Source: Candidatus Zixiibacteriota bacterium (GTDB lineage Bacteria > Zixibacteria > MSB-5A5 > GN15 > FEB-12). Taken from it: a stretch of 39,503 bases of DNA. The notes beneath the pieces are model-generated. The model ran no database searches. It saw only the letters and a list, made by a program, of their open reading frames with translations, and was not told the DNA's origin. Below, in pieces: positions 1 through 39,503 of the stretch. The stretch lies in the NCBI GenBank assembly GCA_020346225.1, contig CP070777.1, forward strand, positions 1,542,288 through 1,581,790, written 5' to 3'. How positions within the stretch are numbered: the stretch's first letter is position 1; each line of letters opens with the position of its first letter. A program made the translations under genes and the position numbers.

Positions 1-343
1 CGGTGCGAAGTTTTTCAAACTGCGAACGGTAGAGATTGCTTTCGGCGACAATGGTGTCGGCCAGTGAATCTTCAACATCTTGAGAAGCAAGCGCCTCTGA
101 GAATGAGATGATAAGTTGCAGGTTCTCGGCGACAGATTGCAGGGCGAGAGTCAGTTCCACCCATTTATCGAGAGAGGCTTCGTCGATCTGCTCGGGCAAA
201 TCCTTGAGCGCAGTCTCGATTTCCCCCAGGGAATTTTTCACCTTCTCGCGATGTTTTTGGAAATCGGAAGACCGGCTCCCTCCCTTGAAGATAGAGTCAA
301 GGTCCCATCTGGGGGCGGGTGCTATTTTAGCTGCGGTAGTCAT
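1..343 (-). CDS. M3 family oligoendopeptidase F-like, N-terminal 114 codons (cut by window edge)
   Basis: An open frame runs off the left edge of the window. Reading the minus strand from the ATG at 343 gives a protein beginning MTTAAKIAPAPRWDLDSIFK, followed by a helical, charged stretch. The 'RWDLDSIF' opening and the helical segment after it are typical of the N-terminal domain of M3B oligoendopeptidase F enzymes, cytosolic zinc peptidases that cut short peptides. The catalytic HExxH part lies outside the window, so activity cannot be judged. An AGGAG ribosome binding site at 350-354 lies six bases before the ATG and fixes the start. A more distant helical protein cannot be excluded because only the N-terminus is visible. 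Confidence 0.7.
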   Translation of the reverse strand, partial: MTTAAKIAPAPRWDLDSIFKGGSRSSDFQKHREKVKNSLGEIETALKDLPEQIDEASLDKWVELTLALQSVAENLQLIISFSEALASQDVEDSLADTIVAESNLYRSQFEKLRT

Positions 344-418
344 TGTTCACTCCTGACTGAGATAGGATTGAGGCGTATACAGGCGGCCAATATAGGCAAA
401 TCGGAGCCTGAAAGCAAG

Positions 419-443
419 CCGGGCCGACCTGAGGCCGACCCGG
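419..443 (-). terminator. Possible intrinsic terminator of the POT-like transporter gene
   Basis: An 11-bp stem with two G-U pairs (arms 419-429 and 433-443) closes on a three-base loop. It begins about 34 bases after the transporter stop. The tail read on the minus strand is CTTGCTTT, only moderately U-rich, so this is a weak call. Confidence 0.4.
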
Positions 444-476
444 ACAAGTGACGTAGTACTCTAATCGCGGGAAGCG

Positions 477-1946
477 TCAGACATCGGGCGCTTCGTATTT
501 CCTCATCCAGCGGGCATACAGAACCATGCCTATAGCCGAGGCGACCCCGATGGCCGCGAACTGATACCAGAGTTCATAGGGTTTGTATACCGACCAGAGC
601 AGATCGGTGACCTCCTGGTGGGTGAGGCCGGACAACTCGACCAGTTTGTTCATGGCATCGGGCCGGGCAACATCGGTGAGGCTGTAATTTTTCGATAAAT
701 AGTCTATGGCCAGATTGGCCTTGTCACCCATGTTGTCGTAAACATGCCCGGCGAACAGCGAGCCCACCCCCCAGCCGATTCCCTGAGGAATATTGGCATA
801 TCCCATGTAAAGACCCTTCTTGCCCTCGGGCGCAATTACCCCCAGGTACTCGTTCATCTTGGGGGAAGCGAGCATTTCACCCACGGAGAAACAGAGAATG
901 CCCATGAGGCAGAAGTAACCGGAGGTGGTAAAACCGGCTGCAATCAGCCCGAGCGAGGACACCGTGATGCCCAGAGTGATCGAGTGGACCCTTCGCATGC
1001 GTGAGACCAGATAGGAGACGAAGACCACGGCTATCACGATCAGGCCGGCGTTGGCGTTGATCAGCCACTCCTGGGAAATCTGCGGGTGACGGGTCGAGTT
1101 TCGCTGCAGGAGGCCGTCAGGCAGACCCAGGTCGCGGACAACGTTTGAACTGTTGACCCAGTCGACGATGAAATTCGGCAGCATGTCAAAAAGTTGCATG
1201 AACATGAGCCAGAAGCCGGACATTATCAGGATGAAGACGACCAGGCGCAAATTGACGATGTTCTTGAGGGTAATCCAGAAAACGTGAAAGGGGTCCCCCT
1301 TCTGCTCGCCGCCGGCCGGCATATCCTTGTATGTCAGGAGCATGAGGAAATTCAGCGAGATGATGGCGGCGCACCCGTAAAACACGACCGGCCAGGAATA
1401 GCCGTGAAGGTAGTGCGCCAGGGGAGGGCCGAGAAAGCCGCCGACATTTACCACCATGTAAAAGGTGCCCCACCCGACCGAAGAGTTCCTTTTGTTCAGG
1501 GTGTGCACCATGGTTGCCTGGACACCGGGCTTGAAGATGGCCGTGCCCAGTGCCAGGGTACAGCAGCCGATAAGGAACGGGTAGAATTCCCGCTGGGTGG
1601 CCATCAGCAGATAACCGATAATCTTTATGACCGTGGAGGTGGCTATCGTTTTCTTGTAACCGTAGCGGTCGGCGAAGCCGCCGGACAGCATCGGCGTGAG
1701 CGACTGAAACAGCGCCCACCACAGGAAAATCCACCCTTTCTCGGTCTGGGTGAAGTGCAACCCGCCGATCTCGTCGGCCTGGGCGATGTAAATCGGGATG
1801 ACGACGCGAACGCCGTAGTAGGCCAGGCGCTCGATCATTTCCATGATATTGACCATCCAGAACGGCCTGGTCATACCCAGCAGCTGGCCGAACAGGCCCA
1901 ACCTCACTTCTGCCTGACCGGGAGGAGATGATTGCTGGCTCGACAT
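477..1946 (-). CDS. POT/PTR-like MFS transporter (proton-coupled peptide transporter type)
   Basis: 489 residues with about 12 hydrophobic segments, the normal size for a major facilitator. The first membrane helix carries E36-M-I-E39-R40-L-A-Y-Y-G, which matches the ExxER...YYG signature of proton-coupled oligopeptide transporters. The loop after the second helix has 'GGFADRYGYKKT', the usual MFS motif A. This supports proton-driven uptake of di-/tripeptides or a related solute across the inner membrane; the substrate is not readable. The region around residues 255-300 (between mid-protein helices) is longer and more polar than in minimal POTs. No strong ribosome binding site is present; AAGGG lies seven bases upstream of the ATG. 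It is divergent from the Smr gene, and the next minus-strand gene downstream is the M3 peptidase, so peptide import next to a cytosolic oligopeptidase makes functional sense. Confidence 0.8.
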   Translation of the reverse strand: MSSQQSSPPGQAEVRLGLFGQLLGMTRPFWMVNIMEMIERLAYYGVRVVIPIYIAQADEIGGLHFTQTEKGWIFLWWALFQSLTPMLSGGFADRYGYKKTIATSTVIKIIGYLLMATQREFYPFLIGCCTLALGTAIFKPGVQATMVHTLNKRNSSVGWGTFYMVVNVGGFLGPPLAHYLHGYSWPVVFYGCAAIISLNFLMLLTYKDMPAGGEQKGDPFHVFWITLKNIVNLRLVVFILIMSGFWLMFMQLFDMLPNFIVDWVNSSNVVRDLGLPDGLLQRNSTRHPQISQEWLINANAGLIVIAVVFVSYLVSRMRRVHSITLGITVSSLGLIAAGFTTSGYFCLMGILCFSVGEMLASPKMNEYLGVIAPEGKKGLYMGYANIPQGIGWGVGSLFAGHVYDNMGDKANLAIDYLSKNYSLTDVARPDAMNKLVELSGLTHQEVTDLLWSVYKPYELWYQFAAIGVASAIGMVLYARWMRKYEAPDV

Positions 1947-2051
1947 TGATGACCCTTCATCGTGAATGTTGGAGGATTTTCCCCAATAAAGGGCAGGAAA
2001 CGGCGACGGTCAACAGCAAAGGTGACCGGCCCGATCCCCTCACTATTTGGT

Positions 2052-2080
2052 TTGAGAAAGAGGCGCTCACGCCTTATAAT
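2052..2080 (+). promoter_or_regulatory. Sigma70-type promoter for the Smr gene
   Basis: TTGAGA (2052-2057), a 17-base spacer, then a consensus TATAAT (2075-2080). The predicted transcript start near 2087 leaves an 18-base leader before the ATG at 2105. Confidence 0.6.
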
Positions 2081-2104
2081 TAAATTGCATCCGGCCGGAA
2101 TATT

Positions 2105-2389
2105 ATGCCTGATACCAACGACAGTCCTTCTGAGCACCCTATCGACGGCACCCTTGACCTGCACCTGTTTGCCCCCGAGGACACCCGGGAGGTGGTGCTG
2201 GAATACATCCGGACCTGCCTGGACAGAGGCATCACCAGGCTCCGGATAGTACATGGAAAAGGGCTAGGTGTTAAACGAGAGATAGTTCATTCTGTTTTGG
2301 CCGGGCACCCCGACGTGACCCGGTACTACCACGAGGGCGGCAGCGGCGGGGGCTGGGGCGCCACGGTCGTTGATCTGAAGTCGAAATAG
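2105..2389 (+). CDS. Small stand-alone Smr domain protein
   Basis: 94 residues, essentially only an Smr (small MutS-related) domain. The visible signatures are 'LDLHLF' (residues 17-22), 'IVHGKGLG' (48-55) and the C-terminal 'GGGWGATVVDL'. They match the three conserved blocks of Smr domains, which are known as nucleic acid nicking or RNA-cleaving modules, as at the end of MutS2. The first 13 residues are polar and probably disordered. There is no MutS2 ATPase part in this gene or next to it, so it is a single-domain family member. It has its own promoter and a strong downstream terminator and is therefore probably monocistronic. The specific substrate (DNA junctions, collided ribosomes, mRNA) cannot be inferred. 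Confidence 0.85.
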   Translation: MPDTNDSPSEHPIDGTLDLHLFAPEDTREVVLEYIRTCLDRGITRLRIVHGKGLGVKREIVHSVLAGHPDVTRYYHEGGSGGGWGATVVDLKSK

Positions 2390-2402
2390 GAAGACGCCGA
2401 GG

Positions 2403-2443
2403 GCCAAAGCAAAAGCCCTCCTGTGGAGGGCTTTTGCCTTGGC
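2403..2443. terminator. Bidirectional intrinsic terminator between the Smr gene and the M1 peptidase gene
   Basis: A 19-bp hairpin with one mismatch and a TGT loop. The core is GCCCTCC/GGAGGGC flanked by AAAA on the left and TTTT on the right, so it can stop transcripts from both sides. It starts 13 bases after the Smr stop. Confidence 0.8.
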
Positions 2444-2717
2444 GGTCTGGTACTGCTTTTCTCAGTACGACCTTCTCAGTGCCGCCGGACTCTCCAGCCT
2501 TCATACGCTCGAAGAGCTCACCCGAAGTATATCGTGAGGCATCCCGTTTTTGTCTTCCTATCGGCTCGCTCGATTCAAGACGGGGTAAGCGGTGTCTGTC
2601 CGGAGATGCTGCGAGTATCGGAGCCGGTAACGGACGGGGTCGGGACAGACTTCGGTCAACTGCACGATAAGTCAATCGGGCGGTCAAGTCAAGCGAAATG
2701 CCGGGGCGCCGAACTCG
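2444..2717. other. Intergenic stretch with no recognised gene
   Basis: Together with the terminator this makes a 328-base gene-free gap between the stops of two converging genes. I see no tRNA, SRP RNA, RNase P or tmRNA signature and no start with a good ribosome binding site. An open frame on the minus strand (2271-2687) crosses the terminator and has arginine/proline-rich shadow composition at both ends. Confidence 0.4.
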
Positions 2718-5030
2718 CTACTGTTTTATTTTTGCCAGAACCGATTCGAACGGATTCAGCCGAAGTTTCCTGGGCTTCGAGGGCAGGTCGGGCAGGGTGA
2801 ACTCATAGTCCAGACTTTCCACAGTAATGCGAACGTAGGCCTTACTGTCCTCGGTGATCTCGATTTCCAGCGGATAGATCATGGCGAAGTCTTCCGGGAC
2901 GCCGGTGGTCACTATCCGGCACCGCGCGATATAGCCCCCCTTACCGTCAACATCGATGTTGTACGTGAACTCGCATTCGGGCAGAGCGCTGGAATAAACC
3001 CACTGGTCAAAGAACCAGGTCATATCCATGCCGGCATACTTCTCGACCAGGCGTTTGAAGTCACTGGTCCTCACGTTGGCGCCGCGCTTGGTCCCGTACC
3101 ACTCCTTGAGCATGGTGAAGAAGACATCCTCGTTCATAGTCCGCAGATCAATCAGCATGTTTCTGAGCATGTGAAGGATCCAGGCCCCTTTCTTGTATAT
3201 GACGAGGCCGAAATCTCCCCTGCTCTTGGTACTTGAAGTGCGGTACCCCAGTGCCACGGGACCGGCTTCCTCGCCGGAGCTGAAGAGATACTGGCGCACC
3301 GAGTAGATGTCATTGCGGTATTCTTTGAGCCGATCGAGGAACTGGTCGTTGCCGGCCACCGCCTGCAGGTATAGAAGAGCGCTGTAGGTGGCAAAGCCTT
3401 CGGTGAGCCACTGGTCATGGTAAGTTTCCCGGTCGACGCCGACACCCCACCACTGATGGGCGACTTCGTGCGCCCGGAAGGAGCGTTGATACCCCCAAGT
3501 GTCGGTGCGCTGCCAGGTATCGAAACCGAGATGCAGAAAGCCGGGGAAGGCCTCACCATGGGAGGTTAGAATCTCACTCACTGACATTCGTTCGTACGGG
3601 TACGGGCCGAAGTGGTGCGAGAACAGGCGAATGGCATTGATGATATCAGCGGCCACCTGCTTCTCCATGTCCTTTCCGGTGAGTATGGCTTCCTCCGCGA
3701 GAATGCGGCCGTACTCGTCATGCAACTTTTCGGAGAAATAAACATCGATCGGAGCGACATCCTTCTCTTCGAACGTGTACTTCTTCAGGTTGCCGATGGT
3801 GAAGGATGCATTCGGGACCGGCGGGACAACTTTCCAGGTAGTGATCAGGGTGTCGCCGCTTATCTCCTCGGCGGTCAGGTTGCCGCTCGCCACAAAGGCG
3901 AAGTCCTTGTGAGTCTTGAACTTCAGATTAAAGAGGGCTCGCTGACGGAAGCCATAGCGCGGATACCAATGGGCTTTGGCCTGAACAAAGAACTCGCCCA
4001 TTTCTCTTTTCACCACGTCACCGCCATAATAGAAGCGCAGCGTAGTTATTTCACCGGCCGTCAGCGGACGGTCAAAAAAGAGGTAGAGAGGTTCCGGTAG
4101 GTCTTTCTCTTCATAGCGAACAAATTCGACCCTCTGGCCGGCCGAGTCAACGATACTGTCGACGGTCAGCTCCCGGTGCAGCTCCATCGGCAAAAGCTGT
4201 GTCGGTCCGACCTTTACCTCGAGAGACACGTCGGCCACGGCATTGAAATCGGCGCCGGAACTGATTGAAGCTTCGATGTTGTACCGGTAGACTTCGACGC
4301 ACTCCTTGCATAGCCCGTTGATATTGACGTAAGTGGGGTCGATGTACTGGGAATACTGGCAAACGGTTTCCATGAAGTCGGTCCCGGGTTCCCAGAAGCG
4401 CTTCAAAAAGTTCACCTCTTCGCGTTCATGGGGGTCAAACATATAGAAGACCCGGCCCCCCTTGTCCAGGGCGGTACTCACGAAGAGGAAGGGGCGCTGC
4501 GACGGATGGGTGACGCCGCGCAGGGCACGGAAGACAAAAGTGCTCACGACCATTTCATGCAGGTCCTCGACGCTCCCGTCCTGACCGGATGTAAACAGTT
4601 CGGTCGCCGCCTTACCGTGGGAGACAATCTGCTCATAGAACTCCGGCGAAAACAGAAGATACATCTTCTCGAAGGACCGATTGAGAGAATCGCTTTCCAT
4701 AAAACGGCGGAGTTGTTCCTTTTCGATATTCACCGGTGGTGCATACTGGAAGCTGCCCTCTCCATCGAAGAAGGCGCCGAAGACAACGTCATCAGAATCG
4801 ATCCGAACCGGTTTGAAGAAGGCCAATCGGCCGAAGTTGAAGCGGATCCTCAGGTCCTTGTGCTCAAGCTCGAGCTGACTCACGTCAAGCGTGGTCGCGG
4901 TGTCAAGGGCGGGCCAGTACATGTCCCGGTAGGCTGCCACAAGTTCCGTGCCGTCGGAAGCGCCCGCGGCGGCGCCGAACAGGCAGGCAACAAACACAGC
5001 CGGTATGCCATACTTCATCATTGCTTTCAA
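2718..5030 (-). CDS. Exported M1 family zinc metallopeptidase
   Basis: 770 residues with an N-terminal signal peptide ending near 'GAAAGA', so periplasmic or secreted. The C-terminal half holds the gluzincin active site: H521-E-V-A-H525 and E544 (HExxH-X18-E), followed by the 'IYKKGAWIL' segment that carries the catalytic tyrosine in M1 enzymes. The aminopeptidase GxMEN-type motif is not canonical: about 28 residues before HExxH the chain reads G492-E493-A494-F495-P496-G497 where relatives have GGMEYPG or GAMEN. The first half is beta-rich and resembles the extended N-terminal domains of bacterial M1-like proteins. The start is a TTG at 5030, chosen because AAGGAG lies six bases upstream; in-frame ATGs at codons 4 and 5 are too far from it. 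It is 30 bases behind the M48 gene and probably co-transcribed. Confidence 0.87.
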   Translation of the reverse strand: MKAMMKYGIPAVFVACLFGAAAGASDGTELVAAYRDMYWPALDTATTLDVSQLELEHKDLRIRFNFGRLAFFKPVRIDSDDVVFGAFFDGEGSFQYAPPVNIEKEQLRRFMESDSLNRSFEKMYLLFSPEFYEQIVSHGKAATELFTSGQDGSVEDLHEMVVSTFVFRALRGVTHPSQRPFLFVSTALDKGGRVFYMFDPHEREEVNFLKRFWEPGTDFMETVCQYSQYIDPTYVNINGLCKECVEVYRYNIEASISSGADFNAVADVSLEVKVGPTQLLPMELHRELTVDSIVDSAGQRVEFVRYEEKDLPEPLYLFFDRPLTAGEITTLRFYYGGDVVKREMGEFFVQAKAHWYPRYGFRQRALFNLKFKTHKDFAFVASGNLTAEEISGDTLITTWKVVPPVPNASFTIGNLKKYTFEEKDVAPIDVYFSEKLHDEYGRILAEEAILTGKDMEKQVAADIINAIRLFSHHFGPYPYERMSVSEILTSHGEAFPGFLHLGFDTWQRTDTWGYQRSFRAHEVAHQWWGVGVDRETYHDQWLTEGFATYSALLYLQAVAGNDQFLDRLKEYRNDIYSVRQYLFSSGEEAGPVALGYRTSSTKSRGDFGLVIYKKGAWILHMLRNMLIDLRTMNEDVFFTMLKEWYGTKRGANVRTSDFKRLVEKYAGMDMTWFFDQWVYSSALPECEFTYNIDVDGKGGYIARCRIVTTGVPEDFAMIYPLEIEITEDSKAYVRITVESLDYEFTLPDLPSKPRKLRLNPFESVLAKIKQ

Positions 5031-5036
5031 ATCTCA

Positions 5037-5042
5037 CTCCTT
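5037..5042 (-). promoter_or_regulatory. Ribosome binding site deciding the TTG start of the M1 peptidase
   Basis: AAGGAG on the minus strand, six bases before TTG at 5030. The next in-frame ATG is nine bases further and would have poor spacing. Confidence 0.6.
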
Positions 5043-5060
5043 TATTGACCACGGCCGCTC

Positions 5061-6362
5061 TCAGGGCCGATAATTGCGCACGAACGAAATCCGTTTGTTC
5101 AGAGCCGGATGGCTGTAGAACCAGAATTCGATGGCGGGATGCGGATCGGGATCGGACAGGTTGAACACGGAGAGTTTGTCGAACGCCGTCGCCGCCGTCT
5201 CGCCCGACACCCCCGAAATGTCCATCGCGAACCGGTCGGCCTGTCGCTCCATGTGCCGACTGCAGCCGTTCGTGATCGGATTGAACAGAAACGACAGTAT
5301 TGCCAGGAAGATCACTATCAGCGGCAACGAGGCAAAGTCATCCAGGCGGTTAAACCCGAAACGCCCCTGAAACCTTCTTATAACCGGCGGTATGAGGCGG
5401 CTGCTCAGCCAGAGTCCCCCGGCAATGAAGATGATGGCCACGGCCAGCCCTTTCCAGATATGGTGCATCAGGTAGTGCCCCATCTCGTGACCCATGACGA
5501 ACTTTATTTCATCGCCGGTGAAGTTGTCGATCATGGTGTCGTACAGGACAATCCGTCTGGTGCTGAACAGGCCCGTGACATAGGCATTGATTTTGGAGGA
5601 CTGCTTGGAGGCATTAACCTGAAATACGTGGGAGCCTTCGATGCCGGCCTCATCGGCCAGGGACAGAATTTCCGCTTCGAGCTGCTTATCCTGAAGCGGT
5701 TCGAACTTGTTGAAGAGCGGCGAGATCACCACCGGGACCAGTACAATAACGAAGACGGCAAAGGGTATCGACGCCGCCGAGAACCAGAGCCACCATCTTC
5801 TGGTCTTTTCGATGACCAGATACAAGAGCCAGACCGGTATGATGCCGACCACAATCGTAATCGCCAGACCGAGCAGGTCCTCGCCCAGCCACGCGATGAA
5901 AGTCTGATTCATGAATCCGTATTTTGCTTCGACAAGAAATCCTCGATAAACGTGAAAGGGGAAATTCAGCAGGTAATCGGCTATAACAAACAGGGCCAAA
6001 AAGAGCCAGAGCACCAGGAATTTTCGCCGCGCCACACGGGCCCAGGTTCTCAGCCTGGCCGAAAGGCCGGTAAACAGGATGAGCGACATCACTGCGAGAG
6101 TGATGAAGAACCCCGCGAAGCGCCAGATATTATTGAGTTTCGAATACGCTATCAGTTTGGCGCGCCTTTCCGCCGACATCGGATACACGACATCGGCGGC
6201 GGATTCCGCTGCCGGCGCCGACAGCGAATCAGCGGCCGCCCCGGTAAGTGTTGAGGGCGCGGCCAGAGTGGAATCGGTCGTCTCCGCCGCGGCATCGAGG
6301 CAAACGGCAGCTGCTACTGTCAGCAGAAGCAGTGATGTCAGGATATGTTTGTAAGCTGGCAT
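5061..6362 (-). CDS. M48 family (Ste24/CAAX protease-like) membrane metallopeptidase
   Basis: 433 residues. The zinc site is H292-E-M-G-H296 with the third ligand E372 in 'ERQADRFAMD', both diagnostic of M48 peptidases. The segment from about residue 65 onward, with four or more membrane helices before the zinc site, matches the Ste24-type M48_N plus peptidase layout of roughly 360 residues. Such proteases sit in the cytoplasmic membrane and cut membrane or C-terminal peptide substrates. Unusually, an extra N-terminal part precedes this: a signal-peptide-like segment (residues 1-26) and a low-complexity Ala/Ser/Thr/Asp linker to about residue 60, which would place the linker in the periplasm. 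No ribosome binding site is seen. It has its own promoter and the M1 peptidase gene follows after 30 bases, a likely two-gene proteolysis operon. Confidence 0.87.
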   Translation of the reverse strand: MPAYKHILTSLLLLTVAAAVCLDAAAETTDSTLAAPSTLTGAAADSLSAPAAESAADVVYPMSAERRAKLIAYSKLNNIWRFAGFFITLAVMSLILFTGLSARLRTWARVARRKFLVLWLFLALFVIADYLLNFPFHVYRGFLVEAKYGFMNQTFIAWLGEDLLGLAITIVVGIIPVWLLYLVIEKTRRWWLWFSAASIPFAVFVIVLVPVVISPLFNKFEPLQDKQLEAEILSLADEAGIEGSHVFQVNASKQSSKINAYVTGLFSTRRIVLYDTMIDNFTGDEIKFVMGHEMGHYLMHHIWKGLAVAIIFIAGGLWLSSRLIPPVIRRFQGRFGFNRLDDFASLPLIVIFLAILSFLFNPITNGCSRHMERQADRFAMDISGVSGETAATAFDKLSVFNLSDPDPHPAIEFWFYSHPALNKRISFVRNYRP

Positions 6363-6397
6363 AGGATACGCATTGTTACGGGTGGTGGAATCTACGC

Positions 6398-6427
6398 AAA
6401 TTACCCCGCTTTACTCTCGGCTGTCAA
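6398..6427 (-). promoter_or_regulatory. Sigma70-type promoter for the M48-M1 peptidase operon
   Basis: On the minus strand a consensus TTGACA (6422-6427), 18-base spacer, then TAATTT (6398-6403, of the TANNNT type). The predicted start near 6391 leaves a leader of about 28 bases. Confidence 0.55.
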
Positions 6428-6613
6428 GGGTATATTTTTGTCCAACAGGGCCCTGAACGAAAATAGTCAAACGATTCGCGTCTTTACTATAGTACGCAGG
6501 GATGACCGGATTGTTCGGGTATCACCGCCGGGCGGGTCAGAATCGCGCGGAAGGAATCATCCTCCGAGTAAAAGTCGAGAAGCCTGTCGCGCTGTCAGAG
6601 GAGGTCGCACCGA

Positions 6614-6642
6614 CAAGAAGAAAGGCTGTTTCGGGGACAGCC
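6614..6642 (-). terminator. Intrinsic terminator of fbaB
   Basis: Minus-strand stem GGCTGT/ACAGCC (6637-6642 with 6624-6629), seven-base loop, followed by TTTCTTCTT. It lies about 25 bases past the fbaB stop. Confidence 0.65.
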
Positions 6643-6667
6643 CTTTGTCGTTCGTGTTGAAGAGGCC

Positions 6668-7717
6668 TCAGGCGACAGTGACCTCCTTGCAGAGGTACAC
6701 ATCCTGAATGGCGTTAAGCAACTCGACACCTTCCTTCATGGGTCGCTGGAAAGCCTTGCGTCCCGATATCAGACCGGTGCCGCCGGCGCGCTTGTTGATG
6801 ACGGCGGTCCTCACCGCCTGGGCCATGTCGGTATCGCCGGCCGAGGCGCCGCCGGAATTAATCAGCCCGACGCGACCCATATAACAGTTGGCTACCTGAT
6901 AACGGGTCAGATCGATGGGGTTGTCCGAGGTCAACTCGTCGTACACCTTCTTGTGTGTCTTGCCGAACTTCAGGGCGTTGTAGCCGCCGTTGTTTTCCGG
7001 CTGCTTTTGCTTGACGATGTCGGCTTCGATAGTCACGCCGATGTGATTGGCCTGTCCCGTCAGGTCGGCCGAGACATGGTAATCCTTGTCCTTTTTGAAT
7101 TCCGGATTACGAAGGTAACACCACAATACCGTGAACAGGCCGAGTTCATGAGCATAAGAGAAAGCCTCGGTTGCTTCCTGCAACTGGCGCATACCGTTAT
7201 CGGAACCGAAGTAAATGGTCGCGCCGACACCAACCGCGCCGAGGTTGAAAGCGTCCTTGACCGACGCGAACATGACCTGGTCAAAGGTGTTGGGATAAGT
7301 GAGCAGCTCATTGTGATTCAACTTCAGAATCATGGGTATCCTGTGCGCATACTTGCGGGCAATAGCCCCCAGCACGCCGAAGGTCGAGGCCACGCCGTTG
7401 CAGCCGCCTTCGATAGCCAGCTCCACGATCTTACCGGGGTCAAAGTAATCGGGATTGGGCGCAAACGAGGCCCCGCCGGAATGTTCGATCCCCTGATCGA
7501 CCGGGAGTATCGATACATAACCGGTTCCGGCCAGTCGGCCGGTGTTAAACAGCCAGTTGAGTGAGCGCATCACCGCCGGTGTCCGATCGGACCCGGCGAC
7601 GACACGATCGACAAAATCCGGTCCCGGCAGATGCAGACGTGATTTGGAGATAGTCTTACAATCGTGGGTCAACAGGCTCTTGTCCGTTCCCAGCAGCTGC
7701 TCAATTTTACTGATCAT
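6668..7717 (-). CDS. fbaB: Class I fructose-bisphosphate aldolase, FbaB (DhnA) type
   Basis: 349 residues, the same length as E. coli FbaB (350) and alignable to it almost end to end. Conserved blocks include '[10 protein letters not shown]', '[19 protein letters not shown]', 'LKLNHNE', '[13 protein letters not shown]', '[12 protein letters not shown]', the 'DIVKQK' segment with the Schiff-base lysine region, and '[17 protein letters not shown]'. The enzyme interconverts fructose 1,6-bisphosphate with dihydroxyacetone phosphate and glyceraldehyde 3-phosphate in the cytosol, for glycolysis or gluconeogenesis, by a metal-independent lysine mechanism. A GGGAG ribosome binding site (7726-7730) lies eight bases before the ATG. 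The gene is flanked by terminators on both sides and is probably transcribed alone. Very secure assignment. Confidence 0.96.
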
Positions 7718-7728
7718 CTTGGAATCTC

Positions 7729-7800
7729 CCTAAGTTGGATTTCAATTATGACCGATAGATAACGCCTTTTCGGCGCCTTGGCAATAGCTTTCCTAAGTTG
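7729..7800. repeat. Pair of 9-bp direct repeats upstream of fbaB
   Basis: CCTAAGTTG occurs at 7729-7737 and again at 7792-7800, exactly 63 bases apart. The first copy abuts the fbaB ribosome binding site. Could be a regulator site pair or chance. Confidence 0.3.
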
Positions 7801-7902
7801 TTCCCGAGCAATGGGATGCGAGCAATTTTCGGTATCACACGACCCCGGCGGTGACAAAATCGGCACACGCTCGCACCGACACAAAGGCGGGGAACAGACG
7901 TC

Positions 7903-7934
7903 AAAAAAAACCGCCGGGACCAGACGCCCGGCGG
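7903..7934 (-). terminator. Strong intrinsic terminator of the DUF5916 gene
   Basis: Minus-strand stem CCGCCGGG/CCCGGCGG (8 perfect GC-rich pairs, 8-base loop) followed by eight T (7903-7910). It begins 27 bases after the stop codon. Confidence 0.9.
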
Positions 7935-7961
7935 GTTTTGCGCGGAAACCTCCGCGTCAAA

Positions 7962-10265
7962 TCAGATCTGGAACAGGTATTGAAGCTTCATGAAGAATTG
8001 CCTCGAGGCAAGGTGCGTTTCCCTGCTGAGGCCGTCTTCACCGAGGTCATTGAAGGTGCTGTAGTCATATGTGGAACCGATGTAGAACACCGAGAACGGA
8101 CTTATCTGATAAGTCACCAGCGGGTCAAGATCATAGCTCTTTCTGAAGTCATCATACTGTCCGACCAGACGCACCGCCAGGGCCCGGGTAAGCTGCAGAC
8201 TCCAGCGAGTCCTGGCAATATACCCTTCATAGAGGCGCCGGTCCTCATCCAGGGCGTCACCTTTGACATAGGTGTACCAATTCTCAATGTACAGGCGGTC
8301 GATCGGCTTGATGTCGAACCAGGCGGAGAGATATGTCTCTTTGCCCATGATCGGCGGGTCCTCGCTCTGGGCCACGAGATGGCTGTAATTGATGGAACCC
8401 CCAAACGCAAACCGCTGGCCGGGGTAAGAGTGCAAGCAGGCGTGAAGGATCCAGACATTTTCGAAGTCGATACCGGCCCACCGCTCCAGGTTCCTGGCGT
8501 ACCGGAGATGCATGGAGGTTTGAGCCAGGCGGAGCGACGGTTCGAGACCGAAATCAATACTCCTCTTCTTAGTCTCACCGGCAAAATTCCATTTCTGCAG
8601 GATGGTCATTGTCGGGATGATGCGCTGGAACAGCCCGTCATCGAAGCGAAAGACATACTGCGAATAGAACTGTACGCTTCGCTGGTTGTTCATCGGCTGG
8701 AAGCCGTTGGCGGAGCGGTACGTAGGGCTGCGCTCCAGATAGCCGAGATCAATGTATGAATTTCGTGTTTCGCGGTTCGCGCCGAAGTAATAGGCGTTGC
8801 CCCAGAAGGACTCGCCGTTGAAGCCGGACGTATACCGGCCGTCGTCGAAAGTGCTGTTGTGAAACGACGGATCGTCCTCGTCAAAGGTCAGCACCGAATC
8901 CTCGGGTTCGGCCGTATACGTGCCGATCGCCTGCCACTCAATCCGGTATTGCTGTGACAGATACACGGCGCCATCTGCGCTCAACAGTGTACCGGAACCC
9001 CCGCCTTCGAAACGACGGTCGGTAAGCAGGATACCGGCATTTGAATTCTCGCCGAAAGTGCGTCGCGCCCTGAGTATGTTAGAGGTGCTTTTACCGGCCA
9101 GGAGAATCTCGCTGCTCTCTTCACCCGGCAGGATTATCGGGCTGTTCTCGTCATGAGCAACCATATAAGCGACACTGGTGCGATCCTTGCGGGCCGTTAC
9201 CTTGGCGGCAAAATCCGGGTCATTGACAGAGCGCGTGTACACGGCATCGAATATGGTCTTGAACAGGTCGCTGCCCTCCTGGAAAAACGGCCGCCGTTCG
9301 CTGTAAAAGAGGGCAAAGTTGGTATTTACGTCAACCTGGGCGGCGTCGGCCTCCACCTGGCTGAAGTCGGGATTATAGGTCAATTCGGCGGTTACGTCGG
9401 AAGAGACCGCGTACTTGCCATTGATGGAAAACTCACCGTCGGGATCGTCGTTGTCAAAGGTCGAAGGGTCGTTAGAGTCGGTCAGCATCCCGGACTGATA
9501 GCCCACGAAAGTAGGTATGATTTCAATGCCCCGTCCGGGCTTGACATTTTCAATGCCGGTGACCGTGCCCCACTGGCAGGGCCAGCAAGGCTCGTCGCGG
9601 TCGTAAGCCGCCCAGGAATACTGGCCTCGTACATCGCGGGGATGATTTCGCCAGAAATCCATCTTCCAGACCTGTTTCTGCTGATCCGGAAAGCGCAGGC
9701 TGGAGAAGGGTACCGCCATCTCGATCTGGTAGCCCGAATCGGTGATCTTGCCGGCCGATTCCCATATGAGGTCATAGCTGCCGTCCTCGCCACCCAGCTT
9801 AGACCACAGGGCATCAGCCTGGATTCCATAGGGGTTGACGTTCAGTTCGTAGGCCCAGGCGGCATCGCCGTAAGTGTCAATGAGCAGGCAGATATTGTCG
9901 TCGGCGAAAAGCGACCCGTCCCGCTGACAGAATGACGCCCGAACGGCGCTGGGGTCATCATGGCAGATGAAGGCGACATATAGGTTGTCAGCATCATAAG
10001 TAATCAGGGCCTCAGTGTCCACGGGCGGCCTGGTCTGGTCGCCCGGCTGATGTTCGGCAAAATTGTTCGCTCTGGCGGCCCCGCTCCAGCCGGAATCACC
10101 CAGGTCACCATCGATTGTTATCTTTCCCCGCACGGTTTCCACCGTCAGTTGCGGGCTATAGACGGGTGTGTACGCTTCCTCCAGGCTGGATGCAACGGCG
10201 AAAGAAGGCAGCATCAGCGGAACGCACAAGGCGGCAAGGGCGGCGGCTCGACGAGTTTTGTTCAT
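7962..10265 (-). CDS. Secreted CBM9-domain / DUF5916 protein, probable outer-membrane beta-barrel
   Basis: 767 residues with a clear signal peptide (about residues 1-25). Residues ~40-190 look like a family 9 carbohydrate-binding (CBM9-like) beta-sandwich: 'GKITIDGDLGDSGWSGA' followed by 'YDADNLYVAFICHDDP' and 'WAYELNVNPYGIQADALW'. The rest is the DUF5916 region with the characteristic 'FALFYSERRPFFQEGSDLF' motif and then many alternating-pattern beta strands with aromatic residues, ending 'FMKLQYLFQI', a C-terminal pattern typical of outer-membrane barrels. The family is widespread in Bacteroidetes and candidate phyla; members are annotated as hydrolase or carbohydrate-binding proteins but the biochemical role is not established, so I assign none. 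A GGGAGAA ribosome binding site precedes the ATG. It has a strong terminator and tandem repeats upstream. Confidence 0.82.
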   Translation of the reverse strand: MNKTRRAAALAALCVPLMLPSFAVASSLEEAYTPVYSPQLTVETVRGKITIDGDLGDSGWSGAARANNFAEHQPGDQTRPPVDTEALITYDADNLYVAFICHDDPSAVRASFCQRDGSLFADDNICLLIDTYGDAAWAYELNVNPYGIQADALWSKLGGEDGSYDLIWESAGKITDSGYQIEMAVPFSSLRFPDQQKQVWKMDFWRNHPRDVRGQYSWAAYDRDEPCWPCQWGTVTGIENVKPGRGIEIIPTFVGYQSGMLTDSNDPSTFDNDDPDGEFSINGKYAVSSDVTAELTYNPDFSQVEADAAQVDVNTNFALFYSERRPFFQEGSDLFKTIFDAVYTRSVNDPDFAAKVTARKDRTSVAYMVAHDENSPIILPGEESSEILLAGKSTSNILRARRTFGENSNAGILLTDRRFEGGGSGTLLSADGAVYLSQQYRIEWQAIGTYTAEPEDSVLTFDEDDPSFHNSTFDDGRYTSGFNGESFWGNAYYFGANRETRNSYIDLGYLERSPTYRSANGFQPMNNQRSVQFYSQYVFRFDDGLFQRIIPTMTILQKWNFAGETKKRSIDFGLEPSLRLAQTSMHLRYARNLERWAGIDFENVWILHACLHSYPGQRFAFGGSINYSHLVAQSEDPPIMGKETYLSAWFDIKPIDRLYIENWYTYVKGDALDEDRRLYEGYIARTRWSLQLTRALAVRLVGQYDDFRKSYDLDPLVTYQISPFSVFYIGSTYDYSTFNDLGEDGLSRETHLASRQFFMKLQYLFQI

Positions 10266-10324
10266 GGCTTGAATTCTCCCTCTGAGCTAAGTATTGTGCT
10301 AGATCCCAGGTCGGGTGATCGTGC

Positions 10325-10346
10325 CCGGTGTTAACCCGGTGTTAAC
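10325..10346. repeat. Tandem 11-bp direct repeat upstream of the DUF5916 gene
   Basis: CCGGTGTTAAC occurs twice without a gap (10325-10335 and 10336-10346), 60-81 bases upstream of the DUF5916 start. Period 11 places both copies on the same face of the helix, as expected for tandem regulator half-sites. Confidence 0.4.
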
Positions 10347-10446
10347 CATGTTCAGTGATAATTACGGACTCGCTGGCCAATTGTTTCTTGCAGAACATGC
10401 GTCGGGAACGGCAGCCGGCAGGAGATTTCGGCACAGGGCAAACGGC

Positions 10447-11226
10447 TCAACAGATCTGCATTTCGAAGACTGTCACTGCCCGGCCCATGAGGTGCACCCT
10501 GTCCCCGCGGACGAGTACCTTCACTTCTCCGCCCCTCCGAGACGCCTGATAAGCCATCAGCTCGGTTTTCTGCAGACGCTGCATCCAGTACGGCCCCAGG
10601 CAACAGTGCGCCGACCCAGTGACCGGGTCCTCATCGATACCAATAGCGGGCGCGAAATACCGGGAGACGAAGTCGTATTTCTCGTCCCCTGACCGAGCGG
10701 TCACAATCACTCGAAATCCGGCCAGCAGGGCGATGTCCGGCTTCAGAGTCTTCACGGCCTGTTCCGATTCCAGCTCGACCAGGTAAGAGGTTTCATTGGC
10801 TCCGACAAAGACAGCCGGTGCGCCGAGAGCTTTGACCAGTGTCGGCGGGGACTTGACCGGGTAGGGCGGCAGGGCGGGGAAATCGAGCCTGATCCAGCCT
10901 CTCTCGTCTTCCGCCTTCAACAGGCCGCCTTTGGTGTGAAATATAATAGTCGCCGCGGGGTCGACGAGACCCGTTTCCCGGAGAATGTGAGCCGAAGCCA
11001 GCGTGGCATGGCCACACAGGTCAACCTCGACGGTGGGTGTAAACCAGCGAAGGTTAAAGCCGTCCTCGGCGGGATACAAGAACGCCGTTTCGGAAAGATT
11101 CATCTCGGCGGCGATGTTCTGCATCCAGTCCTCGGGCGCAGCGGCACCCATGATACATACGCCCGCCGGGTTGCCGGCAAAGGGAACACCGGTGAATGAG
11201 TCGACATGATAGAGCTTTCTCGGCAT
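10447..11226 (-). CDS. PhzF family isomerase/epimerase-like protein
   Basis: 259 residues with the PhzF fold signatures: 'YHVDSFTGVPFAGNPAGV' at the N-terminus, E46 in 'NLSETAFL' (the conserved catalytic glutamate region), 'VDLCGHATLASAHIL', and 'SRYFAPAIGIDEDPVTGSAH' in the second half. PhzF is a two-domain, diaminopimelate-epimerase-like enzyme that in phenazine producers isomerises a dihydroanthranilate; most family members lie outside phenazine clusters and have unknown substrates. No other phenazine gene is present, so the substrate is open. The start ATG at 11226 follows a GAGAGGA ribosome binding site about ten bases upstream. It is separated from the STAS genes by a terminator and by 181 bases from the DUF5916 gene, so it is probably its own unit. 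It is slightly shorter than typical PhzF (about 280), with no visible missing block. Confidence 0.88.
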   Translation of the reverse strand: MPRKLYHVDSFTGVPFAGNPAGVCIMGAAAPEDWMQNIAAEMNLSETAFLYPAEDGFNLRWFTPTVEVDLCGHATLASAHILRETGLVDPAATIIFHTKGGLLKAEDERGWIRLDFPALPPYPVKSPPTLVKALGAPAVFVGANETSYLVELESEQAVKTLKPDIALLAGFRVIVTARSGDEKYDFVSRYFAPAIGIDEDPVTGSAHCCLGPYWMQRLQKTELMAYQASRRGGEVKVLVRGDRVHLMGRAVTVFEMQIC

Positions 11227-11336
11227 GGACTTTATTATCCTCTCTCCCTCGCGTGAAGACGTTTCCCCGGCTTGCTTACGACATTATGCTGTTAAAGGTT
11301 TCAGGATAACGCGAATGCGGAATTTGCGTCGGGACA

Positions 11337-11362
11337 AGAAAAAGCCCCTCGGTCGGAGGGGC
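11337..11362 (-). terminator. Intrinsic terminator of the STAS gene pair
   Basis: Minus-strand stem GCCCCTC/GAGGGGC (11356-11362 with 11344-11350), 5-base loop, then TTTTTCTTG. It lies about 30 bases past the second STAS stop. Confidence 0.8.
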
Positions 11363-11390
11363 CCTAATATTCACACGGTCGAAAGGCCGG

Positions 11391-11726
11391 TCACGCCAGG
11401 GCCTTGATGGCCTCCTCGCGCGTATCATGATGCTCGAAAACCGAAATCAAGCGCGTAATCGTCAGAATCGATTCGATCTTAGTGATGTTCGCCAGAATAA
11501 GCCGACCTTCGGAGTTCTTTACAGTAGTCAGAGCCGAAATCAACATACCGAGGCCTACGGAATTCATCCAGTCCACTTTCGACAGGTCGATGATAAAGTC
11601 CTTTTTGCCCTGCTGAATGTACTCGTGGATCCTTCCGTGGAACAGAGTCGTTTCTTCGCCGCCCATAATCTTTCCGGACACATCAATAACGACGATGTCC
11701 CCGTCCAAATGGTCCTCAAATTTCAT
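11391..11726 (-). CDS. STAS domain protein (anti-sigma factor antagonist-like), second of a tandem pair
   Basis: 111 residues forming a single STAS domain. The conserved turn reads 'DWMNSVGLGMLISAL', where the serine after N occupies the position phosphorylated in SpoIIAA/RsbV-type anti-anti-sigma factors; the usual preceding aspartate is asparagine. These proteins bind an anti-sigma kinase in their unphosphorylated state and thereby control a sigma factor or other output. No kinase (RsbW/SpoIIAB) or phosphatase (PP2C) is in the window. It is closely similar to its upstream neighbour ('LANITKIESILTITRLISVF' against 'LANITRIENLIAMTRLNTVF') and sits 13 bases after it, so the two arose by duplication and are co-transcribed. 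AAGGAAG is the ribosome binding site. A cytosolic switch role is inferred; the target is unknown. Confidence 0.88.
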   Translation of the reverse strand: MKFEDHLDGDIVVIDVSGKIMGGEETTLFHGRIHEYIQQGKKDFIIDLSKVDWMNSVGLGMLISALTTVKNSEGRLILANITKIESILTITRLISVFEHHDTREEAIKALA

Positions 11727-11739
11727 AGAGTCTTCCTTC

Positions 11740-12084
11740 TTATTGGTTATTGAATGACTTTACCGCTTCGTCGAGGCTATCGTAACTCTGAAAGACAGTG
11801 TTCAGCCGGGTCATCGCGATCAGGTTTTCGATCCTGGTGATGTTGGCCAGCACCATCCGTCCGCCGGCGTTGGTGACGGTGGAGAAAGCCGATATGAGCA
11901 TTCCCAGCCCGACCGAGCCCATGGTCTCCACCTTACCCAGATCCACTACCACCTGCTTCTTGTTCAGGTTAATATACTCGCGGACGCGCCCGTGGAACCG
12001 GGTGGTGCTTTCCTCATGCGCAATCACTTTGCCGGAAACCTCGAAGACAACGGTATCGCCTTCAAGGCTATCGGAGAACTTCAT
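11740..12084 (-). CDS. STAS domain protein (anti-sigma factor antagonist-like), first of a tandem pair
   Basis: 114 residues, a single STAS domain paralogous to the gene that follows it. The phospho-site turn is 'TMGSVGLGMLISAF': the serine is kept, with glycine in place of the usual aspartate. The N-terminal strands ('FSDSLEGDTVVFEVSGKV') and the C-terminal helix ('SLDEAVKSF') match the family along the full length. The expected role is reversible binding of an anti-sigma kinase, by analogy with SpoIIAA/RsbV. It is first in the operon, preceded by its own promoter and by the recA terminator, so it is not read through from recA. An AAGGGA ribosome binding site lies nine bases upstream of the ATG. 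Differences from the twin around the phospho-site could allow response to different kinases. Confidence 0.88.
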   Translation of the reverse strand: MKFSDSLEGDTVVFEVSGKVIAHEESTTRFHGRVREYINLNKKQVVVDLGKVETMGSVGLGMLISAFSTVTNAGGRMVLANITRIENLIAMTRLNTVFQSYDSLDEAVKSFNNQ

Positions 12085-12169
12085 CCGGTTATATCCCTTT
12101 TAAAGACCGCGGGTTGGCGGCTAGCTTTTGCTGGATCAGACAGCCCGACTGTCTACGTTTATTAACGCC

Positions 12170-12197
12170 AAAATACACCGGGCGGTTTAAAAATCAA
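12170..12197 (-). promoter_or_regulatory. Sigma70-type promoter for the STAS pair
   Basis: Minus strand TTGATT (12192-12197), 16-base spacer, TATTTT (12170-12175). The leader of about 80 bases contains a small hairpin GACAG/CTGTC at 12139-12153. Confidence 0.5.
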
Positions 12198-12240
12198 GCG
12201 GTTTTTGACCACCGTCGTCAGGGGAAACGCTCGGCAGAGA

Positions 12241-12275
12241 AATAAATAAGGCGCCCTGCGGGACCAGAGGCGCCT
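12241..12275 (-). terminator. Intrinsic terminator of recA
   Basis: Minus-strand stem AGGCGCC/GGCGCCT (12269-12275 with 12249-12255), 13-base loop, followed by an A/T-rich TATTTATT tail. It starts about 20 bases after the recA stop. Confidence 0.65.
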
Positions 12276-12295
12276 CGAAATAACTGTAACCGGAT

Positions 12296-13330
12296 CTACT
12301 CGGCACTGTCGGCCGGAGCGGCCTCGGGCACCATGCCCAGCTTTTCTTTAACCTTGGCCAGGATTTCCGAGGTCACCTCAGGGGTTTCTTCGAGGAAGCG
12401 GCGGGCATTCTCGCGTCCCTGCCCCAGACGGTCCGAGTTGTAGCTGAACCAGGCCCCGGATTTGTCGATGATACTGTGGTCGACCGCTATATCCAGAAGT
12501 TCGCCGCTGCTTGATATGCCTTTGCCGTAGATTATGTCAAACTCAGTCTCCCGAAACGGCGGGGCGACCTTATTTTTCACCACCCGAACACGGGTACGCG
12601 ACCCGATTACGGACTGGCCGTCCTTGATGGCCGCTATCCTCCGTATATCCAGCCGCACGGTCGAGTAGAATTTCAGGGCGTTGCCACCGGTGGTCGTTTC
12701 CGGGTTTCCGAACATGACCCCGATTTTCATCCGAATCTGATTGATGAAAACCACGGCTGTCTTTGATTTGGAGATGATAGCGGTTAACTTGCGGAGGGCC
12801 TGCGACATCAGCCTGGCCTGAAGGCCCATGTGGCTGTCGCCCATATCTCCCTCGATTTCAGACTTAGGTGTGAGGGCCGCCACCGAGTCGACCACTATGA
12901 TATCCACGGCGCTGGACCGCACCAGGGTTTCGGCGATTTCCAGCGCCTGTTCGCCGGTGTCGGGTTGGGATACCAGCAGGTTTTCGGTATCGACACCGAG
13001 AGCCTTGGCGTAGGAAGCGTCGAGAGCATGCTCCGCGTCAATGAACGCGGCGACGCCGCCCGCCTTCTGCGCTTCGGCGATAATATGCAGGGCCATGGTC
13101 GTTTTCCCGGACGACTCCGGGCCGAAAATCTCGGTAACCCGACCGCGGGGTATACCCCAGACGCCGAGCGCATGGTCCAGACCGAGCGAGCCGGTGGGAA
13201 TGACCTCGATCTCGAGAACATAATTATCACCAAGCCGCATGATCGACCCCTTGCCGAAGGAGCGCTCGATCTGACCAAGGGCGGCCTCGAGGGCTTTCTT
13301 ACGATCCGACACAGAAGTCGTAGAAGCCAT
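12296..13330 (-). CDS. recA: Recombinase RecA
   Basis: 344 residues from the chosen start. It carries '[21 protein letters not shown]' features of the N-terminus, the Walker A loop GPESSGKT (residues 70-77), '[22 protein letters not shown]', the Walker B region '[19 protein letters not shown]', and the L2/DNA-binding region '[18 protein letters not shown]'. RecA forms filaments on single-stranded DNA, catalyses strand exchange and triggers LexA-type self-cleavage. The C-terminal tail is short and acidic, as usual. I prefer the ATG at 13330 because the protein then begins like other RecAs; an in-frame ATG at 13369 would add 13 residues ([13 protein letters not shown]) and lacks a better ribosome binding site. 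It is divergent from dnaE. No recognisable LexA box was found in the upstream region. Confidence 0.98.
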
Positions 13331-13398
13331 ATCTGCCTTGCCTTTCTTTATTTCTATCCTGCCTTTCATGTGAACTCAGGGTAACGGGTTTTATTTTT

Positions 13399-13427
13399 AA
13401 AATATATCACATTCTCGCTGCCAGCAA
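13399..13427 (-). promoter_or_regulatory. Candidate recA promoter
   Basis: Minus strand TTGCTG (13422-13427), 17-base spacer, TATTTT (13399-13404). The predicted leader is about 60 bases to the ATG at 13330. Confidence 0.45.
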
Positions 13428-13524
13428 AATAGATTATTGCCGTGACAGGGTGTGTCAGTCTAAATCATCGCCGAGACGGGCCGCCCTTTTGCAGGTGCCC
13501 CGTCTCTCCGGATGCAGAAAGTAA

Positions 13525-13553
13525 TTGACCCCGGCGGTGTTTAATCGTACTTA
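13525..13553 (+). promoter_or_regulatory. Weak candidate dnaE promoter
   Basis: TTGACC (13525-13530), 17-base spacer, TACTTA (13548-13553). The -35 is good but the -10 lacks the final T. The leader would be about 115 bases. Confidence 0.3.
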
Positions 13554-13675
13554 TTAACAAGCTAACGGACTCAGGTAGCCAGAGCCGCCTTTACACGCAA
13601 CTCTTTCAGCTTTCGGCACTTGCTGTCGCGTGAGCCAACAGCAATTGTGGCCGGGACGGAAGCAGATGTAACAAC

Positions 13676-16600
13676 ATGAAATACGCCAATTTCGTACACC
13701 TGCACACCCACAGCCAGTATTCTCTCCTGGACGGCGCCTGCCGTTTGGACAGCGTGGTGGAGTTGGCCAAGGAATACCGGATGCCGGCTCTGGCCATTAC
13801 CGACCACGGCAATCTCTTCGGGGCGATTGAATTCTACAAGAAGGCAACCCGCGCCGGAATCAAACCCATTATCGGCTGCGAAACCTACGTCGCAGCGGGG
13901 AGCAGGTTCGAGAAGAAGCCGTCAAGCCATTATCCCGACGGCGGGTTCCATCTGGTTTTGCTGGCCAAAAACGAAACCGGCTATCGAAATCTCATAAAGC
14001 TCACCACGGCGGCTTTCCTTGAAGGCTTTTACCATCGCCCCCGCGTGGACAAAGAACTCCTGCGGCAGCATTCACAGGGGCTCCTCGCCACCTCGGCCTG
14101 CCTGAAAGGCGAGGTGAACTGGCACCTGCTGAACGGACGTACCGATGAGGCGGTCGCGGTCGCCAGAGAGCTGAACGACATCTTCGGCGACGGCAACTTC
14201 TTCCTCGAAATCCAGAATCACGGACTGGAGAAGCAGCACCTTTTGATTCCCAAGGTAGAAGCGATAGCCCGTGAAACAGGTGTCGGCCTTGTCGCCACCA
14301 ATGATTGCCACTACCTGCACCAGCGGGATTCGGAGGCGCACGACGCCCTGCTGTGTATCCAGACGGGGAAAACGGTATCCGATACCGATCGCCTGCGGTA
14401 TGCCTCCGACCAGATCTACTTCAAGTCGGCGTCGGAGATGGAAGCCGCCCTCGGTGATTACAAGGCGGCCCTGGAAAACACGGTGCATATAGCGGAATCG
14501 TGCCACCTGGAGCTGGAGCTGGGTAGCCTGAAGCTGCCGCGATTTCCCATACCCAAACCGTTTGTAGACCCGGATGTTTACCTGCGGCACCTTTGCGAGC
14601 AGGGGCTGAAAGAGCGCTACAGCCGGCTTGGCGAAGAGATCAATAAGAGGCTGGATTACGAGTTGAGCGTGATCAAGCAGATGGGCTATGCCGGATACTT
14701 TTTGATTGTCAAGGACTTCTGTGATTATGCCCGCTTCCGGAAGATACGGGTGGGGCCGGGTCGCGGGTCCGCGGCGGGTTCCCTTGTTTCGTATGCCCTC
14801 CGCATAACCAACATAGATCCCATAAAATTCGACCTCCTTTTCGAGCGCTTTCTGAACCCGGAACGAGTGTCCATGCCGGATATCGATATCGATTTCGCGG
14901 ACCGCGGGCGCGACCAGATAATCCAGTATGTTATCGACAAGTACGGAAAGGAAAACGTCTGCCAGATAATTACGTTCGGCACCATGATGGCCCGCGGTGT
15001 GGTTCGCGACGTGGGCCGGGTGCTTGGCATGCCCTACGGTGAGGTTGACCGCATTGCCAAGCTGGTCCCGGAGCGGATAGGCATCACCCTGGAAACGGCG
15101 CTCAAGGAAGTCCCCGAGTTGACCCAGCTGAAGGAGAGCGACCCGCGTGTCGAGAAGCTGCTGGATTATTCGATCACGCTCGAGGGTCTGGCCCGTCACT
15201 GCTCCACCCATGCCGCCGGGGTCGTCATAGCACCATCGGCGCTGACCAACTTCGTTCCGCTTTTCAAGGGTACCAAGGACGAGATCACGACCCAGTACGA
15301 TATGAAGATGGTCGAGGAGATCGGCCTTTTGAAGATGGACTTTCTGGGGCTGAGGACGCTGACGGTTATCGACGATACCCTTCGCATGGTTGTCGAAAAC
15401 CACGGACAGGAGATCGATATCGACAACGTGCCGCTCGACGACGCCGAGGTGTACAGGATTTTCGCCAACGGCGATACCATCGGCATCTTCCAGTTCGAGT
15501 CGCTCGGGATGCGCGACCATCTGCGCCGGCTGTGTCCCGAAACTTTCACCGATATAACGGTGATGAACGCTCTGTATCGTCCCGGCCCACTCGACTCCGG
15601 CATGATTACCGAATACATCGAGCGCAAGCGGGGAGCCAAGAAAGTAGAATACCTGCATCCCAAGATGAAGGAGATTCTGGGCAACACCTACGGCGTGATT
15701 GTCTTTCAGGAGCAGGTGCTTCACATCGCCAACGCTCTTGCCGGATACAGCATGGGCAGTGCCGATCTGCTGCGCAAGGCAATGGGCAAGAAGGACGCTT
15801 CCCTGATGGCCGCCCAGAAGCGGGAGTTTCTCAAAGGAACCGAGAGCGGCAAAATTGAGCGCCAGACCGCTGAAGAGATATTTAACCAGATCGAGACGTT
15901 TGCCAGGTACGGTTTCAACAAGGCCCATTCCACGTGCTATGCCTATATCGCCTACCAGACGGCCTGGTTGAAACACCATTATCCGCGCGAGTTCATGGCG
16001 GCTCTGATGTCGTCGGAAATCAACAGCACCGACCGCATCTACCAGCTTCTCGAAGAGTGCCGCCGGATGCGGATAAAGGTTCTGCCCCCGGATGTGAACG
16101 AATCGGGCGTAGACTTCTCAGTGGTCGAGGGTCAGGTGCGTTTCGGCCTGATGGCCATAAAGAACGTGGGCGAGGGGCCGGCCCGAGCGATCGTCCAGGA
16201 GAGGGAAGAAAGCGGCCCTTACAGCGACCTGGCCGACCTGGTAAGCCGGGTGCCGTTGAAGTCAGTCAATCGACGTATCCTCGAATCGCTCATTGCGGGT
16301 GGCGCCTGTGATTCACTCCGGGGCCACCGGGCTCAGCAGCACGCGGCGGTGGAAGCCATGCTTGAGTTCGCCCACCGGGTGGCTGCCCACCAGAACAGCC
16401 ACGACCTTTTTGCCGACAAGGCCGGGGCCATCAGGAGGGTAGCGCCGCCCCTGCCGGACATTCCCGACTGGTCCAACTCGGAAACGCTGGCACAGGAGAA
16501 GGCCATTCTGGGATTTTACATCTCGGGACACCCCCTGGACAAGTATCGTGATGAACTGGCCCATTTCACCGACTTCAAAATCGGAGAGCTGGCCCGGGCC

Positions 16601-17128
16601 GCCGACGGCCGCGAGGTGAAAATAGGCGGCATACTGACGGCGGTCAAAAAGATGCCCGACAAGAAGGGCAACATGATGGCCTTTGCAACACTGGAAGACT
16701 TCTCGGGCTCGGTGGAACTGATACTTTTTTCGGACTGTTACGACAAAAGCAAGGCGTTCGTCGTCACTGAAACGATGGTATGGCTTACGGGTCGGGTATC
16801 GACCCGCGAAGGCGAGGCTTCCAAGGTAATTGCAGCGGAGGTTCTGCCGCTCGAAAAACTGACGGAACGCTTTAATTGCCAGCTTGTTATAAAGATAGGT
16901 CGGGATTGCGCCGACAATCTGGTTGACCAGGCGCTGGCCGCGCTTGAGGAAAACCGCGGAGAGGCGCCGGTTTTGCTGACAATACAGGAGAACGGATCCG
17001 AAGTCTACATACGTTCTGACAAGTACCTGGTGAGGCCGGATTTCGTGCTGGTGGACAGACTCAAGGAACTGCTCGGCGAGTCGGCCGTTTTCTTAAGACC
17101 TCTGAGCAGAAAGGAGAACTTTGTATAG
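13676..17128 (+). CDS. dnaE: DNA polymerase III alpha subunit (DnaE type)
   Basis: 1150 residues, normal length for the replicative polymerase DnaE (E. coli 1160). It starts with a PHP domain ('FVHLHTHSQYSLLDGA', 'ITDHGNLFGAIEFYK'). The three catalytic aspartates fall at D402 and D404 within 'PDIDIDF' (401-407) and at D555 in 'LLKMDFLGLRT', nearly identical in position to the E. coli enzyme. The helix-hairpin-helix region and a C-terminal OB fold ('VKIGGILTAVKKM' to 'VELILFSDCY') follow. A clamp-binding-like Q-N-S-H-D-L-F occurs at residues 906-912. The protein synthesises the chromosome as part of the holoenzyme. No clear ribosome binding site precedes the ATG. The last eight bases overlap the start of a thioredoxin-fold gene, indicating co-transcription. 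Confidence 0.98.
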   Translation: MKYANFVHLHTHSQYSLLDGACRLDSVVELAKEYRMPALAITDHGNLFGAIEFYKKATRAGIKPIIGCETYVAAGSRFEKKPSSHYPDGGFHLVLLAKNETGYRNLIKLTTAAFLEGFYHRPRVDKELLRQHSQGLLATSACLKGEVNWHLLNGRTDEAVAVARELNDIFGDGNFFLEIQNHGLEKQHLLIPKVEAIARETGVGLVATNDCHYLHQRDSEAHDALLCIQTGKTVSDTDRLRYASDQIYFKSASEMEAALGDYKAALENTVHIAESCHLELELGSLKLPRFPIPKPFVDPDVYLRHLCEQGLKERYSRLGEEINKRLDYELSVIKQMGYAGYFLIVKDFCDYARFRKIRVGPGRGSAAGSLVSYALRITNIDPIKFDLLFERFLNPERVSMPDIDIDFADRGRDQIIQYVIDKYGKENVCQIITFGTMMARGVVRDVGRVLGMPYGEVDRIAKLVPERIGITLETALKEVPELTQLKESDPRVEKLLDYSITLEGLARHCSTHAAGVVIAPSALTNFVPLFKGTKDEITTQYDMKMVEEIGLLKMDFLGLRTLTVIDDTLRMVVENHGQEIDIDNVPLDDAEVYRIFANGDTIGIFQFESLGMRDHLRRLCPETFTDITVMNALYRPGPLDSGMITEYIERKRGAKKVEYLHPKMKEILGNTYGVIVFQEQVLHIANALAGYSMGSADLLRKAMGKKDASLMAAQKREFLKGTESGKIERQTAEEIFNQIETFARYGFNKAHSTCYAYIAYQTAWLKHHYPREFMAALMSSEINSTDRIYQLLEECRRMRIKVLPPDVNESGVDFSVVEGQVRFGLMAIKNVGEGPARAIVQEREESGPYSDLADLVSRVPLKSVNRRILESLIAGGACDSLRGHRAQQHAAVEAMLEFAHRVAAHQNSHDLFADKAGAIRRVAPPLPDIPDWSNSETLAQEKAILGFYISGHPLDKYRDELAHFTDFKIGELARAADGREVKIGGILTAVKKMPDKKGNMMAFATLEDFSGSVELILFSDCYDKSKAFVVTETMVWLTGRVSTREGEASKVIAAEVLPLEKLTERFNCQLVIKIGRDCADNLVDQALAALEENRGEAPVLLTIQENGSEVYIRSDKYLVRPDFVLVDRLKELLGESAVFLRPLSRKENFV
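17111..17116 (+). promoter_or_regulatory. Ribosome binding site deciding a TTG start inside the end of dnaE
   Basis: AAGGAG, four bases before TTG at 17121. It lies within the last codons of dnaE, and no in-frame ATG with better spacing exists. Confidence 0.6.
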
Positions 17129-17678
17129 CCGTTCGGACAGATTCACTTCGCTTGCGAAGCTGGCAGCACTTTCGGTGGGGCTTATGGCCCTGGTGGCCCT
17201 GAATTTAATGGGTGCCGAAGACCGCCTTCCCGGCACCGACAGTCCGCCGAAAGATTCCACGGCGGTAATCGAGTGGCAAGCTTACGACGCCGGCCTGAGC
17301 GAAGCCAAAGAAGAAAACAAACACGTCTTCATCGGCTTCACGGCCAGGTGGTGCTACTACTGCCGCAAGATGGACAGAGAAGTCTTCACCGACCCCCAGG
17401 TTATCGAGCTGGTCAATAAAGACTTCGTCCCGGTCAGAGTCGACGGCGACTCAAAAAGAGAACTGGATATCGACGGTTACAAAATCACGGAAAAGAACCT
17501 GACTGTCGGTGAATTCGGCGTCAGGAACTTCCCTACTTTCTGGTTTCTAAAACCCGATGGGACCAAGCTCGGCGCCCTCGTGGGCTACCGGCCTGCGGAA
17601 GAAATGCTGAAGGCGCTGGTGTTCGTCAAAGACTACCGGTACGATTCCACGGACACATCGACAGAGGACACTGAATAG
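17121..17678 (+). CDS. Exported thioredoxin-fold protein with WCYYC active site
   Basis: 185 residues. The N-terminus has basic residues and then a hydrophobic segment (about residues 12-30), a signal peptide or membrane anchor. The mature part begins with an acidic linker and a thioredoxin fold with 'FTARWCYYCRKMDREVF', the pattern of DsbD-gamma/SoxW-like periplasmic thioredoxins in which the CxxC is CYYC; the cis-proline loop is 'GVRNFPTFWFL'. It likely reduces or exchanges disulfides outside the cytoplasm; the partner is unknown. The start is a TTG supported by AAGGAG four bases upstream and overlaps the dnaE stop by eight bases. A link between dnaE and this gene is probably only transcriptional. 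A second exported thioredoxin-like protein follows 102 bases later. Confidence 0.82.
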   Translation: MYSRSDRFTSLAKLAALSVGLMALVALNLMGAEDRLPGTDSPPKDSTAVIEWQAYDAGLSEAKEENKHVFIGFTARWCYYCRKMDREVFTDPQVIELVNKDFVPVRVDGDSKRELDIDGYKITEKNLTVGEFGVRNFPTFWFLKPDGTKLGALVGYRPAEEMLKALVFVKDYRYDSTDTSTEDTE

Positions 17679-17780
17679 CAGGGCCTGCCTCGGTACGGCC
17701 GGGCACAGGGTGTGTTTTTGCTTGCCCTGAGGGCGGTTTTGTATTACTTAGAGCCGAACAGCTCAGAATAAGGAACAGCC

Positions 17781-18320
17781 ATGACCAGGATTACTGCGAC
17801 TATCATCCTTTTTTTCACAATGATGCTGCTGGCAAGCTGCGGTGGTGAGAACAAGGCCGAACAGTCCGACCCGGCCTCCGATGCAAATCTCCACCAGAGC
17901 GATTCGGTATCATCGGAGTTTATCTTCAGCGCTTATGACATCGACGGAAGCTTGAGAAGCTCCGGCGAGTGGGTCGGCAAACAGCCGGTGGTGATAAATT
18001 TCTGGGGGACCTGGTGTCCTCCGTGCCGCAAGGAAATCCCCGATCTGGTGAGGATCTACAACGAGTACCAGTCGCGGGGCATCGAAATCCTGGGAGTGGC
18101 GGTACGGGATCAAGCCGGCAGTGTGGCCAAGTTCTCGTACGAGAACGGGATGAACTGGGTGATGCTGATGGGTGATAACAGCCTGGCCATGCGCTACGGA
18201 ATCACGGGCGTTCCGACCACCATTTTCGTTGACGGGGGCGGCAACGAAAAAGGCCGGTTTGTCGGTCCGCGCGACTATGAAACCTTCAAACAGGCCTTCG
18301 AGATGCTTCTTCAGCCTTGA
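17781..18320 (+). CDS. TlpA/ResA-like thioredoxin lipoprotein
   Basis: 179 residues. The signal peptide ends in a lipobox, LAS-C20, so the protein is lipid-anchored facing the periplasm. After a polar linker comes an AhpC/TSA-type thioredoxin fold with 'VINFWGTWCPPCRKEIPDL', the WCPPC centre of TlpA/ResA proteins, and the cis-proline loop 'GVPTTIFVD'. Family members keep heme-binding cysteines reduced during cytochrome c maturation or serve general periplasmic thiol reduction. A heme c oxidase gene pair converges from the right and a tetraheme cytochrome lies 10 kb away, which makes a cytochrome maturation role attractive but unproven. An AAGGA ribosome binding site sits at good spacing before the ATG. 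A strong terminator follows. Confidence 0.88.
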   Translation: MTRITATIILFFTMMLLASCGGENKAEQSDPASDANLHQSDSVSSEFIFSAYDIDGSLRSSGEWVGKQPVVINFWGTWCPPCRKEIPDLVRIYNEYQSRGIEILGVAVRDQAGSVAKFSYENGMNWVMLMGDNSLAMRYGITGVPTTIFVDGGGNEKGRFVGPRDYETFKQAFEMLLQP

Positions 18321-18349
18321 CATCGAAGTACAAATTAAGATAAAGCAGA

Positions 18350-18376
18350 GGGTGAGCCGTACGGCTCACCCTTTTT
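18350..18376 (+). terminator. Intrinsic terminator of the TlpA-like gene
   Basis: Perfect 9-bp stem GGGTGAGCC/GGCTCACCC with a GTAC loop, followed by TTTTT (18372-18376), 30 bases after the stop. Confidence 0.92.
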
Positions 18377-18403
18377 CGTAGATGCGAAATTTCATCGAAT
18401 CCG

Positions 18404-19429
18404 TCAAACCGGCTGACCGCGGCCGCCAAAAAACAGCTTCAGCATATACCACACCAGTGCAATAGCCAGCAAGAAGCAAATCAAGAACACCACAAACACC
18501 GACCACTGCGGGCGCACGGCAATCGCGGCCGGGTCAAACTTACCCTCCAGTAGCAGCAGCCGGAGCGTATGACGAACAAACACCATGCCCAGAAGCGACA
18601 CGGCCAGCATCAGTCCCGACCAGACGAATCTCTTCTTGAAGACAAAGTGCAGCGAAAGCAGAGACAGGACGATGGCGACCACGAGGACCCAGACGGCCGG
18701 GCTGCGCATCAGCGGCAGGATATAATCGCCCAGAGTGAAAAGGTAGATCAGGCCCAGTACCATGGCGGCGGCCATGCCCCAGAGATAGAAAGTCTTGCCG
18801 GTGCCGTACGCCTGCTGGTCGTCTCTGCCCAGCAGGGCGACGAAGAAACCGCCCACCGTCAATGCCCCCAGAAGCATGTGCAGCCACCTGAACAGGTACG
18901 ACCCGAAATCGGTGTTCAGTACCAGTCCGGACTGGTTGCCGGCATACAGCGAGAGATAGAGTTCGGGATGCTCCGCCAGCGAAAAGACCGAACTGTACAC
19001 CAGCGAAATGTAGAGAAGCCCGATCAGGGCTACCGTGAGATATGTCCCCAAGCGCCGGCCGCCGGAAACCACCGCGAAAGACGAGGCATACAGGAAATAG
19101 TAAACGATTATAGCCGCAAGCGCTATCATCAGCCAGAACCAGGCGCTGACGATCGAGGCGGAGTAGACCTGGTCGGCGTAGACCAGCTGTACGAACAATA
19201 GCGGCGCCACGCCCAGCGTAATGGTGGCGGCCATGGCGTTGGGAAGTTGCTTGATGATGCCGCCGACGGTCGGGTGGTTCCATTTCTCGCTGAATCGGCC
19301 GAAAAGCAATATTATGACTCCGCCAACCACGAAATTCATGGCCAGGAAGTGCAGTGTCAGCGTCACGACATGAAGGATCGTCACCAGCCAGAGAGGCGCC
19401 GACAGGAAATTGTAATCGGGTAAGTTCAT
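18404..19429 (-). CDS. Partner subunit of a bd-type oxidase, apparently a degenerate CydA paralogue
   Basis: 341 residues with eight or nine membrane helices. It is not an obvious CydB. By eye it aligns with its neighbouring CydA-like subunit: H27-F-L-A-M-N-F-V-V-G-G here lies over H23-V-F-V-S-H-F-A-I-G-G there, and 'SAWFWLMIALAAIIVYYFLY' lies over 'TEWTFFAIEITAVLLYFYG', with both glutamates (E104, E111) replaced by alanines (A96, A103). H184 in 'FRWLHMLLGALTVGG' sits where E. coli CydA has the heme b558 ligand H186. I infer a heme-carrying or structural subunit derived from CydA by duplication. The ATG overlaps the stop of the upstream subunit by four bases (ATGA), so the two are translationally coupled and probably made 1:1. 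It could instead be a highly diverged membrane cytochrome b. Confidence 0.72.
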   Translation of the reverse strand: MNLPDYNFLSAPLWLVTILHVVTLTLHFLAMNFVVGGVIILLFGRFSEKWNHPTVGGIIKQLPNAMAATITLGVAPLLFVQLVYADQVYSASIVSAWFWLMIALAAIIVYYFLYASSFAVVSGGRRLGTYLTVALIGLLYISLVYSSVFSLAEHPELYLSLYAGNQSGLVLNTDFGSYLFRWLHMLLGALTVGGFFVALLGRDDQQAYGTGKTFYLWGMAAAMVLGLIYLFTLGDYILPLMRSPAVWVLVVAIVLSLLSLHFVFKKRFVWSGLMLAVSLLGMVFVRHTLRLLLLEGKFDPAAIAVRPQWSVFVVFLICFLLAIALVWYMLKLFFGGRGQPV

Positions 19430-20937
19430 CGCGTCCCCCCTTCGTTCAAGGACAGCAGGTACTCGACCAAGGCCTGGCGCTCGGTTTCGTCGCCGGTGAA
19501 ATCAGGCATCTCGTCGCCGAATTCCCCGGCCATGTCGAGGATGCCGCCCAGGTCATCGGCGGTCAGACCCGCCAGGGATTCCCATTTGTCGTTGTAACCG
19601 CCTATTTCGTGGCAACCGCCGCACCTGACACGGTATACTTTCCGGCCAAGCTCGACTCCGCCAAGACCGTAAATCTCACCCAGGTGCCGGTTATCCAGAC
19701 GGGCATGAATGTGGGCGGCGATAAGCTCTGCTTCCTCTTGGGTTCCCATGAACGGCGGCATGTTACCTTTTATCACGCCGGTGCCCCGGACAATGGCGGC
19801 AATGAAATCCCGGTCGGTACCGTCGAAAGCAGGCTCGAGGGCTTTATAGCCGCCGACAGTATGACAGCTCCGACAGGCTCTCCGAAAGAGATCGGCGCCG
19901 TCATCGCCGGTGCGAAAAACTATCCAGCTCAAGTAACCTTCTTCGGCATATATATCCGCTCTGGCTACCTCGAGAGCGTTGCCGTACATATGACCGGAGA
20001 TGACATAGGGCTTGCGGATCGACTCGCGCATCCACTCGTACTCGGCAAACCAGCTCAGGCCGAAACCCATGACGATTATGGCCACGACGATATTGTACTT
20101 CTTCGGTATGATGAGACCGAAAAGAAGCAGCGCAACCGCTATCAGGCCGGCGTTCCAGAACGAGCCGGTAAGCGAGGCAATCGGTGTCGGCATCATTTCC
20201 AGAGCGGTGCTGGTGATCGCGGCCGGGATCGATTTCCAGTACCAGTAAAATGTCGGCACCATAACGACCAGACCGGCCAGCGCCCACCGGGCGTTGTAGC
20301 GAACGAGAACTTTCTTGAAATCGTCCGCCTTGTAGCGGGAGGCTATCACCAGTGCGTAAAGCCCGGCCAGCATGATGCACACGCCGGTGCGGAGCCACAG
20401 CGACGACCAGAAAGTAGGGTTGAAAAAGCCGTCCCAGAAACTGCCCGTGACCAGCCAGTCGCCGGGTGTCAGCATAAAGGTGATTATCCCGTTGATGACA
20501 AACAGTGACATCCAGGCGGCGCCGAAGTAGATCCAGCCGACAATAACATGAGCGCGGGCCGTCATCCGGTCCCACCCGTAGAAGTACAGCAAAACGGCCG
20601 TTATTTCGATCGCGAAGAAGGTCCACTCGGTCGCCCAGCCCCAGACAAAATTGTGGATGAGGGCCTCGGTGGCGGTCGGGTTCAACAGACCGATTATGAA
20701 CCAGATACCGACACCCGTCAGGGCCCCGAAGACCACTGTCACGAGAACGAAAAACTTGCTGAGCTTGCGCAGAAACTCCAGCATCAGCTTATCGTTCCTT
20801 TTGCGGGCCCTCGTTTCCGCCACGACGAGGTACAGGCCCCCGCCGATGGCAAAGTGGGAAACGAAGACGTGGACGACGGCAATGCCGGCCATCAGCAAAC
20901 CGTAGCCAATGCCGACATCCCAAAAGGGATAATTCAT
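19426..20937 (-). CDS. bd-type oxidase catalytic subunit (CydA-like) fused to a diheme cytochrome c tail
   Basis: 503 residues. Residues 1-315 are a CydA-like core of about eight helices: H23 matches E. coli H19 (heme ligand), E111 in 'FFAIEITAVLLYFYGWDR' matches E107, E104 lies next to the E99 position, and E305 in 'RESIRKPY' matches the glutamate of CydA 'E-x-GRQPW'. The b558 ligand H186 appears to be R183, and there is no recognisable quinol loop. The C-terminal part has two class I heme c sites, C355-R-S-C-H359 with 'MPPF' and C439-G-G-C-H443 with 'EMPDF'. The core reduces oxygen; the tail suggests electrons come from cytochrome c rather than quinol. I chose the ATG at 20937 (GGAGGGAGAG upstream) over an in-frame ATG at 21012, which precedes the promoter -10 box. 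It overlaps the partner gene by four bases. Confidence 0.82.
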   Translation of the reverse strand: MNYPFWDVGIGYGLLMAGIAVVHVFVSHFAIGGGLYLVVAETRARKRNDKLMLEFLRKLSKFFVLVTVVFGALTGVGIWFIIGLLNPTATEALIHNFVWGWATEWTFFAIEITAVLLYFYGWDRMTARAHVIVGWIYFGAAWMSLFVINGIITFMLTPGDWLVTGSFWDGFFNPTFWSSLWLRTGVCIMLAGLYALVIASRYKADDFKKVLVRYNARWALAGLVVMVPTFYWYWKSIPAAITSTALEMMPTPIASLTGSFWNAGLIAVALLLFGLIIPKKYNIVVAIIVMGFGLSWFAEYEWMRESIRKPYVISGHMYGNALEVARADIYAEEGYLSWIVFRTGDDGADLFRRACRSCHTVGGYKALEPAFDGTDRDFIAAIVRGTGVIKGNMPPFMGTQEEAELIAAHIHARLDNRHLGEIYGLGGVELGRKVYRVRCGGCHEIGGYNDKWESLAGLTADDLGGILDMAGEFGDEMPDFTGDETERQALVEYLLSLNEGGTR

Positions 20938-20983
20938 AGCGACACTCTCCCTCCGTTCCTTTGTTGAGGAGATGCTTTTCGGT

Positions 20984-21012
20984 ATTTTACAGAATACGTT
21001 TGAAGCGGGCAA
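20984..21012 (-). promoter_or_regulatory. Sigma70-type promoter of the bd-type oxidase operon
   Basis: Minus strand TTGCCC (21007-21012), 17-base spacer, TAAAAT (20984-20989). The predicted start near 20977 gives a 40-base leader to the ATG at 20937. Confidence 0.55.
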
Positions 21013-21018
21013 GCTTGA

Positions 21019-21035
21019 TTGCCGGTTTGCGGCAA
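21019..21035. repeat. Inverted repeat just upstream of the oxidase promoter
   Basis: TTGCCG-GTTTG-CGGCAA, perfect 6-bp arms with a 5-base spacer, centred about 50 bases upstream of the predicted transcript start. No T-run follows on either strand, so an operator is more likely than a terminator. Confidence 0.45.
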
Positions 21036-21059
21036 GGGAGACTTATCTTGTCTGAATTG

Positions 21060-21494
21060 TCATGCGTCCGGCGATGGGCGTTTGGTGAAGTACTTGATTA
21101 TCGGCTCGCAAGTGTAGCCGGCTGCCTGGAAACACGCTATCGAAGGATAGTTGATATCTTCGATCAGGGCGCAAATCACCACGGCTCCGACCTCATACAG
21201 GAACTCTTCGGCGCGCCCAATTAATTGCCGGGCGTGTCCCTTGCCACGGTAGTCCGGGTCCAGCGCCAGCCGGTTTATCCAGCCGCGACGCCCGTCAAAA
21301 TTCGCGATCACCACCCCGACCATCTTCGCACCGCCGAACATACCGAAGAAGGCGCAGTTGGGGTTGGCTATCTCTTTCTCCATCATGTCCCGACTGTCGC
21401 GACCTTTCGGCTTGAAGGGTAGTCCCGAAAAGGACCAGACGCGGATGATCTCATCGTAATCGTCGATAGTGAGCTTTCTAATCTCGTGGTCCAT
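21060..21494 (-). CDS. GNAT family N-acetyltransferase
   Basis: 144 residues, a single GNAT domain. Motif A, which binds the acetyl-CoA pyrophosphate, reads 'RLALDPDYRGKGHARQLI' with the R-G-K-G-H-A core. The preceding strand ('MVGVVIANFDGRRGWINRLA') and the C-terminal motif B ('YPSIACFQAAGYTCE') fit the fold throughout. It transfers an acetyl group to an amine of unknown identity, in the cytosol. Its start lies 17 bases inside the end of the DUF116 gene, so it is the third gene of a lipoprotein-DUF116-GNAT operon and probably translationally coupled. No rimI-type partner or toxin gene is adjacent, so I do not assign a substrate. Confidence 0.87.
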   Translation of the reverse strand: MDHEIRKLTIDDYDEIIRVWSFSGLPFKPKGRDSRDMMEKEIANPNCAFFGMFGGAKMVGVVIANFDGRRGWINRLALDPDYRGKGHARQLIGRAEEFLYEVGAVVICALIEDINYPSIACFQAAGYTCEPIIKYFTKRPSPDA

Positions 21495-22179
21495 ACTTCT
21501 CCTCGAGAATGCTCCGCAGCGAGGTCATGGTGAACTCGGAGGCAAACGGTGTATCATTCCAGTGTTCGCATCCGGTGAAATTCAGCGGCACCCCCCGCGC
21601 GGGCACACCTACTTCGGAAGCCGTGCGCATCCCGGAAGCCAGCATCATGATGCAGGCGATGCCGATAACGCCGAGGTCCTCCATACGCTTGGCGAAGTAT
21701 TCAATCTGCTGCGCCAGCTTTCGCTTCGAAAACACTATTTTGACACCGTACCCGGCGGCCAGGTCCCCGATCTGGTAGGCCTGGCAGGTCTGTTGACAGC
21801 GGCGACAGAAGAAGCCATACTTTTTTTCGACCTTCTCACATTCCTTGTCGTGGATCGACAGACAATCCGGCATCACGATAAGGGTGTTCTTGCACTGATT
21901 AAAAGCATGGCGGTTGAGCTTATCGTAAATCTTGAAAGCGACCAGCTCGAGAAGGTATTTCTCTTTCGGGTTCTGCCGCAAATCACTGTCATCACGTCCC
22001 ACATCGTTATGTGCTCTTTCTACAAACTGATCGATACGCTCGAATTCTTTGGAGAAATGGGCAAAGCCGTCCTTCAGAAAGCGCCTGACAAAAGTCTCCA
22101 GTTTCTGATTGAAATCTTCGCCGAGTCGATACGTGGGGTGATCGCGGTCCATGGTGCTAATATAAGCATCGGCCGGCAA
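21478..22179 (-). CDS. DUF116 family protein with conserved cysteines
   Basis: 233 residues. The centre reads 'TLIVMPDCLSIHDKECEK' followed by 'FFCRRCQQTCQAYQIGDLA' and later 'GIACIMMLASGMRTASEVGVPA', the hallmark blocks of DUF116 proteins. The cysteine cluster C-x2-C-x3-C plus the two earlier cysteines could hold a metal or Fe-S cluster, but this is inference, and the family has no established biochemical function known to me. The N-terminal ~80 residues are helical and charged. Either the ATG at 22179 or an in-frame ATG at 22152 could be the start; neither has a good ribosome binding site, but the former lies only 15 bases after the lipoprotein stop. It is the middle gene of a three-gene set with a TPR lipoprotein and a GNAT protein. 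Confidence 0.8.
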   Translation of the reverse strand: MPADAYISTMDRDHPTYRLGEDFNQKLETFVRRFLKDGFAHFSKEFERIDQFVERAHNDVGRDDSDLRQNPKEKYLLELVAFKIYDKLNRHAFNQCKNTLIVMPDCLSIHDKECEKVEKKYGFFCRRCQQTCQAYQIGDLAAGYGVKIVFSKRKLAQQIEYFAKRMEDLGVIGIACIMMLASGMRTASEVGVPARGVPLNFTGCEHWNDTPFASEFTMTSLRSILEEKYGPRD

Positions 22180-22194
22180 CGGGCGATATTAAAT

Positions 22195-22740
22195 TTACGG
22201 TTCTTCGGCGGCGCTGAGTTGTGTGAGCCTCTGCATACCGTCGCGGGCACGGGTACAGGCGGGGTCGAGATTCAACGCTGTCAGGTAATTCTGTTTGGCC
22301 CGACCGAAATCACGTCGTCGCTCCATGTCCTCTGCTATGGCCAGGTAGATTTGAGAACGGATCTTTGAATCATCGGGAGCGAAGCCCAGCGCCGTAAGAA
22401 AATATCGGTGGCTAATATCAGAGCTGTCGATTTTCCCGGTAATCACTCCCCGCATAAAGTAAAGACGCCACTCGGTCGGGCTCAATTCCAGAGCTTCGTC
22501 CAGGGCAAACCCGGCGGAATCATACTCCTGCCGCTGATAGTGCCAGACGGCACGGTCAAAAAACCCTTTGATTTCAGGGCCCAACGGAGGCTTCAGTTCG
22601 GCCAATTGGGTCAGGGCTGGCCGGTCGAAGCTGCTGTATCCCAGATACTTAACTCTTATGATCTGCGGCTTTCGGGCGCAGCTCCAGCCGACCACAAGCA
22701 GTAGCATAATAAGGATGCTGTTCAGCGCAAGTCTGCCCAT
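22195..22740 (-). CDS. TPR-containing putative lipoprotein
   Basis: 181 residues. The N-terminus is a hydrophobic signal sequence ending 'LLLVVGWSC', with C21 as the probable lipidated cysteine; tryptophan at -2 makes the lipobox slightly unusual. The rest is helical with about three tetratricopeptide-like repeats: 'AVWHYQRQEYDSAGFALDEA', 'WRLYFMRGVITGKID' and 'EDMERRRDFGRAKQNYLTAL', ending with 'NLDPACTRARDGM'. TPR lipoproteins usually act as assembly or scaffold factors at the outer membrane; no partner can be named. There is no ribosome binding site, and a -10-like GATAAT lies only seven bases before the ATG, suggesting a leaderless or nearly leaderless transcript. First gene of the DUF116 operon. 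Confidence 0.75.
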   Translation of the reverse strand: MGRLALNSILIMLLLVVGWSCARKPQIIRVKYLGYSSFDRPALTQLAELKPPLGPEIKGFFDRAVWHYQRQEYDSAGFALDEALELSPTEWRLYFMRGVITGKIDSSDISHRYFLTALGFAPDDSKIRSQIYLAIAEDMERRRDFGRAKQNYLTALNLDPACTRARDGMQRLTQLSAAEEP

Positions 22741-22747
22741 ACTATCG

Positions 22748-22753
22748 ATTATC
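22748..22753 (-). promoter_or_regulatory. -10-like box immediately before the TPR lipoprotein start (possible leaderless mRNA)
   Basis: GATAAT on the minus strand, seven bases before the ATG at 22740. No ribosome binding site can be fitted between them, and the -35 region is not recognisable. Confidence 0.35.
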
Positions 22754-22826
22754 GGCAGTTTGAGCCTTTCTGCTCATGGGAAAGTTCTTTTTAAAGGCGG
22801 CTCGCAGGTGAATTCTCAAAAATTCG

Positions 22827-22856
22827 TTGAATTATGGGGTTGAGGCGTGGTATTAT
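22827..22856 (+). promoter_or_regulatory. Sigma70-type promoter of the TM2-like gene
   Basis: TTGAAT (22827-22832), 18-base spacer, TATTAT (22851-22856). The predicted start near 22863 gives a leader of about 34 bases containing the GGAG ribosome binding site. Confidence 0.5.
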
Positions 22857-22896
22857 TGACTGCTGTTGGCTGGAATCAAAACAGCTGGAGAAATCT

Positions 22897-23196
22897 ATGA
22901 ATCAACCACCCCCGCCAAAATTCTATAAGAATCCCGGTCTGGCGGCCGTTCTTTCTTTTTTCTACATGGGCCTGGGGCAGATATACAACGGCCAGATCGC
23001 CAAAGGTGTGTTGTTCCTTGCGGCCTACACGATCTCGTGGCTGTTCATAGCATCGATCATTCTGCTTCCTATCGGGATAATAACCACCCCGATCCTGTTC
23101 ATCTACGGCATGTATGACGCCTACAAGTCGGCCGAAAAGATAAACCGCGACATAGCCTACGACTCCCGGCAGCCCGGCGGTCCGCCGGTGAACTGA
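22897..23196 (+). CDS. Small TM2-like membrane protein
   Basis: 99 residues from the ATG at 22897, chosen because GGAG lies seven bases upstream and the earlier in-frame start at 22834 overlaps the promoter. It has a proline-rich start (MNQPPPPKFYKNPG), then two hydrophobic helices separated by 'GQIYNGQIAKG', and a charged C-terminal end. The 'NPGLAAVLSFFYMGLGQIYNG' type of opening with 'G-x-G-x-x-Y' is typical of TM2-domain and related small membrane proteins of unknown role. Cytoplasmic membrane location is expected. The gene is followed 55 bases later by coaX, which has its own promoter, so the two may be independent. Confidence 0.72.
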   Translation: MNQPPPPKFYKNPGLAAVLSFFYMGLGQIYNGQIAKGVLFLAAYTISWLFIASIILLPIGIITTPILFIYGMYDAYKSAEKINRDIAYDSRQPGGPPVN

Positions 23197-23216
23197 CGGC
23201 GCCGCCGAGGCCGGAC

Positions 23217-23246
23217 TTGACGATACCGCCCGCCGGCCCCTATATT
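23217..23246 (+). promoter_or_regulatory. coaX: coaX promoter ending five bases before the start codon (likely leaderless mRNA)
   Basis: TTGACG (23217-23222), 18-base spacer, TATATT (23241-23246), then CGAAC and the ATG at 23252. The transcript start would fall on or next to the ATG; there is no ribosome binding site. Confidence 0.6.
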
Positions 23247-23251
23247 CGAAC

Positions 23252-24016
23252 ATGCTTATCGCTATTGATATCGGCAACACCAACATAGTTGTCGGCCTCT
23301 ACCGGAAGGCCACCCTCAAAGACCACCTGCGCATCGCCACCCGGCCCAGCATGACGTCCGACGAAGCCGGCATGGTACTGGGAGGCTGGCTTGACCGGAT
23401 GAGCCTGTCGCCCGAAGATATCGACTCGGTCATACTGTGCTCGGTGGTGCCGCCTCTGACGACCGCTTTCGAAACCACGTCCAGGAGGCACCTGGGCTGC
23501 CTCCCCACGGTCGTTTCGCACCGACTCAAGCTGCCGATAACGATTGAAATCGACCAGCCTGACCAGGTCGGTGCCGATCGAATCGCCAATGCCGTCGCCG
23601 GGTTCGCCAAATTCGGCGGCCCCGCCATAATTGTCGATTTCGGCACGGCTACCACCTTTGATGTCATTGACCCGGGCGGGGCCTATATCGGCGGCGTCAT
23701 CCTTCCCGGACCGGAGACATCGATGACGGAGCTGGCCCGAAAAGCGGCGCGGCTTTTCGAGGTACGCATCGAGCCGCCTGATTCCGTGGTCGGCAAGTCC
23801 ACGGCCGGGGCGCTGAAATCGGGATTGTTCTACGGCACGGTCGGTCAGGTTGATTACCTTATCGACAGGATCATTGAGGAAACCGGTTTTTCGGGCGCGA
23901 AGGTTATCGCCACCGGCGGATTGGCCGCCGGCATCGAGAAGTACTCACGGCATGTCAAACTGATTGAACCGGCCCTGACGCTCGAGGGGTTGAGAATAAT
24001 CAGCGAAACAAACTGA
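23252..24016 (+). CDS. coaX: Type III pantothenate kinase
   Basis: 254 residues, standard length for CoaX. The phosphate-binding motif 'DIGNTNIVVGLY' starts at residue 6; 'PDQVGADRIANAVAGF' and 'IIVDFGTATTFDVID' are the second and third ASKHA-fold signatures, with 'GGVILPG' and 'GLFYGTVGQVDYLIDRI' following. The enzyme phosphorylates pantothenate, the first step of coenzyme A synthesis, and type III enzymes are not feedback-inhibited by CoA. No birA or other CoA gene is adjacent, unlike in many genomes where coaX follows birA. The promoter and start arrangement suggests leaderless translation. Convergent with the cysteine-desulfurase-like gene, sharing a bidirectional hairpin. Confidence 0.95.
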   Translation: MLIAIDIGNTNIVVGLYRKATLKDHLRIATRPSMTSDEAGMVLGGWLDRMSLSPEDIDSVILCSVVPPLTTAFETTSRRHLGCLPTVVSHRLKLPITIEIDQPDQVGADRIANAVAGFAKFGGPAIIVDFGTATTFDVIDPGGAYIGGVILPGPETSMTELARKAARLFEVRIEPPDSVVGKSTAGALKSGLFYGTVGQVDYLIDRIIEETGFSGAKVIATGGLAAGIEKYSRHVKLIEPALTLEGLRIISETN

Positions 24017-24043
24017 CCTTCAGTCGATTCAAGGCATCGGCAC

Positions 24044-24069
24044 AAAAAAGGCGCCGCAGCAGGCGCCTT
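24044..24069. terminator. Terminator hairpin between coaX and the desulfurase-like gene
   Basis: Stem AAGGCGCC/GGCGCCTT (24048-24055 with 24062-24069), 6-base loop. On the minus strand it is followed by a T run (24044-24049, partly in the stem), so it mainly ends the minus-strand gene; it may also slow coaX transcripts. Confidence 0.75.
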
Positions 24070-24091
24070 ACTCGTATCTTCGGATATCACA

Positions 24092-25519
24092 CTACAGCGA
24101 ATAGTATTGCCGGAAATCCAGATCGAAACCTTCGGGCATATACTCCCCCTTTTCCTTGTCCATCACATAGCCCTTGTAATAATCACCGGCGGCGATTTTT
24201 TTGATCATCTCGATAAACCGGTCAATTTCTTCGATGGTATTGTAAATGCCGAACGACATCCGGATAGTTCCCGGAAGGTGAGACCGGTCGCGCGAGAGAA
24301 TCTCCTGTTCGAGCTTGCGCGAGTCTTCCTCGGTCACATGAAGCAGCGATTTTACGTACAGGTGGGCGCAGAAACAACCGGAGCGCACGCCGATGGCCCC
24401 CTCGTAGCTGAGGATGGCGGCCACCAGTGCGTGGGGAACATCGCCGACGTTCAACGAGATGACGCCCAGGCGCTGCGCGGCGCTGTCCGGGTCGGTACTT
24501 CCGTAAAGCGTGACCTCCGGAATTTCTTTGAGTTTGCGCAGCGCGTAAGCGGTCAGTTGTGACTCGTGACGGATGATCTCATCCCAGCCGATTGACTGAA
24601 TCATCCGGATAACCCTGGCCAGGGCGACCACCCCGATAATGTCAGGCGTCCCGGCCTCCTCCTTCTCCGGAAGGTCGGTCCAGTAGGCATCCTCGAGGGT
24701 GACGATATCGACGACACCGCCGCCGACCTCTTCCGGGTCACCCTGCTCGAAGGTTTCTTTTTCGCCGACCAGAACCCCGACTCCGAAAGGAGCATAGACC
24801 TTGTGAGCCGAAAACACCAGGTAATCGATTCTGCATTCCCGGTCGTGCGGCTTGACGTCCATCGGTCGGTGGGGGGCAAGCTGGGCGGCATCGACCAGAA
24901 TTTTGGCGCCGGCGCGATGCGTTTCGCGGGCAAAGAAATCAAGATCGTTGATATAGCCGGTCACGTTCGACGCACCCGTTATGGCCACCAGCCTGACCCG
25001 CTTACCGAACCGTTTCAGCTTGGACAGAAAATCGTCAGCCGAAATGGTGCCGTCATCGTTGAGGCCGATGTGTTCCACCCTGCCCACCCGCCGCCAGGGC
25101 AGTTCGTTGGAATGATGCTCCATAAGTGTGGTCAGGATGATGTCCCCGTCGCCGAAAGGCAGGCGGTTGGCCAGCTTGTTGATGGCCTCAGTGGAGTTTT
25201 TGGTAAAAATGACCACCTGCCGGTCAAGATCGGCCCCGACAAAATCGGCCACCATGTCACGCGACTGCTCAAAGGCCCAGCTGGAAAGCTGCGATTTGAA
25301 GCCGGTACCGCGATGGACATTGGAGTACCAGCGCAAAAACGAGGTAACGGCACCGGCGATATGGGTAAAGGTCGGTGTCGAGGCAGCGTTGTCGAAATTT
25401 ATGTATTTTTTCGGACCGTGCAGGGTCGGTACGGTGGTGTCGGAGCCCAACAGGAGCGACGGCAGGTCTTTGAGGGTGACATGGTCGAGTTCGGCGGCTG
25501 CGTCGGTTGGTGATGTCAT
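24092..25519 (-). CDS. Class V aminotransferase-fold PLP enzyme, cysteine desulfurase (SufS/CsdA)-like
   Basis: 475 residues, about 60 longer than SufS because of an N-terminal leader of 30-40 residues and a C-terminal tail. Recognisable elements are 'YINFDNAASTPT' near the N-terminus, 'NSTEAINKLA', 'LTTLMEHHSNELPWRR', 'ILVDAAQLAPHRPMDV', the PLP lysine K240 in 'VFSAHKVYAPFGVG', and 'GVRSGCFCAHLY' with C384 at the persulfide position of SufS and an extra C382. It probably removes sulfur from cysteine as persulfide, or is a relative acting on another amino acid. There is no suf or isc operon nearby. A GAGGA ribosome binding site precedes the ATG. It lies 102 bases downstream of wecB; co-transcription is possible. 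Confidence 0.82.
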   Translation of the reverse strand: MTSPTDAAAELDHVTLKDLPSLLLGSDTTVPTLHGPKKYINFDNAASTPTFTHIAGAVTSFLRWYSNVHRGTGFKSQLSSWAFEQSRDMVADFVGADLDRQVVIFTKNSTEAINKLANRLPFGDGDIILTTLMEHHSNELPWRRVGRVEHIGLNDDGTISADDFLSKLKRFGKRVRLVAITGASNVTGYINDLDFFARETHRAGAKILVDAAQLAPHRPMDVKPHDRECRIDYLVFSAHKVYAPFGVGVLVGEKETFEQGDPEEVGGGVVDIVTLEDAYWTDLPEKEEAGTPDIIGVVALARVIRMIQSIGWDEIIRHESQLTAYALRKLKEIPEVTLYGSTDPDSAAQRLGVISLNVGDVPHALVAAILSYEGAIGVRSGCFCAHLYVKSLLHVTEEDSRKLEQEILSRDRSHLPGTIRMSFGIYNTIEEIDRFIEMIKKIAAGDYYKGYVMDKEKGEYMPEGFDLDFRQYYSL

Positions 25520-25621
25520 TGCTTGTCCTCACGCTATGGAAACGATTTCCGCCAATATGCACTATTGATCCGGGAAAGTAAACAGATTCGGGTGGTTTCG
25601 GGCACCACTCCGGACGGCAGA

Positions 25622-26728
25622 CTACGTCAGTCTTTTGTTAAAAACCCCGACTATGCGCTCAGCCGTGCAGCCATCCCAGAGCGGCGGGATCTGTCCCCTC
25701 TTGCCGCCGCCGTTCAGGATAGCGTCTACCTGCGAGCGAATCATCAGCGGATCCGAGCCGCAGAGCCTATTGGTGCCAATCTCCACCGTCGCGACCAATT
25801 CCGTGGTTGTGCGCAGGGTGATACACGGAATACCCAGGTAAGTCGTTTCTGCCTGAATCCCGCCGCTGTCAGTCAGCACGAGCCTGGATTCCGCCTGTAG
25901 TTTCAGAAAGTCGAGGTATCCCAAGGGCTGAAGGAGTCGCAGGTTCCCATCGTGTCGGCGGTCGAGAATTCCGAACTCCTCGATTCGCTTCGCCGCTGCG
26001 GGGTGGCAGGGGAAGATAACCGGAAGCCGTTCACTTACTTCGGCAAGACATCCCATCAGACGCGACAGAACCCCGGAATCATCGACATTGGCCGATCGGT
26101 GCATCGTCAAGACAGCATAGGTACGCGGCTCCAGCGACAACTCCTTTAGAACCTGTGAGGTCCGGGCCGCTTCGAGATGACCAGCCAGAGTGTCGATCAT
26201 GATGTTGCCGGTAAAGAATACTTTCGATTCATCGACCCCCTCGCGGCGCAGATTAGCCAGCCCGGCATCTTCGGAGACAAACAGAAGATCGGACAGGCGG
26301 TCGGTCACAATCCGGTTTATCTCCTCGGGCATGGTATTGTCGAAACTGCGCAGGCCGGCTTCGATATGAGCCAGTTTGATGCCCAGTTTGGCACAGACAA
26401 TGGCCGCTGCCAGAGTGGAATTGACGTCGCCGAAGACCACCACCAGGTCCGGTTCCAGTGCCGTCAGCTCCTTCTCCAGCTCGACCATCATGCGGGCGGT
26501 CTGGCGGGCGTGCGTGTCTGAACCCACCCCCAGGTGACTGTCGGGGCGGGGCATCTTCAGCTGCTCGAAAAATAGTTGCGAGAGATTATGGTCGTAGTGC
26601 TGGCCGGTGTGAACCAGGACCGTTTCAAAATGGTCGCCGCTCTTTTGAAGCCCCTCCATGAGCGGAGCCGCTTTCATGAAATTGGGGCGCGCCCCGACCA
26701 CCAGCACGATCTTTACTTTTCGCGACAC
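25622..26728 (-). CDS. wecB: UDP-N-acetylglucosamine 2-epimerase (non-hydrolysing)
   Basis: 368 residues, the normal size. Diagnostic blocks are 'VVGARPNFMKAAPL' at the start, 'HTGQHYDHNLSQLFF', 'VVVFGDVNSTLAA', 'HIEAGLRSFDNTMPEEINR', 'TDSGGIQAETTYLGIPC' and the late 'TELVATVEIGTNRLCG'. The enzyme interconverts UDP-GlcNAc and UDP-ManNAc in the cytosol, supplying ManNAc or ManNAcA for surface polysaccharides or teichoic-acid-like linkage units. The start is GTG at 26728 with AAGGGA just upstream (26732-26737). It lies 123 bases downstream of a GT4 glycosyltransferase gene on the same strand, consistent with a small polysaccharide module. The wecC dehydrogenase that often follows is absent here. 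Confidence 0.93.
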   Translation of the reverse strand: MSRKVKIVLVVGARPNFMKAAPLMEGLQKSGDHFETVLVHTGQHYDHNLSQLFFEQLKMPRPDSHLGVGSDTHARQTARMMVELEKELTALEPDLVVVFGDVNSTLAAAIVCAKLGIKLAHIEAGLRSFDNTMPEEINRIVTDRLSDLLFVSEDAGLANLRREGVDESKVFFTGNIMIDTLAGHLEAARTSQVLKELSLEPRTYAVLTMHRSANVDDSGVLSRLMGCLAEVSERLPVIFPCHPAAAKRIEEFGILDRRHDGNLRLLQPLGYLDFLKLQAESRLVLTDSGGIQAETTYLGIPCITLRTTTELVATVEIGTNRLCGSDPLMIRSQVDAILNGGGKRGQIPPLWDGCTAERIVGVFNKRLT

Positions 26729-26851
26729 AGGTCCCTTTCAACGAACGCGTTCGATTACGCCCTTTTTGATTGACTGCCGCCAGCCACTTAAAAGACAGCG
26801 CAAAGCCCGGCACTGAGGCGGACTCGCGACAACGAATGATTTTGCCGGGGA

Positions 26852-28072
26852 TCAGTGACAGGGGACCCTGTCGAGAAAACTCAGATAGTGCTCGGCCCAC
26901 TTTTCCCGACAGTGATTCTGTTTCACATGTTCGTGATACCTGCGGCCGAGGAAGTCACCGTCGATTTCGCCGTTTCTCAACTTCAAGATCAATTCCGAGA
27001 GCTTCTCGGGATCATCGGTTCTGAACGACAGGGCTCCACCGGCTTTTTCAAGTTCTCTCACCGCCTCGCCCTGGGCCGAGCCGAAGACAATCGGTTTTCC
27101 GGACGCCATATACTCGAACAGCTTGCACGGGAAGGTCCCTTTAGTAACCGGAACTTCTTTCAGACTTTCCACCAGAACGTCGCTCGCCTTGAGAAAATAA
27201 GGTATTTCGTCAAGGGGCTGAAGCCCGAAAAAGCCGACATTCTTCAAACCATAGTCACGAACCATACCCTCGAGTACTCCGCGCTGCTGGCCGTCGCCAA
27301 TAAAGGCAAAATAGATGTCCGGTTGGTCGGTCAGGTGACGAGCGGCCTCAATGATCGTCTCCAGCGAGTGTGCCCAGTTGAGCGTCCCGGCATAAAGCAC
27401 CAGAAACTTCTCCTCCCAGCCGAACTTCCTGCGAATCCCGTTGGAGTGGGTGTCCATGAAATCGGAGGAGACACCGGACTTGACCGTGACGACCTTCTGC
27501 TGCGGTATGCCTATCGTCTCCAAGTACTCGGTGATACCGTCGGTGACCGAGACGATGGCGTCGGCCTTGCAGTACAGGTAATGCATGAACCGCTTCAGGT
27601 TGCGGGTGAACGGCGAGCGGCTCAGATTACCGAAATCCTCGCTCGATTCGGGTTGAAGGTCACGAATCTCAAGTACGAACTTGCACTTGCGCACCTTGCT
27701 GAGAATGAATCCAATCAGGGGTGTTGTCACCGGAGGTGACGAAGCTATGACCAGATCGAATTTCCCGTTAATCCGGAACGAATTTATGATCGATGTCACC
27801 AGGAATGTCAAGAAACCGACCATCCGCTTTTTGGGCTGGGTATTTGAGGCCGGCAGAACCCATGAGCGGTGGACCTTAACCCCCTCGAGTTCTTCGTAAT
27901 GGTAAAACTTGCCGCGGTACTTGGGTGGAACGATCCCATCCGGATAATTGGGCATAGCTGTCAGTACCGTGACCTCATGCCCCTGGCGGACAAAGTGCCG
28001 CGAAAACTCGAAAAGGCGTCTTACCGCCCCCCTCTCCGGAGGGAAATGTTGCGTGATAATAAGAATCTTCAT
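26852..28072 (-). CDS. GT4-family glycosyltransferase (WbuB-like)
   Basis: 406 residues from the ATG at 28072. The N-terminal Rossmann domain opens 'MKILIITQHFPPERGAVRR' and continues 'GHEVTVLTAMPNYPDG', a pattern common to WbuB-type transferases; the C-terminal domain has 'VLYAGTLNWAHSLETIIEAA', 'YFAFIGDGQQRG', and 'PCKLFEYMASGKPIVFG' with the conserved E of the nucleotide-sugar site. It likely adds a sugar to a lipid-linked or surface glycan on the cytoplasmic side of the inner membrane. An upstream in-frame ATG at 28138 would add 22 residues but lies upstream of the predicted promoter and the dyad, so I reject it. No good ribosome binding site is visible and the predicted leader is very short. 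Confidence 0.88.
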   Translation of the reverse strand: MKILIITQHFPPERGAVRRLFEFSRHFVRQGHEVTVLTAMPNYPDGIVPPKYRGKFYHYEELEGVKVHRSWVLPASNTQPKKRMVGFLTFLVTSIINSFRINGKFDLVIASSPPVTTPLIGFILSKVRKCKFVLEIRDLQPESSEDFGNLSRSPFTRNLKRFMHYLYCKADAIVSVTDGITEYLETIGIPQQKVVTVKSGVSSDFMDTHSNGIRRKFGWEEKFLVLYAGTLNWAHSLETIIEAARHLTDQPDIYFAFIGDGQQRGVLEGMVRDYGLKNVGFFGLQPLDEIPYFLKASDVLVESLKEVPVTKGTFPCKLFEYMASGKPIVFGSAQGEAVRELEKAGGALSFRTDDPEKLSELILKLRNGEIDGDFLGRRYHEHVKQNHCREKWAEHYLSFLDRVPCH

Positions 28073-28081
28073 AGGCCCACA

Positions 28082-28117
28082 GTGCGTAAGTCTACGCACA
28101 TTTAGCGGCTTAAGCAA
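28082..28117 (-). promoter_or_regulatory. Candidate glycosyltransferase promoter with an 18-bp dyad over its -10 box
   Basis: Minus strand TTGCTT (28112-28117), 17-base spacer, TAGACT (28089-28094). The -10 box lies inside a perfect inverted repeat with 7-bp arms GTGCGTA/TACGCAC (28082-28088 and 28093-28099). Confidence 0.4.
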
Positions 28118-28167
28118 GATTTTTTTTTCCGACCCCATGTTTTTTGAAGTTTTTTTGATTTAAAGGC

Positions 28168-28196
28168 TTGACTCCAAAATGGGCCGTGGATATTTT
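28168..28196 (+). promoter_or_regulatory. Sigma70-type promoter of the tetraheme cytochrome gene
   Basis: TTGACT (28168-28173), 17-base spacer, TATTTT (28191-28196), in an A/T-rich stretch. The predicted leader is about 60 bases and ends in GAGAGGT before the ATG. Confidence 0.6.
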
Positions 28197-28263
28197 CTTT
28201 GGTGATTAATCTCATCTCCAGCACAAATGTATAAGGGGTAACTAACAACTTCAGAGAGGTAGT

Positions 28264-28815
28264 ATGATGCGTAAGTTAATGGTCATTATCCTCTTAGGGT
28301 TGGCTCTGCTGGCTTTTACGGCCATGCTGGCTACGGCCCAGGAGGCCGAGAAAGAAGCCAAAAAGGAAGCCACAAAAGAGGGCAAAGGCACGGCTCATGA
28401 GTTCGTTGGTGCGGACAAGTGCAAACTGGGACCCTGCCACCCCACCGTTCATGAGTCCTGGCTGGCAACCAAGCATGCCAAGGCCTTTGACCTGCTGTCT
28501 GACGAAGAGAAGGCGAAACCTGAATGTGCCGGCGCCTGTCACATTACCGGCAAACTGGCTGACGGAACTGTGCTTGAGGGAGTCCAGTGCGAGGCTTGCC
28601 ACGGGCCGGGCAAAGACTACAAATCGCCCAAGATCATGAGCAAGTCGAAGTGGAAAGGCGATCCCGAAGCATACAAGAAGTTGGCTATTGAAGCCGGGTT
28701 GATCTACCCGACTGCCGAAACCTGCACCGGGTGCCACAAGGAGGAAGGCAACCCGAACTTCAAACCCTTCGACTTCGAAAAGTCAAAAGGGACGGTTCAT
28801 CCTGCAAGCGAGTAG
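28264..28815 (+). CDS. Secreted tetraheme cytochrome c (cytochrome c554-like) with two unusual heme motifs
   Basis: 183 residues with a signal peptide (cleavage near 'ATAQEA', about residue 26) and a lysine/glutamate-rich linker. Four heme attachment sites are visible: C53-KLGP-C58-H59 (CX4CH), C88-AGA-C92-H93 (CX3CH), C109-EA-C112-H113 and C154-TG-C157-H158. The spacing and text around them ('HESWLATKHAKAFDLL', 'EGVQCEACHGPGKDYKSP', 'AETCTGCH') resemble cytochrome c554-type multiheme proteins, in which the first two sites are normally CXXCH. The histidines at 'H-ESW-x-x-x-x-H' could serve as distal ligands. It probably carries electrons in the periplasm; the partner is unknown. Promoter, ribosome binding site (GAGAGGT) and terminator are all present, so it is a monocistronic and probably well expressed gene. 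Confidence 0.85.
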   Translation: MMRKLMVIILLGLALLAFTAMLATAQEAEKEAKKEATKEGKGTAHEFVGADKCKLGPCHPTVHESWLATKHAKAFDLLSDEEKAKPECAGACHITGKLADGTVLEGVQCEACHGPGKDYKSPKIMSKSKWKGDPEAYKKLAIEAGLIYPTAETCTGCHKEEGNPNFKPFDFEKSKGTVHPASE

Positions 28816-28858
28816 GCGCCAAGCCACTACAGAATCGCGACACAAATAGTCGACTATA

Positions 28859-28884
28859 AAAGAGCGGCCGACCGGCCGCTCTTT
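28859..28884. terminator. Bidirectional terminator between the tetraheme cytochrome gene and the cell-wall operon
   Basis: Perfect inverted repeat AAAGAGCGGCCG/CGGCCGCTCTTT (28859-28870 and 28873-28884). The A and T flanks allow it to work on both strands. Confidence 0.85.
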
Positions 28885-28890
28885 CTCTAT

Positions 28891-29499
28891 TTATGAGGCC
28901 GAGGGTTTATCGCTATAGCCCTTGAGGGGGAAAGTCCGAACCGAAACCCATTTGCCGCTGACCAGCGGCGTTATCAGGTCGATTGACTCGGTATGGAACT
29001 TTTCGCGGGCCAGATAAGATGCTATCTGTTCTTTGACAATGATCAACCGATGATGTGATATCTCGCTGGCCACGGTAACGTGCGGCACAAAATTCTTGTA
29101 GGGGATGGGGATGTTGAGACGCACATGCAGCCTGAAATACAGTTCCGTCAACTGCTGGTTCTTGCGAACACTCCAGAAAATGACGGGCGATTTCGGATAG
29201 AAGTCGCCGATTGATTCCAGTTGAACCTGGATCGACTTTTCATTTTCTGTTTCACTCTTGATCAGTCCGGCCAGTTCATCGAGCGGTCGAACCGTATCAA
29301 AGGGAAAGACCAGAGTGATGTGCGGGGCCACCAGGTTATAAGCCGGGTCGAACCTTTCTCTTAAGGGCGCCACGACATCACTCAGAGCCCGCGGCAGGAA
29401 AGTCACGACGGCATATTTGCTGCGGCGCCGTTCGCGTAAGTTTCCTCCGATAGTGTACTGCTCATCCATAGGTCGGGTGCGACCGCAGCGGCCGGTCAC
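28891..29499 (-). CDS. 2H phosphoesterase / LigT-like (2'-5' RNA ligase family) protein
   Basis: 202 residues. Two HxT motifs, 'APHITLVFPF' and 'FVPHVTVASE', separated by about 80 residues, define the 2H phosphoesterase fold of LigT, CPDase and related cyclic-phosphate enzymes. The opening 'KYAVVTFLP' and the beta-rich layout agree. Function is probably hydrolysis or opening of a cyclic phosphate in RNA or a nucleotide; the substrate is unknown. The annotated start is a GTG whose bases overlap the OmpA-like gene stop (GTGA), suggesting coupling; an in-frame ATG at 29469 would shorten it by ten residues and is equally possible because neither has a ribosome binding site. Last gene of the long minus-strand run, followed by the terminator. 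Confidence 0.82.
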   Translation of the reverse strand: MTGRCGRTRPMDEQYTIGGNLRERRRSKYAVVTFLPRALSDVVAPLRERFDPAYNLVAPHITLVFPFDTVRPLDELAGLIKSETENEKSIQVQLESIGDFYPKSPVIFWSVRKNQQLTELYFRLHVRLNIPIPYKNFVPHVTVASEISHHRLIIVKEQIASYLAREKFHTESIDLITPLVSGKWVSVRTFPLKGYSDKPSAS

Positions 29500-30950
29500 T
29501 TGTAGAAGATGATTTCGATTCTCCGATTTCTGGCACGGCCTTCCGCTGTTTGATTGGTCGCCACAAAATTTGCCTCGCCCTTGCCAAAGACCTTGATTCT
29601 GTCGCTGTCGATACCCTGGGCAACGAGATAGTCGTGGACGCGCCTCGCCCTTTTCTCGGACAGTTTCTGGTTGGCCGTTTCGGTTCCGATGTTGTCGGTG
29701 TAGCCGTTTATCTCGAGGCGGATAGCCGGCACGAAATTCAGGATTCGGGCCAGCTGTTTCAGTCTTTCCCGGCTGTTGGGATCGATCTCGAAGGAACCCG
29801 AAGGATAGTCAATGTTCAGAACCATCGGTTTCGAGAACAATGACAAATCGATGCACCCAAACCGGTCAACGTCGACACCGTACAGGGTGTACGGGCAATC
29901 ATCAAGACCGTCCGGCACACCGTCGGCATCGGTGTCAAGCGGGCACCCCCGGTCATCGACGTGGGCACCGACGCGGTTGAAGGGACAGGCATCGAGATAA
30001 TCGGGGACGCCGTCGAAGTCCGAGTCAACCGGGCAACCATAGATATCGACCATGCCGGCGGCGGCCCGGTCGGTGCCCGGACAGTCATCCAGGCCATCGC
30101 TGATACCGTCAGCATCGGAATCGACCGAACAACCGAAACGGTCCACCACCACGCCGGCCGGGGTATCAAGGCAATTGTCGATATCGTTGGGCACACCGTC
30201 ACCGTCACCGTCAAAGGCCTGCCGCGACGCCGTTTGGCCTTCCCGGGGAGTCTGCTCCGGCCAGCTTTGATCCGAGCGCCAGGACACCTTGCCCCCGTGG
30301 CTGCCGAAATGAAAATTAATCGATATGAAAGACCCGATCTGCCACTTGTCACGCGACGACTTCACAACGTCGTCAAATTCAGCGCCGGCGCCGCTGAGAT
30401 AATCAGCATCGATATTCCAGTCAAGCGACAGCTTGGAGGACAGCATCAGGCGAACGCCCCCGGCGCCGGTGAAGAAGATCTCGGAAGCCGCGAATTCGGT
30501 TCGCTCGTTGAGGGCACCGCGCACCTCCACCGCCGTATCCGCGGCCGGATCGACGAACCTCCAGATCATCAGGCCGCCCCCGAAGCCGAGGAAGAGGTTC
30601 AGACGCTTATCGGCCTGGAAAAGATACCGGTTGACCGTAAAGCCGAGCCGCTCGGCCTTCCACCTGAGGGTGGCGTTGGCGGCGTCGCCGCCAAAGGCGA
30701 GACTGGAGGTGGCGGTCGTATCGTTATAGTTGCGGTGCACGCTTAAGCCCAGGTCGGCAAACCACCGGTCGGACAGGCGGTAACCGAGGCTGCCGCCGAA
30801 GTTCTCCTGAAGGGTGAACTTGGCCGAGTCGCCGCCAGCCACGGTGGAGAATCCCCCGCGCAGGCCGGCAAAGTACTTGTAGTCGAACGCCCCAGCCGAA
30901 GGCGCCGCCAGCATGAAACACAGCAGCCAGACGGTTCTGATTTGTCTCAA
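29496..30950 (-). CDS. OmpA family outer-membrane protein with four thrombospondin type 3 repeats
   Basis: 484 residues. A signal peptide (about 1-21, ending 'APSAGA') leads into a beta-barrel-like domain (residues ~22-215). Four Ca-binding type 3 repeats follow, each with D-x-D-x-D-G and a late cysteine ('DGDGDGVPNDIDNC', 'DSDADGISDGLDDC', 'DSDFDGVPDYLDAC', 'DTDADGVPDGLDDC'). The C-terminal ~115 residues are an OmpA peptidoglycan-binding domain with 'LEINGYTDNIGTETANQKLSEKRA' broken here into its hallmark parts 'INGYTDNIG' and 'LSEKRARRV'. It tethers the outer membrane to the wall. The start is TTG at 30950, supported by GGGGAG five bases upstream. It lies 18 bases behind the SpoIID-like gene. 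Confidence 0.9.
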   Translation of the reverse strand: MRQIRTVWLLCFMLAAPSAGAFDYKYFAGLRGGFSTVAGGDSAKFTLQENFGGSLGYRLSDRWFADLGLSVHRNYNDTTATSSLAFGGDAANATLRWKAERLGFTVNRYLFQADKRLNLFLGFGGGLMIWRFVDPAADTAVEVRGALNERTEFAASEIFFTGAGGVRLMLSSKLSLDWNIDADYLSGAGAEFDDVVKSSRDKWQIGSFISINFHFGSHGGKVSWRSDQSWPEQTPREGQTASRQAFDGDGDGVPNDIDNCLDTPAGVVVDRFGCSVDSDADGISDGLDDCPGTDRAAAGMVDIYGCPVDSDFDGVPDYLDACPFNRVGAHVDDRGCPLDTDADGVPDGLDDCPYTLYGVDVDRFGCIDLSLFSKPMVLNIDYPSGSFEIDPNSRERLKQLARILNFVPAIRLEINGYTDNIGTETANQKLSEKRARRVHDYLVAQGIDSDRIKVFGKGEANFVATNQTAEGRARNRRIEIIFYK

Positions 30951-30955
30951 CTCGG

Positions 30956-30961
30956 CTCCCC
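30956..30961 (-). promoter_or_regulatory. Ribosome binding site deciding the TTG start of the OmpA-like gene
   Basis: GGGGAG on the minus strand, five bases before TTG at 30950. It lies in the short gap after the SpoIID-like gene. Confidence 0.55.
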
Positions 30962-30968
30962 TCGCCGG

Positions 30969-32246
30969 TCAGTAAAGTTTTCTAAGTTCGGCACCAACGT
31001 AATAATGCACCAGGATTTGGTCGTAAGTCCACCCCTGACGGGCCAGCCCGATCGCCCCGCACTGGCACATGCCCACGCCGTGCCCGTAGCCGCTCCCGCT
31101 GAAAGTGACTGCCTGCAGGTTACCTTCGCCATCGCGGTCAATCATGACCTGGAAACGATCCGACGGCAGTATCAAATCGGGATTCGATGTCCGACCGATA
31201 ACCCAGCGGATACGGTCCTTATGGAAGCGGTAGACGTCGTGCTCGGTAATAACCAGCAGCTTGACCACCCTGCCCCCGGGTGTCTGCCCCGAGATCTGCA
31301 CATCTCTGATGCGACCGATTCTCAGGTCTCGCCCGCGGTCGCTCGACAGATACTGCTCCACCCTTCCGCGAAGCTGCGACTCGGTGAAGTTCTCGCGCCA
31401 CCGGAAATACTTCGACCAGGAACAGGCACTGTCATCGGCCACGGCCGTGAGGTAGGCAACCTCCTGGCGGTCCCAGACGGCGGCGATGTCATCGGTCATG
31501 CCGCCGCAGGTGGAATGGTAGTAAGCGTTCACATACTTGTCCTCGTGAAACAGCACGGTACCGGCGGTGGCATCGATAGCTTTATTGACAAGTTTGTTCT
31601 CGACCCGGACACCCTGATAGACCTGGTCGACAATGCTGGATTTCATGTCGTAGGCCTCATAGAGGTACTGCTGCAGGTGCGCCATGGCATACGTCCGGGC
31701 GGCGACGGCCTGGGCCTTGACCGCCTCGATCTCATCCTCGGCCCGGTCGCCTATCTCCGGCGGGACGACGCCGCGCAGGTAATCCTCAATGTAAACAACA
31801 TTGACGAGCTGGACCGTCTGACTGCTGGGCAGCATTTTGAGGATGCCGCGATAGCGCGCCTGGTCCAGTATAACCCGATTCCTGTTCCCGCGCGGGATAA
31901 TATTCACTTCATCGAGCCCCCACTTTATCTCGTTGCCGCCCTCTCCGACAACGGCCAGCAGACCTCTTCGGTTTTTCACTTCCACCGGCTTCGAGGAATA
32001 GAAGACCGTCTGCTCACCCTTCTGGAGACACTCGATGGCAAACGAAGCTTCGGCCGACACGGTCACCTCGGCTCTGCTCTCGTCCAGCAAAACCCGTACA
32101 AAAGGAATCCTGATGAAGGTGCCCGTCGCCTCTTCTTTTAACCCCGGCACGGTGGCGCAACTCCATACCAGGGCCATGAGCAGCACCGCCGTACCCAACC
32201 GGCCGGTGTATCTGACAATCTTGCTCAACGTTGATGCTATCCTCAT
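30969..32246 (-). CDS. SpoIID/LytB-domain putative lipoprotein (peptidoglycan glycan-strand enzyme family)
   Basis: 425 residues. The N-terminus is a signal sequence ending 'LVWSC', C30 being a probable lipidation site. The SpoIID domain is clear: 'IEDYLRGVVPPEIGD' with the conserved glutamate, 'IEAVKAQAVAARTYAMAHL', 'VNKAIDATAGTVLFHED', 'AYYHSTCGGMTDD', and the C-terminal 'GSGYGHGVGMCQCGAIGLA'. SpoIID proteins are lytic transglycosylases acting on denuded glycan strands in sporulating bacteria, and many non-sporulating Gram-negatives carry such homologues of unknown role. Cleavage by this kind of enzyme yields 1,6-anhydro-MurNAc ends, exactly what the upstream nagZ and anmK recycle. The ATG overlaps the anmK stop by four bases (ATGA), so the two are translationally coupled. 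Confidence 0.9.
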   Translation of the reverse strand: MRIASTLSKIVRYTGRLGTAVLLMALVWSCATVPGLKEEATGTFIRIPFVRVLLDESRAEVTVSAEASFAIECLQKGEQTVFYSSKPVEVKNRRGLLAVVGEGGNEIKWGLDEVNIIPRGNRNRVILDQARYRGILKMLPSSQTVQLVNVVYIEDYLRGVVPPEIGDRAEDEIEAVKAQAVAARTYAMAHLQQYLYEAYDMKSSIVDQVYQGVRVENKLVNKAIDATAGTVLFHEDKYVNAYYHSTCGGMTDDIAAVWDRQEVAYLTAVADDSACSWSKYFRWRENFTESQLRGRVEQYLSSDRGRDLRIGRIRDVQISGQTPGGRVVKLLVITEHDVYRFHKDRIRWVIGRTSNPDLILPSDRFQVMIDRDGEGNLQAVTFSGSGYGHGVGMCQCGAIGLARQGWTYDQILVHYYVGAELRKLY

Positions 32247-33451
32247 GTTCGTTGTGCTCTGTCGGGAGGCTGAACGATACTGCCCGGCACCGGGCAGAGC
32301 GCGTTTCCGGTGTCACCGGTGAAATTCGTCGGCAGCGCTTCCGACCGGAGACAGGCCTCTCCCATGACAGCATAGGCGACTGCTTCTAAATGGTCGCCGC
32401 TCAGGCCCAGCTCGTCTATCGGGCGAACGGCCAGGTCGGGCAACGAATTCTTCAGCTTCTCTACGAAGAAGATGTTGTGACGACCGCCGCCGGTCAAATA
32501 TAATTTTGTCAACCGCTTATCCCTGCCGGCGATAGGGGCGACTTTCGCGACAACGGATGAAACCGTCAGCTGCGCGACGGTGGCCATCAGATCGTTTTTG
32601 CTCAGACCCTGTTCCCGGCCCAGTGCCGCCGCCTTTGCGGCCAGCCCCGGTCCGTATTTTTCCCGCCCGGTCGAAACGGTAGAACCCCCGGCGCGAGACA
32701 TCCGGCGCAGGGCAGACAGAAGTCTCCCGGATATGTCGCCCCGTGAAGCATGCCGACCGTCGCGGTCAAACTTCTCTCGGAACAGAGACCAGGAGAGAAT
32801 GTCACAGAGGCTGTTACCCGGGCCGCAATCGGCCGCCAGCGGTCGAAATCGAGAGTTGGCGGCCGGCAGGTAGAAGTAATTCGACATCCCACCTATATTC
32901 ACAATCAGCCGTGACTCGTCGGCAACCGTCAGCAAGCGTGCCATGGCGGCCGCCGTAATCGGCGCCCCCTCGTTACCCAGAGCGATATCGCCCTGCCGAA
33001 AATCAGCTACCACAACCCTGCCGGTAGCGGTGGCGACGAATTCGGGTGAACCCAGCTGCAGGCTGCCCCGGACGGTTTCACCCAGACGTCTGACGCGGCG
33101 GGGCAAGTGGCGAACCGTCTGACCGTGCGAGGCGACGGCATCGACGGTCAGGCCCCGGGCCGTCAACCGCTTGATGTAGCGCGAGGCCGCCTTGCCGCAG
33201 AACGAGCCGAGCACGTTGTCGAGATAGATCAGTTCGTCCAGTTCGACCTGGCCGGCGTCGGCAAGATGCAGCAGTCGTTTTCGCAGTTCGTCGGGGTAGG
33301 ACCGGGTGTGGCCGGTCAGGACCTTGATGGTTTTGACGTTTCCCCTAGATGATATCGCGACCAGAGCCATATCGAGTCCATCAGCCGATGTTCCCGAGTT
33401 AAGGCCAAGGATGTTCAGCTTCCTTTTGCTGACCAGTCGCTTCAGGGACAT
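32243..33451 (-). CDS. anmK: Anhydro-N-acetylmuramic acid kinase
   Basis: 402 residues, the usual size plus about 20 C-terminal residues. Signatures are 'NILGLNSGTSADGLDMALV' near the N-terminus (ATP/sugar site, usually GTSMDG), 'VASHGQTVRHLP', 'FRQGDIALGNEGAPI', 'LIVNIGGMSNYFYLP', 'DCGPGNSLCDIL', 'KFDRDGRHASRGD' and 'LYLTGGGRHN'. The enzyme opens the anhydro ring of 1,6-anhydro-MurNAc and phosphorylates it to MurNAc-6-phosphate in cell-wall recycling. nagZ lies 12 bases upstream and supplies the substrate. The next enzyme, MurQ etherase, is not in the window. No good ribosome binding site is visible; the gene probably relies on read-through and coupling from nagZ. Confidence 0.95.
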   Translation of the reverse strand: MSLKRLVSKRKLNILGLNSGTSADGLDMALVAISSRGNVKTIKVLTGHTRSYPDELRKRLLHLADAGQVELDELIYLDNVLGSFCGKAASRYIKRLTARGLTVDAVASHGQTVRHLPRRVRRLGETVRGSLQLGSPEFVATATGRVVVADFRQGDIALGNEGAPITAAAMARLLTVADESRLIVNIGGMSNYFYLPAANSRFRPLAADCGPGNSLCDILSWSLFREKFDRDGRHASRGDISGRLLSALRRMSRAGGSTVSTGREKYGPGLAAKAAALGREQGLSKNDLMATVAQLTVSSVVAKVAPIAGRDKRLTKLYLTGGGRHNIFFVEKLKNSLPDLAVRPIDELGLSGDHLEAVAYAVMGEACLRSEALPTNFTGDTGNALCPVPGSIVQPPDRAQRT

Positions 33452-33463
33452 ACCCGGAAAGTA

Positions 33464-34462
33464 CTAAAATATAACTGACTTGCCCAGCTTGAATTTGATG
33501 CCGGCGACGCGTTCCAGCGAAGCGTTGAGAAGTTCCTCAGAGATTTCGCCCCGCAGGACGGCATCCTTGAAGTACTCAAAGGCCTCCATGGCGGTGTCCA
33601 CCTCCTGCCCGAACAGCAGCAGGTCGTGTCCGGCTTTGAATGCCGCCACGGCTCGCTCACCGACATGCCCGAGACACTCAGCTCCTTTCATGGTCAGGTC
33701 GTCGGTGATCACGGGACCATCGAAAGCCAGGCGCTGTCGCAACAGGCCCGAGATGATTTTGTCGGAGCCGGTAGCGATCCGGTCGTCGATGGCCGGTGTG
33801 CAAAGGTGGGTTGTCATGACCAGGTCGGCGCCCTGTTCGATCCCGGCGGCAAACGGCAGGCTTTCGCGCTGCTGCCAGATGAGCTCGTCGAAGGGGGCCG
33901 TGGGTGTCTCAACGTGCGGGTCCGTCTCGGCCGCACCCAGCCCGGGGAAGTGCTTCAGGCAGGACAGCAGACCGTATCTTTTCGACACGGTCACCGCCTT
34001 TTTCACAAAGGGAACCACCTGCTCGGGAGCAGTGCCGAAACAGCGATCGCGCAGGCATTCGTTTTTGGCATTCAGATAGATGTCGGCCACCGGGCCCAGG
34101 ACAAGGTTGATGCCGAGCGCCTCCATACACAAGGCGGCCCGCCCATAGTCTTCCTCGAAACGGTCCAGGCCGTACCGGGTGGCGTAAGCCGACGGCGAGG
34201 CGAACTCGGCCGGGGCGCCGGCCACCCGGCACACCCGCCCTCCCTCCTGATCGACCGCTATGAACGGCGCGGTCGAAGCCATCTGATCCTTTATCAGCTG
34301 AATGTTCTTCTGTATCATCTGGTGTGTCGGGCAATTAGCGCGAAAGAGTATTACCCCCCCGATGTTCTCCTCGTGGATGAAGTTCAAGAAGGACGAAGAA
34401 GGCTTTCGACCGGGGAAACCGATGATAAAGAGCTGTCCGATTCCTCTCAGAATATCAGACAT
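33464..34462 (-). CDS. nagZ: Beta-N-acetylhexosaminidase NagZ (glycoside hydrolase family 3)
   Basis: 332 residues, a single-domain GH3 enzyme. Diagnostic motifs are 'FIAVDQEGGRVCRV', 'GINLVLGPVADI', the NagZ-specific loop 'KHFPGLGAAETDPH' with the aspartate-histidine pair used as general acid/base, and 'PVITDDLTMKG' with the nucleophile aspartate. It removes GlcNAc from GlcNAc-anhydro-MurNAc (peptides) in the cytosol. Products go to AnmK, encoded 12 bases downstream. GGAG lies nine bases before the ATG. It follows the diguanylate cyclase gene by 42 bases. No ampG permease or ampD amidase is present in the window. The chain lacks a signal peptide, in line with a cytosolic recycling role. Confidence 0.95.
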   Translation of the reverse strand: MSDILRGIGQLFIIGFPGRKPSSSFLNFIHEENIGGVILFRANCPTHQMIQKNIQLIKDQMASTAPFIAVDQEGGRVCRVAGAPAEFASPSAYATRYGLDRFEEDYGRAALCMEALGINLVLGPVADIYLNAKNECLRDRCFGTAPEQVVPFVKKAVTVSKRYGLLSCLKHFPGLGAAETDPHVETPTAPFDELIWQQRESLPFAAGIEQGADLVMTTHLCTPAIDDRIATGSDKIISGLLRQRLAFDGPVITDDLTMKGAECLGHVGERAVAAFKAGHDLLLFGQEVDTAMEAFEYFKDAVLRGEISEELLNASLERVAGIKFKLGKSVIF

Positions 34463-34504
34463 AACCTACACTCCATCCAAAAATATTGAATCAAAACCTA
34501 AAAA

Positions 34505-36073
34505 TCAAATTACGCAAACGGCGTTTTTGCCTTCACCTTTAGCCTGATACAGGGCCTGGTCGGCCACGGCCACCAGTTCCTCCTGAGACTTGCCGTTCTC
34601 CGGATAGGAGCTCACTCCGACCGACACCGTCACTTTCAGTTTACCGTACTGACGGGCCTCGAACACTTCCTTCTCGACCTCTTCCCGGATGCGCTCGGCG
34701 ATTATCGCCGCCTCGCGCTGCTGCGTCTGGGGCAGAATGATGGCGAACTCCTCACCACCGTAACGGGCGAAGACGTCGACGTCGCGGATGCACCGCTGGA
34801 TAATCCCGGACAGTTTGCGGAGCACGAAGTTGCCCACTTCATGACCGTAGGTGTCGTTGAGCTTTTTGAACCAGTCGATATCGACCATTATCAACGAAAG
34901 CGGCAGGTCATAACGGCTCGCCCTCCGCTTTTCCTCCTGCAGTTTCTGGACGAAGTAACGATAGTTATACGCCTCGGTGAGCTCATCGATAATGGTCAAT
35001 TCCTCGGTCTTCTTATGAAGTTCCGAGTTTTCCAGCGCCAGGGCCGCGGAACGGGCCACCACCGAGAGCATCTGAAGGTCACGGTCACTGAAGTGATTGA
35101 CTTCGTCAGATTCGGCGGTAAGCAGCCCGTTGGTGTGGGCGTGCGAGGTCATCGGCACGATCATCAGCGAACGGGTACCGTCGTCCAGCGTCCTGACGTC
35201 ATCACGGCTCAACGTGTCCTTGACAATAATCGATTCTCCGATATCCGCAACTTTCTTGATGAGTTCCATCCTCGAAACGTCGATGGCCTTCAAATGGAAG
35301 TTGTTCTGGCCGCCCTGGAACCGGGCCCGATAGTAGAAGTTGCCCCATTTATCCTTGAATATCACGGCATAGGCGCGATACTGAAGAATGCTGCCCATGA
35401 TGCGCATGACCTCTTTGACCACGGCGTCGGGCTCGAGAATCGAAGCCAGAATACGCGTGTTCTCGTAAATCATCTCAAAGTGCGCCTGCGATTTCTCCAG
35501 CTCCGAGGTGCGCATGTTCAGCGTATTAAACAGTTTGAGCAATCGCCCTTCGGAGCGACGCATGTAGTCGGAAGCGTACAGTATCGCGAAATGATAGACC
35601 CAGATGAAGCCGATCCGCATGAAGACATCAAAGAGATAATTCACGGTGACGGCCGAGTAAACGGATACGGCATAGCTCAGTGTTACGGCGATAGTCGCGG
35701 CCAGAGAAAACCAGAAAGTGAGCACGTAGGCGGCCACCGAAACGGTGACGAAAAACAGCGGGAAGAAAGGCGAATAGGCGTCGCCGATGCACACTGTCTG
35801 GGAAACCAGAAAAGGCACCAATATCAGATCGTATACGATAGCCGACAGGTAGCCAAGTTTGATATCAAACTTGCCCTTCATGGCGATGAAGAAAAAGGCG
35901 AGATGGACCGCGAAGGTGCCCAAGATGAAATAGAACAAGGTGTGGTCTTCGCCGGGTATCCGACCGGACAAGACATACCAGCCGAGGGAGAGCAGAATTA
36001 TCGTCCTGGTCAGGAGGTAGATAACATCCACCCTGGGCAGCAACGTTTTGTGGCGATCCAGAAAAAACTTCAT
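34505..36073 (-). CDS. Membrane-bound diguanylate cyclase with GAF-like and GGDEF domains
   Basis: 522 residues. Residues ~1-180 hold about six membrane helices forming a MASE-like sensor; a helical linker (~185-215) follows; residues ~220-355 form a GAF-like domain ('ILASILEPDAVVKEVMRIM' to 'LALENSELHKKTEEL'). The C-terminal GGDEF domain has the active site G439-G-E-E-F443 and an intact inhibitory I-site R430-D-V-D433 five residues before it. It therefore should make c-di-GMP and be subject to product inhibition. There is no EAL domain. The membrane and GAF parts presumably sense an unknown signal. It precedes nagZ by 42 bases and follows cstA by 70 bases on the same strand, so it may head or join the cell-wall operon. 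Confidence 0.93.
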   Translation of the reverse strand: MKFFLDRHKTLLPRVDVIYLLTRTIILLSLGWYVLSGRIPGEDHTLFYFILGTFAVHLAFFFIAMKGKFDIKLGYLSAIVYDLILVPFLVSQTVCIGDAYSPFFPLFFVTVSVAAYVLTFWFSLAATIAVTLSYAVSVYSAVTVNYLFDVFMRIGFIWVYHFAILYASDYMRRSEGRLLKLFNTLNMRTSELEKSQAHFEMIYENTRILASILEPDAVVKEVMRIMGSILQYRAYAVIFKDKWGNFYYRARFQGGQNNFHLKAIDVSRMELIKKVADIGESIIVKDTLSRDDVRTLDDGTRSLMIVPMTSHAHTNGLLTAESDEVNHFSDRDLQMLSVVARSAALALENSELHKKTEELTIIDELTEAYNYRYFVQKLQEEKRRASRYDLPLSLIMVDIDWFKKLNDTYGHEVGNFVLRKLSGIIQRCIRDVDVFARYGGEEFAIILPQTQQREAAIIAERIREEVEKEVFEARQYGKLKVTVSVGVSSYPENGKSQEELVAVADQALYQAKGEGKNAVCVI

Positions 36074-36099
36074 CTTAGATGTAGTCCTGCCATATAGCC

Positions 36100-36105
36100 A
36101 TTATA
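36100..36105 (-). promoter_or_regulatory. Consensus -10 box upstream of the diguanylate cyclase
   Basis: TATAAT on the minus strand, about 27 bases before the ATG at 36073, but without a convincing -35 at 16-18 bases. It may allow expression of the cyclase and cell-wall genes apart from cstA. Confidence 0.3.
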
Positions 36106-36143
36106 TCGGCCGATTCGCGGGTTAATTGATTGGCAAAGGGGAA

Positions 36144-37892
36144 CTAAGCGGGCTGCGAGGAATCCGGGACCGGCTTGGCTTGTGTCAGACGGCGTATGGA
36201 GAGCCGGGCCACGCCCACGGCCAGAGCGAGCAGAAGAATATCTATCACTGCCAGAAGCACGTTCCGATTCGGTATATACTCAGAGAAGAGCTTGTAACCA
36301 AGTGAGAACATGGTAGTTACCACCATGACTACCGCCGGGACAATCGTAAACCATGTCGGCCGCCTGCTCCGGTGCAGCCAAACCGTTACGGCTATTAAGG
36401 TTAAGGCGGCCAGCAGCTGGTTGGTGGAACCGAACAGCGGCCAGATGTGCTGATAGCCGTTGGTGAAGGCAATGGCCAGCATCAAAACCACCGACAGGCC
36501 GGAGTTGAACCAGAATCGCATCATGAAGGCCGGCGGGCGATCGAGCAGGGTCTTCCAGAGTTCCTCAAAGAGGTAGCGATTAAGCCGGACGGCCGAATCG
36601 AGAGTCGTGATCAGAAAACCCTCGACTATCAGAATACCTATTACCGTTCCGAGGGCGATGGACAGACCGAACGAAGCGTTCAGCAGATGTCCCAGCGAAA
36701 GCGCAAAAGCCAGAATCGGATTCCCCTTGCCCACTTCGGGCCAGGCTATGGCCATGTACTGGTCGAATTTCAGCGATGACCCGATTACCACGATCACCAG
36801 AACGGCCAGGAGGCCTTCCAGCAGCATCCCGCCGTAGCCGACCGGACGCGCCTGGCTTTCGCGGGCCAGTTGCTTGGATGTAGTTCCGCCGGCCACGAGA
36901 GCATGGAAGCCGCTGATCGCCCCGCAGGCGATGGTGATGAAAAGAAACGGCCACACCGGCCCCATCTTGGCAGTACCCGTCGCTATGTTGGTAACCGGCG
37001 CCGACACCGTCAGCCCCTGGAGCCCGGCCACCACCACCCCGGCAATCATTGCCGCCATACCGAGATACAGTATCTGAACATTAACGAAGTCGCGCGGCTG
37101 GAGAATAAACCAGACCGGGGCTTCGCAGGCAAAGAAGGTATACACGGCGATTACCACCATCCACCACTGCGGGGCCAGGGTGAGGGGATGATTGAATCCT
37201 GTGTACACCGACAGCAGGCATATACCGAAGGCCACCGCAAAGGCCAGCCAGGTGCGGATCTGTTTGCGAAAGACCAGGTATCCCAGCAGCGGCGCCAAAA
37301 ACGTAATAACGATCACCGAAGTCGAGGCTATCCCGCCGACGATACCCATGGTCCGGCCGTCAATCACGGTCGTCCGCAGCAGCGTCTGATCCGAATCCAG
37401 CCCCAGCTCGCTCAGCGGGTGCAGCGACGTAAGGGAGATGGCCGTGAACGAGAGAAAGGCCGATGTCACCAGGACCAGCAACACGATGGTGAAGACTATA
37501 AACATCGTGAATCCGGATTTGCCCAGCGACTTGCGGGCGACCTCGGCCATGGAGCTTCCCTTCTCCCTGATCGAGGCGAAAAGGGCGGTGAAATCGTGGA
37601 CGGCACCGAAGAAAACGGCTCCCACGACTATCCAGAACCAGGCTGGTCCCACGCCGTACAGAATACCCAGCGTCGGTCCCACGATAGGACCGGCGCCGGC
37701 AATGGTCGAGTAATGATGAGCGAACAGCACCGACGGTCGGGTCGGGACGTAGTCCTTGCCGTCGTTGATTTCAGCAGCCGGGGTGGGTCTCTCCGGCTGT
37801 TCTCCCACAGCGCGCGCCACCAGGCGGCTGTAGAAGCGGTAAGCCAACAAAAAGCAGGCGAGAGCGGCCAGGAAGTAAAACAGTACGTTCAT
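36144..37892 (-). CDS. cstA: CstA family carbon-starvation / pyruvate-type transporter
   Basis: 582 residues from the ATG at 37892, with about 15 membrane helices. Signatures of the CstA family are 'PSVLFAHHYSTIAGAGPIVG' near residue 60, 'WIVVGAVFFGAVHDFTALF', 'SGFHALVAGGTTSKQLARES' and 'WPLFGSTNQLLAALTL'. E. coli CstA and its paralogue BtsT import peptides or pyruvate under nutrient limitation; which substrate applies here is not readable. It is shorter than E. coli CstA (701) by one or two C-terminal helices, like many homologues outside Enterobacteria. An upstream in-frame start (37967) would add 25 residues and overlaps the -35 box, so it is rejected. GAGAG before the ATG is a close ribosome binding site. 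The promoter carries a dyad, suggesting repression. Confidence 0.9.
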   Translation of the reverse strand: MNVLFYFLAALACFLLAYRFYSRLVARAVGEQPERPTPAAEINDGKDYVPTRPSVLFAHHYSTIAGAGPIVGPTLGILYGVGPAWFWIVVGAVFFGAVHDFTALFASIREKGSSMAEVARKSLGKSGFTMFIVFTIVLLVLVTSAFLSFTAISLTSLHPLSELGLDSDQTLLRTTVIDGRTMGIVGGIASTSVIVITFLAPLLGYLVFRKQIRTWLAFAVAFGICLLSVYTGFNHPLTLAPQWWMVVIAVYTFFACEAPVWFILQPRDFVNVQILYLGMAAMIAGVVVAGLQGLTVSAPVTNIATGTAKMGPVWPFLFITIACGAISGFHALVAGGTTSKQLARESQARPVGYGGMLLEGLLAVLVIVVIGSSLKFDQYMAIAWPEVGKGNPILAFALSLGHLLNASFGLSIALGTVIGILIVEGFLITTLDSAVRLNRYLFEELWKTLLDRPPAFMMRFWFNSGLSVVLMLAIAFTNGYQHIWPLFGSTNQLLAALTLIAVTVWLHRSRRPTWFTIVPAVVMVVTTMFSLGYKLFSEYIPNRNVLLAVIDILLLALAVGVARLSIRRLTQAKPVPDSSQPA

Positions 37893-37937
37893 TCTCTCAC
37901 ACGGAGCGCTTCCAGGAAGAATCCGGTTTGCCTGATA

Positions 37938-37967
37938 AAAATAAGTCTTAATCGGTATCCTTATCAA
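37938..37967 (-). promoter_or_regulatory. cstA: Sigma70-type cstA promoter
   Basis: Minus strand TTGATA (37962-37967), 18-base spacer, TATTTT (37938-37943). The predicted start near 37931 leaves a leader of about 40 bases. Confidence 0.55.
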
Positions 37968-37972
37968 GGATA
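37956..37972. repeat. 17-bp dyad over the cstA -35 box (operator candidate)
   Basis: TATCCTT-ATC-AAGGATA, perfect 7-bp arms around a 3-base centre, covering the -35 hexamer at 37962-37967. A protein bound here would block RNA polymerase. Confidence 0.5.
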
Positions 37973-38122
37973 ATTAATCACGTCTTGGTGAAACAGCCGA
38001 AATACACGCCGCCGTCGGCAAAAAAAACTTTCCCGAATCGCGCTTTTTACTTTCTTTGAGCTGTGCGGCAGACAAAACGGGAACCCGGAAATCACGAATC
38101 CGTAATCTAATGTGAAGCTAAC

Positions 38123-39418
38123 ATGGAACCAACCATGAGATGTTTGCGGTACAGCCTGGTTTCTCAAGCGGTCCTTCTGCTGACGGCACTGCTCGTTCCC
38201 GCCTCGGTCGGCGGTATCAGTTTCGAATCCGAAAAACAGGTTCATATTTCCAACCTGCACCGGATGGACGACGACCTCATCGCCTGGGCCTCGAACGTCA
38301 CCATCGACGGTTTGATTGAGGGCGATTTCATCGCCGGCGCCTGGAGGGTTAATGTCAACGGCCACATACGAGGCTCGGAGAATGTTGTCGCAGAGAATTT
38401 CCGCCACACCGGCAAGGTGGACGGCGGCCTGCGGGCCTTCGTGAAATTCTGCGATATCGACGGTTATGTCGGCCGATCGGCGCTGCTGGCCGGCAGCGAC
38501 GTGCGGGTGGGCAAGCGAGCCGTTATCGAAAGAGAAGCCTACATCATCGGCGAGACAATTCACTTCGACGGCATTGTCAAAGAAAACATACAAATCAAGG
38601 GCAACAACGTCTTTGTGAGCGGTATGATCAACGGCGACGCCTTGATCAAAGGGACAAACATAAATATAGTCGCCCCGGCGGTTATCAAGGGCAGCCTTAC
38701 GTACGAATCGAAGAACAAAGCCGTGATCGAGATCGATTCGGGGGTTACCGTTCTTGGCGAAACGACCTGGAAGAAACCGGACCCGGATGAGGAGTACGAC
38801 GACGTCACCACGTTCGCCTCGATAATAGTCGGTTTCGCCAAGATGCTTGCGGCCTTTCTGTTCGGCGTCATTCTGCTGATGCTGTTCAAGAAGTATGCCC
38901 TCGAATCCGTCCGTCAGCTTCGCAGCCGGCCGGCTGTCGTGACCGCCACCGGCTTACTGTCGCTGGTTATCTTTGTAGTCAGCGTGGTCATATTGCTGAT
39001 ATCGCTGGTTCTGCTTGTTGTCGGAGTCATTTTGATCGAGGGTGATGACGCCCTGGCAGGAGTGGTAATACTGGCCCTGTCGATTCTGATGGTTCCCATT
39101 ACCAGCTTCATCACCGTGTCCGGCGGAGTCCTCTTCTACAGCGGCCGCGTCATCCTGGCGTTGCTGATCGGCTACCTGCTGGTCAAGATGCTGAAACCGC
39201 AGGCGGAGCTGCTCAGCCGTTTCCAGCTCCTCATCGGTCTGGTAAGTCTGACCCTGGCTTTGTCCAGTCCGTTCGCGGGTCTTTTGCTCTACTTGATAGT
39301 CGGGGTGGTGGGAGCGGGCGCGATCGTACTCGGCATCAAGTACTGCCGCCGGGAATTTTCGGAGCAGCCACCGGCGGCCCCACAGGATTCAGACGCGGCG
39401 CGGCCCGGGACCGGTTAG
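38123..39418 (+). CDS. Exported bactofilin-like beta-helix protein with C-terminal membrane helices
   Basis: 431 residues. A signal peptide (about 1-30) precedes a repetitive region (~35-205) with bactofilin-like spacing of G/D turns and V/I strands: 'VTIDGLIEGDFIAGAW', 'VNVNGHIRGSENVVAENF', 'HFDGIVKENIQIKGNNVFVSG', 'MINGDALIKGTNINIVA' and 'AVIKGSLTYES'. A short acidic linker leads to five or so strongly hydrophobic helices (~220-400) and a Pro/Ala-rich tail. The signal peptide places the helix outside the cytoplasm, unlike classical cytosolic bactofilins; the family is often annotated as polymer-forming cytoskeletal protein. A scaffold role at the envelope is inferred. A second in-frame ATG at 38135 could be the start. 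No clear ribosome binding site. It ends one base before the converging stop of the next gene. Confidence 0.72.
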   Translation: MEPTMRCLRYSLVSQAVLLLTALLVPASVGGISFESEKQVHISNLHRMDDDLIAWASNVTIDGLIEGDFIAGAWRVNVNGHIRGSENVVAENFRHTGKVDGGLRAFVKFCDIDGYVGRSALLAGSDVRVGKRAVIEREAYIIGETIHFDGIVKENIQIKGNNVFVSGMINGDALIKGTNINIVAPAVIKGSLTYESKNKAVIEIDSGVTVLGETTWKKPDPDEEYDDVTTFASIIVGFAKMLAAFLFGVILLMLFKKYALESVRQLRSRPAVVTATGLLSLVIFVVSVVILLISLVLLVVGVILIEGDDALAGVVILALSILMVPITSFITVSGGVLFYSGRVILALLIGYLLVKMLKPQAELLSRFQLLIGLVSLTLALSSPFAGLLLYLIVGVVGAGAIVLGIKYCRREFSEQPPAAPQDSDAARPGTG

Positions 39419-39419
39419 G

Positions 39420-39503
39420 CTATAAGCCGCCGAAAGCGCCCCGATTTCTCGGGTCGGAAGCCCCGGTCATCAATCCTCCGGAGTTGAGGCACACCATCTG
39501 CAG
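39420..39503 (-). CDS. C-terminal end of a probable gamma-glutamyltransferase (cut by window edge)
   Basis: The minus strand reads 27 codons and a TAG at 39420-39422. The peptide includes 'GGLMTGASDPRNRGAFGGL'. The G-A-S-D-P-R-x-x-G-x-x-x-G ending is typical of the last residues of gamma-glutamyltranspeptidases, periplasmic Ntn-hydrolases that cleave glutathione and gamma-glutamyl compounds. Only this tail is inside the window, so catalytic residues cannot be checked. Convergent with the bactofilin-like gene, the two stops being separated by a single base. Confidence 0.65.
   Translation of the reverse strand: MQMVCLNSGGLMTGASDPRNRGAFGGL

Follow-up and report, generated by a model that had tools for sequence, protein, structure and literature searches.

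The solved structures of bd-type oxidases found in this work were all of the canonical CydAB quinol-oxidase kind, and several bacterial phyla hold bd-type enzymes without a quinol site. The OR-C family, as Murali, Gennis and Hemp are said to have described it in 2021, has a CydA-type subunit carrying c-type haem. The archaeal CydAA′ of Caldivirga, a heterodimer of two CydA paralogues, is reportedly a quinol oxidase according to the same 2021 work of Murali. In canonical CydA, the Q-loop lies between TM6 and TM7 (PMC8951039). Quinol-free bd families (OR-C and OR-N) and CydAA′ pairs have already been described (PMC10839748, PMC12342949, PMC13189123, PMC12324825). In the OR-N or bacterial CydAA′ enzymes of Nitrospira and Nitrospinota, two CydA-type subunits without a quinol site are proposed to act as one O2 reductase with cytochrome c as the donor, and in one OR-N5 type the ACIII genes lie upstream (PMC10839748, PMC12342949, PMC12324825). 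In Nitrospina, the bd-like protein contains 14 TM helices, three of which replace the Q-loop (PMC3578206). Running backwards to reduce quinone has been suggested for bd-like proteins of nitrite oxidisers.

The gene pair analysed here, designated A and B, resembles canonical CydAB (5doq, 6rx4, 9r2g) in fold and in ligands of the H19/E99/E107/E445 type, but the features of quinol-oxidising cytochrome bd (qOR), namely the Q-loop, the b558 histidine H186 and the CydB partner, are all missing, and a haem-c tail is present. The pair is probably a variant of the OR-C family, with which it shares a catalytic subunit of the CydA type that has c-type haem and no quinol site; in A, two CxxCH motifs with Met ligands are found on the CydA chain. 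The likeness to OR-N and bacterial CydAA′ lies in the two CydA-type subunits, the missing quinol site and the proposed cytochrome c donor. Unlike the Nitrospina protein, A combines 8 TM helices with two fused c haems, and B has 9 TM helices. Profiles and a tree indicated that the partner of A is a CydA paralogue, as in CydAA′-type heterodimers; the archaeal form (qOR4a) differs in that A lacks the Q-loop, carries haem-c domains and has bacterial proteins as its closest named relatives. No paper describing the A/B pair was found in the literature searches.

Gene arrangement of the A/B locus

The window, a stretch of 39,503 nucleotides, belongs to the genome of an uncultured Zixibacteria-like bacterium, assembled as a single contig of 3.18 Mb. 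The span 18404-20937, for which a first-pass annotation had proposed a bd-type oxidase with a coupled second subunit, was resolved into the genes A and B (Table 1). The start codon of B lies within the stop codon of A, and the same 4-nt overlap was found again in most close-family loci. This gene coupling is suggestive of a physical A-B complex. The closest named relatives of A were Candidatus Zixiibacteriota MAGs with 80% identity.

Table 1. Positions of the A and B genes, their sequence features and related loci
Feature	Position	Strand	Details
Gene A	19426..20937	minus	taken as catalytic CydA-type subunit, 503 aa, ATG start
Architecture of A	residues 12-308, then tail		8 predicted TM helices, then two periplasmic haem-c domains (Pfam, AF2, loop charges)
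Haem-c sites of A	CxxCH 355-359; CxxCH 439-443		with Met393; with Met477
Gene B	18404..19429	minus	341 aa, CydA-type paralogue, putatively non-catalytic; 9 TM helices predicted, c haem absent
A stop/B start overlap	19426..19429	minus	4 nt (ATGA), from sequence; translational coupling
Shine-Dalgarno-like GGAGGGAGAG	20945..20954	minus	read from sequence; 7 nt 5′ of the ATG of A
Thioredoxin/TlpA-like genes	17121-18320		two genes, convergent with B
B with C-terminal Rieske domain	L070:4308-5972; L072:3688-5352		directly upstream of A
B-Rieske-cytochrome b-A loci	L046-L050, L052-L057, L059, L060, L062-L066, L068, L076		20 loci
A fused to multihaem region	L043:6001-8658; L094:1-2204		MtrC/MtrF-like
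Own-genome reductase operon	L084:2553-5387		Rieske, cytochrome b, multihaem cytochrome c
Own-genome A′	L128:3791-5218		sister type
Own-genome B′	L128:3268-3789 and L127:3745-4854		sister type, in two parts

The neighbours in the window were unremarkable. Upstream of A lies an acetyltransferase-like gene; on the other side, two thioredoxin-like genes run convergent with B, and beyond them comes a DNA polymerase III alpha-like gene. Homologues of the two thioredoxin/TlpA-like genes were equally placed in seven close relatives, which may be synteny only or may reflect a role in cytochrome c assembly. The window's own A-B operon contained no cytochrome c reductase genes.

Sequence and predicted fold of subunit A

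Pfam assigned A to Cyt_bd_oxida_I (PF01654) with 48.7 bits against a cut-off of 26.2, and also recognised two stretches of cytochrome c (PF13442, 58.9 bits). The CydA landmarks H23, E111 and E305 that had been read from the window, together with E104, were present and correspond to H19, E107, E445 and E99 of E. coli CydA, respectively. Among 63 A homologues, H23, E104, E111, R183, E301, E305, R308 and K309 were invariant and R304 was nearly so. The A profile retrieved Geobacillus CydA in the PDB; the segment RESIRKPY of A, with its GRQPW-like RKPY motif, was aligned to the EVGRQPW region of 5doq, and E305 was paired with the E preceding GRQPW. The AF2 model of A (pLDDT 87) comprised 8 TM helices followed by the c domains, and solved CydA chains were its best matches by Foldseek (9r2g_A, E 3.6e-7; 5doq_A, E 3.5e-6).

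The departures from quinol oxidases that had been claimed for A were also borne out. The b558 histidine is replaced by R183, and Arg was found at this position in 63 of 63 homologues. The Q-loop is absent because the TM6-TM7 loop has only about 14 residues in the model. Both CxxCH sites and their Met-Pro loops were confirmed, and the Met ligands M393 and M477 were invariant in the close family. The loop charges of A (positive-inside) placed its N-terminus outside, together with the haem-c tail.

Identity of subunit B

No Pfam family was found for B even at E 1, and none in NCBIfam, where the single weak match was spurious. In the AF2 model (pLDDT 93, pTM 0.89), B adopted the fold of a bd subunit. 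Its strong structural matches in Foldseek were bd-oxidase subunits only, with CydB chains slightly ahead of CydA, so that the fold alone cannot separate the two and the identity of B is decided by sequence profiles. Comparison of B with CydB by hhalign gave no match (probability 0.3-2.6%). In contrast, the divergent A set and the divergent B set were matched with 98% probability (E 1.5e-13, 315 columns) and the full families with 97.8% (E 1.1e-12), comparable to A against quinol CydA (96.7%, E 4e-10). When the B profile was run over 132 whole genomes, the adjoining A gene was also recovered in nine of them, with E values from 2e-6 to 4e-11. With the close families only, no homology between A and B was shown (hhalign 0.2%), and divergent members were needed; the earlier alignment of B with A as a CydA-type protein thus agrees with the profiles and the tree and is not demonstrable from the window alone. 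CydB as the identity of B was ruled out by the profiles (Pfam and hhalign), despite its first rank in Foldseek, in line with the first-pass view that B does not look like CydB. By its sequence, B is a CydA-type paralogue of A.

A tree was built from the TM cores of 32 A, 32 B and 9 quinol CydA proteins and rooted on quinol CydA. A formed one clade and B formed one clade (97/99 and 100/99); this result is limited by the length of the branch leading to B (2.95) and by the distance between the aligned membrane proteins. Since A and B each form one clade, they are, on the sequences compared, sister clades from one ancient duplication that preceded the spread of both. There is also a sister clade of gene pairs in the same order, in which A carries one haem c and another is attached at the C-terminal end of B (CxxCH near residue 381); this state, with haem c on both subunits, looks like the less reduced one. 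One sister-clade A protein was also without a PF01654 match.

Haem-ligand positions of subunit B

H27, R181, H184, R286, H287 and R290 of B were conserved near the window, and H27 was invariant in every B sequence examined. Of 70 B sequences, 68 were devoid of Asp and Glu in helix 3. The first-pass annotation had placed A96 and A103 of B beneath the two helix-3 glutamates of A; the loss of the acidic residues held, and the exact register varied between alignments. Because B has lost these glutamates, we assign catalysis in the pair to A, as had been supposed.

H27 and H184, both noted before, were present in B, and B had been supposed to supply a low-spin haem site. The close family keeps H184 with R181, as do eight more remote B proteins and all seven B proteins of the sister clade, which agrees with this supposition for those groups. 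It does not extend to the 22 B proteins in which position 184 is Phe, Met or Tyr, and the A partners of these proteins have Arg. In the close family and the sister clade, H287 occupies the place of the CydA b595 ligand E445, and all three CydA haem-ligand positions of B are His; position 287 is Asp in most distant B proteins. B of the window lineage probably retains at least one b haem.

Gene order in relatives

B lay beside A or in one operon with it in 54 of 55 loci in named genomes, and the 55th ended at a contig end. These loci came from Zixiibacteriota, Latescibacterota, Acidobacteria, Verrucomicrobia, Planctomycetota, Omnitrophota and others. Three architectures recurred: A and B adjacent, as in the window; the order B-Rieske-cytochrome b-A; and a B-Rieske fusion adjoining A (Table 1). 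In Acidobacteria, Verrucomicrobia and others, a bc-type module sits between both CydA-type subunits. Among the B-Rieske-cytochrome b-A loci, those examined closely had no separate cytochrome c1 gene between the genes, so the c1 role in these loci could be filled by the c haem of A itself.

Most of the 22 relatives with Phe, Met or Tyr at position 184 of B had the operon B-Rieske-cytochrome b-A, and two had the B-Rieske fusion. In a first set of relatives, the loss of H184 appeared to be tied to the Rieske/cytochrome b operon. This association was broken by L040, a locus inside the close family with the order Rieske-cytochrome b-A-B and a 4-nt overlap of cytochrome b and A, which keeps H184; the loss is taken to be clade-specific.

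Respiratory genes of the source genome

No match to CydB (PF02322) was detected anywhere in the source genome. One clear haem-copper oxidase was found, in an ACIII-caa3 cluster. Rieske, cytochrome b and multihaem cytochrome c genes were also found in one operon (Table 1), which might serve as reductase for the haem-c tail of A; both this operon and the ACIII-caa3 cluster could reduce cytochrome c. A second pair, of the sister type, was observed in the same genome. Its A′ was without a match to PF01654, and its B′ was split between two distant places beside runs of N, which is probably an assembly fault. Among 61 relatives, A/B and CydAB occurred together in only 4, fewer than expected (Fisher p 2.5e-4, kinship ignored), as if one replaces the other; this is consistent with the two substituting for one another.

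Discussion

Our results make it quite probable that A pairs with B in an O2-reducing heterodimer of the cytochrome bd superfamily, which is fed by a c-type cytochrome and in which B is a non-catalytic substitute for CydB. We infer O2 as the substrate, cytochrome c as the donor, the haem content of B and the formation of the complex. In this membrane heterodimer, A would hold the high-spin haem pair through H23 and E305, with E104 and E111 on helix 3. The two periplasmic haem-c domains of A would take electrons from the cytochrome-c-reducing complexes of the cell and hand them directly to the high-spin haems, with no b558-type haem in A. B, a CydA paralogue minus the helix-3 glutamates, would be unable to reduce O2 itself and would act as a stand-in for CydB. 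Since the window operon has no cytochrome c reductase, the donor is deduced from relatives; the position of the haem-c tail and the relatives' operons point to electron entry through this tail. The cytochrome c donor put forward in the first-pass annotation accords with the tail of A and with the Rieske/cytochrome b operons and B-Rieske fusions in relatives. What that annotation had named as contrary to its reading, namely B as a CydB, a fold other than bd and a quinol site in A, was looked for in each case, and none came true.

The role of B is the point on which the nearest alternative differs. A low-spin haem at H184 of B might relay electrons from the c haems to the high-spin pair of A, the b558 function having moved between paralogues. 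The retention of H184 and R181 in the close family, in the eight other B proteins and in all seven of the sister clade would suit such a relay, as would the Arg at the matching position of every A homologue. However, 22 B proteins have another residue at position 184 while their A partners also lack the histidine, so that a general mechanism must work without it, and L040 keeps H184 alongside a bc operon, the loss being specific to a clade and not tied to the donor. Furthermore, in bd structures in general, a pseudo-twofold dimer of the CydA/CydB kind would place the site of B distant from the haems of A. The relay is therefore considered unlikely, and by the residues found there, a low-spin haem at position 184 of B is no general requirement. 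Direct transfer from the c haems to the high-spin haems of A, with B as a CydB-like partner that perhaps holds haem, is the most likely course.

The acceptor and the nature of B can be questioned as well. The pair might be a cytochrome c:acceptor enzyme of the bd fold whose acceptor is not O2 (NO or peroxide, for example), or it might reduce quinone in reverse; a complex-III-like role for bd-like proteins without a quinol site was raised in the Nitrospina genome paper (PMC3578206). This seems quite improbable in view of the O2 site in A, whose glutamates and haem ligands are invariant, and the quinol-free bd-type enzymes of Nitrospira were later treated as cytochrome-c-using O2 reductases (PMC12324825). 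The co-occurrence of A/B with CydAB below expectation (4 of 61, kinship ignored) also argues against it. The reading of B as a CydB that has diverged very far, or as some unrelated membrane protein, is very improbable indeed: the size and helix count of B suit CydB and CydB chains were its best Foldseek matches, but neither hhalign nor Pfam gave a CydB match, several searches independent of one another matched B significantly to A over the TM core, and the sister-clade B proteins retain a C-terminal cytochrome c domain like that of A.

The linkage to Rieske and cytochrome b genes in relatives is the most interesting part, rather than the window pair alone. We tentatively entertain, with more doubt than conviction, that a widespread respiratory module, not described so far, joins a Rieske/cytochrome b complex lacking a c1 of its own to a bd-type oxygen reductase with two CydA-type subunits and a haem-c tail, and that the window pair represents the free-standing version of this module. 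If true, the module would be a quinol:O2 supercomplex joining bc-type proton translocation to bd-type O2 chemistry, and neither CydA-type subunit would need the b558 histidine. The relatives' operons are analogous to actinobacterial bcc-aa3, in which a Rieske/cytochrome b complex is coupled directly to the oxidase through a bound c haem; the difference is that here a bd-type oxidase is involved, whose own subunit carries the haem c.

The A/B pair is compact, and the operons and Rieske fusions of its relatives name an electron donor that can be tested. B is missed by routine annotation because it has no Pfam or NCBIfam family; as one sister-clade A protein is also missed by PF01654, the terminal oxidases of these lineages may be under-counted. 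In two further loci, A was fused to an additional multihaem region (Table 1), and the A of L043 contained seven more CxxCH motifs beyond the usual haem-c domain; the donor to A in fusions of this type could be a multihaem cytochrome.

Follow-up and report, generated by a model that had tools for sequence, protein, structure and literature searches.

A tetraheme cytochrome of the c554 fold from Zixiibacteriota with lengthened motifs at heme sites 1 and 2

Can a small multiheme cytochrome in which two of four heme-binding motifs carry additional residues between their cysteines still be expected to bind four hemes, and does the presence of a CX4CH and a CX3CH site in one chain call for a heme attachment system of its own? 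The question is raised by a gene in a 39,503-nucleotide stretch of DNA (the window) from a genome of Zixiibacteriota. The gene, located at 28264..28815 of the plus strand with the stop codon included, encodes a protein of 183 amino acids, of which approximately residues 1-25 (28264..28338, plus strand) were read by eye from the translation as a probable Sec signal peptide; a start with Lys/Arg is followed by a hydrophobic stretch and an ATAQ end, and the proteins of the same genus start alike. The heme sites, likewise on the plus strand, are CKLGPCH (site 1, CX4CH; C53, C58, H59; 28420..28440), CAGACH (site 2, CX3CH; C88, C92, H93; 28525..28542), CEACH (site 3, CX2CH; C109, C112, H113; 28588..28602) and CTGCH (site 4, CX2CH; C154, C157, H158; 28723..28737), and together they account for eight of the eight cysteines. 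Frame, codons and motif positions agree exactly with the first-pass annotation of this DNA. When the mature sequence was shuffled, a sequence with one or more CX4CH and one or more CX3CH motifs arose in 15 of 20000 trials. A terminator-like hairpin with a T-rich run was recognized by eye 3' of the gene (28861..28890, plus strand), and a search of the plasmid collection gave no match.

The assignment of the protein as a c554-like tetraheme cytochrome, proposed from the letters alone, is borne out by its score with Pfam PF13435 (Cytochrome_C554; 30 bits, cut-off 20.8) and by its predicted structure. The AlphaFold2 model, with a mean pLDDT of 86.8, matches c554 (1ft6) with a Z score of 11.9 at 2.6 Å over 134 residues; OcwA (Z 6.7), penta-heme c552 (4.6) and MccA (3.4) rank below in this comparison, which covers only the multiheme families present in the comparison list. 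The PDB sequence match to c554 has an E-value of 7e-7, and the four heme sites follow the c554 order. The match to the cytochrome c3 family PF02085 is weak, with 14.9 bits against a cut-off of 22.9. With the model of the Nitrosomonas c554 itself, NF043010, 38.4 bits are reached against a curated cut-off of 400, and the all-CX2CH pattern of that protein is not found, two of the four sites being CX4CH and CX3CH. Since CX2CH at site 1 is no family-wide rule, this deviation bars the statement that the protein is c554, not its membership in the c554 fold.

Searching genome contigs with the window cytochrome yielded 78 loci. Homologues at E-values up to 1e-15 are found in 92 of the 132 genomes of the phylum, the nearest named relatives (L003, L004) being Candidatus Zixiibacteriota. 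All phylum matches were fetched except G023:C1:431432-431917, which contains an internal stop. Frames below 320 amino acids were taken, homologues of 320 or more being excluded; of these 137 frames, 109 were distinct and 107 were aligned, the alignment omitting L118, which is cut at a contig end, and L051, a longer protein. Site 1 is CX2CH in 98 of the 107 rows, CX4CH in five, CX3CH in three and CXCH in one; at site 2, 91 rows have CX2CH and four CX3CH, the remaining 12 having lost the motif; at site 4, CX3CH occurs in two rows against CX2CH in 105. Site 3 is invariant in its spacing and in its C, E, C and H columns, with C109 and H113 present in 107 of 107. Stretching of sites 1 and 2 in the same protein occurs in the window genus only, in four of four species: CKLGPCH and CAGACH are found in the window species, CAKVCH and CGGACH in G025 (L003), CAKVCH and CAGACH in G026 (L004), and CAKVCH and CVTPCH in G027 (L083). 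The first-pass annotation had made its case depend on conservation of the longer spacings; both sites are indeed stretched throughout the genus and the cysteines are conserved in the relatives, but within the genus CX4CH at site 1 is confined to the window species, the three others carrying CX3CH at both sites. A frameshift or assembly artefact was ruled out, because the insertions are whole codons and the other three species of the genus, each with an assembly of its own, are stretched at both sites, while the last codon added to site 1, being seen in one species, rests on one assembly. With the protein of G096 (L117 253-693, minus strand), which has a contracted site 1, CSCH, in frame (TGT TCC TGC CAC) and is otherwise intact, orthologous first sites with one, two, three and four residues between the cysteines are available in natural proteins approximately 45-80% identical to the window protein. 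A contracted (CXCH) heme motif was reportedly treated by Ferousi in 2019.

Beyond the four motif histidines, H71 (28474..28476, plus strand; His in 104 of 107 rows) and H179 (28798..28800, plus strand; His in 103 of 107) are the only conserved histidines that are candidates for distal heme ligands, and M125 (28636..28638, plus strand; Met in 104 of 107) is a further candidate. At M125 a change of the distal ligand from His to Met may have occurred relative to the Pseudomonadota relatives, which carry a His, whereas the conserved Met of the window family lies two residues further on.

For the order of changes, a tree was made from 137 columns and 107 rows, the motifs of sites 1, 2 and 4 being left out. 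As the columns are few and 40 forks are open, the numbers of changes, namely five at site 1, two at site 2 and two at site 4, are minima on one tree. The window genus forms one starred clade, and the loss of site 2 likewise maps to one starred clade, made up of 12 rows (L128, L134, L140, L149, L150, L152, L154, L158, L032, L165, L166 and L167), in which none of the three motif residues is left and the substitute pattern ends in YY or FY, so that triheme proteins result. Three rows within this clade possess CX4CH at site 1 (CGLKPCH, CGLKPCH and CALKPCH); its letters resemble the CKLGPCH of the window protein, yet judging from the tree it would have been reached separately. Within the genus, the tree suggests that site 1 passed from CX2CH via CX3CH to CX4CH.

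Whether the stretched sites are in use can be approached from the divergence of the four species of the genus. In pairwise comparisons pS is 0.69-0.82, which is near saturation, and pN is 0.09-0.19, and the codons of the motif cysteines and histidines show synonymous differences only. Because Cys and His were retained while the synonymous sites came close to saturation, the stretched sites of the window cytochrome are probably in use. Disuse in this family takes the form seen in the 12-row clade, with all three motif residues replaced, a pattern from which the window genus is free. The neighbourhood of the gene is also kept across genera: of the 31 loci compared, 15 have a glycosyltransferase gene to one side and 13 a 2'-5' RNA ligase-type gene to the other, counts that are minima as flank lengths differ. 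Constraint, the contrast with the clade that lost site 2, and conserved neighbours favour vertical inheritance of a gene that still works and uses both sites, while stopping short of proof that heme is bound.

Heme attachment in the own genome would have to rely on a single operon encoding CcmA, CcmB, CcmC, CcmE and CcmF (L112 6876-11808), where CcmA was assigned by position and by its ABC ATPase domain. The encoded CcmE carries CPSKY. A CcmE match is present in 109 genomes of the phylum, and each of the 30 further loci fetched from these has CPSKY as well; a review (PMC3601427) gives CcmE of this type as the signature of System I*. PF01578 matches CcmF and CcmC only, and ResB, sought with PF05140 as the test for System II, has no match in the own genome. 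For CcmH, the best PF03918 match in this genome has an E-value of 0.29 and 11.5 bits, below the cut-off of 25, and absence of the protein is likely, albeit unproven, since the genome is 95.6% complete. In System I*, CcmH is frequently, not universally, absent. Among other multiheme ORFs in the stretches read, 6 of 99 motifs are stretched, a partial count that is less than a whole-genome one; these are CGETCH in an ImcH-like protein, CLNSGCH and CVTFCH in one 527-amino acid chain, CSSECH, CGKEGCH and CYANCH. Given a single Ccm operon and stretched motifs in other multiheme ORFs, one ordinary Ccm machine most likely serves all stretched motifs of the genome. The earlier suggestion that the two spacings bear on which heme lyase system is needed finds nothing special in a genome with one Ccm system, one CcmF and no ResB, and a dedicated lyase was rejected on the same PF01578 and ResB results. 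Genome-wide drift toward CX3CH was rejected as well: a degenerate DNA pattern occurred 153 times (71 + 82) versus 190 times (107 + 83) for the reversed control, the test being an insensitive one. Two thioredoxin-fold proteins, one of them lipoprotein-like, are encoded in the window at 17121-17678 and 17781-18320 of the plus strand, and either could reduce apocytochrome thiols.

Against this background, the explanations that compete with four functional heme sites can be weighed. System I*, with a CXXXY-type CcmE and without CcmH, might permit the spacing to drift, so that stretched sites would mark the organisms that employ it. The CPSKY of the own genome and of all 30 other phylum loci fetched, the lack of a CcmH above the cut-off, and the same equipment described for the host of the archaeal cytochrome MmcA are in line with this idea, but site 1 is CX2CH in 98 of 107 rows that come nearly all from the CPSKY phylum, and the Pseudomonadota control failed it. 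Family matches are present in 26 of 398 Pseudomonadota genomes, and 30 of the 32 matching proteins were read, two having no locus. In 16 of these 30 a CX3CH or CX4CH is found, always as the first motif, and those examples that were aligned place this motif at site 1. CcmE sequences from 20 of the 26 genomes, among them the 16 with stretched sites, were examined; 19 are of the His type and one, from a stretched-site genome, stops short of the motif, which leaves His-type CcmE in 15 of the 16. System I* as the cause of stretching is thus weakened, and we hold it to be very unlikely. As stretched first sites occur in Pseudomonadota with His-type CcmE, they are a general habit of the c554 fold under both Ccm types. 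The claim that these positions are normally CxxCH in relatives consequently stands for the own phylum, which supplies nearly all rows (CX2CH in 98 of the 107 for site 1 and in 91 for site 2), and falls for site 1 in Pseudomonadota. A stretched second motif occurs in 0 of the 30 Pseudomonadota family proteins; across the 107 homologues and 30 controls, CX3CH at site 2 is the rarer feature and peculiar to the window genus.

The stretched sites could also be on their way to being lost, in which case site 2, and perhaps site 1, would bind heme loosely or through a single cysteine, if at all, leaving a carrier with two or three hemes. The outright loss of heme 2 in 12 of 107 rows shows that the family can do without it; an origin of HAO through loss of heme 2 is raised as a possibility in a published discussion (PMC6703420) and may be counted on the same side; and the window protein has an excess of stretched motifs, two of its four compared with 6 of 99 among the remaining multiheme ORFs that were read (Fisher p 0.03). 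All the same, the two cysteines and the histidine of each site persist in four of four species in spite of near-saturated synonymous divergence, true loss of site 2 removed all three residues, and H71, M125 and H179 are all retained within the genus, so that ongoing loss is judged unlikely. A different view of the same site places the emphasis on heme 2 as an active-site heme held by a CX3CH tether. Site 2 is aligned with heme 2 of c554, which is called the active site in both c554 and OcwA (PMC6703420), and CX3CH at this position is limited to the window genus (4 of 107; 0 of 30 in the Pseudomonadota control); set against this, neither a substrate nor an operon partner can be named and the other conserved residues are unchanged, which makes this view extremely improbable. 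Rather doubtful, finally, is the wider proposal that in one genus a c554-type carrier was rewired at hemes 1 and 2 by longer tethers, with heme 2 as an open-coordination active site and a family-wide change of the distal ligand from His to Met at another heme.

As regards the role of the cytochrome, its gene stands alone between unrelated genes in its own genome, and partners are therefore guessed from distant relatives. In the relative L022 the gene adjoins one for a seven-motif ImcH-like protein (NapC/NirT domain, CGTVCH) and one for a nine-heme cytochrome, the label ImcH-like being based on the number of motifs, CX3CH and the NapC/NirT domain as compared with the description in PMC6295460. 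Relatives of both genes are present in the own genome, elsewhere on the chromosome. There, a cluster of six multiheme cytochrome genes lies on the minus strand at G000:C1 ~65.1-77.0 kb (L224); it includes the ImcH-like gene with CGETCH at 72.1-73.7 kb and the gene of the 527-amino acid protein, whose 15 motifs include both CX4CH and CX3CH. A Rieske protein, a cytochrome b and a nine-heme cytochrome are encoded side by side at ~2.157-2.161 Mb of the same contig (L219 8556-11411, minus strand) and correspond to a bc-type complex with a multiheme c subunit. In the window, a cytochrome bd-type subunit I fused to two cytochrome c (CBB3-like) domains is encoded at 19426-21012 (minus strand), next to a membrane protein without a Pfam match (18404-19429). 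The likeliest role of the window cytochrome would be that of a periplasmic shuttle from quinol oxidation at the membrane to further cytochromes.

Summarizing, the protein is best regarded, with good though not full confidence, as a periplasmic tetraheme carrier of the c554 fold that is exported by Sec, receives four covalent hemes from the single Ccm system and has functional stretched sites. Two observations weigh against this view, namely the isolated position of the gene in its genome and the conservation of no more than two candidate distal histidines, H71 and H179. In the proposed course of events, the ancestor of the genus would have gained one residue within heme site 1 and one within heme site 2, and the window species one further residue in site 1. 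After export, the single Ccm (System I) machine would attach four hemes covalently; the extra residues would most likely loop out, so that both cysteines remain within reach of the vinyl groups of the heme and the iron is still bound by the histidine. The function as electron shuttle between the membrane and outer cytochromes would probably be unchanged. From four bound hemes and looping out to the order of changes and the shuttle role, this scenario is one that we infer.

Should the rewiring of hemes 1 and 2 nevertheless prove true, heme 1 spacings of one to four residues together with the clade that lost heme 2 would constitute a natural series in which tether length tunes potential or reactivity. 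The tolerance of heme lyases for spacing is usually probed with engineered cytochromes. The natural first sites with spacings of one to four, all apparently matured by ordinary Ccm, would offer ready-made test substrates for heme attachment. For annotators there is a warning, in that the window protein would be labelled a diheme if CXXCH were the only motif considered.

A published description of the window cytochrome was not found in the literature on CX3CH/CX4CH and on Zixibacteria multiheme proteins, as covered by titles and abstract openings with few subscription papers. The co-occurrence of both spacings in one chain, taken as unusual in the first-pass annotation, is not new, since it is found in the 527-amino acid protein of the same genome and in MmcA of Methanosarcina acetivorans, for which mass spectrometry established heme on CX3CH and CX4CH of one chain (PMC11024163) and a Ccm apparatus that has a CXXXY CcmE but no CcmH is described as the maturation system (PMC11024163 and PMC9084895). 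MmcA shares this combination with the window protein but is heptaheme, archaeal and part of Rnf. ImcH-type quinol oxidases are a widespread multiheme family with a conserved CX3CH, according to PMC6295460, but as seven-motif membrane proteins they are another kind of cytochrome than a tetraheme carrier. The stretched sites are, accordingly, a modest variation, such sites being already known elsewhere. As to overall architecture, the tetraheme cytochromes c3 of Desulfovibrio (PF02085) are likewise small tetraheme carriers of the periplasm and possess CX4CH sites, whereas the fold match of the window protein is to c554 instead. With c554 of Nitrosomonas europaea (PDB 1bvb, 1ft5, 1ft6; PF13435) it has in common the fold, the order of heme sites, the CE[AS]CHG.G signature at site 3 and a His at the position of H71, while the aligned sites of c554 are CX2CH where sites 1 and 2 of the window protein are stretched.
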